Positions 1-64,000 of a stretch of DNA of 64,000 nt are shown piece by piece; position 1 is the stretch's first letter; each line of letters begins with the position of its first letter. This DNA comes from Sutcliffiella sp. FSL R7-0096 (lineage in GTDB: Bacteria > Bacillota > Bacilli > Bacillales > Bacillaceae_I): positions 538,001 through 602,000 of the forward strand of contig NZ_CP152003.1 in the NCBI RefSeq assembly GCF_038595065.1. Direction: 5' to 3'. Both the position numbers and the translations under genes were made by a program. The notes under the pieces were generated by a model. The model was not told where the DNA came from. It worked only from the letters and a program-made list of their open reading frames with translations, and searched no databases.

Positions 1-333
1 CACAATATCAACTCCTGAATAATCTTAAATGTTGTTTGACATCAGCAATTTCGGCGCCCCAAATTGCTCTTATAACGGTTACGAGTATTTAAGCTAACAA
101 AGTATTTCCCTTAATTCAAGCGATTGAAACCATTTTCAATAGGAAGAAAATCACTGTACCCCTTGATATAATGGGCGTACTTCCCACTTGACAATTAATT
201 AAAGTAAAACTATTCGAAATTTTCAGACGTGTAATATCTTTGTAATAGGGCTGATATTTTTAAGACCATTTTCACGAGTGCGTGAAAATATTTTATCCAA
301 TAATCCCGAAATATATTTTAGATTTGTTTAAGA

Positions 334-467
334 GGGGGTCAGACCCCTTTTACCACTTTAACGCAATGAGGGTCAGACCCCTTTTACCGCTTTAAAGCAA
401 TGGGGGTCAAACCCATTTTACCCCTTTAACGCACTGAGGGGAAGTCCCTCTTTATCAAACTAAAGAA
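334..467. repeat. 34-35 bp tandem repeat, about 3.9 degenerate copies
   Basis: Copies begin at about 334, 369, 403 and 437. Each opens with a short palindrome of the form GGGGTCAGACCCC and continues with TTTTACC and a TTTAAMGCAMTG tail; the last copy is decayed. The array ends about 25 bp before the gatC promoter. The palindromes could form small hairpins in DNA or RNA, but no T-run follows that would make a convincing terminator. The 330 bp before the array show no gene that I can support. Confidence 0.8.
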
Positions 468-492
468 ATTTTTTACCAATATCCCGTCAGGA

Positions 493-522
493 TTGCTTGT
501 GGGGGTTAAAGTTTAGTATGAT
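493..522 (+). promoter_or_regulatory. Probable sigma-A promoter of gatCAB
   Basis: TTGCTT at 493-498 and TATGAT at 517-522 are separated by 18 bp. They lie about 44 bp upstream of the gatC start, with no gene in between. Confidence 0.55.
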
Positions 523-565
523 AGGGGTATTGTGCAAGTTCGAATTTTTGCGGAGGTGAAAGAGG

Positions 566-856
566 ATGTCACGTATTTCGGAGGATCAGGTGAAGCATGT
601 GGCGCATTTGGCCCGTCTTGCGATCAGCGAGGACGAGGTGGTTATGTTCACAAGTCAATTAGATGCCATTATTTCATTCGCGGAGAAGCTGAATGAATTA
701 GATACAGAAGAGGTTCAACCGACTTCTCATGTTCTACATATGAAGAATGTCATGAGGGAGGATGTTGCGAAAGATGGCCTGCCGGTGGACGAAGTATTGA
801 AGAATGCACCGGATCATAAGAATGGTCAGATTCGCGTACCAAGCATTATTGAATAG
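566..856 (+). CDS. gatC: Aspartyl/glutamyl-tRNA amidotransferase subunit C
   Basis: Small subunit (96 aa) of the GatCAB amidotransferase, which converts Glu-tRNA(Gln) and Asp-tRNA(Asn) to the correct amide forms in the cytoplasm. GatC is a belt-like protein that holds GatA and GatB together. The N-terminal [10 protein letters not shown] segment and the C-terminal VPSIIE are typical of the family, and the length is normal. GGAGGTG sits 8 bp before the ATG. It is the first gene of the gatCAB operon, with 23 bp before gatA. Confidence 0.96.
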
Positions 857-879
857 GAAGAAGTAAGGAGGGAACCCCC

Positions 880-2337
880 ATGTCATTGTTTGATAAAAAG
901 CTATCGGAATTACATAGCCTTTTACATAAAAAAGAAATCAGTGTATCAGACCTTGTTGATACATCCTATAAACGCATCAACGAAGTCGATGAAAAAGTAC
1001 AAGCATTCCTAACACTCGATGAAGAGAATGCCCGTAAATATGCAAAAGTCCTTGACGAAGCGTTAGGACTGGAGAAAGACCACGGCCTATTATTCGGCCT
1101 TCCAATCGGAGTAAAGGATAACATCGTCACAAAAGGCATCCGCACAACAGCTGCAAGTAAAATCCTAGGTGACTTCAACCCGATCTACAATGCAACAGTA
1201 GTAGAAAAACTTAACCAAGCAGAATCGGTAACAATTGGAAAAATAAACATGGACGAGTTCGCGATGGGCTCCTCCAACGAAAACTCCGCATTCGCAGCAA
1301 CGAGAAATCCATGGAACCTAGACCGTGTACCAGGTGGATCCAGCGGTGGTTCTGCAGCAGCAGTCGCAGCAGGAGAGGTATTTTTCTCCCTGGGGTCTGA
1401 TACAGGCGGATCCATCCGCCAACCTGCAGCATTTTGCGGTGTCGTCGGATTGAAACCTACATATGGCCGTGTCTCCCGTTATGGTCTGATCGCCTTTGCA
1501 TCATCCCTTGATCAGATCGGGCCGATCACGCGCACCGTAGAAGACAATGCTTATCTTTTACAAGCGATCTCTGGCATCGATCCAATGGATTCCACATCTG
1601 CAAACGCCGATGTACCAGACTTCCTATCCAGCCTGACTGGCGATATTAAAGGACTGAAGATCGGGGTGCCGAAAGAATACCTAGTGGAAGGTGTAAGCGA
1701 AGAAGTTCGCCAATCCGTCATGGACGCATTGAAAGTATTGGAAGGGCTTGGAGCAACATGGGAAGAAGTTTCCCTGCCACACTCCCAATATGCGCTGGCG
1801 ACTTACTATCTATTGTCTTCATCTGAAGCATCCGCTAACCTTGCCCGTTTTGACGGCGTTCGTTACGGATACCGTACAGACAATGCGAAGAACCTCCTCG
1901 ACATGTACAAGCAGACACGCAGCGAAGGCTTCGGTCCTGAGGTGAAGCGCCGTATCATGCTTGGAACATACGCACTGAGCGCAGGCCACTATGATGCTTA
2001 TTATGTGAAAGCACAAAAAGTGCGCACGCTCATCAAGCAGGATTTTGAAGATGTGTTTGAAAAATATGACGTGATCATCGGGCCAACTACGCCGACACCG
2101 GCATTTAAAGTCGGCGAAAACACGAAGGATCCGTTAACGATGTATGCAAACGACATCCTGACCATCCCAGTCAACCTTGCAGGAGTACCGGGAATCTCCG
2201 TACCGGCAGGCTTTGTGGACGGATTACCTGTCGGCTTGCAAATCATCGGGAAGCATTTTGACGAAAGCACCATATACCGCGTTGCGCATGCGTTCGAGCA
2301 GGCAACCGACCATCATAAACAAAAACCACAACTGTAA
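880..2337 (+). CDS. gatA: Aspartyl/glutamyl-tRNA amidotransferase subunit A
   Basis: Glutaminase subunit (485 aa) of GatCAB. It releases ammonia from glutamine or asparagine and passes it to GatB. The amidase-signature triad is visible as Lys79, Ser154 (in the GGSSGGS loop) and Ser178 (in DTGGS), at the same numbers as in characterised GatA proteins. The length is normal and an AGGAGG-like site precedes the ATG. Its stop is 15 bp from the gatB start, so the two are almost certainly co-translated from one transcript. Confidence 0.97.
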
Positions 2338-2352
2338 GGGGTGAGAACAGAC

Positions 2353-3783
2353 ATGAACTATGAAACGATTATTGGACTCGAAGTACACGTAGAGTTAAAA
2401 ACAAAATCAAAAATCTTCTCGGCTAGTCCGAACGAATTCGGTGCAGAACCGAACTCCAACACGAGCGTCGTGGAACTTGGTTATCCCGGAACACTACCTG
2501 TACTGAACAAACAGGCGGTTGAATATGCGATGAAGGCCGCGATGGCCCTAAACTGCGAAGTTGCGACCGACACCAAATTTGACCGGAAAAACTACTTCTA
2601 TCCGGACAACCCGAAGGCATACCAGATCTCCCAGCATGACAAACCGATCGGGGAAAACGGCTGGATCGACATCGAAGTGAACGGCGAAAAGAAACGCATC
2701 GGTATCACGCGCCTTCACTTGGAAGAGGATGCTGGAAAATTGATGCATACAGGCGACGGCTACTCCCTTGTCGACTATAACCGTCAGGGAACACCGCTTG
2801 TGGAAATCGTATCCGAGCCGGATATCCGCACACCGGAAGAGGCATATGCCTACCTGGAAAAGTTGAAGTCCATCATTCAATATACAGGGGTTTCCGATTG
2901 TAAAATGGAAGAAGGATCCCTACGCTGTGATGCGAACATTTCCCTGCGCCCAGTCGGCCAGGAGAAATTCGGGACGAAAACAGAACTGAAAAACCTGAAC
3001 AGCTTCAACTTTGTCCAAAAAGGATTGGAATATGAAGTGATTCGCCAAGAACAGGTTCTTTCATCTGGAGGAGTCATTGAGCAGGAAACGCGCCGTTATG
3101 ACGAATCAACAAAAGAGACCGTCCTGATGCGTGTTAAAGAGGGGTCCGACGATTACCGTTACTTCCCGGAACCAGATCTTGTGGCAATCCACATTGATGA
3201 TGACTGGAAAGAGCGTGTGCGTGCAGACATCCCGACACTTCCGGACGAGCGAAAAAAGCGCTACGTGGATGAGCTAGGCTTGCCGGCATATGACGCCCAA
3301 GTCCTTACCATTACAAAAGAAATGTCCGACTTCTTTGAGGGGACAGTGGAAGCGGGAGCTGACGCGAAGCTTGCTTCTAACTGGCTGATGGGCGAGGTTT
3401 CCGCTTATCTGAACGCTGAAAACAAAGAACTCGATGATACCGCGTTGACTCCAGAGGGACTTGCCGGCATGATCAAGCTTCTTAAAGACGGCACCATTTC
3501 ATCCAAAATAGCCAAGAAAGTCTTCAAGGAACTGATCGAAAACGGCGGCGACGCAGAGAAAATCGTCAAAGAAAAAGGCCTTGTCCAAATCTCGGACGAA
3601 GGCACCCTTCGTAAAATGGTCGGCGAAACGTTGGATGCAAATCCAAAATCCGTCCAGGACTACAAAGAAGGAACAGAACGCGCCATCGGCTTCCTTGTAG
3701 GACAGATCATGAAAGCCTCCAAAGGCCAGGCAAACCCGCAAATGGTGAACAAGATTTTGATTGAGGAAATTAAGAAGCGCTAA
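2353..3783 (+). CDS. gatB: Aspartyl/glutamyl-tRNA amidotransferase subunit B
   Basis: Large subunit (476 aa) of GatCAB, which phosphorylates the misacylated glutamyl or aspartyl group on the tRNA and amidates it. The N-terminus [12 protein letters not shown] and the metal-site region around YPDNPKAYQ are characteristic. The C-terminal third is the YqeY-like tRNA-binding tail. An in-frame GTG exists 12 bp upstream, but AAGGGGTG lies at 2336-2342 with correct spacing for the ATG at 2353, and the family starts there. It is the last gene of the operon, followed by a terminator. Confidence 0.96.
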
Positions 3784-3796
3784 CCACTATAGGCAG

Positions 3797-3830
3797 AACC
3801 CCAACTACGGATGTTGGGGTTTTGTTTTTT
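3797..3830 (+). terminator. Intrinsic terminator after gatB
   Basis: A 9-bp perfect stem (AACCCCAAC / GTTGGGGTT) with a 7-nt loop is followed by a T-rich run. Confidence 0.9.
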
Positions 3831-3833
3831 AGG

Positions 3834-3864
3834 TTGGTGGTTGTCGAAGTGTGTCGAATGGCAT
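3834..3864. repeat. Short dispersed motif, copy 1
   Basis: The segment reads GG-G-TTGTCGAA, two bases, GTGTCG, two bases, TGGCAT. It matches a segment at about 23497-23527 at nearly every position. Both copies are intergenic. Confidence 0.5.
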
Positions 3865-3900
3865 CCAAACAAAAAAAGCGCCAATACAGCGCCCTCAAAC

Positions 3901-4806
3901 CTAAAACTCCCTTACGTCCCCAAAATACTCCTCCAATGTGATCCCTTTCTCATAAATCTCCCCAGCGATCTCCACTCCAACATACCGGAAATGCCAAGGC
4001 TCAAATGCATACCCCGTGATAGTAGTCTTCCCTTTCGGATAGCGCAGAATAAAGCCATAATGATGGGCGTTCTCAGCAAGCCACTTGCCTTCTGCAGTAC
4101 CCTCAAACTTCTCCACAAGCTCAAGGCCCACGCTTTTAGCGGTGATGTCCATGGCAAGCCCCGTCTGGTGCTCGCTCGTTCCGGGCAGGGCCACATAAAG
4201 GACCGCCCGCTCATAGCCGAATGCGGCGACCTCATTCTTAAAAATAGCAGCTTGTGTTTCATAAGAACGGAAGCCGGAGCGTGCGTAAAGCTCAATGCCC
4301 TCCCCCTTGGCGACCTGGAACATGACCTCAAGCGACTCGGCGGCTTCGGCACGCAGCTTGGAACGGTCGCTGTTTTCATCCCCGAAGGAAAACGGCACAT
4401 TCGGCTTGATCAAGTCCCCAGGGCGGTACCCCTCCGGTAGCGACCAGAATTTATTGACCATGACATTCATCGCGCCAGGATTGGCAACGACAGGGATCGC
4501 TTCAGGCTCCGACGGGTCTTCTGCGTCAGCAGGATGGGAAGGATCCTCCTCGTTCACCGCCTCTTCAGGATCCTCCTCTGCGGAGGGTACCTCCTCAGCC
4601 CCGTCTTCCTCTTCTAGCGATTCTGCCCCTCCTTTTTCAAAAAAAACATCCCACGCCATATCATAATCCGTCATTTGTGGAACCGCCGTTTTAAAGGCAT
4701 GTGCAGTGCCAACCAACGCTTCCTTTTCCTCTCCTAAACTATCAAAACTTGTACAACCTGCCAAAAGGCTCAAGGTCACGCCACAAATAATTCCTTTTTT
4801 TATCAT
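3901..4806 (-). CDS. VanY-type D-Ala-D-Ala carboxypeptidase lipoprotein
   Basis: Predicted zinc peptidase of the VanY (M15B) family that trims the C-terminal D-Ala of peptidoglycan stem peptides outside the cell. Residues 1-18 form a lipoprotein signal with lipobox LLAG-Cys18. Residues 61-104 form a very acidic, proline-containing linker. The catalytic domain follows: SGFRSYE near 177-183, the zinc ligands His213 and Asp220 in SEHQTGLAMD, and Glu269 with His272 in EPWH. It is 301 aa, about family size plus the linker. It is transcribed on its own and divergently from nfeD-floT. A second, more VanY-like paralogue lies at 56.1 kb. The family is sure; activity on D-Ala-D-Ala rather than D-Ala-D-Lac is inference. 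Confidence 0.88.
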   Translation of the reverse strand: MIKKGIICGVTLSLLAGCTSFDSLGEEKEALVGTAHAFKTAVPQMTDYDMAWDVFFEKGGAESLEEEDGAEEVPSAEEDPEEAVNEEDPSHPADAEDPSEPEAIPVVANPGAMNVMVNKFWSLPEGYRPGDLIKPNVPFSFGDENSDRSKLRAEAAESLEVMFQVAKGEGIELYARSGFRSYETQAAIFKNEVAAFGYERAVLYVALPGTSEHQTGLAMDITAKSVGLELVEKFEGTAEGKWLAENAHHYGFILRYPKGKTTITGYAFEPWHFRYVGVEIAGEIYEKGITLEEYFGDVREF

Positions 4807-4925
4807 AAGTGATAGTTTTCCCCTTTAGTTTAGTTTATGATGAAATAGGTAGATTTTTGTAAATTCCTACTATTATTTTACACCTATCATCGTCCTAGAA
4901 AAAGGTAGAAAAATAGAAATCTTTT

Positions 4926-4952
4926 TGAAACCTTTAGGAGGAATGACCCGTA
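4926..4952 (+). promoter_or_regulatory. Sigma-W promoter of nfeD-floT
   Basis: TGAAAC at 4926-4931 and CGTA at 4949-4952 with a 17-bp spacer match the sigma-W consensus exactly. The B. subtilis yuaF-floT operon is known to be sigma-W dependent, so sequence and context agree. Confidence 0.88.
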
Positions 4953-5038
4953 TATAATAGCGGAAGGAAGTTTTGGAAGGGGGATCAGGATTCCAAAGGT
5001 GATTGCCTTCAATACAACAGGAAAGGAAACGATGGCTT

Positions 5039-5578
5039 ATGACGATGTTTGGATTGGACATGATGACGCTCTACTTTTGGTGCCTCATCATCTTTGGCGG
5101 CTTGACGCTGATCTATGTTTTATTATCTGATGTGGTGGACGTGATATTTGACGTGTTACCTATTGATCCAGCTCTTATCTTTTCATTCTTTACCGTGTTC
5201 GGAGCAACAGGCTATCTGGTTGAAAAGTATTCGCCGCTATCAGGCTTGCTGGTGTTGGCCATTGCCACCGTCCTTGCACTTCTACTAGTCATTTTGCTTC
5301 ACATCTTTGTTTTTGTACCAATCAAGTCCGCCGATTCCTCACTCGGCTATACAGACGATGACTTAAAAGGAAAGCTTGCAAGAGTCATCATCTCCGTTCC
5401 GAAAGATGGGTTCGGGGAAGTCGTACTGAGCATCGGGGGAAGCACCGTTTCACGGTCTGCACAGAGCTTTGAGAACGAGGAAATACCTTATGATACGGAA
5501 GTCCTGATCATCGATGTCCAAACCGGGGTGGTCTCTGTCACTCCATACGAAAAGGTTTTAGAAAACTATAATAAATAG
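5039..5578 (+). CDS. NfeD-family membrane protein (YuaF-like)
   Basis: Partner of flotillin in membrane microdomains. The protein has a short N-terminus, three hydrophobic segments (roughly residues 5-25, 37-55 and 60-85), then a soluble C-terminal OB-fold-like NfeD domain rich in beta strands (GKLARVIISV ... GEVVLSIGG ... EVLIIDV). It lacks the ClpP-like protease domain of long NfeD proteins, so it is the short truncated type. An upstream in-frame TTG at 5003 is possible, but AGGAAAGG at about 5019-5026 favours the ATG at 5039, or the ATG at 5045. It lies 12 bp before floT and behind the sigma-W promoter, which implies a role in membrane or envelope stress. Confidence 0.85.
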   Translation: MTMFGLDMMTLYFWCLIIFGGLTLIYVLLSDVVDVIFDVLPIDPALIFSFFTVFGATGYLVEKYSPLSGLLVLAIATVLALLLVILLHIFVFVPIKSADSSLGYTDDDLKGKLARVIISVPKDGFGEVVLSIGGSTVSRSAQSFENEEIPYDTEVLIIDVQTGVVSVTPYEKVLENYNK

Positions 5579-5590
5579 GGGGAAGAGAAA

Positions 5591-7126
5591 ATGCCTGAAA
5601 TCGTAATTATCATTGGTGCCGTCGTCGCACTGATTTTTGTCCTGATTGTCGTTTTCGTAGCACGCTACAAAACAGTCGGTCCAGACGAAGCGCTAATTAT
5701 CACTGGTAGCTACCTAGGTGGCAAAAATGTCCACACAGACGAAGCAGGAAACAGAATCAAGATTGTACGAGGTGGAGGTGCGTTCATCGTACCGGTATTC
5801 CAACAATCTGAACCATTAAGCTTGCTATCTATCAAACTGGATGTGAAAACACCGGAAGTTTACACGGAGCAAGGTGTGCCGGTCATGGCGGACGGAACGG
5901 CGATCATCAAGATCGGCAATTCCATCGGCGACATCGCAACAGCTGCAGAGCAATTTTTAGGAAAAAGAAAAGAGGATCTGGAAAACGAAGCGCGTGAAGT
6001 ACTAGAAGGTCACCTTCGTTCCATCCTAGGTTCCATGACAGTAGAAGAAATCTATAAGAATCGTGAAAAATTCTCGCAAGAAGTACAACGTGTCGCATCC
6101 CAGGATTTAGCGAAAATGGGATTGATCATCGTATCTTTCACAATCCGTGACATTCGTGACAGCAACGGATACCTAGAGTCCCTTGGGAAACCACGTATTG
6201 CGCAAGTAAAGCGTGACGCAGACATTGCAACAGCGGAAGCGGACAAAGAAACTCGTATCAAGCGTGCGGAAGCGGCAAAAGATGCACAACGCGCAGAGCT
6301 TGAGCGTGCGACTGAAATCGCAGAAGCGGAAAAAGAAAATCAAATGAAGGTTGCCGAGTACCGCCGCGAGCAAGACATCGCGAAAGCCCGTGCTGACCAA
6401 GCGTATCACTTAGAGGAAGCGCGTGCGAAGCAGGAAGTAACCGAGCAACAGATGCAGATCCAAATCATCGAGCGTCAAAAGCAAATCGAGCTTGAGGAAA
6501 AAGAGATCCTGCGTCGTGAGCGTCAATACGACTCCGAAGTCAAGAAAAAAGCCGATGCAGACCGTTACTCTGTTGAGCAAGCTGCATCTGCTGATAAGAT
6601 GAAGCAAATGGCAGAAGCGGATGCACATAAATATCGCATTGAAGCAATGGCAAAAGCGGAAGCGGAAAAAGTACGTATCGACGGTCTTGCGATTGCCGAT
6701 GCACAAAGAGCGCAAGGGGAATCCGAAGCAGAAGTCATCCGCCTGAAAGGTCTTGCAGAAGCGGAAGCGAAAGAGAAAATCGCAGAAGCATTCGAGCAGT
6801 TCGGTCAAGCGGCTATCCTAGACATGATCATCAAAATGCTTCCTGAATATGCGAAGCAAGTCGCAGCTCCACTTGGCAACATCGACAAGATCACGGTTGT
6901 CGACACTGGCAGCAGCGGTGAAAACGGCGGCGCTAACAAGGTTTCTGGCTATGCAACAAACCTGATGTCCACTCTACAGGAATCCCTGAAGGCATCTTCC
7001 GGGATTGATGTAAAAGAACTTATCGAAAACTTCTCAGGTAAAGCGAATGTGCGTCACAGCATCGACAGCTTGACCAGCGAAATCGCTACAAGCAAAAAGA
7101 GCGAAGAGAAGAAGACAGAAGAATAA
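5591..7126 (+). CDS. floT: Flotillin, membrane microdomain scaffold
   Basis: Flotillin (511 aa) that organises ordered lipid domains in the bacterial membrane. It has one N-terminal transmembrane helix (about 3-24), an SPFH/band-7 domain to about residue 200, then a long coiled coil packed with Ala/Glu repeats (AEA, EAEKE), and a glycine-rich C-terminal tail with a final Lys/Glu stretch. Size and organisation match B. subtilis FloT (YuaG). GGGGGAAG precedes the ATG. It is co-transcribed with the nfeD-type gene from the sigma-W promoter and closed by a strong terminator. Confidence 0.95.
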   Translation: MPEIVIIIGAVVALIFVLIVVFVARYKTVGPDEALIITGSYLGGKNVHTDEAGNRIKIVRGGGAFIVPVFQQSEPLSLLSIKLDVKTPEVYTEQGVPVMADGTAIIKIGNSIGDIATAAEQFLGKRKEDLENEAREVLEGHLRSILGSMTVEEIYKNREKFSQEVQRVASQDLAKMGLIIVSFTIRDIRDSNGYLESLGKPRIAQVKRDADIATAEADKETRIKRAEAAKDAQRAELERATEIAEAEKENQMKVAEYRREQDIAKARADQAYHLEEARAKQEVTEQQMQIQIIERQKQIELEEKEILRRERQYDSEVKKKADADRYSVEQAASADKMKQMAEADAHKYRIEAMAKAEAEKVRIDGLAIADAQRAQGESEAEVIRLKGLAEAEAKEKIAEAFEQFGQAAILDMIIKMLPEYAKQVAAPLGNIDKITVVDTGSSGENGGANKVSGYATNLMSTLQESLKASSGIDVKELIENFSGKANVRHSIDSLTSEIATSKKSEEKKTEE

Positions 7127-7138
7127 TTATGAGCTTTA

Positions 7139-7193
7139 GCCCCCATCTGCAGCTGCTACTTCCGAGAAGTAGTGATGCGGGTGGGGGTTTTGT
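7139..7193 (+). terminator. Terminator after floT
   Basis: A long stem runs from GCCCCCATCTGCA to TGCGGGTGGGGG, with an inner CTACTT/AAGTAG stem and a short loop, followed by TTTTGTTTT. Confidence 0.88.
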
Positions 7194-7237
7194 TTTCGGG
7201 AGGATGCTAACCGCATTTCTCGAAATTTTCATTTTAA

Positions 7238-7267
7238 TTGCATATAGCACACCGAATAGGCTAATAT
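7238..7267 (+). promoter_or_regulatory. Possible sigma-A promoter of dgkB
   Basis: TTGCAT at 7238-7243 and TAATAT at 7262-7267 have an 18-bp spacer. This would give a leader of about 130 nt, in which I recognise no riboswitch. Confidence 0.4.
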
Positions 7268-7404
7268 GTTATCAGTAGTGGATTACAGGTTCACTACTTA
7301 GTGGTATTGGTAAATATAACTATCTTATCAGACAACATAAAGAGCAGGACAAGACATAGATATAAAAGAGGGCTTAGTTAAATATAATTTTAGGATGATG
7401 GGAA

Positions 7405-8325
7405 ATGAAACGAGCTAGGGTGATTTATAACCCAACCTCTGGACGTGAGTTATTTAAGAAGCACTTGCCAGAAGTGTTGGTTAGATTAGAAAAGGCTGGT
7501 TATGAGACATCATGCCACGCAACAACCGGACATGGAGATGCAACCGTAGCAGCGAGGCTTGCTGTGGAGCGCCGTTATGACCTGGTTGTGGCAGCTGGTG
7601 GAGACGGTACGATTAACGAGGTGGTCAACGGGCTTGCCGAACAAGAATACCGACCGCTGCTTGGTGTGATACCAGTCGGAACAACCAATGACTTTGCTAG
7701 AGCATTGGACCTTCCACGCGATGATATTTTAGGTTGTGTCGATGTCATTGCAACAGGGGTTCCGATGCCTGTTGATATTGGAAAAGCGAATGACCAGTAC
7801 TTCATGAACATTGCCGGTGGCGGGAAAATGACCGAGCTATCCTATGAAGTACCGATTAAAATGAAAACGATGCTGGGACAGCTTGCCTACTACCTCAAGG
7901 GGATCGAGATGCTTCCTTCCATTCGTCCAACAAACGTAACGATTGAATACGACGGGAAGATTTTCGAAGGCGAAATCATGCTTTTCCTCGTTTCACTTTC
8001 CAATTCGGTTGGAGGATTCGAGAAACTCGCACCTGATTCCTGCATGAATGACGGCATGTTTGACATGATCATCCTTAAAAAGGCAAACATCGCCGACTTT
8101 ATCCGGATTGCCTCATTGGCGCTTCGCGGCGAGCATGTGAAGGATCCGCTTGTCATCTACACCAAAGCCAATCGGGTAAAAGTAAACACGCACGAAAAAA
8201 TGCAACTTAACCTGGATGGAGAATACGGTGGACTGCTTCCGGGCGAGTTCGTTAACCTATACCGTCATTTAGATGTAATAGTAGCTGAAAAGCGTAAAGA
8301 AATCGAAATGGCTAAATGCCAATAG
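7405..8325 (+). CDS. dgkB: Diacylglycerol kinase
   Basis: Soluble lipid kinase (306 aa) that phosphorylates diacylglycerol to phosphatidic acid, returning the by-product of lipoteichoic acid synthesis to phospholipid metabolism. The DAGK catalytic core is clear: YNPTSGR at 8-14 and the nucleotide-binding GGDGT at 65-69, followed by the PVGTTNDFARAL segment. The order gatCAB then dgkB (yerQ) is also that of B. subtilis, though with different genes between. It appears monocistronic and ends in a terminator. Confidence 0.94.
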   Translation: MKRARVIYNPTSGRELFKKHLPEVLVRLEKAGYETSCHATTGHGDATVAARLAVERRYDLVVAAGGDGTINEVVNGLAEQEYRPLLGVIPVGTTNDFARALDLPRDDILGCVDVIATGVPMPVDIGKANDQYFMNIAGGGKMTELSYEVPIKMKTMLGQLAYYLKGIEMLPSIRPTNVTIEYDGKIFEGEIMLFLVSLSNSVGGFEKLAPDSCMNDGMFDMIILKKANIADFIRIASLALRGEHVKDPLVIYTKANRVKVNTHEKMQLNLDGEYGGLLPGEFVNLYRHLDVIVAEKRKEIEMAKCQ

Positions 8326-8336
8326 AAATACATTCT

Positions 8337-8386
8337 AAAATGGTGCCAGACCCCCAAACATGGGATTCTAGCACCATTTTTATTTT
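8337..8386 (+). terminator. Terminator after dgkB
   Basis: A 10-bp perfect stem (AAAATGGTGC / GCACCATTTT) surrounds a loop that itself contains CCCAAACATGGG. A T-rich tail follows. Confidence 0.88.
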
Positions 8387-8456
8387 CCTATAACGTAGAC
8401 AAGGAAAAATATGTTAAGGTTTAAGAAGAAGTACGGGGTGTAAAGGGGGAAGTAGC

Positions 8457-8918
8457 TTGAAGAAAATAGGGGCTTTATTCTGTTTGTTATACCTGTTGAC
8501 GGCTTGCAGTTTAGAAACACAAAAGGAAGCGGACCCAGTAATGGATATCTCGTCCCTCTCGCTTGGGATGGGGGAAAATGAGTATGGGACGGTTCAATAT
8601 GTCCGCTACTCCATGATTCTTACATATAGTGAAAATCTAAAAATAAATGAAAAAACGTTGGAGCCTTTACTTGCAGGTTGGATTGAGGAGCGTATGCTTG
8701 ACCATGAAATTGAGTTGGCGGATGAGATTGGTAACGGCCAGTTAAAGCTGGAAGGAAAAGTGACCTTTGATTCTAACGGCCTGACAAAACGAGATATTAT
8801 TACCTATGAAAAAATAGAGGAAACCATCCAAGGAGTTATGTTTGAAACAAAAGCTGGAAAGATGTATCAAGCCGTGCTGGTGAAAGATGGAACGAAGCTT
8901 AAAAAAATCGGTAAATAA
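8457..8918 (+). CDS. Small predicted lipoprotein, function unknown
   Basis: A 153-aa protein starting with TTG; AAGGGGGAAG lies at the right distance upstream. The N-terminus has two lysines, a hydrophobic core and lipobox LLTA-Cys, so it should be anchored to the outer face of the membrane. The mature part (about 130 aa) is hydrophilic with alternating strands and a lysine-rich C-terminus. I do not recognise a family. It stands alone between the dgkB terminator and the sulfur operon. Confidence 0.75.
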   Translation: MKKIGALFCLLYLLTACSLETQKEADPVMDISSLSLGMGENEYGTVQYVRYSMILTYSENLKINEKTLEPLLAGWIEERMLDHEIELADEIGNGQLKLEGKVTFDSNGLTKRDIITYEKIEETIQGVMFETKAGKMYQAVLVKDGTKLKKIGK

Positions 8919-8982
8919 ACGGAGTTGGATAGGACCAACTTCCTAAAATCGAAAAAATCCAAAAAAACTGTCAATATCATTG

Positions 8983-9010
8983 TTGACAATTCATATAAGT
9001 ATGGTAGGAT
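8983..9010 (+). promoter_or_regulatory. Promoter of the sulfate-assimilation operon
   Basis: TTGACA at 8983-8988 and a weak -10 TAGGAT at 9005-9010 (16-bp spacer) lie just upstream of the SAM riboswitch. Confidence 0.65.
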
Positions 9011-9040
9011 TAATTTTATTAAAAACAACACAAATGAAAC

Positions 9041-9192
9041 GCTTATCTAGAGCGGCTGAGGGACTGGCCCGTTGAAGCCCGGCAACCTGCGAACAGCAAG
9101 GTGCCAATTCCAGCAAAATGGATACCCATTTTGGAAGATAAGGTGCAGGATACATACAATGCGCCTTTCCATAATGGAAGAGGCGTTTTTTA
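9041..9192 (+). ncRNA. SAM-I riboswitch (S-box) with terminator
   Basis: The core contains the S-box landmarks: TTATC-AGAG, GAGGGACTGGCCC, GAAGCCCGGCAACC and AAGGTGCCAATTCC, ending with the closing GATAAG near 9143. A terminator follows at about 9161-9192 (CGCCTTTCCAT / ATGGAAGAGGCG then a T-run). SAM binding is expected to favour termination, so the downstream sulfate genes are read when SAM is low. The B. subtilis cysH operon has also been linked to an S-box leader. Confidence 0.96.
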
Positions 9193-9201
9193 TTTGGTGA
9201 A

Positions 9202-9363
9202 ATGGAGGCGAGCCAACTGGCACAATCGGAATGGGATGATGTTGTAACTCACTTGGAAAGGATGCTGCAATCAATCAAATTTGGATCTATCACCCTTGTC
9301 GTACAGGATGGAAAAGTCATTCAGATAGAAAAAAATGAGAAGGTTCGCCTTCAGAAAAAATAA
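9202..9363 (+). CDS. DUF2292/YezD-like small protein
   Basis: A 53-aa protein between the SAM riboswitch and cysH. The C-terminal half KFGSITLVVQDGKVIQIEK matches my memory of the YezD (DUF2292) family, which is found near sulfur-assimilation genes; its biochemical role is not known to me. The N-terminal half is a short helix. The ribosome binding site is poor: only TTGGTGAA lies directly before the ATG, and a better GGAAGAGG is part of the riboswitch terminator about 20 nt upstream. An alternative start is Met21. Confidence 0.72.
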   Translation: MEASQLAQSEWDDVVTHLERMLQSIKFGSITLVVQDGKVIQIEKNEKVRLQKK

Positions 9364-9379
9364 ATATTGCCAGAATACA

Positions 9380-9506
9380 GTTGGTGATTGGAGCAAAGGG
9401 CGAAGACTCCTTCGGGAGGTAGCGCTTAGTGGAGACCCCGCAGGCTTGCCGAGGAGGCTCCACAAGCGCCCCCAGGAAAGCGTAACCCGTTGCGTAAATC
9501 ACCAAC
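9380..9506. repeat. Dispersed 127-bp palindromic element, copy 1
   Basis: Perfect 10-bp terminal inverted repeats (GTTGGTGATT / AATCACCAAC) enclose a GC-rich core with the blocks GAAGACTCCTTCGGGAGG, GTGGAGACCCCGCAGGC and CCGAGGAGGCTCCACAAGCG. The same core, reversed, occurs at 50627-50752. Cores of this kind recur in many Bacillus genomes. This copy lies inside the sulfate operon, between the DUF2292 gene and cysH. Confidence 0.85.
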
Positions 9507-9557
9507 GTGTTTAATGACATTTTAAAAATCAAATAAGCGCTGACCAGACAAACTGGA

Positions 9558-9623
9558 GGCGGTCTTTTTACATGATGCTTAGCTCGCATGCACAAGCACA
9601 TATGTAAAGGGGCTGCCTTTTTT
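9558..9623 (+). terminator. Strong intrinsic terminator just upstream of cysH
   Basis: The 16 bases at 9558-9573 pair without mismatch (allowing G-U) with 9602-9617, and six T residues follow at 9618-9623. It stands 29 bp before the cysH start, inside what should be one operon. I see no recognised riboswitch for it. A smaller hairpin, CCAG-ACAAA-CTGG, lies at 9544-9556. Confidence 0.75.
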
Positions 9624-9651
9624 CGTTGGGAAAGAAAGGAGCAACAAGAAG

Positions 9652-10368
9652 ATGAACCAGAAAATAACGTATGAAAGTTGGAAGGAGATATCAACAGACT
9701 TTGAGGTACATGATCCTTCAAAAGGCGCAAATGCCGTCTTGGAATGGGCTTATCAGGCCTATTCATCAGATGATATCATCTATGCCTCAAGCTTTGGGGC
9801 CGAGGCGGTGGTCCTGATCGACCTGATTCAAAGAGTAAAACCGGATGCCCATATTGTGTTTTTAGATACAGATCTGCATTTTCCGGAAACCTATAAGGTC
9901 ATTGAACAGATAGAAAGTAGATTCCCGGAATTGCAAATCGAAAAAAGGAAGCCAGCGCTAACCTTGGAAGAACAAGCATCAGCGCATGGCACGGCCCTTT
10001 GGAAAAGAGATCCTAGCCTCTGCTGCCACATTCGCAAGGTGGAACCGCTAAAAGAAGCGCTCACGCCAAGGAAGGCATGGATATCCGGTCTCAGAAGGGA
10101 GCAGTCACCAACCCGGGCCAACACAAACTTCCTGAATCGTGATGATAAGTTCAAAAATATTAAAATCTGTCCGCTCATCCATTGGACATGGGAGGATGTT
10201 TGGGATCACATCCGTATCAGGAGGCTTCCTTATAACGAGCTCCATGACCAAGGATATCCAAGCATCGGCTGCTTTCCCTGTACACAGGCAGTCGGCGCAG
10301 CCGGAGATTCCCGCGCTGGCCGTTGGGCGGGGAGTGGCAAGACGGAGTGCGGACTGCATACAAACTAA
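9652..10368 (+). CDS. cysH: APS/PAPS reductase (thioredoxin-dependent)
   Basis: Reduces adenylylsulfate or phosphoadenylylsulfate to sulfite. The 238-aa protein carries the four [4Fe-4S] cysteines of the assimilatory APS-reductase type: Cys124-Cys125 and Cys207/Cys210 (GCFPC). The catalytic Cys233 lies in TECGLH near the C-terminus. The PP-loop region SSFGAEAVVLIDL is at 47-59. The iron-sulfur motif suggests it can use APS directly, although a CysC kinase is encoded downstream. AAGGAGC precedes the ATG. It is the first enzyme gene after the leader and the extra terminator. Confidence 0.94.
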   Translation: MNQKITYESWKEISTDFEVHDPSKGANAVLEWAYQAYSSDDIIYASSFGAEAVVLIDLIQRVKPDAHIVFLDTDLHFPETYKVIEQIESRFPELQIEKRKPALTLEEQASAHGTALWKRDPSLCCHIRKVEPLKEALTPRKAWISGLRREQSPTRANTNFLNRDDKFKNIKICPLIHWTWEDVWDHIRIRRLPYNELHDQGYPSIGCFPCTQAVGAAGDSRAGRWAGSGKTECGLHTN

Positions 10369-10398
10369 GGTTGTCTGGGAAGTGAAGGAGGAAAAAGC

Positions 10399-11472
10399 AT
10401 GTTAGTTACGATGGCCGTCATCGTTGGTCTATTTTTCGCCATGAATATAGGGGCGAGCGGTGCGGCGGCATCCATGGGTATCGCCTATGGATCAGGAGTT
10501 GTCAAAAGAAATCTTGCCTTGGTTCTGTGCGGGATTGCGGTATTCTTTGGGGCATGGCTTGGCGGGGGCGAGGTCGTCAAGACGATGGGAAGTGGGATTG
10601 TGCCGCAAAGCACCTTTACCGTTGCCATTGCACTGATTGTGATTGCATCTGCGGCTCTATCTTTATTTTTAGCGAATGTGTTTGGCATCCCGCTTTCCAC
10701 GAGTGAAGTGACGGTCGGTGCAGTCGTCGGTGCCGGAATCGTCTATCAATCTGTCTTTGTCGGAAAGCTCGCCTGGATTGTTTCGTTCTGGCTTTTGACC
10801 CCTGTCCTTGCATTCTTGCTTGCAATCGGGGCCACCTGGGTGCTGAAACATAGAGTGATAGATCGGTGGGTTAAATCATCCCGGGCCGTTCCGATATTGT
10901 CGGTGCTTGTCGTGGTGATGGGGGTGTTCGAGGCATTCTCGGCAGGGATGAACAATGTAGCTAATGCGGTGGGACCTCTTGTCGGGGCAGGCATCATGAG
11001 CACCGGACAAGGAATTCTCTGGGGAGGATTGTTTGTTGCACTTGGCGCACTATTGCTCGGCCAGCGCGTCATGGAAACGAACGGAAAGAAGATTACCAAG
11101 CTACGGTTGGAGGAAGGGTGCGTGATTTCGGGCACTGGAGCCGGGATTGTTACGGTGGCCTCAGTGTTTGGAATCCCGGTGCCCCTGACACAGATCACAA
11201 CGTCTTCGATTATCGGAATCGGCTTTGTGAAGCAAGGGCGTTCGGTTTTGAAGAAGGACATTGTCGTACAGCTGCTCGTTGTGTGGGTGGTATCGCCGGT
11301 GTTGTCGATGGTGCTTTCCTATACACTGATTCACTTATTGATCGAGCGGAATGTGTATCCGGTGATTGCGATGATCGGGGTGTTGGTATCGGTGTTCGGG
11401 GTGAAGTTTTTGATGCAGCGCTCGGGAGTTGGATCGGGGACGGCGGTTGTGTCGACAGGGAGTAAGGAGTGA
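10399..11472 (+). CDS. cysP: Sulfate permease, PiT family
   Basis: A 357-aa integral membrane protein with about ten hydrophobic segments and the inorganic phosphate transporter (PiT) fold, seen as two similar halves: a first-half NIGASGAAASMGIAYGSG motif and a second-half GMNNVANAVGPLVGAG motif. In B. subtilis CysP of this family imports sulfate, and the position between cysH and sat points to the same job here. GAAGGAGG precedes the ATG. A 358-bp gap with a repeat array separates it from sat. Confidence 0.92.
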   Translation: MLVTMAVIVGLFFAMNIGASGAAASMGIAYGSGVVKRNLALVLCGIAVFFGAWLGGGEVVKTMGSGIVPQSTFTVAIALIVIASAALSLFLANVFGIPLSTSEVTVGAVVGAGIVYQSVFVGKLAWIVSFWLLTPVLAFLLAIGATWVLKHRVIDRWVKSSRAVPILSVLVVVMGVFEAFSAGMNNVANAVGPLVGAGIMSTGQGILWGGLFVALGALLLGQRVMETNGKKITKLRLEEGCVISGTGAGIVTVASVFGIPVPLTQITTSSIIGIGFVKQGRSVLKKDIVVQLLVVWVVSPVLSMVLSYTLIHLLIERNVYPVIAMIGVLVSVFGVKFLMQRSGVGSGTAVVSTGSKE

Positions 11473-11535
11473 GGGGCGGTTGCCGGAAGCTTTTGGCTCG
11501 AAGGTGGTGCTTCGGGTGGGACGAAATGTACAAAT

Positions 11536-11743
11536 GTCTGAAGTTTTGGCGAACTTGTCCAAAGATTTGCTGAACTTGTCCGAAATTTCCTCCAACTTGT
11601 CCGAAGATTGGCCAAGATTGTCCGAACCAATTTTTCAAGTGTCCGAACACCCAGGTAAACTTGTCCGAACCACGCAATTTGTTGTCCAAACCGCATAGAA
11701 AAAAGTACAGAACTTGTCCGAACAAGCGCAATAGTTGTCCGAA
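11536..11743. repeat. 21-bp periodic array with GTCCGAA core
   Basis: The heptamer GTCCGAA (or a one-base variant) starts at 11536, 11557, 11578, 11599, 11620, 11641, 11663, 11684, 11716 and 11737. The spacing is 21 bp for most steps, once 22 and once 32. Most copies read AACTTGTCCGAA. Because 21 bp is seven codons, both strands show open frames with heptad patterns (NLSE on plus, FGQV on minus). They lack starts with ribosome sites, and I regard them as by-products. The array fills the cysP-sat gap. Confidence 0.9.
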
Positions 11744-11830
11744 CGATTTTTTACAGGCAAAAAACACAAGATTTTCTAATTGATTTCATTTAAAAACCAA
11801 AATCCATTCAAAAAAGAGAGGTAACCAAAA

Positions 11831-12982
11831 ATGACCCTACCAAAACCACACGGCGGCACACTTGTGCAAGCCTACCAACCAAACTATGACACGACCAATC
11901 TAACAAAAGAAATCCAAATAGACGCAATCGCACTTAGTGACTTGGAACTCATCGGAGTCGGGCTTTTCAGTCCGCTCACAGGCTTCCTTAACAAATCCGA
12001 CTACCAATCTGTCGTCGAAAACCTCCGACTCCGAAACGGCACGGTCTGGTCGGTCCCTGTCACACTGCCCGTCACAAAAGAAGTAGCAAGCACCTTACAA
12101 CAAGGGGAAACCTATAAGCTTACCCACCAACAGACCACATATGGAGTCATCACCGTTTCGGAATGGTACGAACCGGATCTCCATAAAGAGGCTCATGAAG
12201 TATACAAAACGGAGGAACTCGCACATCCCGGGGTCAAGCGGTTATTCGAACGGGGCGACATATACGTGGCGGGGGAAATCAAGCTAACCAAAAAACCAGA
12301 CAAAGGGGTAGCCCAGGATGTCTGGATCGAGCCAAAAGAAACCCGTGAACTTTTCCAACAAAAAGGCTGGAAAACGGTCGTCGGCTTCCAAACGAGAAAT
12401 CCTGTCCACCGCGCTCACGAATACATTCAGAAAGCGGCGCTCGAAACAGTGGATGGACTATTCCTTAATCCACTCGTAGGCGAGACAAAATTAGATGATA
12501 TTCCAGCCGACGTCAGGCTAAGGAGCTACCGGGTGCTTCTTGAAAACTACTATCCAACAGATCGTGTCCAACTTGCAGTCTACCCAGCAGCCATGCGCTA
12601 TGCCGGACCAAGGGAGGCAATCTTCCATGCCATCGCCAGAAAGAACTTCGGCTGCACCCATTTTATTGTTGGACGTGACCACGCTGGGGTTGGCGATTAC
12701 TACGGCACCTATGATGCGCAGCATATTTTCCAACAGTTCACAGAAGAGGAGCTTGGTATCAAGCCATTGTTTTTCGAGCATAGCTTCTATTGCACCAAAT
12801 GCGAGGGCATGGCCTCTGATAAAACATGCCCGCACCCTAAGGAAGACAGGGTCATTTTATCAGGAACGAAGGTGAGGGAGTTGCTGAGAGCCGGGGAACT
12901 GCCACCGTCCACCTTCAGCCGAAAAGAAGTCATCGAAGTCCTGATCGACGGTTTACAACAACAGAAATCAGCTGCCGTATAA
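11831..12982 (+). CDS. sat: Sulfate adenylyltransferase (ATP sulfurylase)
   Basis: Makes APS from sulfate and ATP, the first activation step. The 383-aa protein is the monofunctional bacterial Sat: [13 protein letters not shown] holds the HxGH-like nucleotide site, [12 protein letters not shown] is the second conserved block, and the C-terminus contains [19 protein letters not shown] lies upstream of the ATG. The next gene, cysC, starts 15 bp after the stop, so both activation steps are co-expressed. Confidence 0.96.
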
Positions 12983-12997
12983 GGGGGAAATAAAAAA

Positions 12998-13600
12998 ATG
13001 AGCTCAAAAGCGACAAACATCACTTGGCATGAACAGACCATCACAAAAGAGGAGCGCCGTGCACAGAATGGGCATGGCAGCTGCGTCCTCTGGTTCACCG
13101 GACTCTCGGGATCTGGTAAATCGACCATTGCAAACGCAGTCTCCACGGAACTATACCGCCAAAGTATTAACGAGTATGTGCTGGATGGAGACAATGTCCG
13201 CCATGGACTCAACAAGGACCTAGGATTTTCAGACGCGGACCGGAATGAAAACATTCGACGCATCGGTGAGGTGGCAAAACTTTTCGTAGATAGCGGAAAG
13301 ATTGTCACCACTGCATTCATCTCACCGTTCCGATCTGACAGGGATCAAGTGAGGGCGTTGTTTGAGGAAGGTGAGTTCATTGAAGTGTTCGTGGACTGCC
13401 CGTTGGAGGAATGTGAAAAAAGAGATCCGAAAGAGCTGTACAAAAAAGCAAGACGCGGGGAAATAAAGGACTTCACCGGCATTGATTCCCCGTACGAAGA
13501 GCCGCCCCAAGCGGAACTCACGATACATTCCAATAAGCTGACGGTGGAAGAAGCCGTCAACACGATACTCAAATACTTAAGAGATCAAAAGATTATTTAA
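12998..13600 (+). CDS. cysC: Adenylylsulfate kinase
   Basis: Phosphorylates APS to PAPS. A 200-aa P-loop kinase with Walker A GLSGSGKST at 35-43, the substrate block DGDNVRHGLNKDLGFS at about 62-77 and the lid region FVDCPLEECEKRDPK. Length is normal. AAGGGGGAAA sits before the ATG. It lies between sat and the sulfite reductase gene with 15-bp gaps on both sides. Confidence 0.96.
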   Translation: MSSKATNITWHEQTITKEERRAQNGHGSCVLWFTGLSGSGKSTIANAVSTELYRQSINEYVLDGDNVRHGLNKDLGFSDADRNENIRRIGEVAKLFVDSGKIVTTAFISPFRSDRDQVRALFEEGEFIEVFVDCPLEECEKRDPKELYKKARRGEIKDFTGIDSPYEEPPQAELTIHSNKLTVEEAVNTILKYLRDQKII

Positions 13601-13615
13601 AAGGGGGAAACACTC

Positions 13616-15247
13616 ATGGCATATATAAAGCATTGGGCCGACAACGAAAAGCTCAACAAGACGGAAAAAGCAAAACTGGAGAAGGATGGCCTCAGGATCC
13701 TTGATGACATCCCGCACTACGCCAAGAATGGATTTGATTCCATCCCTAAAGATCAGTGGGACCTATTCAAATGGGCAGGACTTTACCTGCAACGACCGAA
13801 AGAGGACGGCTACTTCATGATGCGGGTTAATGTGCCATCCGGTATCCTAACCAAGCCTCAAGTGGAAGCGTTGGCAGGGATTGCGCGCGATTATGGCAGG
13901 GGCGTTTTTGACATCACCACAAGGCAGGCGATTCAATTCCACTGGTTGGAAATCGAACAGATTCCGGACATCTTCAACCGCTTGGAAGCGGTGGGGCTAT
14001 CAAGTGCAGGGGCGTGTGGGGACATCACTCGTACCATAGTCGGCAATCCGATCGCCGGCCTTGATCCAGACGAGCTTTTTGATACAACGGACATTGTAAA
14101 AGAAGTCTATGATTTCTTCCAGAAGAATGAGGACTTCTCTAACCTGCCGCGAAAATACAAGATGTCCATCAGCGCCAATACGAAAAATGCATCGAATGCG
14201 GAAATCAACTGTGTTTCCTTTACACCGGCGACTAAGACGATAGATGGAGAGGAAAAGCATGGTTTTCATCTTAAAGTTGGTGGAGGGCTCTCCTCCAGGC
14301 CATTTCTGGCAGAGACGATTGATGTGTTTGTGGAACCGGAAAAGACGCTTGAAATCGCGATTGCGGTCACCACGATCTTCCGTGATTTCGGTTACCGGGA
14401 GAAGCGCCATCTTGCACGCCTGAAGTTTTTGATTGCTGATTGGGGACCGGAAAAATTTAAGGAGAAGCTGCTAGAGTACACCGGCCCACTACCTTCCAAA
14501 GGCGAAGAGCCGAAAGAGGAGTGGAATGCAGGCTACTTCTACGGCATCCATGACCAGAAGCAGGAGGGATTGAAGTTCCTCGGCTTCAACGTACCGGTCG
14601 GACGCTTAGATTCCGAAGAAGTGTTCGAGCTTGCGAGAATATCGGAAAAATACGGAAATGGGGAGATTAGAACCTGTAACTCTCAGAATCTCATCATCCC
14701 GAACATTCCAGCTGAAAATGTGGAAACGTTGCTCAAGGAACCGATTTTTGAACGCATTTCCATCAATCCGAACTCCTTCCTCGGCCATGCGGTTTCCTGC
14801 ACCGGAATCGAGTACTGCAACCTGGCCTTGGTGGAGACGAAGGAGCGCATGCGATTGATTGCGGAGGAACTGGATCAGCGCATAAGCTTGGATGTCCCTA
14901 TCCGAACCCATATGGTCGGCTGCCCGAATTCATGCGGTCAGCGCCAGATTGGCGACATCGGCCTGCAGGGGATGAAGATGCGCAATGAGCAAAAAGAGAT
15001 GGTGGAAGCCTATGAAATCTATGTAGGAGGCACCTTGAACAAAGGCGGAAAGTTCAATGAAAAGCTGAAGGGGAAAGTGGCGGCAGAGGAATTGACGGAT
15101 GTCCTCGAGGAGCTATTGATCTACTTCCGCGACCAGAAGACAAAAGGGGAATCCTTCTTTGATTTTGTCGGACGAGTGGGAGTCTCGACCTTGCAAGACG
15201 TACTAGATACTATTTTAGGAAAAGAAACAGATGGCGTATCTGTATAG
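13616..15247 (+). CDS. Siroheme-[4Fe-4S] sulfite reductase (ferredoxin type)
   Basis: Reduces sulfite to sulfide. The 543-aa hemoprotein has the duplicated nitrite/sulfite reductase architecture, and the siroheme-iron-sulfur ligands are visible as Cys395, Cys401, Cys436 and Cys440 (CTGIEYC and CPNSC). Conserved basic residues of the anion pocket include those in TTRQAIQFHW and RTHMVGCPN. No flavoprotein partner gene is nearby, so the electron donor is more likely ferredoxin or flavodoxin. The operon context favours sulfite over nitrite. The last 17 bp overlap the next gene. Confidence 0.9.
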   Translation: MAYIKHWADNEKLNKTEKAKLEKDGLRILDDIPHYAKNGFDSIPKDQWDLFKWAGLYLQRPKEDGYFMMRVNVPSGILTKPQVEALAGIARDYGRGVFDITTRQAIQFHWLEIEQIPDIFNRLEAVGLSSAGACGDITRTIVGNPIAGLDPDELFDTTDIVKEVYDFFQKNEDFSNLPRKYKMSISANTKNASNAEINCVSFTPATKTIDGEEKHGFHLKVGGGLSSRPFLAETIDVFVEPEKTLEIAIAVTTIFRDFGYREKRHLARLKFLIADWGPEKFKEKLLEYTGPLPSKGEEPKEEWNAGYFYGIHDQKQEGLKFLGFNVPVGRLDSEEVFELARISEKYGNGEIRTCNSQNLIIPNIPAENVETLLKEPIFERISINPNSFLGHAVSCTGIEYCNLALVETKERMRLIAEELDQRISLDVPIRTHMVGCPNSCGQRQIGDIGLQGMKMRNEQKEMVEAYEIYVGGTLNKGGKFNEKLKGKVAAEELTDVLEELLIYFRDQKTKGESFFDFVGRVGVSTLQDVLDTILGKETDGVSV

Positions 15248-15449
15248 ATTTGATGTAGCCCTTGAGGCTAAGGAAATTGTATCCGTCATATTTGCTGAGA
15301 ATGATGAATCGGCTTTTGAACACCTGGATGTGGAGCTTGAGAAGTTTTATCTGAAGGAACCCACAGTGAAGGAAGTTATTTTACGAGAGAAAAAGCGCCT
15401 TGGGAAGAAGAGTGGCTATATATTAGATCCAGAGGAGAAAGGGTGGTAG
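15231..15449 (+). CDS. Small conserved protein (DUF3906-like), sulfur operon
   Basis: A 72-aa soluble acidic/basic protein that starts inside the 3' end of the sulfite reductase gene (17-bp overlap) and ends 3 bp before the SUMT gene, so it is tightly coupled to both. It shows a beta strand (YRFDVAL), a helix-rich middle (AFEHLDVELEKFYL) and a lysine-rich helix near the end. I associate it, tentatively, with DUF3906. Its role is not known; position suggests it helps sulfite reductase or siroheme delivery. Confidence 0.7.
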   Translation: MAYLYRFDVALEAKEIVSVIFAENDESAFEHLDVELEKFYLKEPTVKEVILREKKRLGKKSGYILDPEEKGW

Positions 15450-15452
15450 CGC

Positions 15453-16229
15453 ATGAAGGGAAAAGTATATTTGGTGGGAGCGGGTCCCGGGGATCCCGAA
15501 TTGATTACGGTGAAGGGGTTGCGCCTACTCGAGCAAGCGGATGTCATCCTTTATGACCGTCTGGTGAATCCTGAACTACTAAACTATGCAAAAAAGGATG
15601 CGCAGCTCGTCTACTGTGGAAAGCTGCCCCACTACCACACGATGAAGCAAGAGACGATCAATCACTTTCTTGTAAAATATGCCAAAAAAGGCTTGCAGGT
15701 CGTACGCTTGAAAGGAGGCGACCCGTTCGTTTTCGGTCGTGGCGGCGAGGAGGCGGAGGAATGCTCCAAGCAGGATGTCCCTTTTGAGGTAATACCGGGA
15801 ATCACCGCTGGGATTGGAGCGGCTGCCTACGCTGGCATTCCAGTCACCCACAGGACCTTGAGCAAAAGTTTCGCCTTCGTCACCGGACACCAGGCAGGTG
15901 ACAAGGAGGCGGAGCATCAATGGGCAAACCTTGCACATGCGGTGGATACAATCTGTGTGTACATGGGGGTTTCCCAGCTGCCAAATATACTCATGCGACT
16001 ACAGGAGAACGGCAAGTCGCCAAAAACACCTATCGCCCTTGTCCACTGGGGTACGCTAAATGAACAGCGGACGGTTGTTGGCACGCTTGCCAATATCGAG
16101 CGAAAGGTGAAGGATGCCAACATCTCCAATCCAAGCATGATCGTAATTGGGGAAGTGGTGAAACTCCATGAGAAGCTGCACTGGTTCGAAGAGGAGGTCG
16201 TGCCACACTTACCTGTGGTGCATGGATAG
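15453..16229 (+). CDS. sumT: Uroporphyrinogen-III C-methyltransferase (SUMT)
   Basis: Adds two SAM-derived methyl groups to uroporphyrinogen III to give precorrin-2, the first dedicated step to siroheme. The 258-aa protein has the tetrapyrrole methylase signature GAGPGDPELITVKG near the start, RLKGGDPFVFGRGGEEAE and PVTHR. It corresponds to B. subtilis ylnD. Siroheme is the cofactor of the sulfite reductase encoded just upstream, which explains its place in the operon. Confidence 0.95.
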   Translation: MKGKVYLVGAGPGDPELITVKGLRLLEQADVILYDRLVNPELLNYAKKDAQLVYCGKLPHYHTMKQETINHFLVKYAKKGLQVVRLKGGDPFVFGRGGEEAEECSKQDVPFEVIPGITAGIGAAAYAGIPVTHRTLSKSFAFVTGHQAGDKEAEHQWANLAHAVDTICVYMGVSQLPNILMRLQENGKSPKTPIALVHWGTLNEQRTVVGTLANIERKVKDANISNPSMIVIGEVVKLHEKLHWFEEEVVPHLPVVHG

Positions 16230-16244
16230 AAGGGAGCGGGTTTT

Positions 16245-17003
16245 GTGACTAGGGCTATTTTATATGTGGGACATGGAACGCGTTCAAAAAAGGGAGCGGA
16301 GGAAGCGAAAGAATTTTTAGGGCGGGTCATTGCCCGGGTGGATGCACCAATCCAGGAAATCAGCTTCCTGGAGCTGACCGAGCCATACATTCCAGAAGGT
16401 TTCGGACGCTGTGTGGCAAAAGGAGCGACAGAGATCACCGTTGTTCCCATCTTTCTTTTGACGGCTGGGCATATAAAAGAGGATATCCCGGAAGCGCTCG
16501 AAACACTGCGTGTGAAATATCCGGATGTCAGTGTGGAGGTCGCCCCTGCTTTTGGCGTGCAGGAGCGGATTGTGGATGCCATAAGTGAATTGGTGAAGAC
16601 CTCTATCGGAAAGGTGGATCCGGTGGATTCCGTGTTGGTGGTGGGTAGGGGCAGTAGTGATCCCGCTATTCATGGGGCTTTTGCAGAAATAAAAGCGGGG
16701 CTTGAAGAGAGACTCGGTGTTTCACGAGTGAGTGTCTGCTATCTGGCGGCAACCACGCCATTATTTGCCGAGGGCATAGAGTCGATTAGTTTCGAAGCTG
16801 ATGGCCGGGTGCTGGTTGTGCCTTACCTGCTCTTTGCCGGATTGCTATTAAGTGAGGTGGAAAGGGAGGTCCGGAAGAGGAATCGTGCTGGACAGGATAT
16901 TGTATTAATCGAGCCGTTAAGTCGGCACGGGGCGATTCAGGATATTGTCGTGGAGCGGGCTTCTGGAAAGGAGGATGTTAGAGTTGCAACCGTTGATCAT
17001 TGA
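16245..17003 (+). CDS. sirB: Sirohydrochlorin ferrochelatase
   Basis: Inserts ferrous iron into sirohydrochlorin, the last step to siroheme. A 252-aa CbiX/SirB protein with the N-terminal metal-binding histidine in YVGHGTRS (His10) and a second, related domain in which the HGT motif reads GRGSSD. It starts with GTG; AGGGAGCGG is upstream. It corresponds to B. subtilis ylnE. The 3' end overlaps sirC by 20 bp. Confidence 0.92.
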   Translation: MTRAILYVGHGTRSKKGAEEAKEFLGRVIARVDAPIQEISFLELTEPYIPEGFGRCVAKGATEITVVPIFLLTAGHIKEDIPEALETLRVKYPDVSVEVAPAFGVQERIVDAISELVKTSIGKVDPVDSVLVVGRGSSDPAIHGAFAEIKAGLEERLGVSRVSVCYLAATTPLFAEGIESISFEADGRVLVVPYLLFAGLLLSEVEREVRKRNRAGQDIVLIEPLSRHGAIQDIVVERASGKEDVRVATVDH

Positions 17004-17607
17004 TTTGAAAGGGAAAAAGGTTGTCATCGCAGGCGGTGGGAGGATTGCGGCCCGTAAAGCGAAGGTGCTGGATGCGGAGCAGGCGGATATCACGTTTATC
17101 GCACCGGAATTTTCCGAGGAAGTGAAGGAACTGTCGGCGATGAGAGGCTACCGATTGGTGGAGCGTGGAGCGAAGGTGGATGATTTTAGGGATGCCTTTC
17201 TTGCCATACTCGCTACGAATAACAGGAATGTGAACTCGGCGCTTGTGGGTGGGTTGCACCCGTCACAGCTCGTATGCGTTGTAGACGAGTCAGGGGAAGG
17301 GAATGTCACATTCCCTGCAACCGTCAGGCGCGGGAATTTACAGATCGCCGTGACCTCCAATGGTTCCAGCCCCAAGTTGACCCGCAAACTAAAAAGGAAG
17401 CTAGAGGAACAGTTCGATTTTTCTTGGATTTCTTATACAGAGTTTCTGGCGGAATATCGGGAGGTGGTAAAGCGGTTACCTTTGTCATTAGAAGAAAAGG
17501 GAGAACTGCTGTGGGAGATATTGGAGGATAGGTATCGTTTAGACGAAAAGGCCAGGGAAGAGAAACTGGGGGAATTATTGCGGTTGAAGGAAAGGTTTAT
17601 ATCTTAA
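16984..17607 (+). CDS. sirC: Precorrin-2 dehydrogenase
   Basis: NAD-dependent oxidation of precorrin-2 to sirohydrochlorin. The 207-aa protein has a Rossmann motif (VIAGGGRIAARKA) near the start and a CysG N-terminal-like helical C-terminus. Earlier in-frame starts exist (GTG 16945, ATG 16975), but AAGGAGG at 16968-16974 gives a 9-bp spacing only to the TTG at 16984, and homologues begin at the equivalent residue. It corresponds to B. subtilis ylnF and ends the operon. Confidence 0.92.
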   Translation: MQPLIIDLKGKKVVIAGGGRIAARKAKVLDAEQADITFIAPEFSEEVKELSAMRGYRLVERGAKVDDFRDAFLAILATNNRNVNSALVGGLHPSQLVCVVDESGEGNVTFPATVRRGNLQIAVTSNGSSPKLTRKLKRKLEEQFDFSWISYTEFLAEYREVVKRLPLSLEEKGELLWEILEDRYRLDEKAREEKLGELLRLKERFIS

Positions 17608-17616
17608 TAAATACAT

Positions 17617-17657
17617 GAAAAAGCGCTCGTACTTGTCGGATTGTACGGGCGTTTTTC
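17617..17657 (+). terminator. Terminator of the sulfate/siroheme operon
   Basis: GAAAAAGCGCTCGTAC pairs with GTACGGGCGTTTTTC (one G-T and one A-G exception) around a 10-nt loop, and T residues are built into the 3' arm. Confidence 0.88.
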
Positions 17658-17752
17658 ATTGATTAAGGAAATAGAGGAAAATACACCCAAACAGTATCTG
17701 GAATAGTATAATAAAGCTATCATAACCTTTATCTATGAAGGAGGGTGCTAGT

Positions 17753-18253
17753 TTGGACAATATGTTCTACCGTAAATTTACCGCATTCTATGTTTCTACC
17801 ATTATCATCTCCCTCTTCATTTCTGCAGGCTCCTTCGGTCAAGGGCAACCGGTCTACCTTGATTCGTTCTTGGGCTGGGCTTACATACTCCTTTTCGTGG
17901 TTGGAGGAATCATTCTCGTATATGGCAATCTAATTTCCCTCGGTATCGAGTATGTAGTAAATAGGTGGATGAAAGGAAATGCTATCGCTTTTATCCTGAT
18001 GCATGGGGTTTTTGGTGGAGTGCCTGTCGTCTGGTCTCAACAATGGACGCTTACCCTATATACTACAGGTGCGGCATTACTTTATGCGATAGTGGATCGG
18101 TGGATATTCAATCGAAGTTGCAAGAACAAACATACATGGCCAGTCCATACAGTTGCGCCGGTACTTTTCTTGATTTTGTTCGCTATTTTCATGGTCAAGT
18201 CCCAATCTCTACCTACCTATGGTACAGAACAGGTTGTGGGGTTTATCCTCTAG
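17753..18253 (+). CDS. Predicted multi-pass membrane protein
   Basis: A 166-aa protein with about five hydrophobic helices and short loops. There is a cluster of basic residues at the cytoplasmic side after helix 4 (RSCKNKH). AAGGAGG at 17738-17744 points to the TTG at 17753; an ATG at 17762 is an alternative. A TATAAT at about 17707 may be its -10. I do not recognise the family, although small Bacillus membrane families such as UPF0715 have this build. Confidence 0.7.
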   Translation: MDNMFYRKFTAFYVSTIIISLFISAGSFGQGQPVYLDSFLGWAYILLFVVGGIILVYGNLISLGIEYVVNRWMKGNAIAFILMHGVFGGVPVVWSQQWTLTLYTTGAALLYAIVDRWIFNRSCKNKHTWPVHTVAPVLFLILFAIFMVKSQSLPTYGTEQVVGFIL

Positions 18254-18305
18254 GGAATGTTATAGAAATTAAATCGATTGACCATACTTTATTAAAAATA
18301 ATAGA

Positions 18306-18335
18306 TTGACAAAATTTCCAACAAACCTATATAAT
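18306..18335 (+). promoter_or_regulatory. Sigma-A promoter of the T-box/proS unit
   Basis: TTGACA at 18306-18311 and TATAAT at 18330-18335 with 18 bp between are both consensus. The T-box leader begins directly downstream. Confidence 0.88.
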
Positions 18336-18339
18336 CTTC

Positions 18340-18568
18340 TCAATATCAAACGTCGAAGAGGACCAGTAAAATGATTTCGTCTATCCAAGAGAGGGTGCCG
18401 AGTGGTGGGAGGCAGCCATAGATGACCATTTGAACCTGCCTCAGAGTTCTGCATCCGAAACGGTGCAGCGGTTCAAAACCGTTACCATGAAAGAGAGTGA
18501 AGCCTTGCTTTGAATAAGGGTGGTACCGCCGGAAATGGTCCCTTATTTATAGCGGGGCTTTTTTTATT
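18340..18568 (+). ncRNA. T-box leader, proline-type
   Basis: Stem I landmarks (GTCGAAGAGGACCAGTA and the AGAGAGGGTGCCGAG segment) and the T-box itself, AAGGGTGGTACCGCCGG at about 18516-18532, are clear. A competing terminator follows: AGCC at 18501 pairs with GGCT at 18556, AATAAGGG with CCCTTATT, then T7. A likely specifier is CCT (Pro) at 18435-18437, in TGAACCTG. This fits the proS gene downstream: uncharged tRNA-Pro should promote read-through. Confidence 0.93.
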
Positions 18569-18583
18569 TATCTGTAAAATGGG

Positions 18584-18624
18584 TTTGGCATCAACTCGGG
18601 GTATTTTGGCACGAACTTTCAAAG
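18584..18624. repeat. 21-bp period motif TTTGGCAYSAACT, two copies
   Basis: TTTGGCATCAACT starts at 18584 and TTTGGCACGAACT at 18605, exactly 21 bp apart. The same motif with the same 21-bp period occurs at 33011 and 33032. Confidence 0.6.
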
Positions 18625-18786
18625 GAGGCTCTCTCGTTTACTAGCATACCCCGGCGATTATAATCCAAGCGTTGAATTCAGATTAAAAAGACAGGAGATT
18701 AATAAAAATTTCACATAGATTAAGCCGATATTTTTACTAACAAATAGAAATATCCTTAATACTTTGAAAAAAAGGAGCAAACCAAC

Positions 18787-20220
18787 ATGTCCAATAAAAA
18801 TTTCGTAGAAAAAATCACTAATATGGACGAAGACTTCGCCCAATGGTACACGGATGTTGTCACCAAAGCCGAACTTGTCGATTACTCCAGCGTCCGCGGC
18901 AGCATGATCATCCGCCCATACGGCTATGCACTTTGGGAAAACATCAAAGACTCACTCGACAAACGAATTAAAGAAACCGGCCACGAGAATGTCTATATGC
19001 CACTTTTCATCCCGGAGAGCCTGCTTCAAAAAGAAAAAGATCACATCGAAGGGTTCGCGCCAGAAGTGGCCTGGGTTACCCATGGTGGCGATGAAAAGCT
19101 ACAGGAACGCTTAGTTGTCCGTCCTACATCAGAAGTGCTGTTTGGCGAACACTACAAAAACATCATCCATTCCTACCGCGACCTGCCAAAGCTCTACAAC
19201 CAATGGGCAAATGTGGTTCGTTGGGAAAAGACAACAAGGCCATTCCTGAGAACCCTAGAATTCCTTTGGCAAGAAGGGCATACGTGCCATGAGACAGACG
19301 AACAGGCACACGAGGAAACGGTGAAAATGCTCAACGTCTATGCGGAAATCTGTGAGGATATCCTGGCTATCCCTGTCATCAAAGGGCAAAAAACGGAAAA
19401 GGAAAAATTCGCTGGAGCCAAATACACCTACACCATTGAGAGTCTGATGCACGATGGCAAAGCTTTACAATCAGCAACATCTCATCATCTGGGAGATGGT
19501 TTTGCCAAAGCATTCGGCATTCAATTTCTGAACCGTGAAGGAAAGCAAGAATACGTCCAGCAAACTTCCTGGGGCTTCACAACCCGTATCATAGGAGCGA
19601 TGATCATGGTGCATGGCGATGACCGCGGTCTTGTCGTTCCTCCAAGGATTGCACCAACGCAGGTCATGATTGTCCCAATCGCTCAGCACAAAGAAGGGGT
19701 CCTTGATTTTACCTATGATTTAAAAGAAAAGCTGGCCAAAACTATTCGCGTAGGAATAGATGCCAGTGACAAAAAGCCAGGATGGAAATTCAACGAGTAC
19801 GAAATGAAGGGAATTCCACTAAGACTGGAAGCGGGGCCACGCGATATCGAACAACAACAAGTAGTCCTTGTCCGCCGTGACACCGGCGAGAAAATAATCA
19901 CACCTATGGAAGGACTGGCAGCCAAGATCCAAGAAATCCTCGAAGACATCCAGAAAAACCTTTTAGAAAAAGCAAGATCCCACCGCGAAGCGAAAACAAG
20001 TGTGGCGACAACTTTCCAAGCTTTCCAAGAACAAATCGAAGGAAAAGGCGGCTTCATCAAAGCCATGTGGTGTGGCGAGCAAGCGTGCGAGGACAAAATA
20101 AAAGAGGAAACTAGCGCCACATCACGTTGTATGCCTTTTGAACAAGAACAGGTAGCCGAAAATTGTGTATGTTGCGGAAATGAAGCAAAACATATGGTAT
20201 ATTGGGCTAAGGCATACTAG
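18787..20220 (+). CDS. proS: Prolyl-tRNA synthetase, archaeal/eukaryote-like type
   Basis: Charges tRNA-Pro. At 477 aa it lacks the large editing insertion of the usual bacterial ProRS (about 570 aa) and has the features of the archaeal-type enzyme: the [14 protein letters not shown] block, RPTSEVLFG, the [22 protein letters not shown] motif 2 region, [15 protein letters not shown] motif 3, and a cysteine-bearing C-terminal zinc-like segment (CGEQAC ... CVCCG). AAAGGAG lies before the ATG. It is controlled by the T-box leader. A housekeeping bacterial-type ProRS may exist elsewhere in the genome. Confidence 0.95.
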
Positions 20221-20241
20221 ATCGATTAAGGGGAGAAAGCC

Positions 20242-21405
20242 ATGCAACTGGAAAAATTCATCGACCGCAGAAAGACGCATTCGGTCAAATGGTTCATCGA
20301 AGATCAAGATATTATCCCGCTTTGCATCGCAGATATGGATTTCCAGGTTTCCGAAGAGATTGTCAGTGCCATCAGCCAAAAAGCCACTCACGGAATCTAT
20401 GGATACAGTACATTTTGCGCCAGGTACTACGACGCGGTAGAACACTGGTGGAAGACGCAATACGATTGGGAGCTGAAGCACGAATGGATCTCGTTCAGTC
20501 CGGGAATCATTCCGGGGATGAACCTTTTATTGAAGGCATTAACGCAACCGGGTGATTCGGTGATTGTGCAGGATCCTGTTTATTATCCGTTCTTTTCTAC
20601 CATCCAAACACAAGGGTGTAACATCTTGCATAATTCCCTCCTCTATTCCGAGGACGGCTATAAAATGGACTTCGAAGATTTTGAAGAAAAAGCAGCTCAG
20701 CCAAATACGAAGGTGTTCATCCTCTGCAGCCCGCACAATCCGGTCGGCAGAGTCTGGACTCGTGAAGAGTTACGAAAGATTGGGGAGATTTGTGAAAGAC
20801 ATGGAGTGATGGTGATCTCAGACGAAATGCATGGCGACCTCACCTATCCGGGGCACAAGCATATTCCATTCGCAAAGGTGCATCCTGACCATCTGGATTT
20901 TTCCATCACCTGCGCAGCACCAAGCAAGACGTTTAACATTGCGGGAATGCAAAGCTCTATTTTTATCATTCCGAACAAAGAAATAAAAGAGAAATACGAA
21001 ACGCTCCTAAACGGTTTCGGGCTGATGCGTCCCAATGCGTTCGCGGTAGAAGGAACCATCGCAGCCTACTATAAAGGGGTGCCTTGGCTTCAAGAAGTGA
21101 AGGAGTATTTAAATGAAAACCTAGAGTATGTTTACACATACTTGAAGGAGCATATTCCAGCCATAAAAGTAGTGAAACCCGAGGCAACTCATTTGATCTG
21201 GCTGGATTGCCGGGAGCTCGGAATTGCTGCAGAAGAATTGCACGCCTTCTTTTTAGAAAAAGCGGGAGTCCGACTTGATGAAGGAATGAAATTTGGTGCA
21301 GGCGGTCAAGGCTTCGAGCGCATAAATATTGCCTGCCCACGTGAGGTGCTGACGGAAGCACTATTAAGAATGAAAGCCGCAATAAAAGAGATGGAGAACT
21401 GCTGA
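20242..21405 (+). CDS. PatB/MalY-type cystathionine beta-lyase (C-S lyase)
   Basis: PLP-dependent fold-type I aminotransferase-like lyase (387 aa) expected to cleave cystathionine or other cysteine S-conjugates to a thiol, pyruvate and ammonia. Visible landmarks: PLCIADMDF near the start, SPGIIPGMNLLL, CSPHNPVGRVW, SDEMHGDL, and the PLP lysine in APSKTFNIAG. It starts 21 bp after proS with AAGGGGAG upstream, so it probably shares the T-box-controlled transcript, an unexpected pairing. A terminator follows. Confidence 0.9.
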   Translation: MQLEKFIDRRKTHSVKWFIEDQDIIPLCIADMDFQVSEEIVSAISQKATHGIYGYSTFCARYYDAVEHWWKTQYDWELKHEWISFSPGIIPGMNLLLKALTQPGDSVIVQDPVYYPFFSTIQTQGCNILHNSLLYSEDGYKMDFEDFEEKAAQPNTKVFILCSPHNPVGRVWTREELRKIGEICERHGVMVISDEMHGDLTYPGHKHIPFAKVHPDHLDFSITCAAPSKTFNIAGMQSSIFIIPNKEIKEKYETLLNGFGLMRPNAFAVEGTIAAYYKGVPWLQEVKEYLNENLEYVYTYLKEHIPAIKVVKPEATHLIWLDCRELGIAAEELHAFFLEKAGVRLDEGMKFGAGGQGFERINIACPREVLTEALLRMKAAIKEMENC

Positions 21406-21429
21406 CGCTAACGTGTTGGCAGTTTTTTC
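21397..21429 (+). terminator. Terminator after the C-S lyase gene
   Basis: AACTGC at 21397-21402 pairs with GCAGTT at 21419-21424, followed by a T-run. The hairpin overlaps the stop codon. Confidence 0.75.
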
Positions 21430-21510
21430 TTGGGGAAATTACTTGGGGGTGGAGATGAAGATTTCCGGAGTTGATTTTTGGAGGCGGGATTAAACTTTTT
21501 ATTCTGGCAG

Positions 21511-21552
21511 ACAAAAAACTAAAAAGCTTAGAGCCACACGACCCTAAGCTTT
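21511..21552 (-). terminator. Terminator of the panE-like gene
   Basis: AAAGCTTAG / CTAAGCTTT is a 9-bp perfect stem; on the minus strand it is followed by a T-rich run. Confidence 0.85.
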
Positions 21553-21566
21553 CAAAAGCATAACCA

Positions 21567-22484
21567 CTAACGTCTTTGCCCCTCATAAATCCGCAAGTTG
21601 GCATAAATCTTCTCCAGAGTAGGAGCGGATATCCCTTGCTCTTTCGCAACCCCAAGCAGATAACCATAAAAATGATCAGCCTCTACCGACAATCCTTTTT
21701 CCATGTCACGCTGCATCGAAGACTTCATGCCTGCTTCGATGGAATGAAGTTTATCCCAGTTTCCATCCACAATATTCTCAGCAAGTGGTGCATCTACACT
21801 TTTCATAATACCGGCAGCTTCCTCTAAAGTCTGTTTGATGGTATCCGCACCGAACTCATCCTCCCGTATTGGCCCTATTGGCGAACGGAACAATGTCGTG
21901 ACCCCAGCCAAGGTAGCGATGAAAAGGTACTTTTGCCACATGGCTTGATGGATATTCTCGGATAAGACAAAGTTGGCCTTTGTGCCACTGAAAAATCTAG
22001 AGAGCTTCTCTACCCGTTCCGACTTTCCGCCATCCAGTTCCCCGAAAACGAGATCATGAATGGCACTTGTCTGAATGATGGCCCCTTGGTCGTCCAAGGT
22101 AGATTCCACAAAGCATAGTCCACCAATCACATTTGACTCATTGAAGGCCGCACTTAATTTTTCCATATGTGCTATCCCGTTAAGCAAAGGGACAATTATC
22201 GTGTCCGGTCCGGCATAACTTCTGAAGTCCTCCATCGCAGAACTTAAATGGTAGGCTTTCATTGATAATAAAATGACATCGTACGGATCTGCCTTTTCTC
22301 CACTGACCAGTAGCTTTGGTTTTAGTGTGGCATCCCCATGAGCGCTTTTAATGACAAGTCCGCTCTCTTCAAGTTGCTTCTTCCTTTTTTCCCGTACAAG
22401 GAACGTTACATCCTCGCCCTTTTCCACTAAACGTCCGCCAAAATATCCACCAACCGCACCTGCACCGACAACAAGTATCTTCAC
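21567..22484 (-). CDS. 2-dehydropantoate 2-reductase family protein
   Basis: NADPH-dependent ketopantoate reductase family (305 aa): Rossmann motif GAGAVGGYFGGRL at 7-19, the catalytic-lysine region around HQAMWQKYLF, and a C-terminal helical ApbA domain ending SVEADHFYGYLLGVAKEQGI. The canonical role is pantothenate (CoA) synthesis, but Bacillus genomes often carry several paralogues, so the substrate is uncertain. It is monocistronic, with a GGAGGG-type site before the ATG. Confidence 0.85.
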   Translation of the reverse strand: MKILVVGAGAVGGYFGGRLVEKGEDVTFLVREKRKKQLEESGLVIKSAHGDATLKPKLLVSGEKADPYDVILLSMKAYHLSSAMEDFRSYAGPDTIIVPLLNGIAHMEKLSAAFNESNVIGGLCFVESTLDDQGAIIQTSAIHDLVFGELDGGKSERVEKLSRFFSGTKANFVLSENIHQAMWQKYLFIATLAGVTTLFRSPIGPIREDEFGADTIKQTLEEAAGIMKSVDAPLAENIVDGNWDKLHSIEAGMKSSMQRDMEKGLSVEADHFYGYLLGVAKEQGISAPTLEKIYANLRIYEGQRR

Positions 22485-22711
22485 CTATAATCCCTCCCTA
22501 TTATGTATGGCTTCATTGTAACAGGTTTGGAGAAAAATCTGTCCAGGAATGCATTTGTCTCATAAAGTTCAAATATTTGGTATATTAGAAGAAAAGAAAA
22601 ATAGGAGAAAGCCCAATGAATCTACTTGAACACAACATATAAAAACGCAATCGCGGACCTCCAAGCTACTAGGCACCAGCAACTGAATGAAAGAAAATGG
22701 AGGATAACTAA

Positions 22712-23473
22712 ATGAAAACTGATCAACTATTCGAACACTATTTAAAAGAGGCAGAAACCGATTTTTCCGGATGGGATTTCTCCCATATAACAGAAACTGG
22801 CCGTCTTGCATCAGGAATGCTTTCCTGGTCATACGGCAGCATCGCAAAAAAACTGATGGCAGATGCCACATCCATGCTGGACATGGGGACAGGCGGCGGG
22901 GAACTGCTTTCCAAGTTGCAACCATTCCCACAAACTGTCTGTGCAACCGAAGGCTACAAACCGAACTATCCTATTGCAAAAGGAAGACTGGAACCACTCG
23001 GTGTACAGGTGGTCGAAGTGGAGCCGTACAACCGGCTTTCTTTTCCAGACAAACACTTTGACCTAATTATCAACAAACATGAAGAGTACGATCCGAGCGA
23101 GGTTAGAAGAGTTCTGCAAGAGGGAGGGACATTTCTCTCTCAGCAGGTGGGGCGGAGCGACTGTCAGGACATCAACAGATTTCTGGGAGCACCGATTAAT
23201 GAAGAGTATGCTCATTGGAATCTTGAATTTGCATATAAGCAATTGGAAGAGCATGGATTCCAGATTCTACTTAGTAAAAAGGAATATCCTATGCAACGTT
23301 TTTACGATATCGGTGCACTAATCTATTATTTAAAGGCCATTCCGTGGCAGGTAGTGGATTTCATGGTAGAAGATTACCTGGATCCCTTGTACAATCTTCA
23401 TCTGAAAATTAATCGGGAAGGGTATTTGGATATCAGGCAGGACCGGTTTATTTTAAAGGCGACAAGCAAATAA
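22712..23473 (+). CDS. Class I SAM-dependent methyltransferase
   Basis: A 253-aa protein with the SAM-binding motif I MLDMGTGGGELLSKL at about 55-69, an acidic motif II (TEGYKPN) and FPDKHFDLIINKHE as motif IV. Substrate unknown; the C-terminal part (FLSQQVGR ... EHGFQI) resembles small-molecule methyltransferases. TGGAGGAT precedes the ATG. It stands alone between two intergenic stretches. Confidence 0.85.
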   Translation: MKTDQLFEHYLKEAETDFSGWDFSHITETGRLASGMLSWSYGSIAKKLMADATSMLDMGTGGGELLSKLQPFPQTVCATEGYKPNYPIAKGRLEPLGVQVVEVEPYNRLSFPDKHFDLIINKHEEYDPSEVRRVLQEGGTFLSQQVGRSDCQDINRFLGAPINEEYAHWNLEFAYKQLEEHGFQILLSKKEYPMQRFYDIGALIYYLKAIPWQVVDFMVEDYLDPLYNLHLKINREGYLDIRQDRFILKATSK

Positions 23474-23757
23474 ACATCTGGGCAAGCATTATAATCGTGG
23501 CGTTTGTCGAACAGTGTCGTTTGGCATGTATTGTATAGTATTTGGATTGTATTTAGGTGGGAACGGACAGTATATGCAAGAGGTCGGACTGTATTTGCCC
23601 TAGTTCCGACAGTAAATGATAAATCCCTAACGCCTTACTGGGACGGTTCCCTCTGCAATTGCCTAAATAGTGTGATAATATATATATTGAGTCCATAACC
23701 GCATATATAATGTCACCCGTCCCCCGAGTCAAAAGGATATAAAGGGGTTTAATCCAA

Positions 23758-24783
23758 GTGAAAGTGAAAAACGTAGAATTAGAAACTAAATTAGCTAACA
23801 AGGTAAGCGAAATAGACTTTTCAGGTGTGATACACGTGGAGAACCGCACTGGAATAATCCATTCCAGTGCTCATGGCTTCTCCAATCGGGCAGAATCCAT
23901 TTCCAACACTACCAACACGAGATACGGAATTGCCTCAGGCTGTAAGCTTTTCACGGCGATTGGCATATGCCAGTTGGTGGAGAGGGGATCCCTAACGTTT
24001 CAATCAAAAATAAGCAACTTGTTGGATCATTCTTTCCCTCATTTCGATGGGGAGGCCACGGTCCACCATCTGTTAACCCACTCATCTGGCATACCGGACT
24101 ATTTTGACGAGGATGAAATGGATGATTTCGAAGAGCTTTGGGTGGAGAATCCAATGTATCGCATGAGACAACTAGAAGATTTCCTCCCGCTCTTTCAGAA
24201 ACAACAGATGAAATTCAACCCGGGAGAAAAATTCCACTATAATAATGCCGGTTATATATTATTAGGGTTGGTCATTGAAAAGGTAGCGGGCGTTCCTTTT
24301 TCTGATTATGTAGAGGAACATATTTTTACCCCTGCACAAATGTCTGATTCCGGTTATTTCTCTCTGGATAAGTTACCTGGCAGAACGGCAATTGGTTACA
24401 TGGAAGAGGAAGACGGTTCCTGGAGGACCAACAGCTACTCCATCCCTATAAAAGGTGGAGCAGACGGTGGAGCCTATGTTACAGCAGGGGATATGGCGAA
24501 ACTTTGGCAAGCCCTAATGAACGGGAAGTTAGTAAGTAAAGAAATGCTCGCCAAATTGCTGACACCTTGGATTCAAACGGATAACGAAAGAGATTACTAT
24601 GGTTATGGAACCTGGATCGAGAAAGAGTCTGACAACATAGTAAAATACCATGTCATGGGCTATGATCCAGGTGTAAGCTTTGCGTCAGGCTACTACCCGG
24701 ACTCAGAAACGATTGTCGTGATTCCGTCCAATAAAGAAAGTGGTCCCCATAAGCTGATGTACTTGCTTGAAGACCTGATCTGA
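23758..24783 (+). CDS. Beta-lactamase-family serine hydrolase
   Basis: Penicillin-binding-protein/class C beta-lactamase fold (341 aa). Catalytic motifs: Ser60-x-x-Lys63 (SGCK), Tyr161-x-Asn163 (YNN) and a C-terminal HVMGYDPG box in place of KTG. No signal peptide is evident, so it probably acts as a cytoplasmic esterase or peptidase rather than as a resistance beta-lactamase. It starts with GTG, and AAAGGGGT lies upstream. A terminator follows. Confidence 0.85.
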   Translation: MKVKNVELETKLANKVSEIDFSGVIHVENRTGIIHSSAHGFSNRAESISNTTNTRYGIASGCKLFTAIGICQLVERGSLTFQSKISNLLDHSFPHFDGEATVHHLLTHSSGIPDYFDEDEMDDFEELWVENPMYRMRQLEDFLPLFQKQQMKFNPGEKFHYNNAGYILLGLVIEKVAGVPFSDYVEEHIFTPAQMSDSGYFSLDKLPGRTAIGYMEEEDGSWRTNSYSIPIKGGADGGAYVTAGDMAKLWQALMNGKLVSKEMLAKLLTPWIQTDNERDYYGYGTWIEKESDNIVKYHVMGYDPGVSFASGYYPDSETIVVIPSNKESGPHKLMYLLEDLI

Positions 24784-24793
24784 ATAAGAAGAG

Positions 24794-24828
24794 AGGCATA
24801 TCTGTTAGTTGCAGGTATGTCTTTTTTG
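24794..24828 (+). terminator. Terminator after the serine hydrolase gene
   Basis: AGGCATATCTG pairs with CAGGTATGTCT (two G-T pairs) around a 7-nt loop, then a T-run. Confidence 0.75.
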
Positions 24829-24857
24829 CGTTTGCCTATGAAATTAATAAAGGATTT

Positions 24858-24894
24858 ATTCTATATTTATAGAATTATGTATTCTATAAATATA
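24858..24894. promoter_or_regulatory. AT-rich palindromic operator region
   Basis: The palindrome ATTCTAT-ATTT-ATAGAAT at 24858-24875 is followed 5 bp later by a second half-similar block ATTCTATAAATATA. It lies 20-57 bp upstream of the ArsR-type regulator gene and overlaps its likely promoter, so autoregulation is plausible. Confidence 0.55.
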
Positions 24895-24914
24895 AAACGA
24901 GGTGCTGATCAAAT

Positions 24915-25958
24915 ATGAAACTCCTAAGCATTACAAACAGAAAAAGAGAGTCCTACCAGGTATCGTTCAGGCATTCCATCCTCTTGGAGTGTGCGCTGGG
25001 AATTGCGGTAGTGACGAATACGCCATTACACGATTCCTTGGAAAAAACTAAGCATTATTGGAGCAATCTCAGGGGGAACTTGTCACCTGAATTACAGGAT
25101 AATCTGGATTATGTGGAAAAGCACAACACGTGGAAAGCCTTGCTGCAACTTTGTCATTATCATCACTGTGAAGATTTTCATGAATTCCTTTCTTTTATAG
25201 AAGAGCTCGAGGACAGTCAGCTTAAGTTTTATTCTCTTCCTTACTTGGGCAAGGAGCTTCAGGACATGCGGAGGCAGGCTTCAAAAGGGGACAAACATCC
25301 TTGCCGTTCTTTGATGGAGGCAACGAAGGAACACAGTTTCTTTCCAAAATACATACAGTGGATTTGCGAAAGTGATACCGCCCAGTTAAAAAGTCACCTT
25401 AAAATTGTGATGATCAAATGGTATGAGGAATTTGTGCAACCATCCGAGCGGGAAATCTGTGAGATGTTGAAGAGGGATGTCGCGTCCAAGGAAGAAAAGT
25501 TGAATAAGCTCTCGACAGAACAGCTAGTAGAGTGGGCGACAGGTGGGATTGAATATCGTGCGGAGCCGAATGTGCAAGAGGTAATGCTTGTGCCGCAGCA
25601 AATTTACCGTCCATGGAATATTGAAGCAGATATGGAAGGGACGAAAATTTTTTACTATCCTGTAGCCGATGAAAGCATTGCGCCAAATGATAGGTACACC
25701 CCGGATCACTTTTTGGTGGCAAAATACAAGGCATTAGGGGATGAGGCAAGATTGCGGATCGTGAAGCATCTGTCGGAAAAGGAATGTACCCTGCAGGAGT
25801 TGACCGGTTTATTGGAGGTGGGAAAATCCACCATCCACCATCACTTGAAAATATTAAGGGCCGCCAAACTCGTGGATAGTAAGGATGGGGTTTACACATT
25901 ACGAAAGCAAGCTGTGAGTCTTATAGAAGAAGATTTGCAAAGGTATCTGGATCGATGA
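24915..25958 (+). CDS. ArsR-family winged-helix regulator with long N-terminal domain
   Basis: A 347-aa regulator. The last 80 residues form an ArsR winged helix (KYKALGDEARLRIVKHL, then LLEVGKSTIHHHLKIL as recognition region). The first about 250 residues form a sensor-like domain typical of a Bacillus group of ArsR regulators paired with MFS transporters. GAGGTG precedes the ATG. The stop overlaps the start of the transporter gene by 4 bp (ATGA), so the two are translationally coupled. It likely senses the transporter's substrate, which is unknown. Confidence 0.82.
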   Translation: MKLLSITNRKRESYQVSFRHSILLECALGIAVVTNTPLHDSLEKTKHYWSNLRGNLSPELQDNLDYVEKHNTWKALLQLCHYHHCEDFHEFLSFIEELEDSQLKFYSLPYLGKELQDMRRQASKGDKHPCRSLMEATKEHSFFPKYIQWICESDTAQLKSHLKIVMIKWYEEFVQPSEREICEMLKRDVASKEEKLNKLSTEQLVEWATGGIEYRAEPNVQEVMLVPQQIYRPWNIEADMEGTKIFYYPVADESIAPNDRYTPDHFLVAKYKALGDEARLRIVKHLSEKECTLQELTGLLEVGKSTIHHHLKILRAAKLVDSKDGVYTLRKQAVSLIEEDLQRYLDR

Positions 25959-26776
25959 AAAAGGTTTGGAAGAATCGCTCGTTTCTCTATGTCTGGTCGG
26001 GAAACATGATTTCCGAACTTGGCGGTGCTTTTGGGACCTTCTGCAACTCCATCATGGTGTATCAGCTAACAGGTTCAACCTTGGCCTTAAGCTCCATGTG
26101 GCTGTTGTGGTTTGTAAAAGAACCGACACCGGAGCTCCGAGTACGAAGCACATGGTGGAAGGAGTTTAGTGAAGGCATCTCCTTTTTCTTCAAGCAACGG
26201 ATTGTTGCTTGGCTGGGCTTTTTCCTTGCGTTCGTTCAGTTTGGTGTGGGGGTCACGATGGTCACAACACTGCCCTATATTACCGGAGAGCTTGGAGGGA
26301 GTTATGCCTCGTATGGTTATTTTATGGCGGGATTTCCTGTTGGGTATATTTTGGGGGCATTGTTGGTTGGGCGAATCGCTTTCGGAAGTCCTCGTTTTGT
26401 GATGCTTGGAGCATTGGCAATCGGCGGGCTGACATTTGTCGGACTTGGGTGGAACGGGAGCAGTTTAATGGTCGCCATTGTGCTAGAAGTGTTGGCAGGT
26501 GTGGTGATGGCCATCTTCAGTATTAACAATACGGTGCTCTGCCAACGAATCATTCCCAACCACTTGATGGGCAAAATATTTTCCGTTCGCCTCTTTATCA
26601 TAAGGGGCGTTATGCCTCTGGGCGTATTGGTGGGCGGAATGCTTGGTGAAGTGTGGGGAGTGAGGCCATTGTACTTTTTGATAGGCTTTATGATCGCTGG
26701 TGTCGCGTTGGTGGGGATGTTGCTACCATATTTTAAGTTTATGGATGAGGAGATGGAGGAACGGAAGGCATCATGA
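25955..26776 (+). pseudogene. MFS transporter with in-frame loss of its N-terminal half
   Basis: The 273-aa frame starts like a full MFS exporter: residues 1-54 hold the first helix and part of the second. It then jumps at about residue 54 (nt about 26117) from SMWLLWFV directly into KEPTPELR, a segment normally found in the central cytoplasmic loop near residue 190-200. The second half then continues with six normal helices. About 130-140 residues (helices 3-6) appear to be missing without a frameshift. A 12-helix transporter cannot be formed, so it is probably inactive unless half-transporters dimerise. Confidence 0.7.
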
Positions 26777-26830
26777 CGGAGGGGGAGTTTTTTCTTCCCC
26801 TTTCCTTTCCGCAATCTCCAAAGAGTTGCA

Positions 26831-27031
26831 ATGGAACCACCAGAATCGAAAAGAGGGGAAGTTCAGTCGTCATAGAGGTCGTATGGAACCACCAGAATCA
26901 AAAAAAGGAGAAGTTCAGTCGTCATAGAGGTCGTATGGAACCACCAGAACCAAAAAAAGGAGAAGTTCAGTCGTCATAGAGCTCGTATGGAACCACCAGA
27001 ATCAAAAAAAGGAGAAGTTCAGTCGTCATAG
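26831..27031 (+). repeat. 52-bp tandem repeat, four copies, each with a mini-ORF
   Basis: ATGGAACCACCAGAA starts at 26831, 26883, 26935 and 26987, an exact 52-bp period; copies differ at a few positions. Every copy holds a complete 14-codon frame reading MEPPESKKGEVQSS-stop (with small variants), preceded by AGAGGTCGT or AGAGCTCGT from the copy before. The longer frames running through the array are by-products of the repeat. The 200 bp from 27032 to the next gene show no gene. Confidence 0.9.
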
Positions 27032-27235
27032 CATAGATACACCCATAAATTAGAACCATTTTTGCCCGTAAGAATAAGTACTACTCGTTAGAGTTACCCC
27101 TGTAATCGCCCAAAATCCACCTCCCCCTAACACAAACATCACCCACCAAATGCATCTTTTTACGTTTCAATTACCTTTAATAGGGTAAAGAGTAATATTT
27201 TCAATTAAACCCAACTTAAAGGAGGAACACCACAC

Positions 27236-27862
27236 ATGACAAAAGCACTTTTCCTTAACTGTTCACTCAAATCTTCAAAGGAAGAATCCAATACAGAAGC
27301 ACTTATGAAAGAGGTAATCACCCACTTCAACAAAGAAAACGTAGCATCCGAGATTGTCAGGATAGTAGATTACAACATAAAATTCGGTGTTAGTGAGGAC
27401 GAAGGCTATGGGGATGAATGGCCAGAAGTGTTCAACAAGGTGAAGCATGCGGATATCGTCATCATCGGAACCCCGGTGTGGCTTGGTGAGAAGAGCAGTG
27501 TTGCGAAAATGGTAATGGAACGACTTGATGGAGGAAGTGGACTAACGAACGACAATGGACAATATATTTACTATAACAAGGTAGGAGGGGTGGTCATAAC
27601 GGGGAACGAAGATGGTGCGAAAAATGCGGCTTCTTCCATTCTGTACGGCTTGACGCATATAGGATTTACGATCCCACCAAATGTTGATACATACTGGGTT
27701 GGCGAAGCCGGACCGGGACCGTCCTATATCGAAGCAGAAGGATATAAGAACGACTTTACTATGGAGCATGCCAAGATCATGGCATACAATTTGATGCATT
27801 TCGCCAAAATGCTAAAAGAGAACCCAATCCCTGCAGAGGGAAATGTGGTCGAACAGAGCTAG
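27236..27862 (+). CDS. NAD(P)H-dependent FMN oxidoreductase, flavodoxin-like
   Basis: A 208-aa flavodoxin-fold protein: the phosphate-binding loop FLNCSLKSSKEESNT near the start and TPVWLGEKSSVAKMVMERL near residue 80. It would bind FMN and reduce a small substrate. AAAGGAGG precedes the ATG. It lies 24 bp before egtB in the same direction and probably shares its transcript, so a link to ergothioneine or thiol redox chemistry is possible but not established. Confidence 0.85.
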   Translation: MTKALFLNCSLKSSKEESNTEALMKEVITHFNKENVASEIVRIVDYNIKFGVSEDEGYGDEWPEVFNKVKHADIVIIGTPVWLGEKSSVAKMVMERLDGGSGLTNDNGQYIYYNKVGGVVITGNEDGAKNAASSILYGLTHIGFTIPPNVDTYWVGEAGPGPSYIEAEGYKNDFTMEHAKIMAYNLMHFAKMLKENPIPAEGNVVEQS

Positions 27863-27886
27863 AATTCAATAAAAGGAGCGGTATCC

Positions 27887-29152
27887 ATGGAAACACAAAC
27901 AATCAAATCAATATCACAACGATTTATGAATGTGCGTGACCTCACCATGAAGCTTGTTCAACCATTGGAGACGGAAGATTTCATTATTCAATCACACCCG
28001 GATGTCAGCCCGCCCAAATGGCATCTGGCCCATACCACATGGTTCTTTGAGCGCTTTGTCCTCAAAGAGTACTTTGAGAACTACAGAGAGTTCCATCCAA
28101 CATACGATTTTCTTTTTAATTCCTATTACGAGACAGTTGGTCCTTTCCAGCCGAGGCATCAGCGCGGCGTCCTTTCTAGACCAAGCATACAAGACATTTT
28201 CCAATACCGCAGTTATATTGATAATTATGTGGTGGATCTCTTATCACAACTTGAAGGGGGCGAACCAGAAAAAGTCGACAAGGTCCATAGCCTCATAGAA
28301 ATCGGCATGCAGCATGAACAACAGCATCAAGAGCTGATTTTGATGGATGTAAAATACAACTTCTTTGTGAATCCGTTGCATCCAGTCTATAAAGAATCCA
28401 AATCTACATCATCAAAAAAAAGAGAACCATCCTTCCACATATATGATGGAGGTCTCATTGAAATCGGGCACAACGGCGAAGGGTTTGCTTTTGATAATGA
28501 AGGGCCGAATCATAAAGTATGGCTCGAGCCATATAAACTGGCTGACCAGCCTGTCACGAACGGTGAATACTTGGAATTCATCGAAGCCGGTGGGTATCAG
28601 AAACCTTATTACTGGCTATCCGACGGTTGGAATACGGTGAAAAAGAATGACTGGCAGGCTCCGCTTTACTGGAGTAAGGATGAGGATGGCGAGTGGTATA
28701 TTTTTACCCTGGCAGGAAAGAAGAAGCTGGATCTCTATCAGCCTGTTGTTCATGTCAGCTTCTATGAGGCGGATGCCTTCAGCAGATGGAAGGGCAAGCG
28801 TCTGCCGACAGAAGCAGAGTGGGAGCATGCGGCAAGGGATCTCGAGATAAAAGGGAACACGATGGACACAGGCAACTATCATCCTGCAGCCTCCGATCAA
28901 TCAGCAGGTTCCAAGATGTTTGGTGATGTGTGGGAATGGACAGCAAGCGCCTACTCACCATACCCGGGAAGCAAGCCGCTTGAAGGGGCGCTTGGTGAAT
29001 ATAATGCTAAATTCATGTGCAATCAGATGGTGTTGCGGGGCGGTTCCTGTGCCACACCGCAGGAACATATCCGAAACACCTACCGCAACTTCTTCCCGGC
29101 TGACAAACGCTGGCAGTTCAGCGGATTCCGACTGGCGGAGGATGCGCTATGA
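27887..29152 (+). CDS. egtB: Ergothioneine sulfoxide synthase
   Basis: Iron-dependent enzyme that joins trimethylhistidine (hercynine) and a cysteine donor with oxygen to give the sulfoxide precursor of ergothioneine. The 421-aa protein has the N-terminal DinB-like helical domain with metal ligands His49 and the pair His143/His147 (HEQQH), and a C-terminal formylglycine-generating-enzyme-like domain (WLEPYKLADQPVTNGEY ... LPTEAEWEHA ... GDVWEWTASAY ... LRGGSCAT ... FSGFRLAED). The stop overlaps egtD by 4 bp. The thiol donor (cysteine or gamma-glutamylcysteine) cannot be told from sequence alone. Confidence 0.92.
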   Translation: METQTIKSISQRFMNVRDLTMKLVQPLETEDFIIQSHPDVSPPKWHLAHTTWFFERFVLKEYFENYREFHPTYDFLFNSYYETVGPFQPRHQRGVLSRPSIQDIFQYRSYIDNYVVDLLSQLEGGEPEKVDKVHSLIEIGMQHEQQHQELILMDVKYNFFVNPLHPVYKESKSTSSKKREPSFHIYDGGLIEIGHNGEGFAFDNEGPNHKVWLEPYKLADQPVTNGEYLEFIEAGGYQKPYYWLSDGWNTVKKNDWQAPLYWSKDEDGEWYIFTLAGKKKLDLYQPVVHVSFYEADAFSRWKGKRLPTEAEWEHAARDLEIKGNTMDTGNYHPAASDQSAGSKMFGDVWEWTASAYSPYPGSKPLEGALGEYNAKFMCNQMVLRGGSCATPQEHIRNTYRNFFPADKRWQFSGFRLAEDAL

Positions 29153-30111
29153 GATTATTAGAACATAATATCCAGAGCTATGACTTTTATATAGAAAAAG
29201 AAAACATGCGTGATGAAATAGTAAAAGGACTAGAAGCTCCAGTGAAAACCATCTCTTCAAAATATTTATATGACCATCATGGCTCCGAGTTATTTGAGGA
29301 GATAACAGAACTTGCGGAGTACTATCCGACGCGCACCGAAATGAAAATTTTCAACGAAAGGATTCAGGAAATCACGCTCTCTGTCGGTAACGTCCACACC
29401 TTGATAGAATATGGCAGTGGAAGCAGCAACAAAGTTAAGGCACTGCTTCACAATTTCGCGAGTCTTAAAGAATATGTTCCAATTGATATCTCACGGGACT
29501 TTCTCTTTCAATCTAGCTTGGAGCTCGCGATGCAATTCCCTCATATCACCATAAAGGCGGTATGTGGTGATTATACGGCTCCGCTTACCTTGCCGTTAGA
29601 GTCGAGTGGAAAAAAGGTCATCTTTTTCCCTGGTTCTACAATCGGAAACTTCGAGCCGGTGGATGTTCGGAATTTCCTGATTAAGTCCGCCCAGCTTTTG
29701 AACGAAGGAGATGGTTTCCTTATTGGTGTCGATACGAAAAAGGACCTCCACACGTTAGAGCGGGCATATGATGACAGGGAAGGCGTCACCGCGGCATTCA
29801 ATCTCAACCTCCTCAAAAGGATGAACAGGGAGCTGGGGGCAAATTTCAACGAGGAACAGTTCGAACACCTCGCTTACTATAACGAGGAAAAGGGTCGCAT
29901 TGAAATGCACCTTGAAAGTCAGTGCGATCAGCAAGTGATCATCGGTGAGCATGAATTCTCCTTCCGGGAAGGCGAAACCATCCACACGGAAAACTCTTAT
30001 AAATATTCAATCGGTCAGTTTCAGACGATGGCGTTGGAGTGCGGATTTAAGCCGAGCAAAGTGTGGACAGATGATGAAGAAAATTTCAGTGTGCATTACC
30101 TAGAAAAATAA
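29149..30111 (+). CDS. egtD: L-histidine N(alpha)-trimethyltransferase
   Basis: SAM-dependent enzyme that trimethylates histidine to hercynine, the first step of ergothioneine synthesis. The 320-aa protein has the EgtD features: KYLYDHHGSELFEEITELAEYYPTRTE near residues 40-60, the SAM loop YGSGSSNK, and the FFPGSTIGNFEP segment. It is translationally coupled to egtB. Together they form the two-gene core of the pathway; no egtE-like C-S lyase follows directly. Confidence 0.94.
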   Translation: MRLLEHNIQSYDFYIEKENMRDEIVKGLEAPVKTISSKYLYDHHGSELFEEITELAEYYPTRTEMKIFNERIQEITLSVGNVHTLIEYGSGSSNKVKALLHNFASLKEYVPIDISRDFLFQSSLELAMQFPHITIKAVCGDYTAPLTLPLESSGKKVIFFPGSTIGNFEPVDVRNFLIKSAQLLNEGDGFLIGVDTKKDLHTLERAYDDREGVTAAFNLNLLKRMNRELGANFNEEQFEHLAYYNEEKGRIEMHLESQCDQQVIIGEHEFSFREGETIHTENSYKYSIGQFQTMALECGFKPSKVWTDDEENFSVHYLEK

Positions 30112-30113
30112 AC

Positions 30114-30150
30114 AAAAAAACAGTGCCTCCTATGTTACAGAGGCACTCTT
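30114..30150. terminator. Bidirectional terminator between egtD and the protease gene
   Basis: AGTGCCTC at 30122-30129 pairs with GAGGCACT at 30140-30147. The minus strand has a T7 tail and the plus strand a short CTTTCCT tail, fitting the two converging genes. Confidence 0.85.
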
Positions 30151-30162
30151 TCCTCGTTCTAA

Positions 30163-32019
30163 TTAAAATTGTGGTGCTCTCGGATTGTCATTCACAGACC
30201 AGCCTTCATAAAGACCGATATCGTCAAATGCTCCCAAGAACGCGTTATACTCTTCGCTACCCTCGCCATAAAGGTCGATGGCAGATTGTAAAATCGCTTC
30301 ACGGAACTCCGCAAAAGAAGCGTCATAGTGCAGGTAGTCATACGCGCGGTACCAAGTGTCCGCAACCACTGTTCTACCCATGCCATACTCTTCCGCTACA
30401 AGGTAGGCAGAGTGCTGAAGAATCGTACAGTTGATGTGTACGCCACCATTATCCATGTTCGCAGGCAAGTAGTAGTACTCATCCATATGAGCCGGGTAGC
30501 GACCTTCGCCGTCAATGCTGTAAGGCCAGTAAACAGCACCTGTCGGGAATTTACCAGGGTCTTCGTTGCTTCGAAGGGCCGTTCTGCCATTCGCCAACCA
30601 TTCCTCACCCATGATATCCTCGCCGATATCCCAGTTGCTATCGTCCACTAGTGCTGCAAAAGTATCAGAGTAGGCTTCATTGATGGCACCAGTTTCAAAG
30701 CGGTAGCGAAGGCCACCATTGTAATGCGTGATGCCGTGTACCATTTCATGCGCTGTTACATCAAGAGCAGCAAGTGGAATGAATTGTTTTCCATCGCCAT
30801 CTCCATATGTCATCATCGCGATTCCGTTACTCCAAAATGCGTTATTATACTCTCTTCCGTAGTGTACACGGGAATTGATGGCCATGCCGTTATCATCCAA
30901 GGAGTTGCGTCCGTGGTTATTTAAGAAATAGTCATACACGATTCGGGAGTTGGAATGCGCGTCCACCGCAGGACCTTGTCCAACCGTTTCCCATGTACTG
31001 CTGTCACCCGTGTATTCTACATCTTTCCAAGAAGCATTCGTATTGGAATATAACCACATTTGATTGGATGTGTTTCTCATATTATAGGTAAAAATTCCGT
31101 TCATTTGTGGAGAAGTGTAATCCGCAAGGAAGAACTGGGATCCCTCGCCACTGCCAGGAACATTCCCGTGTGAAAGGTTTAACAGCTTCGTTAAACCAGT
31201 CGTACCTAAGCCAGAACCACGCGCCGGCTTTAATTTTCCAGCATTCTCAACGGCTTTCGGATTTGGACCTTGCTCCACTTTTAAAGCAGAAGAACCTTCT
31301 ACGTTGTTCGTTCCAATGATATCTTCAAAAAAACCTAAGCCTGTCATCGCATTATATTGATCTAGCACTTTACCATTGTGGGCATCCACATACACATACC
31401 AGTTACCAGCTTCGCCTTCGAAAAATTCAAGGTTTACTCGGTAAGCAAGATGATATTCTTCTTCAAGTGGATAGATGATTAACTCAGAGGACTCCACAGG
31501 AACTTCTGCAGGAGCGTCAACTGCTACTTTCGCCTCCGTTACCGCTTTGTCCGCTTGAATGGAAGGGGTGGTGTTGATTTCTAAGGAATCTAGTTTTGTA
31601 TCGAAGTTTCCATTTACAGTTGTAATGACATTCTCATCATTAAAATGAACATTCAGTTCATTTCGATCGACCGGAACGCCATTTTTAGTTTGTTGCAGGC
31701 GAACGTGGGTCATCCCAAGGTCATCGGTTGTTGCTCTTACTTCCTTCAAATCTTTCTCAGGATTGTTCATGTGGAAAAAGTCCTTATGTTTGCCAAGGAA
31801 CTTCTTCGCATTTTGAGCATCTGCCTTTGCTTGCTTTTCTGATAGAATACCAGCTACAAAGGAAGGTGGTCCCTGATTGCCTTGATTGTCGACAACCCTT
31901 ACTTTTCCTTTACTTTTAAATTCCTGTAGTGAGCTCGCCGCGTTCGACGATGGTCCGCCGGAGAAAAGACCAGCGAAGATAAGAAATACTACTGCAGATA
32001 AAACAAAGATCTTCTTCAA
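30163..32019 (-). CDS. Thermolysin-like secreted metalloprotease (M4, bacillolysin)
   Basis: Extracellular neutral protease made as a preproprotein (618 aa): a Sec signal peptide (1-27), FTP and PepSY-type propeptide to about residue 260, then the catalytic domain. Zinc site: His424-Glu425-x-x-His428 (HEMVH) and Glu448 in GAINEAYSD; the VHIN element carries the transition-state histidine. The C-terminus is short, with no extra cell-wall or PPC domain. It is monocistronic. One cysteine is present in the VHINCTIL segment, where serine is more usual. Confidence 0.93.
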   Translation of the reverse strand: MKKIFVLSAVVFLIFAGLFSGGPSSNAASSLQEFKSKGKVRVVDNQGNQGPPSFVAGILSEKQAKADAQNAKKFLGKHKDFFHMNNPEKDLKEVRATTDDLGMTHVRLQQTKNGVPVDRNELNVHFNDENVITTVNGNFDTKLDSLEINTTPSIQADKAVTEAKVAVDAPAEVPVESSELIIYPLEEEYHLAYRVNLEFFEGEAGNWYVYVDAHNGKVLDQYNAMTGLGFFEDIIGTNNVEGSSALKVEQGPNPKAVENAGKLKPARGSGLGTTGLTKLLNLSHGNVPGSGEGSQFFLADYTSPQMNGIFTYNMRNTSNQMWLYSNTNASWKDVEYTGDSSTWETVGQGPAVDAHSNSRIVYDYFLNNHGRNSLDDNGMAINSRVHYGREYNNAFWSNGIAMMTYGDGDGKQFIPLAALDVTAHEMVHGITHYNGGLRYRFETGAINEAYSDTFAALVDDSNWDIGEDIMGEEWLANGRTALRSNEDPGKFPTGAVYWPYSIDGEGRYPAHMDEYYYLPANMDNGGVHINCTILQHSAYLVAEEYGMGRTVVADTWYRAYDYLHYDASFAEFREAILQSAIDLYGEGSEEYNAFLGAFDDIGLYEGWSVNDNPRAPQF

Positions 32020-32051
32020 ATAAACCCATCCCCTTTAAATACTTAGTGTTA

Positions 32052-32078
32052 CGAAAATATCGGGTTGCGATATTTCGA
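32052..32078. promoter_or_regulatory. Inverted repeat upstream of the protease gene
   Basis: CGAAAATATCG and CGATATTTCG flank GGTTG about 30 bp upstream of the protease start. No T-run follows, so an operator or a 5' leader hairpin is more likely than a terminator. The rest of the 360-bp gap to the next gene shows no gene. Confidence 0.5.
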
Positions 32079-32379
32079 CAAGTTTATCGTAATGCAAAGG
32101 AGGGAAATGGTAAACAGACTATTCAGACTATTTTTAAGGTCAGGGGAACTTGAACACGGGAGAAATGATAAAAAATGACAGGATTTGCTATGACTTAAGG
32201 CGCGGTAACGTGGTAAAGTACGTAGGATATTTACCCTGTTTTTTGGAAGGAGAAGTTTGGAATATAATGTAGAAAACAGGTTAAATGATAGTTTGGAAGT
32301 ATGGACAATGCTGAATAGATGTATATAATAGGAAAATATTACTTGTATTTCTAATTTAAGAGGGGAGAGGTTCAGGAGT

Positions 32380-32922
32380 ATGACTATTTTTTTAGAGACA
32401 GAAAGATTACTATTACGCAGATTAGAGCTAAGAGACGCCGATCGTGTCGAAGAACTGGCAAGTGATTATGAACTTGCCAAAACAACCCTAACCGTGCCGC
32501 ATCCTTATCCTCCGGGATCTGCGGCGGATTTCATTCGAAGTATGTGGGATTCAAAAGAGAGGGGACTGGTGGTATTTGCGATTGTGGAAAAAGAAATTGA
32601 CAGTTTAATAGGTATTATCAATATCAAGCAGACTCTTTCTTACAAACGTGGCGAGCTTGGATACTGGATCGGCCGTCCCTACTGGGGGAAAGGGTATGGG
32701 ACCGAGGCGGCACGTGCGGTGGTTGCGTTTGGATTCAAAGAGCTAGGCTTAAACAAAATGTTCGCAGGTGCATTCGCCGATAACCCAGGTTCCTGGCGCA
32801 TCATGGAAAAAGTCGGCATGAAGCACGAGGGAACCTGGCGCCAGCATGCGATGAGGGACGGTAGATTTGTAGACTTGGCATATTATGGATTGCTGCGGGA
32901 AGAGTTTGAGAGGGGAAATTGA
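32380..32922 (+). CDS. GNAT acetyltransferase, RimJ/RimL-like
   Basis: A 180-aa N-acetyltransferase. It opens with ETERLLLRRLELRDAD, has the acetyl-CoA loop GYWIGRPYWGKGYGTEAA at about 88-105, and ends with the typical KVGMKHEGTWRQHAMRDGRFVDLAYYGLL tail of ribosomal-protein-serine-acetyltransferase-like enzymes. The substrate may be a protein N-terminus or a small amine. GAGGGGAGAGG precedes the ATG. Single gene. Confidence 0.88.
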   Translation: MTIFLETERLLLRRLELRDADRVEELASDYELAKTTLTVPHPYPPGSAADFIRSMWDSKERGLVVFAIVEKEIDSLIGIINIKQTLSYKRGELGYWIGRPYWGKGYGTEAARAVVAFGFKELGLNKMFAGAFADNPGSWRIMEKVGMKHEGTWRQHAMRDGRFVDLAYYGLLREEFERGN

Positions 32923-33010
32923 TTTCTTATGGACATTGATCCCGGGGGATTCTGGGAGTAATGTCTTTTTTAGATGGGGAGGATTAGAGTGGCTACAGGG
33001 GAAATAGTGC

Positions 33011-33052
33011 TTTGGCACGAACTTGAGGTGATTTGGCACGAAATTCCATCTC
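33011..33052. repeat. 21-bp period motif TTTGGCACGAA, two copies
   Basis: TTTGGCACGAACT starts at 33011 and TTTGGCACGAAAT at 33032, 21 bp apart, as at 18584 and 18605. Confidence 0.6.
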
Positions 33053-33090
33053 CATAAAAAAAACGACAGTACCCATCCATACTGTCGCTT
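33053..33090 (-). terminator. Terminator of the DeoR-type gene
   Basis: CGACAGTA / TACTGTCG stem with an 8-nt loop; the minus strand continues into a run of eight T residues. Confidence 0.88.
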
Positions 33091-33104
33091 TCCTTTTACA
33101 AATG

Positions 33105-33875
33105 CTATACTCCAGCCACCAAAACCTCCACCCCAGCAGCCTTCAACGCATCCACTTTCTCCTTATCTGTCTCCGCATCAGTAATCACCACATCCAACTT
33201 CCCAACCGGGTACATGCCGGCAAACATCTCCTGCCCCACCTTTGTATGCTCAAACATGGCAACCAGTTTCTTCGAGTTATCATAAACCGTCTTATAAAAT
33301 ATGGCCACCTCCGGCGTTGCGGTACTCATCCCTTTTACAGAAAGAGCCCCTGCCGTTGCAAAGCACAAATCCACGGTAAACTGTCGCGCAAATTCGTTCG
33401 CCAATGCATCTGTGATGTTGCCGGAGCTTTTCACATTCCCGCCAATTAAAAAGGTCGAGATGTTATCAGACCCGCGCAAAGCATACGCAATTTCAAGTGA
33501 GTTGGTCAGCACAGTGAATGGAATGTCCTTTGGTAGATATTTGAGTAGCACATAATGAATCGACGCTCCGCCGATAAATACCGTTTGATTAGCTTTTACA
33601 TATCCTGCCGCCAATTCTGCAATGGCATTCTGGTGTTCCGTGCCGTCCCCAAAGCGCTCTGCAGGAGGACGTGGCAGAGTACGAACGGATGCTACCGGGA
33701 TTGCACCCCCGTGTGTGCGTTTTAATAATCCCTGTTCTTCCATGATGGATAAATCCCTGCGGATGGAATCGATGGACATATTAAATTGATCCGCCAAATC
33801 CTTAGCCAGCACTCTTCCTTCCAGATTCAATACCTTCAAAATTTCTCCCCGTCTTTCATCAGTAAACAAGAACAT
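33105..33875 (-). CDS. DeoR-family transcriptional regulator
   Basis: A 256-aa repressor: winged helix-turn-helix at the start (DERRGEILKVL ... LADQFNMSIDSIRRDLSIMEEQGLLKRTHGGAI), then a sugar-phosphate sensing domain (GGASIHYVL, LTNSLEIA, LIGGNVKSSGNITDA, ATPEVAIFYKTV). A frame reaches back to 33926, but a promoter (TTGACA 33936-33931, AATAAT 33912-33907) would start RNA inside that stretch, and the family begins at MFLFTDERRGEIL. I therefore place the start at 33875. No sugar catabolic operon is adjacent, so its target is unknown. Confidence 0.82.
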   Translation of the reverse strand: MFLFTDERRGEILKVLNLEGRVLAKDLADQFNMSIDSIRRDLSIMEEQGLLKRTHGGAIPVASVRTLPRPPAERFGDGTEHQNAIAELAAGYVKANQTVFIGGASIHYVLLKYLPKDIPFTVLTNSLEIAYALRGSDNISTFLIGGNVKSSGNITDALANEFARQFTVDLCFATAGALSVKGMSTATPEVAIFYKTVYDNSKKLVAMFEHTKVGQEMFAGMYPVGKLDVVITDAETDKEKVDALKAAGVEVLVAGV

Positions 33876-33906
33876 CACCCCAATATTTGAATTCAACTTC
33901 TTTCCT

Positions 33907-33936
33907 ATTATTTCATGTTTATTCATGTTTTGTCAA
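33907..33936 (-). promoter_or_regulatory. Promoter of the DeoR-type gene
   Basis: On the minus strand TTGACA (33936-33931) and AATAAT (33912-33907) have an 18-bp spacer that carries two ACATGAA direct repeats, possible operator half-sites. Confidence 0.55.
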
Positions 33937-34048
33937 CTTTAATCTTCACGTTTACGCTTTTTTGTTCCGCTTTAACATTTTTAAAAGGAAAGAACAGGCA
34001 GGAAGTCGAAATGTGTGGAATGTGTTTTTTTAAGAAAGGGTGATAGAA

Positions 34049-35350
34049 ATGAAGAAGATTCCAAAAAGCGTACAAAAGGTTTTAGACCTTTATATAGATA
34101 AATGTAATCAAGCGTTACCAGGGCTGCTGGACGGATTATACCTTCATGGATCCCTCGCAATAGATGCGTACATAGAAGGAGAAAGTGACGTGGATTTTGT
34201 TGCGGTGACAAGCCGGAAGCTGACAAATAAAGATGCGACTATCTTAAAAGATATTCACTTGAATCTTGCAGAAACATGCAAAAACCCGCAATTGGATGGC
34301 ATATATGTGCAATCGTCCAACCTAGCAGCTGAGGGCTATTTTTATAATGAAGGGACCTTTGGTAAAGCGGTTCACGATATTCCTGTGACGTGGTGGTTGC
34401 TCAAGAACAAAGGAATAACGTTCATGGGGCAGGCTTCTAGCGAGCTGGCACTTAACGTAACAACGGAAGACCTCACAACCTATGTGCGAAAAAACATGAA
34501 TGACTACTGGGCAACAAGGATATCTGCCATGGAAAAAAAGCAGGATCAACTTATCAATTATCCAGTCAAACACATAGAAGCGGAAATGGAATGGACAGTG
34601 CTGGGGTTGCTTCGTCAATTTTACACATTAAAGGAAGAGAATATCATTTCCAAGCTGGCTGCAGGAGCGTATGGATTACGTGTACTTGAACCGAAATGGC
34701 ATGGCCTCGTACAAGAGGCAATCAATATCCGGCAAGGAAATCCAGAAAGAAGCTTTACCACAAATGAAAAGAGACTTAATGCCACGATTCATTTTGCTAA
34801 AGAGCTTATACAATTTTGTAATGAAAATGGACTTGGAGAAAAAGAGAATCAGAGTAAGAGTGAGGTTAAACTAGTAAACTTTCAAATCGAACACTTGGAA
34901 CATTTATCAGAATACAAGTTAACAGAAAGTCAGTTGAAATTTACTTCCCATCCCAGGGACGCATGGAAGGCTTGTGAAACGGATAAGGGAAGGCATCCCG
35001 TAGTTATTTTAAAGGATGGGCGCCCTGCAGGCTTTTTCGTCCTTTATGAGGGAGAAGAAATTCCAAGTTATACGGACAACCCTAATGCCATTCTTTTGCG
35101 GGCATATTCCGTCTCCCTACAATTTCAAGGACAAGGCATTGCAGGGAAGTCACTAGAGTTGCTTCCAGATTATGTGGAGCTGAATTTCCCTCAGGTGGAA
35201 GAGGTGGTTTTGGCTGTGAATCGAAGAAATGAAACGGCTCAACGGGTTTACTTGAGGGCTGGATTCGAAGACAGTGGAAAAAGGGTGATGGGGCAAATGG
35301 GAGAGCAGTTTGTGTACCGATTGAAAGTGAATGGAGAGAAAATGCCATGA
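34049..35350 (+). CDS. Nucleotidyltransferase (AadA-like) fused to a GNAT acetyltransferase
   Basis: A 433-aa two-domain protein. Residues 1-260 resemble aminoglycoside adenylyltransferases of the AadA/ANT(9) kind: LYLHGSLAIDAY with Gly34-Ser35, then the metal-binding ESDVDF (Asp47, Asp49), followed by a DUF4111-like helical domain. Residues from about 275 form a GNAT domain with the acetyl-CoA motif QFQGQGIAGKSLELL and the ETAQRVYLRAGFED tail. AAAGGGTG supports the ATG at 34049. The architecture recalls bifunctional aminoglycoside-modifying enzymes, but with a different domain pair; activity is not shown. Confidence 0.8.
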   Translation: MKKIPKSVQKVLDLYIDKCNQALPGLLDGLYLHGSLAIDAYIEGESDVDFVAVTSRKLTNKDATILKDIHLNLAETCKNPQLDGIYVQSSNLAAEGYFYNEGTFGKAVHDIPVTWWLLKNKGITFMGQASSELALNVTTEDLTTYVRKNMNDYWATRISAMEKKQDQLINYPVKHIEAEMEWTVLGLLRQFYTLKEENIISKLAAGAYGLRVLEPKWHGLVQEAINIRQGNPERSFTTNEKRLNATIHFAKELIQFCNENGLGEKENQSKSEVKLVNFQIEHLEHLSEYKLTESQLKFTSHPRDAWKACETDKGRHPVVILKDGRPAGFFVLYEGEEIPSYTDNPNAILLRAYSVSLQFQGQGIAGKSLELLPDYVELNFPQVEEVVLAVNRRNETAQRVYLRAGFEDSGKRVMGQMGEQFVYRLKVNGEKMP

Positions 35351-35892
35351 AGCATGCACTGGTGGTTGGTGGAACCGGGATGCTTTCAGAGGTATGCACT
35401 TGGTTAGTGGAACAGGATTATCACGTTTCTGTAATCGGAAGGAATCCAGAGAAAATGAGCCACCTTGTAGAGAAAACAGATAAGGATAAAATAACTCCAC
35501 TACTTGTCGACTATAAAAAAATAGATCAGTTAGACATCCTTCTCAAACAAACGATTTCTGAAAAGGGTCCATTCACATTGGTTGTTGCGTGGGTTCATAC
35601 TGGTGGAGAGCAGGGGTTAGGAAGACTGATTGAAATTGTAGCAGAAACAAGTGGAACATGGGAGTTGAATCACGTACTTGGAAGTCGGGCAAAACTGGCG
35701 GAAGTGAAAAGTGGCCTCCTCATTCCAAGGACTTGTAACTACCATCAAGTCCAACTCGGTTTCAAGCTAGAGGAGGACAGGGGAAGATGGTTGAAAAACC
35801 ATGAAATTTCTGAAGGAGTTATGGAAGCTATTCAGTATAAAGCACCAACTTTGCTAGTCGGGGTGTTGGAACCAGCGAAAATGAGACCGTGA
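35347..35892 (+). CDS. Short SDR-like NAD(P)-binding protein
   Basis: A 181-aa Rossmann-fold protein with GGTGMLSEV at 8-16 near the N-terminus. It is shorter than classical SDR enzymes (about 250 aa) and lacks a visible YxxxK catalytic pair, so it may be a non-catalytic or atypical member. Its start overlaps the stop of the fusion gene by 4 bp (ATGA), so the two are translationally coupled. Confidence 0.78.
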   Translation: MKHALVVGGTGMLSEVCTWLVEQDYHVSVIGRNPEKMSHLVEKTDKDKITPLLVDYKKIDQLDILLKQTISEKGPFTLVVAWVHTGGEQGLGRLIEIVAETSGTWELNHVLGSRAKLAEVKSGLLIPRTCNYHQVQLGFKLEEDRGRWLKNHEISEGVMEAIQYKAPTLLVGVLEPAKMRP

Positions 35893-35904
35893 AGGAGAAT
35901 GCTT

Positions 35905-36264
35905 ATGAGCTATCAAAATGCACTAAATCAATACATTGAAGCAACAAATACCCACAACTTCGATAATGTGGAAAAATTGCTCCACGCCAATGTGGTTTAT
36001 TGGTTCACCAATAGTTCCTGCACTACCATGGAAGAAATCCGAGCCTTTTTCGAAAACGCATGGGACACGATCAAAGAGGAAATCTACTCGGCAAAGGATG
36101 TGGAGTGGATTGCGGTGGATGAGCACACGGCCACATGCCTCTATACCTTTCATTATGAAGGGTACCTGAACGGGGAGTTCATTTCTGGCAGCGGGCGTGC
36201 AACCAATGTATTTGTAAAAGATGAGGGACAATGGAAGTTGATTCACGAGCATTTGAGCCGATAA
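35905..36264 (+). CDS. NTF2-like/SnoaL-like small protein
   Basis: A 119-aa protein with the cone-shaped NTF2-like fold pattern: helical start (ALNQYIEATNTHNFDNVEKLLH), central strands and a closing W-K-L-I-H-E-H strand typical of DUF4440/SnoaL proteins. Some members are enzymes, others bind ligands. GAAGGAG at 35891-35897 favours the ATG at 35905 over 35899. It follows the SDR-like gene by 12 bp. Confidence 0.78.
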   Translation: MSYQNALNQYIEATNTHNFDNVEKLLHANVVYWFTNSSCTTMEEIRAFFENAWDTIKEEIYSAKDVEWIAVDEHTATCLYTFHYEGYLNGEFISGSGRATNVFVKDEGQWKLIHEHLSR

Positions 36265-36296
36265 AAAGGAAAATGGTTTGTAAAAGGGGGAATGTT

Positions 36297-37076
36297 ATGA
36301 ACTGCAAAATAGTATTTTTTGATATCGATGGCACCCTTACACATCACGAGGATGGCAGTATTTCAGAGAAAACAATAGCCGCCATCCAAACGTTAAAAGA
36401 TAAAGGGCTTATCGTGGTGGCAGCAACCGGCCGCCCGCTATCCATGTGTGAGGAGATTCGGGAGCTTGGAATTGATACGTTCATCACTGCCAATGGAGGG
36501 TATGCCAAGCATTTAGAAGAGGTTATCCATAAAATTCCGCTGGATAAAAAGGTGATGGAAGAAGTGGTCCAGTTTGCTTCAGAACAGAAACACGGACTTT
36601 CTTTTTATACGGAAGGCTTCCATATGAACGGGGTGGAAGAACCGCGGATCTCACAAGCGTTGAAAGAAACACTGGGGGTACTAGGGTTAGAGGACTTCTC
36701 GGTGATGGACCAAACCAATGAACAGGAAGTCTATCTCATGTGCTTGTTTGCAGCGGAAGACATGATGGAGCCATACACGGAAAGATTCCCGCACCTGACA
36801 TTCAGGAGATGGCACCCGTTTATCTTGAATGTATTGCAAGAGGATGTTTCTAAATCTGTCGCCATTCTGAAGTTATTAAACTACTTCGGTATCGACAAGT
36901 CCGAGGCAGTCGCCTTCGGGGATGGGGAGAATGACATCGACATGCTCGAGCTTGTTGGCTATGGTGTTGCGATGGGGAACGGCAGCGACAGGTTGAAATC
37001 AGTTGCTGACTTTGTCACCAAAAATTCTAGTGAAGATGGAATTGAATATGCATTGAAAAAACTACAAATCATTTAG
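36297..37076 (+). CDS. HAD-family phosphatase, Cof type
   Basis: A 259-aa haloacid dehalogenase-like hydrolase. Motif I is FFDIDGTLTHH with nucleophile Asp9 and Asp11; motif II is VAATGRP; motif III/IV is the C-terminal AFGDGENDIDMLE. A Cof-type (C2B) cap lies between. These enzymes usually dephosphorylate sugar phosphates or cofactors such as FMN or PLP. AAAGGGGG at 36283-36290 supports the ATG at 36297 rather than an upstream ATG. Confidence 0.88.
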   Translation: MNCKIVFFDIDGTLTHHEDGSISEKTIAAIQTLKDKGLIVVAATGRPLSMCEEIRELGIDTFITANGGYAKHLEEVIHKIPLDKKVMEEVVQFASEQKHGLSFYTEGFHMNGVEEPRISQALKETLGVLGLEDFSVMDQTNEQEVYLMCLFAAEDMMEPYTERFPHLTFRRWHPFILNVLQEDVSKSVAILKLLNYFGIDKSEAVAFGDGENDIDMLELVGYGVAMGNGSDRLKSVADFVTKNSSEDGIEYALKKLQII

Positions 37077-37089
37077 GGGGCACACGACC

Positions 37090-37650
37090 ATGTTCGTACA
37101 TAAAATTGATGAGGAACTATCCTTGAAGCTAGCAGAGGAAAAAGATGCGGAACGACTATTCGAGCTAACCGACAACTCCAGGGACTATTTGCGTGAGTGG
37201 TTGCCATGGTTGGACTTTACAAAAAAGGTGGAGGACTCCAAGGATTTCATAAAAGGAACCAGACAAAGCCATGCGGAAAATAAAGCAATGACTACATTGA
37301 TCCTTTATAAAGGGGAAATCGTTGGTGTTGCAGGCTACAATACACTTGACTGGACGAACAAAGTAACGTATATCGGGTACTGGTTGGATAAGGATTATCA
37401 AGGGAATGGCATCATGACAAGGGTGGCGGAAGCTCTGACGGACTATGCCATCACGGAACTTGGGATGAACCGGGTTGATATTCGTGCCGCGGTGGAGAAC
37501 GTAAAAAGCAGGTCCATTCCAGAGAGACTCGGATTTACGTTGGAAGGAAAGATCCGTCAAGCCGAATGGCTGTATGACCGTCATGTTGATCATGCGGTAT
37601 ACGGAATGCTTGCAGAGGATTGGAAAAAACGAAAAGCTGGAGGAATGTAA
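37090..37650 (+). CDS. GNAT acetyltransferase, RimL/YdaF-like
   Basis: A 186-aa N-acetyltransferase related to ribosomal-protein serine acetyltransferases: LTDNSRDYLREWLPWLDFT near the start, acetyl-CoA motif GYWLDKDYQGNGIMTRVAEAL, then NRVDIRAAVENVKSRSIPERLGFTLEGKIRQAEWL. B. subtilis YdaF is a close type. It sits 13 bp after the HAD gene and probably in the same transcript. Confidence 0.88.
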   Translation: MFVHKIDEELSLKLAEEKDAERLFELTDNSRDYLREWLPWLDFTKKVEDSKDFIKGTRQSHAENKAMTTLILYKGEIVGVAGYNTLDWTNKVTYIGYWLDKDYQGNGIMTRVAEALTDYAITELGMNRVDIRAAVENVKSRSIPERLGFTLEGKIRQAEWLYDRHVDHAVYGMLAEDWKKRKAGGM

Positions 37651-37651
37651 G

Positions 37652-38308
37652 CTGAAGCGAAAATTTTTATGGTGGGGTTCAGGGGGGATCATTCTGGCCC
37701 TGCTCCTGTCGTTTGTCTTTTGGGGATCGCCTTGGGGCATGTGGACGAACAAACAAGCATTCGAAGCGTATTTGGAAGAGAAATACGGCAAGGATTTTGT
37801 GATCAAGGATATCTCTTTTGATTTTTTTCATACAAGAAAGTATCACGCTTATGCCTATGCAAAAGACGATCCGGAACTTTTGTTTTATGTGGGGCAGAAT
37901 CGGTATACGGGGGAAATGCAAGATGGGTATGGGTATGAGGTTTGGAGTTTTGAGGCAAACAAGGAGATTGGTCCAATAATAGAAGAATATTATCCGAATC
38001 TCACTAATTATGGGACTAGTTTGATCTTACCTGAAACAGAACCAAAAGATGTAATTAGGGTGGATTATAAAAAGCATGCAACAGTTGAAGTGGGAGTCTC
38101 CGTAGAAAATGTCCGAGTGAACAGCGCAAACAGCGACAAAGAAATAGAGCGGGCCTTCCGGTTTTTACAGGCATTAAAAGAAAAGGGAGTTCCCCTTCAT
38201 CATGTTGGCATCAGCTATCAAAATAGAACACTTCAGTTGCAGAAGGATGATATCTCAAGCATCAATAGCTTAGAGGATCTAGGGGAGCACTTAAAGTCAT
38301 ATCAATAA
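37652..38308 (+). CDS. Predicted membrane-anchored protein, function unknown
   Basis: A 218-aa protein with a basic start (KRKF), one transmembrane helix (about residues 8-25) and an extracellular domain of about 190 aa with repeated aromatic strands (FEAYLEEKYGKDFVIKDISFD). No clear family; small Bacillus DUF3139-like proteins have a similar start. The frame has no ATG with a ribosome site. GGAGG at 37639-37643 points to a CTG at 37652, right after the previous stop; ATG 37574 or 37592, inside the GNAT gene, are the alternatives. Confidence 0.6.
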   Translation: MKRKFLWWGSGGIILALLLSFVFWGSPWGMWTNKQAFEAYLEEKYGKDFVIKDISFDFFHTRKYHAYAYAKDDPELLFYVGQNRYTGEMQDGYGYEVWSFEANKEIGPIIEEYYPNLTNYGTSLILPETEPKDVIRVDYKKHATVEVGVSVENVRVNSANSDKEIERAFRFLQALKEKGVPLHHVGISYQNRTLQLQKDDISSINSLEDLGEHLKSYQ

Positions 38309-38332
38309 AAAATGTAATGGAGGATAGGAAAT

Positions 38333-38884
38333 ATGGCTTTTCATATATGGGAAGGTATAGCCGTACGTTTGCGGCCGATCCAGCCTTCAGATTGGGAGGA
38401 ATTCCATAAGGACGGGATGGATTCAGAGATTGCCAGATTGAATGATGCCATCTATGGGCCAAGGTCGGAAGAGGGCACCAAGAGATGGACAGAAAGGGAG
38501 TCGGAAAAGGGCTGGGATGGCCATAACTTTAGGCTTGCCATCGAGAACTTCAGCGGTGAGCTTGTCGGTAGCATCAGCACAAACAGTTGCGACCTGCAAA
38601 ACGGCACATTCAGCTATGGCGTCAGTATTTTCCGTGAGCACTGGAAGAAAGGGTATGCGAGTGATGCCGTCCGAGTTGTGCTGCGCTATTTCTTCGGGGA
38701 ACTCAGGTATCAGAAAGTGAATGCGCATGTGTATGTTTTTAACGAAGGATCTGTTAAGTTGCATGAACGTCTCGGATTTGTAGAAGAGGGGCGCATGCGT
38801 AATATGGTGTATACAGATGGAGGCTACCATGATGTGTTGTTATTCGGCCTGACACACGAAGAATTCAAAGAAAAGAACAGATAG
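38333..38884 (+). CDS. GNAT acetyltransferase
   Basis: A 183-aa N-acetyltransferase: VRLRPIQPSDWEEF at the start, motif A region YGVSIFREHWKKGYASDAVRVVLRYFF, and RLGFVEEGRMRNMVYTDGGYHDVLLFGL at the end. TGGAGGAT lies before the ATG. It follows the membrane-anchored gene by 24 bp. The substrate is unknown. Confidence 0.87.
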   Translation: MAFHIWEGIAVRLRPIQPSDWEEFHKDGMDSEIARLNDAIYGPRSEEGTKRWTERESEKGWDGHNFRLAIENFSGELVGSISTNSCDLQNGTFSYGVSIFREHWKKGYASDAVRVVLRYFFGELRYQKVNAHVYVFNEGSVKLHERLGFVEEGRMRNMVYTDGGYHDVLLFGLTHEEFKEKNR

Positions 38885-39095
38885 CATGAGTGCACTATTC
38901 AAAAGGATTGATACCGTATTTCTAGAGGGTGGGCGCGTTTCATTAGTGCCTTGAGATAGTAATAATGGATATATCATTTTTAGGATGGATATCGCCCCAA
39001 TGTCAGGTGGTATGGGGCGCTCAAAATGGTTGGTCCCACCTCAAAATAAAACATAATTACCAAACCCCACTTTTAGAGAGACCCAAGTGCACATA

Positions 39096-39128
39096 AAGAA
39101 GCCTTTCCACATCCACGAAAGGCTTCTT
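39096..39128 (-). terminator. Hairpin after the YcxB-like gene
   Basis: AAGAAGCCTTTC / GAAAGGCTTCTT is a 12-bp perfect stem with a 9-nt loop, directly downstream of the stop codon of the minus-strand gene. Its T-run is short on that strand. Confidence 0.7.
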
Positions 39129-39130
39129 GC

Positions 39131-39652
39131 TCATTTTTTCCTTTGTATTCTACTAATCAGAAACTCGACTCTCTCCTCATATCCCTCATCAAGTGATGAC
39201 AGTTTGGGAATCGCAATCCCGTCCTGGATAAGCTTCCCTTTAAACAGTATGTAGTAGTCCTTTGTTTCAATCATTTCCGTATGGTTGGAAAAGTCAAACC
39301 TCGATTGGTCTTTACCCGCTAGGAAATAGTCGTCTCCCTCTTCATACCGCACTACTATTTCCTCATCAAAAACTGGCTTCCTCAATAAAATGACTCCAGC
39401 AAGAAAAGTGACCACCTTTATCAATAGAAAAGCAACAGCGAACGGAACGAGAAATGCCATTACGGCGGACATGATAAAGATTCCGGTAGGGATTTCCCCG
39501 TACATCTGAAGCAGGTCGATAAAGGAATAGATGCTGAAAAGCAAAGCCCCTATATAAAAGAGAATTCTCCCATAGCGCCAAGGTTTAAACTGATCAACCA
39601 GCGCGGATAAAGCATGTCTTGTGACTTCGTACTTGAATTCTATCTGGCGAAT
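39131..39652 (-). CDS. YcxB-like membrane protein, probable ATT start
   Basis: The open frame extends from 39652 to 39131 (173 aa): a soluble start (IRQIEFKYEVTRHALSAL), two hydrophobic helices (about 37-55 and 60-85) and a C-terminal YcxB-like domain ending in SLDEGYEERVEFLISRI. The only ATG/GTG/TTG-type start is a TTG at 39544, inside the first helix and without a ribosome site. AGGGGGAAA (39666-39658) lies 5 bp upstream of an ATT at 39652, and an in-frame stop precedes it. A sequencing error or a different start cannot be excluded. Confidence 0.6.
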   Translation of the reverse strand: MRQIEFKYEVTRHALSALVDQFKPWRYGRILFYIGALLFSIYSFIDLLQMYGEIPTGIFIMSAVMAFLVPFAVAFLLIKVVTFLAGVILLRKPVFDEEIVVRYEEGDDYFLAGKDQSRFDFSNHTEMIETKDYYILFKGKLIQDGIAIPKLSSLDEGYEERVEFLISRIQRKK

Positions 39653-39729
39653 GACGGTTTCCCCCTAGTTCTTGATGATTACTATCTTACCACCAGAGAG
39701 GAGAAGCGAAACATATATGGTAAAAACCA

Positions 39730-39780
39730 TTTACATTTGTTTCCTATGTTATATAATTATATTCAAACGAACGTTTGAAT
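39730..39780 (+). promoter_or_regulatory. Promoter overlapped by a TetR-like palindrome
   Basis: TTTACA (39730-39735) and TATAAT (39752-39757) have a 16-bp spacer. From 39761 to 39780 lies a perfect 9-bp inverted repeat (ATTCAAACG / CGTTTGAAT) with a 2-bp centre, placed at the transcription start, the position of a repressor operator. The form is typical of TetR-family sites. Confidence 0.7.
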
Positions 39781-39800
39781 GTTGAAGGGAGGATGGCAGA

Positions 39801-40847
39801 ATGGAATCTTATCAGGTTGTTATTATTGGGGCAGGTCAAGCGGGATTATCGATGGGCTATTATCTTAAAAAAGAGGGAATTCCATTTATCATCCTGGACG
39901 GCAATGAAAGGGTGGGAGATTCCTGGCGGAAAAGGTATCAATCCCTTGTTTTATTTACTCCGCGCAGGTACAGCTCTCTTCCTGGGTTGCCATTGTCAGG
40001 GGAGCCAGAGGGGTTTCCTACTAAAGACGAACTAGGGGAATACTTATTGAAATATGTCAGTCATTTTGATCTTCCCATAAAAAATAATGTGCAGGTACAA
40101 TCGTTAACGAAAATGAATGGTACATTCCAGATGATCACCAATCAAGGGGACATCTCCGCAACAAACGTAATTGTTGCGACAGGAGCATTCCAAAAACCAT
40201 ACATACCACAAATTTTCGAATCACAAGATAATCTGCCTTCGCAGCTTCACTCCTCAGAATACAGTTCACCAAAAGATATGAACGGAGATAGCGTCCTGGT
40301 AGTAGGAGGAGGGAATTCCGGAGCCCAGATTGCGGTGGAATTGGCAAAAGAAAAACAGGTGACCATCGCTGTCAGCCATCGTTTTAAATTTCTTCCTCTT
40401 AAGTTTTTAGGCAGAAGCATCTTCAGCTGGTTGGAGCGGACTGGGCTCTTATTTGCAGGAGTTGATACACCTAAAGGAATGTGGTTCCAAAAACAGTCCG
40501 ATCCCATCTTTGGAAAAGAACTAAAAGCATATCTGAAAAACGGGAAAGTGAAGCTGAAGCCGCGTGTCAGTATGGTTGATGGAAACAAAGTTAAGTTTGA
40601 AGACGATACCAATCAAGAGTTCGATAGTATCGTTTGGTCAACAGGTTTCATTCCCGCATACGACTGTATTAACATTAATGGAGTCATGGGCGTGGACGGT
40701 AAGCCAATTCATAAAAGAGGGGTGACAAATATAAGTGGATTGTACTTTTTGGGTTTGCCATGGCAATACACAAGGGGATCTGGATTGATTTGTGGAGTGG
40801 GGAGGGATGCAAAGTATTTGATGGAGTTTTTCTCTAGAAAATCTTAA
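39801..40847 (+). CDS. FAD/NAD(P)-dependent monooxygenase-like oxidoreductase
   Basis: A 348-aa flavoprotein of the flavin-monooxygenase/CzcO-like group. FAD motif VVIIGAGQAGLSMGYYL at 5-21, NADPH motif VLVVGGGNSGAQIAVEL near 163-179, and a C-terminal FAD-contacting segment near GLYFLGLPWQYTRGSGLICGVGRDA. It could oxidise a heteroatom or act as a reductase. AAGGGAGG gives an 8-bp spacing to the ATG. It is single and probably repressed through the upstream palindrome. Confidence 0.85.
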   Translation: MESYQVVIIGAGQAGLSMGYYLKKEGIPFIILDGNERVGDSWRKRYQSLVLFTPRRYSSLPGLPLSGEPEGFPTKDELGEYLLKYVSHFDLPIKNNVQVQSLTKMNGTFQMITNQGDISATNVIVATGAFQKPYIPQIFESQDNLPSQLHSSEYSSPKDMNGDSVLVVGGGNSGAQIAVELAKEKQVTIAVSHRFKFLPLKFLGRSIFSWLERTGLLFAGVDTPKGMWFQKQSDPIFGKELKAYLKNGKVKLKPRVSMVDGNKVKFEDDTNQEFDSIVWSTGFIPAYDCININGVMGVDGKPIHKRGVTNISGLYFLGLPWQYTRGSGLICGVGRDAKYLMEFFSRKS

Positions 40848-40850
40848 AAG

Positions 40851-40888
40851 GAAAAAGCATAGCCAATCCACCCCCGGATCAGCTATGC
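40851..40888 (-). terminator. Terminator of the permease operon
   Basis: GCATAGC / GCTATGC stem overlapping the permease stop codon; the minus strand continues TTTTTCC. Confidence 0.75.
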
Positions 40889-42183
40889 CCAACTGCCTTA
40901 TCCTCAAACTGTCCCCAATTCGTCACCTTTTCCAACACAATCGAGAGCAGTACTCCCATAATCAATCCATTAGCCAAGAACGGTTGCAATAACACCGGTA
41001 ACGGACCAAAAACAGCCGGCGAGGTGTTCATCAAGCACACTCCCAATAATACCGGAGCGGCCAAACGAAAAATCGTATCCGAGTTGAAAACAGCGCCCCG
41101 TAAACTACCATAAGCGGTTCCGAACAACTGAAGGTAAGCAACAAACAGCACCGCGTTCCCTACCGTCATAGGCATTGTCACCAAGAAAGAGGTCAACGGT
41201 GGTACAAGTCCAATGGCTGCAAGCATGAAACCACCTATGAAAAACGGTTTCCGGTCCAATATCCTTGTACTCTGCAAAAATCCGATCGTCGACGTGAATG
41301 GCGTGTATGGGACAAGTCCGAATAGGGATGCAATGACAGAAAATAAACCGGTAAAAAAGAAGGAATTCCTGAATTGCCCTGGTGTGGCGGTCTCTCCATA
41401 TAGGTCAGCTGCAGCCTGGACGGATGCAATCGTGTTACTCAGATTCAACACCCCTGCAAAAAATGCGACCGCAATTATTCCGTATTCAAGGTTCGGCGCC
41501 CCGAGCGGAAACAGGTCAAATGCGAAGGTAGCAGCCGGCGCCTCCTGTCCACCACCTGGAAACAGCAGAACATAGGCTATCCACCCAATGATGATCCCTA
41601 TAAGAATCGCGAAGTTACCGATAACCCGCGGTGCTTTTATTTTCAACACACTTACAAAAATAACAAGCACAACAGAAAGGATGCTGACAGGTACATTCAT
41701 CACGCCATCCTCTGTAATGCCAAGCATCCCTTGGAAAAATACCATCATCAATTGGAAGGTCAATAGGAAAAGGTACACCGTCATGACCATAGGCGTAAAA
41801 ATACGCGGTAGTACTGACGTCCAGCCGAACACAGCAAGCAGCATGGTAAACCCTCCTGCGAGCAACAGTCCTGTCGCGACACCCCCACCTATTTCCGTGA
41901 AACTCATTCCTAGAGAAGAAGCAGTGAGCCCTAGATTCAGCATCACACCCCACAATAAACCAGAATGTCCTTCCAGCAGCGGGTAACGGTGGCCCATCCA
42001 CCCTTGAAAGATGCACGCAAGCCCCGTGAAAAGAAGGGAGGCGCTCAGCATCATCCGGCTTACTTCCGGTGTCACATCAAATGCTGCCCCGATAGAAAGC
42101 GGAACCACGACCGTATTGGCGAAAATGAAAAAAAGCCATTGTAAGGAAGAAAACATCGTAAACGATGAGATTAATTTATTCAT
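40879..42183 (-). CDS. Purine/pyrimidine (NCS2) permease-like protein
   Basis: A 434-aa integral membrane protein with about 12-14 helices, of the nucleobase:cation symporter-2 group (YwdJ-like). Helix 1 region LQWLFFIFANTVVVPLSIG and the EGHSGLLWGV segment correspond to the family's substrate region; the later AVAFFAGVLNLSNTIASVQA carries the second conserved block. It likely imports a purine or pyrimidine base. It lies 12 bp after the ankyrin gene in the same operon, divergent from a LysR gene. Confidence 0.83.
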   Translation of the reverse strand: MNKLISSFTMFSSLQWLFFIFANTVVVPLSIGAAFDVTPEVSRMMLSASLLFTGLACIFQGWMGHRYPLLEGHSGLLWGVMLNLGLTASSLGMSFTEIGGGVATGLLLAGGFTMLLAVFGWTSVLPRIFTPMVMTVYLFLLTFQLMMVFFQGMLGITEDGVMNVPVSILSVVLVIFVSVLKIKAPRVIGNFAILIGIIIGWIAYVLLFPGGGQEAPAATFAFDLFPLGAPNLEYGIIAVAFFAGVLNLSNTIASVQAAADLYGETATPGQFRNSFFFTGLFSVIASLFGLVPYTPFTSTIGFLQSTRILDRKPFFIGGFMLAAIGLVPPLTSFLVTMPMTVGNAVLFVAYLQLFGTAYGSLRGAVFNSDTIFRLAAPVLLGVCLMNTSPAVFGPLPVLLQPFLANGLIMGVLLSIVLEKVTNWGQFEDKAVGHS

Positions 42184-42195
42184 AGAAAAACTCCT

Positions 42196-42882
42196 TTAAT
42201 ATGCCCCTTCTTTCGCAAGTAGAGCTTCCATTTCCTTATAGCCCTTGCTTTTTGCATGTTGTAAAGGGGTAACACCATCTTTATCAGCTAGGTTAACGTC
42301 GGCATCGTGTTGGATGAGAAGAGAGACGATTTCCTGGTATGTCTCACTGCCATCAGTCAAAATAATCGCTTCCAATAATGCGGTCCAGCCAAGGTTATTT
42401 ATATGATTCACGTTTTGATCTGCATGATTAAGCAGAAATTCCACCATTTCCACATGTCCTTTTTCAGAAGCCGGAATGAGGGCGTTCCCTCCATAACGGT
42501 TGGTGATAGTCTGATCCGTGCCAGCCTCAAGTGTAAGGCGGGCAATCTCCATGAGCCCTTCTGCCCCGGCATAGAGAAACGGTGTGTTTAAGAGGTCGTC
42601 CTGTATATTTATGTTTGCACCGTTTTCGATTAGAACGGCGACTGCATCCGGTTGATTCGCATAGGTAGCCGCCATGACAGCAGTCCTTCCCTTTTCATCA
42701 ACGGCATTGATATCTTGCCCTTTTTCAATCATCGTCACTAAATCCAATGTATTTCCTCGTTTTGCAAGCTCGTGAAGCGTTTGTTCCATGCTTCCAACTC
42801 CTTTTGATGTATCTTTAGAATCTATTAATAAGACAGCCATCACAATTAAATTTAGTAGAACTAGAATTATTATCGGCCGCAT
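42196..42882 (-). CDS. Membrane-anchored ankyrin-repeat protein
   Basis: A 228-aa protein: an N-terminal hydrophobic anchor (residues 3-20, IIILVLLNLIVMAVLL) followed by about five ankyrin repeats (TLHELAKRGNTLDLVTMIEKG, GRTAVMAATYANQPDAVAVLIENG, NTPFLYAGAEGLMEIARLTLEAG, and so on). It should serve as a protein-protein contact surface on the outer face. AGGAGA supports the start at 42882 rather than 42930. It precedes the permease gene in one operon, an unusual pairing. Confidence 0.85.
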   Translation of the reverse strand: MRPIIILVLLNLIVMAVLLIDSKDTSKGVGSMEQTLHELAKRGNTLDLVTMIEKGQDINAVDEKGRTAVMAATYANQPDAVAVLIENGANINIQDDLLNTPFLYAGAEGLMEIARLTLEAGTDQTITNRYGGNALIPASEKGHVEMVEFLLNHADQNVNHINNLGWTALLEAIILTDGSETYQEIVSLLIQHDADVNLADKDGVTPLQHAKSKGYKEMEALLAKEGAY

Positions 42883-42912
42883 GTCTTCTCCTGCCTTTCC
42901 CCAAATATATGG

Positions 42913-42940
42913 TATCATATGTAAAACCATATGTATGATA
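42913..42940. promoter_or_regulatory. Palindrome in the LysR/ankyrin divergent region
   Basis: TATCATATG (42913-42921) and CATATGTATGATA (42928-42940) form a nearly perfect palindrome between the two divergent genes. It is a good candidate binding site for the LysR-type regulator. Confidence 0.6.
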
Positions 42941-42990
42941 TTAGTTTTGTAGTGAAATCATACGAAAAACATATAGGGTGGTGAAAAGAC

Positions 42991-43875
42991 GTGGATCTTC
43001 GCCAATTGCGTTATTTTACTGTCATTGCAGAAGAGAAAAATATTTCACAAGCTGCGCGGAAATTACATATGTCCCAGCCTCCTCTGAGTCAGCAATTAAA
43101 GCAGATGGAAGAGGAATTAAAAGTAGAGCTTGTTCACCGGGAAGGGAAAAAATTACGTCTGACGGAAGCTGGTGAGAAGCTATATCACCATGCTGTTCAA
43201 ATTACCAAGCTGATGGAAGAGGGCATGGAGGAAGTAAAGGAAATTGGTGATGGCCTCAAAGGATCCTTGAAAATTGGGGTAAACACCTTATCAGAAATCT
43301 CTTTATCTAATTTATTGTTTGCTTTTAAAGAAAGCTATCCCCAAGTGACATATGAAATACATCAAAATGAGTCCGGACAACTTCTTCAATTGTTACGAGA
43401 GCGGGTCATTGATATTGCCGTCATTCGTTTTCCAGTACAGTCAGAAGAATTTGCAAGCTTTATGCTGAAAAGGGAGCCATTCTATTTTGTGAGCGGGGAA
43501 GAGTGGAGGGGTTCTGTAAGCTTGGAATCTATCGCAAATGAATCACTCGTGTTACCAAGCACAAAGGGCCAGGGGTTGTACGATTATATAATGCAGGCAT
43601 TCGCGCAACGAGGTTATGAACCGAATATTGTATGTGCAAGCTCCGATTTGACTCTGCTCTCTCGCTTAGTCCAGCAAGGGTTTGGTTCAACCTTGGTTCC
43701 AGAGAGTGCGATGCATATTTTTTACGGAACGGATGTCCATACATACCTTGTGGATGATGAGAATCTTAGTACTCAATACGGCGTTGCTTGGATGAAGAAA
43801 TATTATTTGTCCAAAGTGGCAAAACGGTTTCTGGAAATGTATATGGAAATCACTTCTGACAGCTTGCCAAATTGA
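42991..43875 (+). CDS. LysR-family transcriptional regulator
   Basis: A 294-aa regulator with the N-terminal winged helix-turn-helix (MDLRQLRYFTVIAEEKNISQAARKLHMSQPPLSQQLKQME pattern, residues 1-60, shown here as landmarks only) and a periplasmic-binding-like effector domain. It starts with GTG behind GGGTGGTG. Divergent from the ankyrin-permease operon, which it probably controls; the effector may be a nucleobase. A palindrome lies between the two. Confidence 0.9.
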   Translation: MDLRQLRYFTVIAEEKNISQAARKLHMSQPPLSQQLKQMEEELKVELVHREGKKLRLTEAGEKLYHHAVQITKLMEEGMEEVKEIGDGLKGSLKIGVNTLSEISLSNLLFAFKESYPQVTYEIHQNESGQLLQLLRERVIDIAVIRFPVQSEEFASFMLKREPFYFVSGEEWRGSVSLESIANESLVLPSTKGQGLYDYIMQAFAQRGYEPNIVCASSDLTLLSRLVQQGFGSTLVPESAMHIFYGTDVHTYLVDDENLSTQYGVAWMKKYYLSKVAKRFLEMYMEITSDSLPN

Positions 43876-43931
43876 TGTATAATAGGAAGCAGAAAGATAT
43901 CCTTTTAATTTCTGAAAGAGAGTGAATATAT

Positions 43932-44651
43932 ATGGGTCGTAAATGGAACAACATCAAGGAAAAGAAGGCGGCAAAGGATCAAAATACAAGTAGAGTCTAT
44001 TCCAAATTTGCCCTTGAAATCTATGTAGCAGCCAAGCAAGGCGAGCCGGATCCAGAATCTAACATGGCCTTGAAATTCGTTCTTGAGCGTGCGAAAACAT
44101 ACAACGTACCTCGTAACATCATCGACCGCGCCATCGAAAAGGCAAAAGGCGGCGGGGAAGAGAGCTATAACGAGCTTCGTTATGAAGGTTTCGGACCAAA
44201 CGGATCGATGGTAATCGTGGACACATTGACAAACAACGTCAACCGTACAGCTTCCGAGGTGCGTGCAGCATTCGGTAAAAATGGTGGAAACATGGGCGTA
44301 AGTGGATCTGTTGCTTACATGTTCGACGCTACGGCTGTATTCGCATTTGAAGGGAAATCCTCCGACGAAGTACTTGAAGTGTTGATGGAAGCGGACCTTG
44401 ACGTACGCGACATCATGGAAGAAGAGGAAACGGTTATTGTGTACGCAGAGCCAGATCAATTCCATGCCGTGCAAACAGCATTGAAAGGTGCGGGCGTGGA
44501 AGAGTTCTCCGTGGCTGAATTGACGATGCTAGCGCAAAACGAAGTGGAGCTTCCAGGAGACGCACAAGAGCAGTTTGAAAAGCTGATCGATGCGTTGGAA
44601 GACTGTGACGACGTGCAGCGCGTGTATCATAATGTGGATTTGGGTGAATGA
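43932..44651 (+). CDS. yeeN: YebC/PmpR-family protein YeeN
   Basis: A 239-aa TACO1/YebC-family protein: [16 protein letters not shown] at the start, the [23 protein letters not shown] helix block and [24 protein letters not shown]. These proteins act as translation factors at difficult (for example proline-rich) sequences; earlier work called them transcriptional regulators. The Bacillus paralogue YeeN has this start, as opposed to YrbC. GAAAGAGAGTG precedes the ATG. Monocistronic with a terminator. Confidence 0.93.
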
Positions 44652-44662
44652 TTTGATTTTTA

Positions 44663-44702
44663 GGACAGGCTTCTATCTTTTGGGATAGGGGTCTGTTTTT
44701 TG
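44663..44702 (+). terminator. Terminator after yeeN
   Basis: GGACAGGCTTCTATC pairs with GATAGGGGTCTGT (a few mismatches) around a short loop, followed by T6. Confidence 0.75.
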
Positions 44703-44886
44703 TTAAGGATAGAGTAACGGTTTACTTGTGAGGTGCAAACAACCAAATCACAGTGCAATTCGCAACGGAACTCACAACATTTTCACATCAAAAAGGCCTA
44801 GAGGGTTTTTCTACTAACCCAATTTCTTTATTTCAATGTTCCATTAAAGCTCCCAGTTAACTAAATAAACAAAGGTGTATATCGCA

Positions 44887-45762
44887 TTATTCCTCATCTG
44901 CAAAGTCAATCATCACTCCAACAACCTTTTTTGAAATGTTATATTTTACTTTTACCTCGTACAATCCATCACCATAACCAGACATTGAAACCACACCATC
45001 TGAGACAACTCCCCCCTGTGCATCTGAAGAAACAATCTCATCAAATTGGATGGCTTCGTTTTTAACAAATGTTTTAAAATCAAAAATTCCTGCTTGTGCA
45101 GAGTCAATTCCAATCTGCTTATCGCAAACATGCCATTTTCCACTTGGTTTCTTTTCCCCATAAAATACAAATAAGTTTTTAACAACTTCATCAGTAGTAT
45201 AAGAAACAGAAGCTGTCCAACAACCATTTTTCACATTTAAAAGTACAATTTGTAACTCAGCTTCTTCATCCACGTTATAGTAGGGGTCAGTAACAATTAG
45301 CTTTCCACTTTCAACTATAAAAGTGCCCAGTATATTAGGCTTATTAATATTCACTTTGGGCACATGCCTATCAATAAAATCACTTAACGATAAAGACGCA
45401 TATTTGCCTAACCCAGTTTTGTCATTCCAAGTATAAATTAGTTCCTGCATAAACCTTTTCCTAATTCGATAGCAGAGTTTATCACCATTCAGTTTTTCAC
45501 CAATACAAACCATATCACTCGGTAGATTTTGAGGTCTGTGCTGATTTTGTTTTACTATATCAATTGGTAATGCCGTTTGTTCATTAGTTTGAATAGGAAA
45601 CAAAGTCCACTCGCCAAATTTTGCGCCATTCGTTTCTAAAAAAAGTTCCTTGTATTCATCTGGAAAAATAGCACCAAGTGCTTTTTCTGTTTTTTTCAAT
45701 TCAACTAACGACACGCCATCCACTTTCGAACTTGGATTAATCATATTTATTACTTTCTTCAT
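44887..45762 (-). CDS. SUKH (SMI1/KNR4) plus DUF4241-like protein, possible immunity protein
   Basis: A 291-aa protein with two parts. Residues 1-130 match the SMI1/KNR4 (SUKH) pattern: LKKTEKALGAIFPDEYKELFLETNGAKFGEWTLFP is its landmark stretch, split here between helix 1 and the NGA turn. Residues 140-291 match DUF4241: GKLIVTDPYYNVD, IGIDSAQAGIFD, and GGVVSDGVVSMSGYGDGLYEV. Both families are known as immunity proteins of polymorphic toxins. No toxin gene is adjacent. GGAGGAAGAG supports the start at 45762. Confidence 0.75.
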   Translation of the reverse strand: MKKVINMINPSSKVDGVSLVELKKTEKALGAIFPDEYKELFLETNGAKFGEWTLFPIQTNEQTALPIDIVKQNQHRPQNLPSDMVCIGEKLNGDKLCYRIRKRFMQELIYTWNDKTGLGKYASLSLSDFIDRHVPKVNINKPNILGTFIVESGKLIVTDPYYNVDEEAELQIVLLNVKNGCWTASVSYTTDEVVKNLFVFYGEKKPSGKWHVCDKQIGIDSAQAGIFDFKTFVKNEAIQFDEIVSSDAQGGVVSDGVVSMSGYGDGLYEVKVKYNISKKVVGVMIDFADEE

Positions 45763-46550
45763 CTCTTCCTCCATGATAACTAGGAATTACTTTGTCATAC
45801 TACAATCAAAATAACTATGTTTGTTTCGATTATTATTATTCAATAAAATAAAGCATTTCTTCTTCATAACAGGAATGCTGCCCGTTTGTTGAATAGTGAT
45901 AATTATCTGTCATATCTATATTTTAACATATTTTATTTAGTGACCTGCGTTAAACTCCTACAAAATATCCTTATTCAAACCAATTTCACACACCCTCCAA
46001 TAAATATTTTCACCTCTAGAAAGGGTATGTGATCATAGTGAATTGAGAAACAAATACTCATTTGACAGTTGGAATTTCAATAAAAAACGCACTGTGAATT
46101 TCTATGTGAAATACAGTGCGTTTTGCATTGATATTTACTTGTTTGCATCTCTGAAGTAAAACCGTAAGGGATTGAGTGGCGTGCTGTTGTTTTTGTAACA
46201 TAGCAATCTCAAAAGTTGATTTGTTGTTTTTGGGCAGAAGCCTTGGGGCGCATGAGCTTAGTTTTTTCTTGAACAAACGATTGTTTCAAAATTGCTATGC
46301 TAGTATAAGTGGGTGATTCTTTTGCTGATAGGTGGAATTTTTATGTATTTGTGCAACGCTTAACCGTTTTAGGGAAAATAATCGAAAAAGTGAACAAATT
46401 TATCAAAAAACCTCCTCAATTAATCAAATAAACAATTCAATTTATCGAGAATCCATATATCCCAACAAAGAAATCCACCAAAAAAATGAAACTAAAACTC
46501 TTTTAAAAACGTAAATTACCTAATTACCCAGCCCAAAGGAGTCCTGAATC
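45763..46550. other. Long gene-poor intergenic region
   Basis: About 790 bp, strongly AT-rich, without a gene that I can support. It holds a strong hairpin at 46083-46126. Short open frames (for example 46058-46276 on minus, 46332-46514 on plus) lack ribosome sites; the minus one runs through the hairpin and may be a decayed gene remnant. Confidence 0.6.
46083..46126 (-). terminator. Isolated strong hairpin
   Basis: AAAACGCACTGT pairs with ACAGTGCGTTTT at the two ends of this segment, with a further ATTTC/GAAAT pairing inside. On the minus strand it continues into TTTTTTATTG. It has no clear upstream gene. Confidence 0.65.
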
Positions 46551-47180
46551 ATGACAACAACCAACAATTCAGCACTAACAAACACACCAATCACCATCCA
46601 AGGAACCAAAATCCAATTAAAAAAGCTAACCATCCCAGACCTGCCCATGCTATACCACCTGATGTATGGCGACCCGAACCCAGAATATAAAAAGTGGGAC
46701 GCCCCATACTTCCCGCTCCAAATGATCGACGAGGAAACCTACCTCTCCAAAATGACGAAACAACTAAACGAAGGACAGGACTCGATCTACCTGATTCAAA
46801 CACGAACCGATGAGCATCAAACCATTGGCAGCGTCACGTACTACTGGGAGCACGAACCTTCCAACTGGCTTGAAATGGGCATCATCATTTACCTGCCCGA
46901 ATTCTGGAACGGCGGTTACGGAACAGAAGCCATTCAATTATGGACCGACCACCTTTTCCAAACGAAACCGCAGATTCCAAGAGTCGGATACACTACCTGG
47001 TCCGGAAACCATCGCATGGTCAAAGTCGGGACCAAACTGAATTTCACACAGGAAGCCCGCATTCGAAACGTCCGAACCTATCAGGGCAAACTGTATGATT
47101 CCATCCGCATGGGCATGCTGCGCGAGGAGTGGGAGCAAACGAAATCCAAAACCACATCCAACCAAAGCGGAGGAAACTAA
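46551..47180 (+). CDS. GNAT acetyltransferase
   Basis: A 209-aa N-acetyltransferase: IQLKKLTIPDLPMLYHL at about 22-38, acetyl-CoA motif GIIIYLPEFWNGGYGTEAIQLW at about 108-129 and the ARIRNVRTYQGKLYDSIRMGMLREEW end. The opening 15 residues are Thr/Asn-rich. AAAGGAG lies before the ATG. Codon use is rich in ACC/CCA, like that of the broken gene after it, which starts 6 bp downstream. Confidence 0.87.
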   Translation: MTTTNNSALTNTPITIQGTKIQLKKLTIPDLPMLYHLMYGDPNPEYKKWDAPYFPLQMIDEETYLSKMTKQLNEGQDSIYLIQTRTDEHQTIGSVTYYWEHEPSNWLEMGIIIYLPEFWNGGYGTEAIQLWTDHLFQTKPQIPRVGYTTWSGNHRMVKVGTKLNFTQEARIRNVRTYQGKLYDSIRMGMLREEWEQTKSKTTSNQSGGN

Positions 47181-47186
47181 ACGAAC

Positions 47187-47721
47187 ATGCAAACATACGC
47201 AGAACTCACAAAAGAAACCGAACAAGAACTTGTCCAACTGCTAACAACAGAAACCTGGCCTTATCATGGAACCGAAAAGCCAACAGAGGAAAGCGTCCGA
47301 ACAATCCATACAACAAGGCAACTATACAAACGAAGGAACAAAAACCTTCCTCGTTCAGGACAAAAAAGAAACCGCCATTGGGATGCTCCGTCTTTTTGAT
47401 CTGGAGGATCCTACCTGCCTGTTTGACCTCAGGCTCAGACAACAAGACAGAGGTCAAAATAGAGGAGCGCATGCCGTAAAATGGCTCACCGGATACGCAT
47501 TCATGAACTACCCGCACCTCATCAGGATCGAAGGGCATACTCGCCACGACAACCTGGCGATGCGCAAAACCTTCCACAATTGCGGGTACGTAAAAGAAGC
47601 CTACCACAGGAGTGCCTGGCCTCAAGAAGATAAGCTATTTGATTCCGTGGGCTATGCCATCACGCGCACAGATTGGGAGCAAGGCACCACAACACCAATC
47701 GAGGACAGTGTCCGGTTCTAA
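47187..47721 (+). pseudogene. Frameshifted GNAT acetyltransferase
   Basis: The frame begins MQTYAELTKETEQELVQLL at 47187 and its GNAT continuation (TKTFLVQDKKETAIGMLRL ... RGQNRGAHAVKWL ... MRKTFHNCGYVKEAYH) is in the next reading frame up to 47721. The shift falls between about 47300 and 47322. One base too many, or two too few, would explain it. No homopolymer or slippery run is there, so programmed frameshifting is unlikely. It directly follows an intact GNAT gene. Confidence 0.75.
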
Positions 47722-48185
47722 CATTCTTTCTGGCATAGAACCAATACGGCTTCAGAGAGTATATCGATCGCACGCTCCAAATCAGAAGTGTCGAGAAATA
47801 CATTCGTATTCTCGCCAATATACATACTTTCCAACTGCAGCTCACACCAGAGCGCACCAAAAAGGTCGTTGAGCTGTCCGGACTTACCTGCCGGCAGCTT
47901 TACCACCTGAATGACCTGTCTTTCTTTAAATGGAAGACCGTATCCGCGCAAAACTCTGCGCATTGTCTGCAAATCTTGTGTCGTTTCCGCAGTACTGCTG
48001 CCAAGCACTAGCTTTACAAGATGAATATCCCCATCCAACTTCGTATGAAAATAGGCATTTACATTCACTTGTTGCTCTGCCAATCCGTCCAATATGCAAC
48101 TCAACGCCCAATCATCCACCTGAAAAGAAAACTGCGTCCGAACCAAATAATCAAAGGACTCCACAACCTCAGGCATTTCCCGCAT
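47718..48185 (-). CDS. ACT-like small protein, paralogue A
   Basis: A 155-aa protein made of two similar alpha/beta units: FDYLVRTQFSFQVDDWALSC, then LAEQQVNVNAYFHT and a second unit ending MYIGENTNVFLDTSDLERA. The pattern (strand, helix, NVNAYF/NINGYF strand) resembles tandem ACT domains, which bind amino acids. It is about 40 percent similar by eye to the gene at 48256-48702. The start is uncertain: GAGGGGG could serve ATG 48185, GTG 48188 or GTG 48191. Confidence 0.65.
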   Translation of the reverse strand: MREMPEVVESFDYLVRTQFSFQVDDWALSCILDGLAEQQVNVNAYFHTKLDGDIHLVKLVLGSSTAETTQDLQTMRRVLRGYGLPFKERQVIQVVKLPAGKSGQLNDLFGALWCELQLESMYIGENTNVFLDTSDLERAIDILSEAVLVLCQKEC

Positions 48186-48255
48186 CACCACACAACCCCC
48201 TCAACCTGCGTTTTTTATCCTATACTATGCAGCACACAGGCAAAAGGCCATTACA

Positions 48256-48702
48256 TCAGTCAAGGCAACGTGACGGGTTCTCCTCCGACAGCAATCGGAT
48301 TGCATAACCTATGTTGGAAACATCCAAGTAAATGTTATTGTCCTCCCCAAGATAAACAGCGCGAACCTGCATCTTGCACCATAGTGTGCCAAAGATAGCA
48401 TTGACTTGCCCAGGCACACCAGAAATACTATCTAGCAGTTGAATCACCTGATTCTCCCTGTAACGAACACCAACCTGCTTCATCACCTTCCGAACCGTAC
48501 GGATGTCGCTCTCCTTCTCCTCAGTCGATGTGCCGACAACCATGCGAACAAAGTTGAAGTTCTTACCCGCAAGCGTCTGGAAATATCCGTTGATATTCAC
48601 GCTTTCCTTTGCTAGTCCATTTAAGATACGGCTCAGATCGCGGTCACTGACGGTAAAGGTAAATTGTGTCCTGATGTTGAAATTTAGACATGCGTTTCCC
48701 AT
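48256..48702 (-). CDS. ACT-like small protein, paralogue B
   Basis: A 148-aa paralogue of the neighbouring gene. Shared blocks are IRTQFTFTV / VRTQFSFQV, ESVNINGYFQT / QQVNVNAYFHT, VRMVVGTSTEE / VKLVLGSSTAE, ENQVIQLLD / ERQVIQVVK, and GTLWCKMQVRAVYLGEDNNIYLD / GALWCELQLESMYIGENTNVFLD. The order and a 70-bp gap suggest tandem duplication; both read leftward, with this one first. GGGAGTG lies before the ATG. The function is unknown. Confidence 0.7.
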   Translation of the reverse strand: MGNACLNFNIRTQFTFTVSDRDLSRILNGLAKESVNINGYFQTLAGKNFNFVRMVVGTSTEEKESDIRTVRKVMKQVGVRYRENQVIQLLDSISGVPGQVNAIFGTLWCKMQVRAVYLGEDNNIYLDVSNIGYAIRLLSEENPSRCLD

Positions 48703-48773
48703 CCCTTTTCACTCCCACAAAAAAGTCTTTCCTATAGGATATGAGAAATGGCTTGGCATGCTTGGACTTTTCC

Positions 48774-48980
48774 CTATGTAGCTTTCCGATCCTTCCACCA
48801 TTTAAAAAGAGAGAAAAGTAGAATGATGGCAAGCGTACATAAAATGACAATGAATTTATTCGGCTGGGCCTCAGCGGGATATGTTGGGGCGGATGTTGCC
48901 TTCACGTAATCCGCCTGCGAAAACCACACCAATAATAAAAAACCTATAATTAATATATGATATTTAATCAGTAGTCTCAT
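48774..48980 (-). CDS. Small membrane protein with two hydrophobic helices
   Basis: A 68-aa protein: a first hydrophobic segment (YHILIIGFLLLVWF) that may be a signal anchor, a short external loop with several prolines, a second helix (FIVILCTLAIILLFSLF) and a basic end (KWWKDRK). AAGGAGCG precedes the ATG with good spacing. No family recognised. Confidence 0.6.
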   Translation of the reverse strand: MRLLIKYHILIIGFLLLVWFSQADYVKATSAPTYPAEAQPNKFIVILCTLAIILLFSLFKWWKDRKAT

Positions 48981-49118
48981 TCACCATCGCTCCTTTTCTT
49001 TAATATCGTGAACAAAGACCTATTATTTTAGCTTATTAGAAAATATTCTGATAAGTTCATAGGTATTAAGGGAAAATAATAGATTATATTGATAGAAAAA
49101 AGGGAATGGGGAATAAGG

Positions 49119-49640
49119 ATGGAGTTTAACCTAAAGGAAGCAATGGAAATCCTCGAGCAAACACCGACAACTATAGAAAGCTTTGTTGGCGGTCTATCGA
49201 AAGAATGGTTAAGTTGCACGGAAGGAGAAGGGACCTGGAATGCAAAGGAAGTCATCTCCCATTTAATAGAAGGAGAAAAGGTGAACTGGATACCACGACT
49301 CCGTTTTATTTTACAAGAAGGAAACAGCAAACCTTTTCCGGCGTTTGACCGATATTCCCATATGAATGACAAAGATAGCTCTATTACCGAAGCGTTGATA
49401 GCTTTCAAAGTGATACGCAAGGAAAATCTGGAAATCCTGAAAAAGTCGATCACGACAGATGCCCAGTTGGAGCTTAAGGGAGTTCACCCAGAGCTAGGGG
49501 AAGTGAAAGTGCGCGAATTGATATCTACCTGGGCTGTTCATGACCTTACCCATATTGCTCAAATAACCCGCGTCCTCGCGAAAGGATATAGGGAAGAGGT
49601 AGGTCCATGGAGGGAATACTTGGGAATACTAAATAGATAG
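49119..49640 (+). CDS. DinB-like (DinB_2) protein
   Basis: A 173-aa four-helix bundle protein with the DinB/YfiT metal-binding pattern: a first histidine in [10 protein letters not shown], then the [13 protein letters not shown] block near the end with the two others. Related proteins are thiol or bacillithiol S-transferases or of unknown role. The start at 49119 is preceded by GGGG with 7-bp spacing; the frame also opens earlier at TTG 49089. Confidence 0.82.
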
Positions 49641-49670
49641 GATGCAATATCCAAAGAAGGGAACCGTGCA

Positions 49671-50540
49671 ATGCAAAATACCTCCTATAGCACGCAGAAA
49701 ATGATTTACAAAAACTTTGATGAGGCAGCAGACAATATCTTAAAGATGATGAGCGGGCTTCTCGACATCAACACCTTGTTCATTGCAAAAAACGACCGCA
49801 GTACGAACAAAATAATGAAAGTACTGAACAAAAAAGATATTTTGCTAGAAGAGGGTGACACCCTTCCATTTGAGCAAACATTTTGCAAGCTCTCTGTTGA
49901 GTATGGCAGCAGGACCTTGCTTATCCCGGATATTACCCAAAGTGACCTGACAAAGAACATGGGTGTGACAAAAAAATTAGGAGGGGGTAGTTTTATCGGG
50001 ATCCCCATTTATTTTGAGGACGGACATAATTACGGGACACTATGTGGACTGGACAACAGACCGCATAATTTTCGGGAAGATTTGATTGAGTTATTTGAGA
50101 CAATGGGATCACTACTTACATATGTACTTGAACTGGATGAAGCCTATCAACAGATTCGCAGCCTATCTGTCCCGTTCATTCCAATAACAAAAGGAGTTGC
50201 CGCCCTTACCATCACAGGAAATGTCAATGAACAACGGGCAGACACCATCATCACCCTGGCATTAGAAAAAAGCCAAGACCTAGACTTGGACTATTTAATC
50301 ATCGACCTTTCCGGCATTGGAAAAATAAATGAAATAGTCAGCTTTTCTTTACTTAAAATAGTCAATCTCCTTCAAGTAATAGGCGTGAAACCAATCCTTA
50401 CAGGAATCACCCCGGACGTCGCCATTAAAGCAATCGGCATCGGCTTTGAAACGGATGATATCCCCATTCAATCCAACCTGGAACAGGCATTAAAGAAGAT
50501 AGGGTTTTCTTTGTATAAGAATGATGTTAGGGGTAGTTGA
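49671..50540 (+). CDS. GAF-STAS protein, RsbR-like, without the usual phospho-threonines
   Basis: A 289-aa protein: an N-terminal GAF-like domain (about 15-155) with FEQTFCKLSVEYGSRTLL and GSFIGIPIYFEDGHNYGTLCG, then a C-terminal STAS domain (about 165-285) as in RsbR stressosome proteins. In RsbR the STAS domain has a phosphorylated threonine in a VDT-VA motif; here the equivalent stretch reads GKINEIVSF, with Glu in its place, and the second site (LTGITPDVAIKAI) has Lys. It may act as a constitutive or non-phosphorylated stressosome component. Confidence 0.8.
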   Translation: MQNTSYSTQKMIYKNFDEAADNILKMMSGLLDINTLFIAKNDRSTNKIMKVLNKKDILLEEGDTLPFEQTFCKLSVEYGSRTLLIPDITQSDLTKNMGVTKKLGGGSFIGIPIYFEDGHNYGTLCGLDNRPHNFREDLIELFETMGSLLTYVLELDEAYQQIRSLSVPFIPITKGVAALTITGNVNEQRADTIITLALEKSQDLDLDYLIIDLSGIGKINEIVSFSLLKIVNLLQVIGVKPILTGITPDVAIKAIGIGFETDDIPIQSNLEQALKKIGFSLYKNDVRGS

Positions 50541-50557
50541 TTACCCTACATACTAAA

Positions 50558-50814
50558 AGCAACCAAATGTATGGTTGCTTCAGACTGTTGATAAACTATA
50601 CAATATTTTGGTTATTTCCTATAACAGTTGATCTTCGTTACAGGAGCTTCGCTTTCCGCGGGCAGTCCGGAAGCCTCCTCGGGCTACGCCCGGCGGGGTC
50701 TTCCATGTCCTTTCCTCCCGCAGGAGTCTACGCTCCTTTCACTGCGATCAACGGGGAAACTATAACTCAAAATGACTTTGTTTACACACTGAAGCAACCA
50801 AATGTGTGGTTATT
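50558..50814. other. Terminator duplicated around the palindromic element
   Basis: AGCAACCAAATGTATGGTTGCTTC at 50558-50581 forms a hairpin, and a similar AAGCAACCAAATGTGTGGTT lies at 50794-50813, just outside the palindromic element, followed by ATTTTT. It looks as if the element landed inside a terminator region, which was duplicated or repeated. Confidence 0.55.
50627..50752. repeat. Dispersed 126-bp palindromic element, copy 2
   Basis: GTTGATC (50627-50633) and GATCAAC (50746-50752) bound the element. Its reverse complement has the same blocks as the copy at 9380-9506: GTAGACTCCTGCGGGAGG, AGACCCCGC, CGAGGAGGCTTCC and CGCGGAAAGCGAAG. The terminal inverted repeats differ from those of copy 1, while their pairing is kept. 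Confidence 0.85.
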
Positions 50815-50826
50815 TTTAACGTTCAT

Positions 50827-51237
50827 CTAGATTAAATTTAAGTTTAATAAGTTCATGCTAGAAACGATCACGACAGAAAGCACCATGACTAACATATCGC
50901 TTAGAGTTAAGATGGCTTCTTTGGGATTATCGGAATATTTCCATTCAAAGAATGCCTGCACGAAACGATCACCTATAATGAGTACCACAAGGCCAAACAC
51001 CACTACGGATATAGAGATGTTCTCATAAAGGATCATTCCGACAAGGGTGATGTTGACAATCATTATAATTATTCTCATGGCCCAATCAACTTTCCTATGC
51101 AAATCATTAATGTGATTGTATGAGAAAAACTCCTTTTTACTCTTTTTGATTTTAAATGCCCTTCGTAATAAGAATCTCACTCCGTACACAATTACCATAA
51201 CTATAACTCCAATGAATGCAAAATTCAGCCAAAACAT
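50827..51237 (-). CDS. DUF4181-like membrane protein
   Basis: A 136-aa protein with about four hydrophobic helices and the FKIKKSKKEFFSYNHINDLHRK stretch between helix 1 and 2, which I associate with the Bacillus DUF4181 family. FFEWKYSDNPKEAILT follows helix 3. GAGGAGAG supports the start at 51237 over the longer frame to 51279. The function is unknown. Confidence 0.72.
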   Translation of the reverse strand: MFWLNFAFIGVIVMVIVYGVRFLLRRAFKIKKSKKEFFSYNHINDLHRKVDWAMRIIIMIVNITLVGMILYENISISVVVFGLVVLIIGDRFVQAFFEWKYSDNPKEAILTLSDMLVMVLSVVIVSSMNLLNLNLI

Positions 51238-51402
51238 GCCATCACTCTCCTCATATAAATAAATCTCATTGTATTCCATTTATTTCTATACTATCATAAA
51301 GAAACCCACAAATTTCAAACAAATGGAAGGAATTAGTGCGGTTTATCTTGAAATGGTAAGTTGTGTAAAAATAGCGAAATTGCAATAGTTGGAGGAATAC
51401 TA

Positions 51403-51606
51403 GTGGAAGCAATCATGATTCTTGGGTTGACGATAGGTTCTATATTCATGCCGTTATTTGGCATTATCTTTTGTGTCAATTTGGTATCTATATTAAAAAA
51501 GGTAAAAAATGATGAGGAAACTAGAGCTAATACTTTTTGGTTGACCTCTTCATTTACACTGATTGTATGGAGTCTTGCCATGATTGGCCTCGCAGGAGTT
51601 TATTAA
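51403..51606 (+). CDS. Small two-helix membrane protein
   Basis: A 67-aa protein with two hydrophobic segments (about 3-27 and 46-64) around a charged loop. TTGGAGGA at 51389-51396 supports the GTG at 51403; the open frame begins further upstream without a ribosome site. No family recognised. Confidence 0.6.
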   Translation: MEAIMILGLTIGSIFMPLFGIIFCVNLVSILKKVKNDEETRANTFWLTSSFTLIVWSLAMIGLAGVY

Positions 51607-51647
51607 GGAATTTTTGTAATCTAATACTAAGTTAGCGAGGGAGTAAA

Positions 51648-52373
51648 TTGAACTTATTTAATATCATTAAAAACAAACAGGAATATTGGCTTGTAGATCA
51701 AATTAAAAAGGACGGCATTCCAACAGAAATATATTTACGCAAATTGAGAGAAATCCTGCAGGAGTGGAATCGTCTAGAGATTGGATATTTGTCTTTACTT
51801 ATGGATGAACAATTTGAAAGCTGGCTGCTTGAAAATAACTTTGGCAAAGTTTCAAGCATCGTGGAATATACAAGAAAGCTAGAGGAATTGCCGGACGCGG
51901 ACGATTTAATAGTGGGGCATTCCCTAGCAGAAGGGTTGCTCGATGTTCAGAAATACGCGGAACTATATGAGCTTTGTCGTTCTGGTTCTGCCAATAAGAA
52001 TACGAAGCAACCGGTAAGTCAGGTAATGAGTTCTATAGAAAATGAATTGGGACCGGAATGGCGACAGCATTGTTTTTATTTTATGAAAGATGGTGGCTTT
52101 GCCGGCATTAGTATCCCTCATATTGAGATGGGAACGGAAGATGAAGGAAGATTATTTTATTTTGGCGTCGTACCAGATCTAAGAGGGCAAGGAATCGGGG
52201 GGCAAATACATAAAAACAGTATGGCGTTACTCAAGCAATTCCATGCCACCTATTATGTCGGAAGCACCGATATCCACAATACCAATATGATAAAGATATT
52301 TGAGAAAAATGGTTGTGAGCTACGGGATAGGAAGGGGATTTATAAGATAGTTAGATGCAAAAATCAGATTTAA
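51648..52373 (+). CDS. GNAT acetyltransferase with long N-terminal extension
   Basis: A 241-aa protein. Residues 1-130 form a helical region; the GNAT domain follows with LFYFGVVPDLRGQGIGGQIH (motif A, residues about 167-186) and HNTNMIKIFEKNGCEL. It starts with TTG behind GAGGGAG. The substrate is unknown. Confidence 0.83.
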   Translation: MNLFNIIKNKQEYWLVDQIKKDGIPTEIYLRKLREILQEWNRLEIGYLSLLMDEQFESWLLENNFGKVSSIVEYTRKLEELPDADDLIVGHSLAEGLLDVQKYAELYELCRSGSANKNTKQPVSQVMSSIENELGPEWRQHCFYFMKDGGFAGISIPHIEMGTEDEGRLFYFGVVPDLRGQGIGGQIHKNSMALLKQFHATYYVGSTDIHNTNMIKIFEKNGCELRDRKGIYKIVRCKNQI

Positions 52374-52443
52374 AGTGGAATTCTATCGATGCCTATTATA
52401 TTTGAAATTAAATAATCCAATTTATAAGGGAATGACGATTTAA

Positions 52444-53247
52444 ATGGTAGATAAGAAAGCTATTAAAATATTATATAAACGGTATTGGTCATCGGCGGGT
52501 TGGACAGATACCTTCATAAGTAGAAACGAGTTAGACTATGCAAAAGATGCAGGAGTAATGTTTGAACAAATAGAGCTGTCGCATGATGAGATTATTCAGC
52601 GGTTAATTTTAATCGTAAATAAACTATCATTAAAGGAAGTGACAGACCAGTTTATAGCTAGTTTATCTACACGAAGGCTTGATTTACGTTCAGCATTAGG
52701 TAGTTATATGGTGGGGAGACATATAGTCCATCATGTGTTTGCAGGTGACGAAAGCTATTGTACTTATTGCGGGGCATTTAGCAAGGACCGTGAAAAGCAA
52801 GATTTGAATGTTTTAAATTTTGAAAGGTTCAAGTGGGGAGGGGTTCGACATCTTGATCCTTTATATATTTTGTTTGATCTAGAACAATTTGATAAGACAG
52901 AAAAGCTTGTTCCACTCACAATGGATTATGAAATTATAAATGAAATGATTAAAACAATTATTGGTATTCCTCCAGAAGCAAAAATAAGAGACTTAGAAAA
53001 AGCACTTTCTATAGTTATTAAATCAAATAAAGAAGAAAGAGAAGTATTGCTTCAGATTTTAGGTTTTTGCTCAATACTTGCCCCAAATAAATATCCTGGC
53101 TTTACTAATCGATTTATTCCGTTTGAAGAAAGAGAATTACCTGACCATAGTAAAAATGATTGGTCATACCCTATCTGTTGGTGGAATGGAAAAGAAAAAT
53201 TGAATGTCAATGCTTTAAAGGAAGTATTTAGGATGAACCTCCCATAG
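52444..53247 (+). CDS. Conserved hypothetical protein
   Basis: A 267-aa soluble protein. A YCTYCG pair of cysteines near residue 105 suggests half a zinc site; otherwise it is helical with the landmark segments RYWSSAGW, GVRHLDPLYILFDLEQF and the aromatic C-terminus DWSYPICWWNGK. I do not recognise a family. Low G+C and AAG/AAA-rich codons match the neighbouring region. The ribosome site is weak (AAGGGAATG). The 280 bp after it show only fragments of frames. Confidence 0.7.
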   Translation: MVDKKAIKILYKRYWSSAGWTDTFISRNELDYAKDAGVMFEQIELSHDEIIQRLILIVNKLSLKEVTDQFIASLSTRRLDLRSALGSYMVGRHIVHHVFAGDESYCTYCGAFSKDREKQDLNVLNFERFKWGGVRHLDPLYILFDLEQFDKTEKLVPLTMDYEIINEMIKTIIGIPPEAKIRDLEKALSIVIKSNKEEREVLLQILGFCSILAPNKYPGFTNRFIPFEERELPDHSKNDWSYPICWWNGKEKLNVNALKEVFRMNLP

Positions 53248-53526
53248 TTTGGATACGTAGCTAGGCATTCAAAAAGAATGGTTTATTCTAGAGCGGCTGT
53301 TGCTTCCATTCCTCCTTCCATCGGTATCCTACCAAAAATAATGGGATTACCGGATATCAAGTGATGCATATAATGAGTTATGGATTAGAAGATCTGAAAG
53401 AATACCAAGAGATTGCATTGCCATATTCGGTGACTAAACTTTTGAAGGCAATTCGAAACTTTATAAATGTTAAACCGTAAAGTAACTAAGTAATGTCCAA
53501 TACCAATAAAATACAGGGGGTTTGTG

Positions 53527-53964
53527 ATGAGAAAATTTTTGAGGTATTTTTTCTGGACGGTGGTTATCGGGTTTATCATCTATGTTGGTTCAAGGTATGA
53601 GTTGCATCTAATCGAACAAGGTCAAATGAATTATAATTTTTGGCCTACGGTGATATTTGCAACAATATTCCCGGTCTTGATAGGGATACTCCTTCGCTTG
53701 CCAAGGTTAATAAAAGAGATAAAACAGGAAAAGGCATGGTCGGTGAATTGGATCAAGCTACTGGCGGTCGGACTCCCAATCTTTTACGTAGTTTTGGTTC
53801 CCTTACTTTCACTTACTAGCCTATTTAGGTACCTCCCATTTGCGATGGACATCATACATTTTGATCTTGCAACCTTAGCTGGGGTGATTTTTGGTTATGT
53901 GTTAATGGATAGTTTGAAGGAAGATGAGGAGAATGTAGACACTATCCAAATGGCGCGTATATAG
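53527..53964 (+). CDS. Predicted three-helix membrane protein
   Basis: A 145-aa protein with hydrophobic segments at about 5-20, 38-55 and 75-95, followed by a fourth region near 112-125, and an acidic C-terminus. AGGGGG at 53515-53520 favours the ATG at 53527 over GTG 53524. No family recognised. A terminator follows, so it is separate from the vanR-type gene downstream. Confidence 0.7.
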   Translation: MRKFLRYFFWTVVIGFIIYVGSRYELHLIEQGQMNYNFWPTVIFATIFPVLIGILLRLPRLIKEIKQEKAWSVNWIKLLAVGLPIFYVVLVPLLSLTSLFRYLPFAMDIIHFDLATLAGVIFGYVLMDSLKEDEENVDTIQMARI

Positions 53965-53970
53965 TTTTTT

Positions 53971-54012
53971 AAAGGACTCTTTTCAAGTAACAATGAAAAG
54001 GGTCTTTTTTTG
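53971..54012 (+). terminator. Terminator before the vanR-type gene
   Basis: AAAGGACTCTTTTCA pairs with TGAAAAGGGTCTTT around a short loop, and T7 follows. Confidence 0.85.
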
Positions 54013-54017
54013 ATTAA

Positions 54018-54072
54018 TTTAAGAAAAAGTTAAGTATTATCCCATGGTTTTTTAAAGGAATTTTATATAAAG
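54018..54072 (+). promoter_or_regulatory. Candidate VanR box and promoter of vanR-vanS
   Basis: TTTAAGAAAAA at 54018-54028, then GTTAAG and a TTTTTTAAA at about 54048, are repeated almost identically upstream of the vanY-type gene (56010). TATATA or TATAAA near 54064-54071 can serve as -10. The repeat of the whole layout in front of both genes suggests binding of the same response regulator. Confidence 0.6.
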
Positions 54073-54201
54073 TGGTAGATGAAAAGGTAATGCCGTTATA
54101 TCCATTTGGACAGAATATGTCCAAAGAGTAATCATTCGATTAGTTGCGACGAATTAATGCAAGCCTTTTGAGAATACGATTTTATATAGGAGTGGAAATA
54201 A

Positions 54202-54897
54202 TTGAAACGTTTATCCATTTTAATTGCTGATGATGATGCTGAAATTGCTGATCTGGTCGCTATCCATTTAGAAAAAGAAGGGTATCATGTTATAAAAGTT
54301 TCAGATGGGGAAGAGGCTGTTCTTGCAGTTGAAACTCAATCGGTTGATTTGATGATTTTAGATATCATGATGCCAAAAATGGATGGTTATGAAGTAACCC
54401 GAAGCATTCGCGAAAAGCATAATTTGCCGATCATCTTTTTAAGTGCCAAGACATCGGATTTCGATAAGGTACAGGGACTAGTCATTGGAGCGGATGATTA
54501 TATGACGAAGCCATTCACACCAATAGAATTGGTTGCCCGTGTAAATGCTCAACTCAGACGTTTTATGAAGCTTAATCAGCCGAAAATAGATAATAAAAGC
54601 TCCTTGGAATATAGAGGGTTAGTGATAACTCCTGATCAGCGCACAGTAACCCTTTATGGTGAGAGCATACAGCTTAGGCCGAAAGAGTTTGACATTTTGT
54701 ATTTACTTGCGTGTAATCCAAAGAAGGTTTATAGTGTGGAAAATATATTCCAGCAGGTTTGGGGTGAAGCATATTTTGAAAGTGGGAATACCGTTATGGT
54801 TCACATACGTACACTTAGGAAAAAGCTTGAAGAAGATAAGCGGAAAGAAAAATGGATTAAGACAGTATGGGGAGTAGGGTATACATTTAATGGGTAA
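54202..54897 (+). CDS. VanR-like response regulator (OmpR family)
   Basis: A 231-aa response regulator: receiver domain with the acidic pair in LIADDDAEIADL, phospho-acceptor Asp54 and Lys103 in DDYMTKPF, then an OmpR-type winged helix (YSVENIFQQVWGEAYFE ... VMVHIRTLRKKLEED). The wording of many blocks (IGADDYMTKPF, ELVARVNAQLRR, KTVWGVGY) is very near that of VanR from vancomycin-resistance clusters. It starts with TTG behind AGGAGTGG. It overlaps the kinase gene by 8 bp. Confidence 0.88.
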   Translation: MKRLSILIADDDAEIADLVAIHLEKEGYHVIKVSDGEEAVLAVETQSVDLMILDIMMPKMDGYEVTRSIREKHNLPIIFLSAKTSDFDKVQGLVIGADDYMTKPFTPIELVARVNAQLRRFMKLNQPKIDNKSSLEYRGLVITPDQRTVTLYGESIQLRPKEFDILYLLACNPKKVYSVENIFQQVWGEAYFESGNTVMVHIRTLRKKLEEDKRKEKWIKTVWGVGYTFNG

Positions 54898-56005
54898 AAT
54901 GATGCACAGCTTTAGGTCAAAAATGGTACTATTATTTGGTTTAAGTATGATTTTTTCTGGAATTATAACATTTATAGTCTTTAAATCACTCCAACTGTAT
55001 TATTATACCAATGTCGAGTATGGTGACCAACTAGAATATTATCGGAAGGTTATGAATCAAATTGGCGACATTAATGTATTTTTACTACTTTTTATCCCTC
55101 TTTCGTTCATGTTCTTTTACATACTTACGAAGCGATATTCTATCTATTTTTACAAGATTTTAATCGGAATCAACCAACTATCTCGGGGAGACTTTACCCA
55201 TCAAATTCAAATAAAATCAAATGATGAATTTCAGCAAATAGCCCATGATATCAATTTGGCAAGTGAAAAATTGAAACAAGCTGTAGAAAGAGGCGATTTT
55301 TCGGAAAGCAGTAAGGATCAATTGGTTGTAAATTTAGCTCATGATTTGCGGACGCCGCTTACCTCTGTACTGGGATATTTAGATTTAATCCTAAAGGATG
55401 AAAACTTGACAAAAGAACAAGCAAGACATTTTTTAACCATTGCTTTCACTAAGTCTCAACGTTTAGAAAGGCTGATTGATGAATTATTTGAAATAACTAG
55501 AATGAACTATGGAATGCTTCCGGTTGAAAAAAATAGATTGAACTTAACGGACCTCCTTAATCAATTAAAGGAAGAATTGTATCCAGTCCTCAAAAAGAAT
55601 CATTTGGTTGCCCGCCTGGAATGTACCTCTCACTTACCAATTTTAGGTGATGGAGAATTGATAGCCCGTGTGTTTGAAAATCTTCTGACCAATGCCATTC
55701 GTTATGGATATGAAGGTCAGTATGTCGATATCTACGGCACTATTGAACTAGATGAAGTAGTCGTTCAAGTTGTGAATTATGGAGATAGTATTCCTCCTGA
55801 TGAACTCCCGCAAATCTTTGAGATGTTCTATACTGGTGACAAGGCAAGAACGAATCAAGAAGACAGCACTGGTCTTGGCTTGTTCATTGCGAGGAATATT
55901 TTAGAGCAGCACAATGGTACCATCACTGTCGAAAGTAATGTCATCAAAACAGTCTTTGAAGTTCGCTTACCAAAGGATAATGAACAAATTAATCTAGATA
56001 AATAA
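54890..56005 (+). CDS. VanS-like sensor histidine kinase
   Basis: A 371-aa membrane kinase: two transmembrane helices (about 12-32 and 62-80) with a short extracellular loop of about 30 residues, a HAMP-like linker, the H-box NLAHDLRTPLTSV with His151, then N (FENLLTNAIRYG), G1 and G2 (STGLGLFIARNIL) boxes. VanS proteins have this compact layout. The small loop leaves little room for ligand binding, so sensing may be within or near the membrane. ATG 54890 or ATG 54899 are both possible starts. Confidence 0.87.
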   Translation: MGKMMHSFRSKMVLLFGLSMIFSGIITFIVFKSLQLYYYTNVEYGDQLEYYRKVMNQIGDINVFLLLFIPLSFMFFYILTKRYSIYFYKILIGINQLSRGDFTHQIQIKSNDEFQQIAHDINLASEKLKQAVERGDFSESSKDQLVVNLAHDLRTPLTSVLGYLDLILKDENLTKEQARHFLTIAFTKSQRLERLIDELFEITRMNYGMLPVEKNRLNLTDLLNQLKEELYPVLKKNHLVARLECTSHLPILGDGELIARVFENLLTNAIRYGYEGQYVDIYGTIELDEVVVQVVNYGDSIPPDELPQIFEMFYTGDKARTNQEDSTGLGLFIARNILEQHNGTITVESNVIKTVFEVRLPKDNEQINLDK

Positions 56006-56009
56006 AGGA

Positions 56010-56065
56010 TTTAAGAAAAATTTAAAAATTACCCTACTCTTTTTTTAAATAATTTCCCCTATTCT
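56010..56065 (+). promoter_or_regulatory. Candidate VanR box and promoter of the vanY-type gene
   Basis: TTTAAGAAAAA at 56010-56020 is followed 19 bp later by TTTTTTTAAA, the same order and distance as upstream of the vanR-type gene. TATTCT at 56060-56065 is a possible -10. Confidence 0.6.
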
Positions 56066-56098
56066 TTAAGAAAGAAAGAACAAGGAGGAAACTAGATA

Positions 56099-56965
56099 AT
56101 GAAAAAGTGGGGCTTGGCATTAATAATATGTTTGGGGTTAACTTTTGTTTATATGAAACCTTTTGCTGAACCAAAAGTAGAAATACAATATGATGATTAT
56201 AAAAATGATAAAGAGGATAGTTGGACTACAGAAGAAATTCAAAAAGAGATTAATGTGGAACAAATTTATCAAGGCAATCTGCTTTTGGTCAATAGTGAAC
56301 ATCCGGTTTACCAAGAGAGTATTAAATCGGATATAGTAAATTTATCAGCCAACAATGATTTAACACAAGGTTACGTATTGTTAGGCACTGACATATATTT
56401 ATCAGAGGAGATTGCGCATAAATTCCAAGAGATGATTGCAGCTGCAGGAAAAGAGGGCCTTCAATACTTCGCCATTACAAGCGGATTTCGAGACTTCAAT
56501 GAGCAAAGTATACTTTTTCAAAACATGGGTTCTGACTATGCTTTGCCACCTGGATATAGCGAACATAACCTGGGCTTATCGCTTGATGTAGGATCTACTC
56601 AGATGAGGATGACTGATGCACCAGAAGGAAAGTGGATAGAAGAAAACGCTTGGAAATACGGGTTCATTTTACGCTATCCAAAGGATAAGGTAGGAATTAC
56701 GGGCATTCAATATGAACCGTGGCACATCCGCTATGTTGGTTTCCCACACAGTGCAATTATGAAGGAAAAGAATTTAGTTCTAGAAGAATATATGGAATAT
56801 CTAAAAAAAGAAGAAACCATATCTGCTAATGTAAACGGGGAGAGGTATGAGATTTCTTATTACCCTGTTACGGAGAATACGTCGATTCCTGTGCCTGCCG
56901 ATCATTATTATGAGATTTCAGGTAACAATGTCGATGGTGTGATTGTAACAGTGTTTTCCTCATAG
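56099..56965 (+). CDS. vanY: VanY D,D-carboxypeptidase, close to VanY of vancomycin-resistance clusters
   Basis: A 288-aa membrane-anchored zinc peptidase. One N-terminal helix (about 4-18) anchors it; the catalytic domain contains TSGFRDFNEQSILFQNMG, SEHNLGLSLD with His156 and Asp163, and EPWH with Glu206 and His209. Long stretches (the IVNLS block, APEGKWIEENAWKYGFILRYP, PHSAIMKEKN, and the C-terminal SGNN-DGVIVTVF) agree closely with the enterococcal VanY as I remember it. GGAGGAAAC precedes the ATG. It removes the last D-Ala from pentapeptides. No vanH, vanA or vanX lies next to it. Confidence 0.9.
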   Translation: MKKWGLALIICLGLTFVYMKPFAEPKVEIQYDDYKNDKEDSWTTEEIQKEINVEQIYQGNLLLVNSEHPVYQESIKSDIVNLSANNDLTQGYVLLGTDIYLSEEIAHKFQEMIAAAGKEGLQYFAITSGFRDFNEQSILFQNMGSDYALPPGYSEHNLGLSLDVGSTQMRMTDAPEGKWIEENAWKYGFILRYPKDKVGITGIQYEPWHIRYVGFPHSAIMKEKNLVLEEYMEYLKKEETISANVNGERYEISYYPVTENTSIPVPADHYYEISGNNVDGVIVTVFSS

Positions 56966-57059
56966 GCATGCTGTCTACTCAGGATGAGGAATAAACAGAA
57001 CATAAGGTATCATAATACCCTACTTTCACTTAATATAAATATATTAAGGAGTGATATGA

Positions 57060-57224
57060 ATGAGTGGTAAAGTAAGTTGGTTTATACTTTCTTTTTTTGT
57101 AGTCATGATGACAGTCGTGGGTTTAATTGCATTTGATAATATAGCTTCATCGCTAATTTTTGGGCTAGGTGTCGGTGGGATATTTGGTTGGATATTTTCC
57201 AAAAAATCTAAAGTGAAAGAATAG
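57060..57224 (+). CDS. Small membrane protein downstream of vanY
   Basis: A 54-aa protein of almost entirely hydrophobic sequence: one helix at about 7-24 (WFILSFFVVMMTVVGLIAF), a short turn, and a second at 30-46 (SSLIFGLGVGGIFGWIF), ending in KKSKVKE. AAGGAGTG at 57046-57053 supports the ATG at 57060. The ATG at 57056 leads at once to a stop. It is closed by a terminator, which may also close the vanY transcript. Confidence 0.65.
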   Translation: MSGKVSWFILSFFVVMMTVVGLIAFDNIASSLIFGLGVGGIFGWIFSKKSKVKE

Positions 57225-57270
57225 TAGGTTGCATTATCAATGCCCATTGGTGTTGGCAACCATTCTAAAT

Positions 57271-57307
57271 TGAGCACAATCCTAGGACGGGATCAGTGCT
57301 CATTTTT
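57271..57307 (+). terminator. Terminator after the small membrane gene
   Basis: TGAGCAC / GTGCTCA stem with an 18-nt loop, then T5. Confidence 0.8.
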
Positions 57308-57539
57308 CATGTTGAAAAATTATCGGATGAAGACACAAGAAGAAAGGAGGAGATGGAATGCTACAAACTGAATACGTTTAAGATTTCAGTGCTTGTTTTA
57401 TCAGGTAAATAATGGGAAGGGATATGCCGTGTAATGTCGAAATTATAGTGTATTCGGAAAAAGCAACCCATGGAGGTATAGACAGTGGTTAAATGGTGGA
57501 AGAACTCTTCAAAATAAAAATTTTGAGGAGGAAAAAGAA
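57308..57539. other. Gap with a decayed gene start
   Basis: AAGGAGG lies near 57344, followed by an ATG at 57359 whose frame stops after seven codons. A further frame opens, again with stops. It reads like a degenerate coding region. No intact gene is seen. Confidence 0.4.
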
Positions 57540-57950
57540 ATGGAAATTAAGTTCAGTAGGGATAAAGACATCAAGCTAGAACAACTAGAGAAATTATACA
57601 ACGATTTAGAATGGTATGCTTACACTAAGGATTTACATGTCCTTCATCAAGCGATCTATCAGTCTTTAGATGTTATTTCTGCGTGGAATGACGACGAATT
57701 GGTAGGGTTGATTCGTATAGTTGGTGATGGATTGACCATTATCTATATCCAAGATATTTTAGTGTTGAATGCTTATCAAAATCAAGGAATTGCTACTCAA
57801 CTGATACAACAGATTCTAGAGAAATATGTACATGTTCGTCAAACAGTTTTACTAACGGAGGAAGCTCCTGATGTAAGGCATTTTTATGAAAAAAATGGCT
57901 TTGAATCTTGTGATAAGGGATTGTTAGTTGCCTTTGCAAAGTTTAATTAA
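57540..57950 (+). CDS. Short GNAT acetyltransferase
   Basis: A 136-aa N-acetyltransferase with the compact form: LEKLYNDLEWYAYTKD near the start, IYIQDILVLNAYQNQGIATQLIQQIL (motif A, around residue 75) and APDVRHFYEKNGFES near the end. Similar to Bacillus YhbS/YwnH-sized proteins. GAGGAGGAAAAAG lies before the ATG. The substrate is unknown. Confidence 0.87.
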   Translation: MEIKFSRDKDIKLEQLEKLYNDLEWYAYTKDLHVLHQAIYQSLDVISAWNDDELVGLIRIVGDGLTIIYIQDILVLNAYQNQGIATQLIQQILEKYVHVRQTVLLTEEAPDVRHFYEKNGFESCDKGLLVAFAKFN

Positions 57951-58044
57951 CTTCGAACCTTTCAAGGTACGAACTGATTATTTTGGCGCTATTCGAAATC
58001 TTGGATAGCGCTAGATTTATATTTAGTGATAGGAGAGAGGCTTC

Positions 58045-58575
58045 TTGATCAACCTTTTCGAGCAAATGAAGACCGGAAATATAAAGCAGCAGGAGGCTTA
58101 TTCAGCAATTATGGACTTGTGTGTATTTGATGAGCTCCATGCTTACAACCCCGTCCTATGTGGAACGCTTCCCATCGGTATTGATATAAAAGGGTCAGAT
58201 TTAGACATCATTATGGAAGTACAGGAATTAGATTTTTTTGCAGAGCAACTACAAACTCTTTACGCTGATAAAGAAAATTTCTCTTTGAAAAGAACTACGA
58301 TCCGAGGGAAAGAAGTCGTGAAAGCGAACTTCATCTTTCGGAATTTCGAGTTTGAATTGTTCGGCCAAGCTCAGCTTGTACATAAGCAGTTTGCGTACCT
58401 CCATATGATGATTGAATATGAACTGTTGAAAAGAAAGCCCGGCTTAAAAGAGAAAGTGATATACCTTAAAAACCAAGGATACAAAACGGAACCAGCTTTT
58501 TGTAAACTCCTAAACATTGGCGGAGACCCTTACGAAGGTCTGATCCTGTTCGGAGTGAAAGAAGGAATCGTGTAG
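58045..58575 (+). CDS. DUF4269-like nucleotidyltransferase-fold protein
   Basis: A 176-aa protein. LCGTLPIGIDIKGSDLDIIMEV near residues 38-59 has the GT/GS-x-x-x-D-x-D pattern of nucleotidyltransferases, as in DUF4269 proteins. The rest is helical with ending EPAFCKLLNIGGDPYEGLI. It starts with TTG behind AGGAGAGAGG. The role is unknown; some relatives act on small molecules or nucleic acids. Confidence 0.78.
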   Translation: MINLFEQMKTGNIKQQEAYSAIMDLCVFDELHAYNPVLCGTLPIGIDIKGSDLDIIMEVQELDFFAEQLQTLYADKENFSLKRTTIRGKEVVKANFIFRNFEFELFGQAQLVHKQFAYLHMMIEYELLKRKPGLKEKVIYLKNQGYKTEPAFCKLLNIGGDPYEGLILFGVKEGIV

Positions 58576-58632
58576 GTGCTATTCGACGTTATAGTTAATG
58601 AGCGGCTAAACTTAATAGAAAAGGTGAATATA

Positions 58633-58848
58633 ATGTTAAATAAAATCAAAGCAGTGCCTGAAACAAAGTCGTTTTTCATTGGCTTAACCTTGGTGCTAGT
58701 TACCCCATTATTATTTCTAATATCAGATTTATTCCCAATTCCTAATTGGATAATGATTTCTGTAGTAGCATTCATCATTTTTATTTCTGGTTTATTTATA
58801 TTGAATGCAGCGGATCAACGACATTCAAGGTTGGGTAAAAAGACATGA
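58633..58848 (+). CDS. Small two-helix membrane protein
   Basis: A 71-aa protein with two hydrophobic helices (about 14-32 and 36-56) and a basic C-terminal tail (RHSRLGKK). The open frame goes back to 58576, but AAAGGTG near 58620 fits the ATG at 58633. No family recognised. Confidence 0.6.
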   Translation: MLNKIKAVPETKSFFIGLTLVLVTPLLFLISDLFPIPNWIMISVVAFIIFISGLFILNAADQRHSRLGKKT

Positions 58849-58883
58849 GGGTTTTGCCAATACGTTGTTTTCAAAAGAGAAAC

Positions 58884-59327
58884 TTAGTCTATTCCGCACT
58901 TTGTAATCTCAGGCTCTTCAAATGAAATAACATCAATAATGTGATTTAAGCAAGGTATTTGATAATGGGTATATTCCTTTTCAGGAAACATTCCGTCTGC
59001 AAAAGTCTCCAATTTTACAAAATCTCTGAATCTAGAATGTTTATGAATTCTAAAAGTATCCCCTTCATAAATTTCGTTTCCCTGCATGTAACAATATGCT
59101 TCATTAGTTGTGACATACGAAATATAGGATGGAAAGAATATATGTATTTGTTTACTGGTGTCAGGCACGACTGGTGAAGCTCTTATTTCATGGTCCATCA
59201 TATAAACAGACTCTTCTTCTAAGGTTGATGTAAAATTTACGATAATAAATAACGAGTTTTCCTCTGGTTCATACATTCTCTCTAGTAAAATAGGTCCCTT
59301 TAGATTCAATATGTCTCTAAAACTCAT
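58884..59327 (-). CDS. Conserved hypothetical protein
   Basis: A 147-aa soluble acidic protein rich in aromatic strands: SFRDILNLKGPILLERMY at the start, HKHSRFRDFVKLETF in the middle and a short conserved end VISFEEPEITKCGID. No family recognised; size and wording recall small immunity or effector-like proteins, but there is no direct evidence. AAAGGGTG gives good spacing to the ATG at 59327. Confidence 0.65.
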   Translation of the reverse strand: MSFRDILNLKGPILLERMYEPEENSLFIIVNFTSTLEEESVYMMDHEIRASPVVPDTSKQIHIFFPSYISYVTTNEAYCYMQGNEIYEGDTFRIHKHSRFRDFVKLETFADGMFPEKEYTHYQIPCLNHIIDVISFEEPEITKCGID

Positions 59328-59443
59328 AAAAATCACCCTTTATACATAATTATTTAGATTATTCAGAAATATATAAGGATAACTATATACAAGAATTTTA
59401 CATTTTACAATATATTAAAAGTTGATACAAGGAGTGAGTTAGT

Positions 59444-60109
59444 TTGGAAAAATACAAAGTAATTCTATTCGATTTAGATGGGACCCTTTCCGATCCAAAA
59501 GAAGGGATTACAAAATCTGTTCAATTTGCATTAGAGAAAATGAATATTGTGGAGCCTGATACCAATAAGCTAGAATGTTTCATTGGTCCACCACTCCAGG
59601 TATCTTTTGCAGAGTATTACGGTTTTAGTGAAAGGGAATCAAAGAGTGCAATTGATTTTTACCGAGAGAGATTTAAGGAAAAGGGTATGTTTGAAAATGT
59701 GATATATCCCAATATTTCCTTGCTACTAGCAAAATTAAAGGAGAATGACTATTTGTTAGTGGTTGCTACCTCGAAGCCTACCGTTTTTGCTGAACAAATT
59801 GTGAAGCATTTTGATTTAGATCAGTATTTTCAACTCATTGTTGGGAGTAACCTGGATGGAACACGATCATCCAAAACGGAAATCATTCAATACATACTAG
59901 ATAAATATACTAATTATGAACCTAGCGATTTTATCATGATAGGAGATCGGAAGCACGATATCATTGGGGCGAAGAATACAGGGATCGACTCCATTGGAGT
60001 GACGTATGGTTATGGGTCGTTAGAAGAGATTAGTGATGCTAAGCCAACTAATATCGTTAATGGTGTGGAACAATTGAAGGATTTGTTGTTGGGAAGCGTG
60101 GTCAAATAA
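59444..60109 (+). CDS. HAD-family phosphatase, phosphoglycolate phosphatase-like
   Basis: A 221-aa hydrolase of the HAD C1-cap type: motif I LFDLDGTLSDP with Asp10 and Asp12, motif II VATSKP, motif III lysine near SSKTEIIQ, motif IV MIGDRKHDIIGAKNTG. It starts with TTG behind AAGGAGTGAG. The general class removes phosphate from small metabolites; the exact substrate is unknown. Confidence 0.88.
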   Translation: MEKYKVILFDLDGTLSDPKEGITKSVQFALEKMNIVEPDTNKLECFIGPPLQVSFAEYYGFSERESKSAIDFYRERFKEKGMFENVIYPNISLLLAKLKENDYLLVVATSKPTVFAEQIVKHFDLDQYFQLIVGSNLDGTRSSKTEIIQYILDKYTNYEPSDFIMIGDRKHDIIGAKNTGIDSIGVTYGYGSLEEISDAKPTNIVNGVEQLKDLLLGSVVK

Positions 60110-60158
60110 AAGATTGAATCCCTGGGATGATTGGTGAAGTGTGAAGGAGGATACCGCA

Positions 60159-60695
60159 GTGCTTAACGTAGAGATAAGAAGGCCAAGAGCGGAGGATATT
60201 AACGAATTAAACCATTTTTTTAGAACAGTGATAAAAGATACTTTCAATAAAGAAGGTATAGGGGATAAGTTAGAGGACCTAGAAACCGAGATCCAAGCCA
60301 AGAAAAACTACTTATCTAGTGATCTAAAGAGCAATGGAAAAGAACGATATTTTTTGCTTGCTTTAGATGGAGAAAAAATTATTGGGACAATAGAATATGG
60401 TGCAGCAAGCGACCTTATATGTAAATGCACTAGTAATGCCTTAAAAGAGATCCATGAGGTGGGTACAGTATTTGTGCATCCTGCTTTCCAAAGGATGGGT
60501 ATAGGTAATGTGCTTTTGAAAAAAATAATTGAGACATTGCACAGTAAGAGGATAGAAGAATTTTGCCTAGATAGTGGGTATGTGAGTGCACAGAAAATCT
60601 GGAAAAAGAAGTTTGGAGATCCTGCTTATCTCCTAGAGAATTATTGGGGCGAGGGCTATCACCATATGATTTGGAGAATCAAAGTGAGAGTTTAG
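60159..60695 (+). CDS. GNAT acetyltransferase
   Basis: A 178-aa N-acetyltransferase: VEIRRPRAEDINELNHFF near the start, a long insert with KNYLSSDLKSNGKERYFLLAL, motif A VGTVFVHPAFQRMGIGNVLLKKII and CLDSGYVSAQKIWKKKFG. AAGGAGGA at 60142-60149 points to the GTG at 60159, not the earlier in-frame GTG at 60141. The substrate is unknown. Confidence 0.85.
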   Translation: MLNVEIRRPRAEDINELNHFFRTVIKDTFNKEGIGDKLEDLETEIQAKKNYLSSDLKSNGKERYFLLALDGEKIIGTIEYGAASDLICKCTSNALKEIHEVGTVFVHPAFQRMGIGNVLLKKIIETLHSKRIEEFCLDSGYVSAQKIWKKKFGDPAYLLENYWGEGYHHMIWRIKVRV

Positions 60696-60706
60696 GGGGA
60701 TGACCA

Positions 60707-61126
60707 ATGATTATAAGAAAACTGCTGACTTTTTTCCTGGCTTGTATGTTGATACCGGCAATTATTGCGCTATTTAGCCTAGGTTCTGCTTTAGAATTTC
60801 TGGGGACGTTTTGGTTCCTTTTTTTTTATGGAATGCCTTTATTATTGCTGTATGGTTTGCCAATTTCTTGCCTTTCCGATAAAGTCACAAGTAAATTTTC
60901 CGCTTCTGCTAGAGCCTTAGTTGCTTTTGGCTTTCACATGTTTTTTGGGGTAATTCTAGTTTTCCTCCTCCACCTCTTCAATATAGGATTTTTTAAAAAT
61001 GAACCTTGGAATGATTTGAGCCAGCTTTTTCTCATTTTTTCTACTGTTGGAGCTTTTGTTGTCTGGGGCATTGATGAAATTCTACGTAAGGTGGCGGATT
61101 GGGAAAAGATACAAAGCGGGATGTAA
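60707..61126 (+). CDS. Predicted four-helix membrane protein
   Basis: A 139-aa protein with about four transmembrane helices and a charged C-terminal tail (ILRKVADWEKIQ). It resembles the UPF0715-type small Bacillus membrane proteins, but the match is not certain. AGGGGGAT precedes the ATG. It is the first of a run of small membrane genes on the plus strand. Confidence 0.7.
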   Translation: MIIRKLLTFFLACMLIPAIIALFSLGSALEFLGTFWFLFFYGMPLLLLYGLPISCLSDKVTSKFSASARALVAFGFHMFFGVILVFLLHLFNIGFFKNEPWNDLSQLFLIFSTVGAFVVWGIDEILRKVADWEKIQSGM

Positions 61127-61148
61127 GAAATGGGTGAGGAGGATTTCA

Positions 61149-61412
61149 ATGAAAGCGAAATTGACTACCGTGAAGTACATATTTTTGATGTCTTCATTGT
61201 TATTCCTGTTTATTGTCTTACAAAGTATCGTAGTGGTTTATACCCCTCATACCTTTGTGAGGATTATGAATATGATAGCTATCATAGTAGCTTCTGGCAT
61301 TGTGGGGGCGTTTAATAGGGAAATGTTTATTCTAAAGAGGAACAGCAATAATCTTGCGTTTATCAAACATAGAGTGGAACGAAAACTCCTTGAATGCAAA
61401 AAAATCTCTTAA
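61149..61412 (+). CDS. Small two-helix membrane protein
   Basis: An 87-aa protein with two hydrophobic helices (about 9-27 and 35-53) and a basic C-terminal region. GAGGAGGA at 61136-61143 supports the ATG at 61149; the open frame extends upstream into the previous gene. No family recognised. Confidence 0.65.
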   Translation: MKAKLTTVKYIFLMSSLLFLFIVLQSIVVVYTPHTFVRIMNMIAIIVASGIVGAFNREMFILKRNSNNLAFIKHRVERKLLECKKIS

Positions 61413-61466
61413 AGGCCTGTAACATCTGAAGGGATAAATCGTATATCCTACAAAGAGGTGATCGCC

Positions 61467-61754
61467 GTGTGGAAAAAATACCTGAATCCACTTAGAATCA
61501 GAAATGCGATTGTATGGATGTTATTTATTGCTGCATTTCTTAGTTTTGTAGGAGGGGTCTTGGAAAGTAAGTGGTTGATCTATACAACTTTTCTTCTCTT
61601 CTTTATTTTTGTGATTGTTTCTCTCGTGTTCTGGAGATGCCCTAATTGCAAGAAGAGACTACCACTCAGATACGATAGTGAAATCGAGTTATCCTACGCT
61701 TATGTATGTCCGAGATGCGAGAGACGTTTTTTTGATGACGGGACGATGGAGTAG
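61467..61754 (+). CDS. Membrane protein with zinc-ribbon C-terminus
   Basis: A 95-aa protein: two hydrophobic helices (about 15-33 and 37-55), then CPNCKKRLPLRY and CPRCERRF, two CxxC knuckles spaced 25 residues apart, forming a probable zinc ribbon. AAAGAGGTGA supports the GTG at 61467. Function unknown. Confidence 0.7.
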   Translation: MWKKYLNPLRIRNAIVWMLFIAAFLSFVGGVLESKWLIYTTFLLFFIFVIVSLVFWRCPNCKKRLPLRYDSEIELSYAYVCPRCERRFFDDGTME

Positions 61755-61832
61755 CCCCGTTTGGTTTTACAGGAAAATCATTAAAGCAAATGGTAATCCA
61801 TGTTATCCTTGAAACAGAGGAGTGATTTTTTT

Positions 61833-62357
61833 TTGGAAGAAAAGAAAGAAACTGTTTCCATAAGTGGGGTTATTAGTAAAGAAATGTTTCAAAAGTACAT
61901 GGCTTATCATGTAAATGAAGAAAATAAATATACATTTCCTATTGTCTTAACAGCATTCTTTCTATGTTTATGGTTTGTTGCTAATATAAATCGGTTCGTT
62001 TCACTAATTGGAACCTTGTTACTAGGAGGCTTTGCTATGCTACTAATCTCTGTATTAATCAAGTTGCGTGCGACCAAGGAATATAAAAGCGACAGGCAGA
62101 TCATGGGCGAGATTTTTCTTGCGTTCAGCGAAGATGGCATCCAGCAGAAGCGTCATAAGTCAGAAGCATTTTGGGAGTGGAATGATGTCCTTACCATCAA
62201 TGAAAAGAAGGAAATGTTTCTGTTCTATGTATCCAAAAATAGGGCGGTACTATTACCGAAAAACTTTATGGTCAACCATGAGATGATCAAATTAAGAAAA
62301 ATCATACATAACAACGCATTGACCCAGAAGGTTAAATTGTTAGAGGAAGCGGTGTAG
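61833..62357 (+). CDS. YcxB-like membrane protein
   Basis: A 174-aa protein: MFQKYMAYHVNEENKYTF, two transmembrane helices, and the C-terminal YcxB-like domain GEIFLAFSEDGIQQKRHKS ... FWEWNDVLTINEKKEMFLFYVSKNRAVLLPKNFM. AGGAGTGA supports the TTG at 61833, as the earlier ATG at 61800 has no ribosome site. It lies 2 bp before the P-loop gene. The function of YcxB is unknown. Confidence 0.75.
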   Translation: MEEKKETVSISGVISKEMFQKYMAYHVNEENKYTFPIVLTAFFLCLWFVANINRFVSLIGTLLLGGFAMLLISVLIKLRATKEYKSDRQIMGEIFLAFSEDGIQQKRHKSEAFWEWNDVLTINEKKEMFLFYVSKNRAVLLPKNFMVNHEMIKLRKIIHNNALTQKVKLLEEAV

Positions 62358-62359
62358 GT

Positions 62360-62872
62360 ATGACAAGGTCCATCTATATCATTTCTGGTCCCTGTGGTGT
62401 TGGAAAATCGACCATCACAAAAGGGCTCGCACGGAAATTAGAGAAAACGGTACTAGTTGAGGGTGACATGATTAGCGCCTTGTTTGTCGGCCAAGTGCAG
62501 CCACCTTGGGAAGAAAAGCTCTCCATTGTCTGGCAGAACTTAAGCAGCCTTACCAAGAATTTTTTGTTGAATGGCTACGATGTTGTCATTGATTATGTGG
62601 TGGAAGACGAATTGGAGTGGTTTTGCAAAGAACTCCAACAGACAGGATTGGATATTTCGCTTCATTACTATGTCTTACTTGCTGATCCGGAAGTGCTTGT
62701 TGAGCGAATAACCAGACGGGGAGACACCAACATGATTCCTCGATCCTTGGAGCTTCTCCATCAGCTGGAAAATAAAAAGGAAAACGCTCTCCATCTATAT
62801 GACACGACCAATAAAGATCCGAAAGTCATCATAGAAGAAATTGCAGGCAATAGTACACATTATTATCCTTGA
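62360..62872 (+). CDS. P-loop kinase-like protein (AAA_33 type)
   Basis: A 170-aa P-loop protein: Walker A SGPCGVGKSTITKGLA near the start, DVVIDYVVEDELEW as acidic block and the RITRRGDTNMIPRSLELLH lid-like region. It is the shape of small kinases such as shikimate, gluconate or antibiotic kinases, so it may phosphorylate a small molecule. It follows the YcxB-like gene by 2 bp and is probably co-translated. Confidence 0.82.
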   Translation: MTRSIYIISGPCGVGKSTITKGLARKLEKTVLVEGDMISALFVGQVQPPWEEKLSIVWQNLSSLTKNFLLNGYDVVIDYVVEDELEWFCKELQQTGLDISLHYYVLLADPEVLVERITRRGDTNMIPRSLELLHQLENKKENALHLYDTTNKDPKVIIEEIAGNSTHYYP

Positions 62873-62949
62873 CAGATTCCTTTGAAATTCTTACCATAAA
62901 GAAAAGAGATGGACGGAAGGGGAATCGAAAGCCTAACAATGTGGAAAAA

Positions 62950-63098
62950 CCTTTAATGAAAACAGAGTAATTGGATAGAGTCAGCGGTTCCGACCAAGGG
63001 ATTAGTCTGTCCGTCAAATCATTTCATTAAAGGGATACACATGTTGTGGAGTCGATACCCCACTGGAAACAGGTGCCTTTGGTGCACCTGTTTTTTTG
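62950..63098 (+). ncRNA. Candidate structured RNA with terminator
   Basis: CCTTTAATGAAA (62950-62961) and TTTCATTAAAGG (63022-63033) form a perfect 12-bp closing stem around 60 nt of moderately GC-rich sequence with possible inner pairings. A good terminator follows (AAACAGGTGC / GTGCACCTGTTT, 63067-63098). It stands between the kinase-like gene and the SDR gene. I recognise no known riboswitch. A small mobile element with 12-bp ends is the other reading. Confidence 0.45.
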
Positions 63099-63160
63099 TG
63101 GAGAAAAAACATCTCTTTCGACCACAAATGAATATGCCCTAACACTAGGAGGGTCATTTT

Positions 63161-63922
63161 ATGAATAGAATAGCAATCGTAACTGGCGCAAGCCGTTCAA
63201 AGGGAATAGGAGCTGCCGTCTGCAGAGAGCTTGCAAAAGCGGGGCACCCTATCTTTTTTACGTACTGGACGCCTTATGATGAAGAGATGCCGTGGGGGTC
63301 TAATGCCAATGAACAGACTCTTTTAAAAGAGGAGCTGGAGGGTTTCGGTGTTCCGGTGAACATGATGGAGCTTGATCTAACAAGCCCGGAAGCTCCAGAA
63401 CAATTGTTTCAAAAAGTGAGAGAGGATCTTGGTCAGCCAAGCATTTTAATCAATAACGCGACCTATTCAACCAACGATGATTATAGCACCATTACAGCAG
63501 AGGACTTGGATAAACATTATTTTGTAAACATCCGGGCTACCACTTTGCTAAGTAGCAGGTTTGCTCAGCAGTTCAACCTTGGGAGCGGTGGGCGTATTGT
63601 CAACCTGACATCTGGACAGTTCCAAAGGCCAATGCCTGGCGAGCTTTCGTATGCAACAACTAAAGGCGCAATTGATGCCATGACCATCACCTTGGCAGCA
63701 GAAGTGGCTAAGCTTGGGATTACTGTCAATGCCATTAATCCTGGTCCGACTGATACGGGGTGGATGACAGAGGAAGTCAAGTCTGGTCTATCTGGCATGT
63801 TTCCTTCCGGCAGGGTAGGTTTGCCGAGTGACGTTGCTCGGACTATCAAGTTCCTTGTCAGCGAAGAGGCCGAATGGGTGACAGGACAGATCATCCATTC
63901 TGAAGGCGGATTTAGGAGGTAG
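63161..63922 (+). CDS. SDR-family oxidoreductase
   Basis: A 253-aa short-chain dehydrogenase: the Rossmann motif VTGASRSKGIGAAV near residues 7-20, NNATYS, the catalytic Ser in LTSGQFQ and YATTK (Tyr and Lys pair), and INPGPTDTGW. It closely follows the FabG-like fold; the substrate is unknown. The phrase SRSKGIG is typical of a Bacillus SDR group. AGGAGG lies before the ATG. A further coding frame starts 5 bp after its stop. Confidence 0.9.
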   Translation: MNRIAIVTGASRSKGIGAAVCRELAKAGHPIFFTYWTPYDEEMPWGSNANEQTLLKEELEGFGVPVNMMELDLTSPEAPEQLFQKVREDLGQPSILINNATYSTNDDYSTITAEDLDKHYFVNIRATTLLSSRFAQQFNLGSGGRIVNLTSGQFQRPMPGELSYATTKGAIDAMTITLAAEVAKLGITVNAINPGPTDTGWMTEEVKSGLSGMFPSGRVGLPSDVARTIKFLVSEEAEWVTGQIIHSEGGFRR

Positions 63923-63926
63923 TGGT

Positions 63927-64000
63927 GTGAGAGAGTTGAGTGTACAATTGCAATTGGTTAAAAGCGCAAATCGTTCGGAGTTTTTACCGTACTTGCTTTT
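63927..64000 (+). CDS. Start of a gene cut by the window edge
   Basis: GTG at 63927 follows AGGAGGT (63914-63920) with 6-bp spacing and opens a frame that begins MRELSVQLQLVKSANRSEF and runs to the window end. It probably belongs to the SDR transcript. Too short to name. Confidence 0.6.
   Translation, partial: MRELSVQLQLVKSANRSEFLPYLL

What the first reader, a model, noticed from the sequence alone, without database searches (positions are those of the whole stretch)
54018..57224. Orphan vanR-vanS-vanY unit with shared regulatory sequence
A VanR-like regulator, VanS-like kinase and a VanY that agrees with the enterococcal enzyme over long blocks stand together without vanH, vanA or vanX. Upstream of both vanR and vanY the same arrangement occurs: TTTAAGAAAAA, a 19-bp gap and a TTTTTTAAA block (54018 and 56010), as expected for one regulator driving both. 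A small membrane protein follows. It may be a self-contained wall-sensing system in a soil bacterium and a possible source of the vanY of resistance clusters. A second VanY-family gene at 3901 shares only the fold.
Basis: partly seen in the sequence, partly recalled or inferred. Interest (0 to 1): 0.72.

Follow-up and report, generated by a model that had tools for sequence, protein, structure and literature searches.

The report
Ligase-free vanRSY unit with shared operator
A Bacillus-type bacterium carries a sensor, a regulator and a wall-trimming enzyme that closely match parts of hospital vancomycin-resistance clusters but without the resistance genes proper, and a long, well-kept control sequence in front of the enzyme gene is the same one found in the enterococcal vanM cluster.

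Summary
VanR (54202-54897), VanS (54890-56005) and VanY (56099-56965) stand together. The genome's only VanA-ligase match is 34% alike (Ddl-like), and a VanX search was empty. VanR and VanY pass the NCBIfam cut-offs for VanR-F/M and VanY-A/F/M; VanS falls just below its own. The repeated element is part of a 57-nt block before vanY. The block recurs before vanY in all 22 close named loci fetched (Bacillaceae-type) and in the enterococcal vanM cluster, not in the vanA cluster. An exact core pattern had 10 matches in 398 Bacilli genomes, all 85-210 nt upstream of a VanY-family match; the reversed pattern had none. The copy before vanR is restricted to 6 of 32 units.

Ligase-free vanRSY units and a Bacillaceae origin of vanM/vanA accessory genes are already published (PMC11273654). 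What I did not find in print is the operator, its presence in vanM, and a secreted PepSY-like protein under the same operator in some relatives. Trees put VanR-M, VanS-M and VanY-M beside Robertmurraya/Rossellomorea units, so this copy is a cousin, not the source. The 54-aa protein is local, not core. Most likely VanR drives VanY, which removes terminal D-Ala from wall precursors under wall stress; signal and phenotype are inferred.

The parts
54018..54074 (+). Copy of the operator block upstream of vanR (57 nt, diverged form)
54202..54897 (+). vanR, OmpR-type response regulator, VanR-F/M family, 231 aa, TTG start
   Evidence: the start is aligned with ATG/GTG starts of relatives
54890..56005 (+). 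vanS, membrane sensor histidine kinase, VanS-like, 371 aa, overlaps vanR
   Evidence: (below the curated cut-off)
56010..56066 (+). Operator block upstream of vanY (57 nt): two TTTAA(G)-type repeats 11 nt apart, a third about 34 nt from the first; putative -10 TATTCT at 56060-56065 (inferred)
   Evidence: 75.9-76.0 bits; 35 of 57 columns invariant over 22 units
56099..56965 (+). vanY, membrane-anchored D,D-carboxypeptidase of the VanY-A/F/M family, 288 aa; SEHNLGLSLDV and EPWH motifs intact
   Evidence: the role of the motifs is recalled
57060..57224 (+). 54-aa small hydrophobic protein; same-genus neighbour, not a conserved part of the unit
   Evidence: no family; found in G006 and G005 only
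53524..53964 (+). Left flank gene (146 aa, no family), kept in same-genus genomes without the unit
57540..57950 (+). Right flank gene (GNAT acetyltransferase); follows the left flank gene directly in same-genus genomes without the unit

Best explanation
This is a ligase-free VanR-VanS-VanY response unit of the VanF/VanM type. Shown by sequence: the three genes, the 57-nt block before vanY, its near-exclusive place before VanY genes, and its presence in the vanM cluster. Inferred: phosphorylated VanR binds the TTTAAG-type repeats just upstream of a weak promoter and switches on vanY, and in this lineage also vanRS, which gives positive feedback. VanS is driven by a glycopeptide or by the wall-precursor state that wall-active drugs cause. 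VanY, held outside the membrane, clips the last D-Ala from pentapeptides and so lowers the number of D-Ala-D-Ala targets and of cross-links. Without VanH, ligase and VanX the effect would be tolerance or wall remodelling, not high-level resistance. The vanM operon looks like such a unit with vanH, vanM and vanX placed behind vanY under the same block.
For: NCBIfam matches. R, S and Y adjacent in 21 of 22 close named loci, no VanH, ligase or VanX match over 60 bits in them. Block before vanY in 22 of 26 further stretches scanned, the 4 others being vanA-type or distant, and 35 of 57 columns invariant in 22 units. Exact core pattern: 10 of 10 matches in 398 genomes lie before VanY-family matches, reversed control 0; in 12 carriers 9 of 11 matches are before vanY and 2 before PepSY-like genes, control 0. 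VanR recognition region more conserved (0.93) than the receiver domain (0.87), in 39 rows. vanM: block 78.5 bits before vanY, none before vanH. A comparable circuit, dacJRS, was shown elsewhere to control both its promoters and to remove vancomycin-binding sites (PMC11326576, passages).
Against: No binding, expression or phenotype data. VanS is below its NCBIfam cut-off and its outer loop is its least conserved part (0.64), so no fixed ligand is indicated. The vanR-side copy is in only 6 of 32 units and survives in G005, which has no VanY over the cut-off; whether G005 has this VanR was not tested. dacJRS was not induced by vancomycin in the strain studied. The exact pattern finds only 10 of the 62 genomes with a strong VanY match and misses the window itself, so it is specific but not sensitive.
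Confidence: 0.6

Rival explanations
1. The same regulator-operator-VanY circuit, but its native job is wall housekeeping or defence against other envelope stresses (antimicrobial peptides, lantibiotics, lytic enzymes); glycopeptides are not the natural signal.
For: No resistance ligase; variable VanS outer loop; a PepSY-like secreted protein shares the operator in some relatives; cwaRS-ldcA of Lactobacillus paracasei, a two-component system with a carboxypeptidase, matters for antimicrobial-peptide tolerance (PMC7062640, abstract); dacJRS did not answer vancomycin in the strain studied.
Against: The same R-S-Y proteins and operator work inside the vanM glycopeptide-resistance cluster, which fits an input related to glycopeptide action.
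Confidence: 0.32
2. A decayed resistance cluster that lost vanH, ligase and vanX.
For: Broken clusters exist: L112 keeps intact vanA-type R and S and a VanY around fragments of vanH and a ligase. Gene loss at this site did happen in G005.
Against: No fragment of vanH, ligase or vanX in any of the 22 close named loci; ligase-free units are the rule, and the vanM proteins are nested among them.
Confidence: 0.05
3. The block is the site of another, general regulator or an AT-rich promoter shared by chance, not of this VanR.
For: It is AT-rich, and TTTAAG-like repeats are usual for OmpR-family sites (recalled). G005 keeps the vanR-side copy without vanRSY. L022 and L124 have the block without an F/M-type VanR beside it.
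Against: In carriers all 11 pattern matches lie before vanY (9) or PepSY-like genes (2), reversed control 0; in 398 genomes 10 of 10 exact matches lie before VanY-family matches.
Confidence: 0.06

Closest known systems
Ligase-free vanRSY units of Bacillaceae (Kardos et al. 2024, PMC11273654)
   Same: VanR-M/F-type regulator, VanS and VanY together without a resistance ligase, in spore-forming bacilli; proposed there as the origin of vanRS and vanY of resistance operons
   Different: In the parts read (four of six) no operator, regulon or PepSY partner is described; the window is one more member, with an extra operator copy before vanR
Enterococcal vanM cluster (L106, L029)
   Same: Same gene order R-S-Y, 61% (VanY) to 78% (VanR) identity, same 57-nt block before vanY
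   Different: vanH, vanM and vanX follow vanY; plasmid with IS1216; no block before vanR
Enterococcal vanA cluster (L030, pIP816)
   Same: VanY 66% identical
   Different: VanR 47% identical and on a separate branch; VanY lies behind vanHAX; no block
dacJRS of Clostridioides difficile (PMC11326576, passages)
   Same: Dedicated two-component system controlling a D,D-carboxypeptidase and its own promoter; works alike in outline
   Different: Other organism and gene order; kinase mutations were needed; not induced by vancomycin in that strain; kinship of DacJ to VanY not tested here
VanYn of Nonomuraea (PMC3610138, start of abstract in a listing only)
   Same: A D,D-carboxypeptidase used for glycopeptide self-resistance
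   Different: Actinomycete antibiotic producer; sequence kinship not tested here

Membership tests
VanR-F/VanR-M (NF033120) | Score over the curated cut-off (460) | tested here: met
   474 bits
VanY-A/F/M (NF000472) | Score over the curated cut-off (425) | tested here: met
   457.1 bits
VanS (NF033091) | Score over the curated cut-off (400) | tested here: not met
   369.8 bits; VanS-M of vanM itself scores 405.8; the window VanS lies in the F/M-type branch of the VanS tree
Ligase-free vanRSY unit | Adjacent F/M-type vanR, vanS, vanY without vanH, ligase, vanX | tested here: met
   (VanH tested only in the stretch)
Ligase-free vanRSY unit | 57-nt block before vanY (feature found here) | tested here: met
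   75.9 bits; shuffle maximum of 78 is -11.7
Glycopeptide-resistance cluster (vanA/vanM type) | D-Ala-D-Lac ligase with VanH and VanX | tested here: not met
   one VanA match, 34%, Ddl-like; VanX none (no positive control)
D,D-carboxypeptidase | Enzyme activity on D-Ala-D-Ala | not testable with these tools
   only motifs and kinship
VanRS system | Induction by glycopeptide or wall stress | not testable with these tools
   none

The most novel reading that the evidence does not exclude
A single VanR operator defines an old, ligase-independent wall-stress regulon of spore-forming bacilli (VanY throughout, a secreted PepSY-like protein in some), and this operator-vanY platform was the socket into which resistance genes were plugged more than once: vanH-vanM-vanX in the enterococcal vanM cluster, and a VanG-type ligase with VanXY and VanT in genome G355, each placed behind vanY under the same block.
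Probability: 0.5. Interest if true: 0.68.

Novelty: new member of a known kind. Interest (0 to 1): 0.48.

Why it matters
It turns the published protein-tree argument for a bacillar origin of vanRS and vanY into a DNA-level one: the control sequence travelled with the genes into vanM. It gives a concrete, testable operator for the VanR-F/M group, predicts that vanHMX in vanM is read from the vanY promoter, and names a second candidate target (a PepSY-like protein). The natural signal of such units would bear on what VanS of resistance clusters senses, which a review calls unsettled (PMC8541618, passages).

Tried and rejected
General PhoP/WalR identity: rejected by NCBIfam and the VanR tree. Small membrane protein as a conserved partner: rejected for the core unit. 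Structured RNA leader before vanR: no Rfam match at gathering score in eight loci nor at this place in the window; folds of four relatives gave z-scores of -0.8 to -2.4, the window's own leader -4.4; not pursued. A relic of the block in vanA: the best place in L030 lies between vanS and vanH but scores -21.2, not significant. Structure prediction and fold search were not used.

Left open: vanF of Paenibacillus popilliae was not obtained. VanH was not searched in the whole genome. Of the 25 loci, L026-L028 (30-34% identity) were left out of the unit counts; L026 served as a negative and its VanR entered the VanR tree. From the trees were left out L029 (vanR broken), L113 and L125 (duplicates of L018 and L022), L027 and L028; one own-genome regulator (L063) was dropped because its alignment ran over a stop.
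Full report
Observation. The window is positions 538001-602000 of a one-contig 4.9-Mb genome. It lies in the same order as Peribacillus, inferred because genome G070 ('same order') gave a stretch on a contig of the same length as the Peribacillus record L018. vanR (54202-54897, TTG start), vanS (54890-56005) and vanY (56099-56965) are intact and on one strand. NCBIfam puts VanR in VanR-F/M (474 bits, cut-off 460) and VanY in VanY-A/F/M (457.1, cut-off 425); VanS is VanS-like but below its cut-off (369.8 against 400). VanY is 66.4% identical to VanY-A and 60.7% to VanY-M. The genome has one match to the VanA ligase, 34% identical and Ddl-like, and no VanX match (no positive control in that call). 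Two other VanY-family genes exist in the genome, each 44% identical over the catalytic part; the one at 3901 served as outgroup of the VanY tree, on a very long branch.

The repeated element. In the whole genome YTTAAGAAAAANTTAANNNTT with up to one mismatch occurs twice, both perfect and both in this unit; the reversed-pattern control also had two matches, so the number alone is not remarkable, the places are. By eye the block has TTTAAG, TTTAA 11 nt on, and TTTAAA about 34 nt from the first, with TATTCT at a fitting place for a -10; the first two repeats would lie just upstream of the -35 region, as usual for OmpR-family activators (recalled).

Conservation. A scan of genome contigs fetched 25 loci; 22 (L004-L025) match VanY at 54-75%, and L026-L028 (30-34%) are left out here. 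The record titles name 12 genera of Bacillus relatives, plus one record titled Pseudomonas sp. VanR and VanS precede VanY in 21 of 22; L022 has VanY only, and L021 has an extra gene between S and Y. None of the 22 shows a VanH, ligase or VanX match over 60 bits in the stretch held, about 7 kb on each side (less in L013). L015 and L017 have a VanZ 73-74% identical to VanZ-A after vanY (Pfam for L015). The vanS-vanY gap holds a 57-nt block far better kept than its surroundings: over 22 units (window, 20 named loci without L021 and L022, and vanM L106) 35 of 57 columns are invariant, mean majority share 0.92 against 0.55 in the preceding 30 nt, and the distance to vanY is 25-33 nt. A weight matrix from 21 loci, scanned over 26 stretches, scored above 0 upstream of vanY in 22 (L113 and L125 duplicate L018 and L022, and L018 was in the training set); 78 shuffled stretches reached at most -11.7. 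The lowest of the 22 is L118 with 0.3. The four without it are the vanA-type L030, L112 and L115, and the distant L026. The vanM cluster scores 78.5 and the window 75.9.

Specificity. The exact pattern TTAAGAAAAAYTTWANNNTTNNCCC had 10 matches in 10 of 398 Bacilli genomes; all 10 lie 85-210 nt upstream of the aligned start of a VanY-family match found independently (distances); the reversed pattern had no match. The pattern is not sensitive: 62 of 398 genomes had a VanY-family match at E <= 1e-80 (9 over the cut-off), and the window's own block has one mismatch to it. In 12 genomes known to carry the unit, a version with one mismatch allowed had 11 matches in 9 genomes: 9 before vanY, 2 before other genes, control 0. 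The two others, both in G408, precede secreted-looking proteins of 209 and 134 aa with weak PepSY similarity (below the Pfam cut-off). The gene between vanS and vanY in Salibacterium (L021), with its own block (49.9 bits), encodes a 210-aa protein 60% identical to the 209-aa one and above the PepSY cut-off. This protein was found at 8 places in 6 of 398 genomes at E <= 1e-15; all 6 genomes also have a VanY-family match, and the block precedes 7 of the 8 places, the eighth lying beside masked sequence. The six genomes belong to one family, so the co-occurrence is not independent evidence. The window genome has no match to this protein.

The copy before vanR. It is present in the window, L004, L005, L008, L025 and G006, found with the vanY-trained matrix. 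A second matrix made from these six found it in none of the other 26 units with vanR that were scanned. All six lie in one VanY clade of seven rows (support 85/77); the seventh, L009, lacks it. In the VanR and VanS trees the six do not form one group. So autoregulation through this block, if real, is a lineage trait. Of the 21 named loci with vanR, 16 have an element like GRAAATAATAGAAAAT (up to 3 mismatches) 46-182 nt before vanR; 85 of 2500 shuffles did as well.

Trees. VanY-M, VanR-M and VanS-M each group with the units of Robertmurraya (L011) and two Rossellomorea (L015, L017): supports 97/91, 93/89 and 99/96. The window's proteins pair with G006 (100/100, 100/99, 100/100). Many inner branches of the VanR tree are open and its bootstrap had not settled. 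In vanM vanH begins 125-137 nt behind vanY, depending on the start chosen, and no block lies before it, which suggests that vanHMX is read from the vanY promoter. G355 holds both a ligase-free unit (L114) and a cluster VanY-ligase-VanXY-VanT-VanR-VanS (L123). Its ligase passes the VanG cut-off (548.4 against 495); its VanY (403.3 against 425), VanXY and VanR (424.6 against 460) are below theirs; the block precedes its VanY with 55.0 bits.

Site and spread. Of 16 same-genus genomes (window included) 4 have a VanY over the cut-off. G006 has the unit at the same site; those of G004 and G012 share none of the nine flank proteins tested and lie elsewhere in the VanY tree. Of eight same-genus genomes without such a VanY whose site was fetched, five have the left flank gene, the GNAT and the DUF4269 gene in line; one (L176) has only a 20-residue GNAT match, one (L180) no GNAT match, and G005 (L174) has the left flank gene, the vanR-side block and the 54-aa gene but no vanRSY. 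In G005 the stretch after the left flank gene is 91.5% identical to the window, against 79.4% for that gene itself. A lost unit whose promoter now serves the 54-aa gene would fit; a site for another regulator is not excluded.

Mechanism. Shown: gene content, block, location, conservation. Inferred: VanR binding and activation, VanS signal, VanY acting on wall precursors. The VanR recognition region is highly conserved (mean majority share 0.93 over 39 rows, against 0.87 for the receiver domain), which fits a conserved operator; the VanS outer loop is the least conserved part (0.64 over 37 rows; segment borders set by eye), so a fixed ligand is not indicated. C. difficile dacJRS shows that such a circuit can control both promoters and remove vancomycin-binding sites, with a modest effect alone and without vancomycin induction in that strain (PMC11326576, passages). 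A review describes VanS-A as answering many wall-active agents (PMC8541618, passages).

Known and new. Ligase-free vanRSY in bacilli, and the origin of the vanM and vanA accessory and regulatory genes from Bacillaceae, are in print (PMC11273654: parts 1-4 of 6 read; passages). van clusters in Bacilli are surveyed in PMC9689679 (passages). In the listings I saw no paper about this operator or a PepSY partner. One search listed two papers with both PepSY and vanY; in the one that concerns proteins (PMC12419801, passages) the two words stand in unrelated places, and the other, on depression, was not opened. The library lacks most subscription journals, and the vanM description (PMC2976141) is not held.

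Noticed in passing
L133:1606-2235 (+), L137:1017-1421 (-), L021:6164-6796 (+), L151-L156, L158: Secreted PepSY-like proteins, in some relatives, each behind its own copy of the vanY operator block (34-60 bits); a likely second target of this VanR.
   Followed up: partly
L174:5160-5522: Same-genus genome G005 has no vanRSY at this site but keeps the vanR-side block (62.9 bits) directly before the 54-aa gene.
   Followed up: partly
L123: A VanG-type cluster (VanY-ligase-VanXY-VanT-VanR-VanS) with F/M-like VanR and the vanY block, in a genome that also has a ligase-free unit (L114).
   Followed up: partly
L015:7902-8381, L017:7902-8381: VanZ 73-74% identical to VanZ-A directly behind vanY in two ligase-free Rossellomorea units, the lineage nearest to vanM.
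   Followed up: no
46-182 nt upstream of vanR in 16 of 21 named loci (not in the window): A second conserved element, GRAAATAATAGAAAAT, perhaps the usual vanR promoter or another control site.
   Followed up: partly
window 54060-54197: The vanR leader folds better than 200 of 200 shuffles (z -4.4); no Rfam family there.
   Followed up: no
L112: vanA-type cluster in an unnamed Bacilli genome with intact vanR, vanS and vanY around fragments of vanH and a ligase.
   Followed up: no
L031, L006: Records titled Pseudomonas (a P. fluorescens plasmid, Pseudomonas sp. ISL-84) carry Bacillus-type vanRSY; probably mislabelled or mixed sequence.
   Followed up: no
window 18344-18546 and 9040-9144: A T-box leader and a SAM riboswitch by Rfam.
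   Followed up: no
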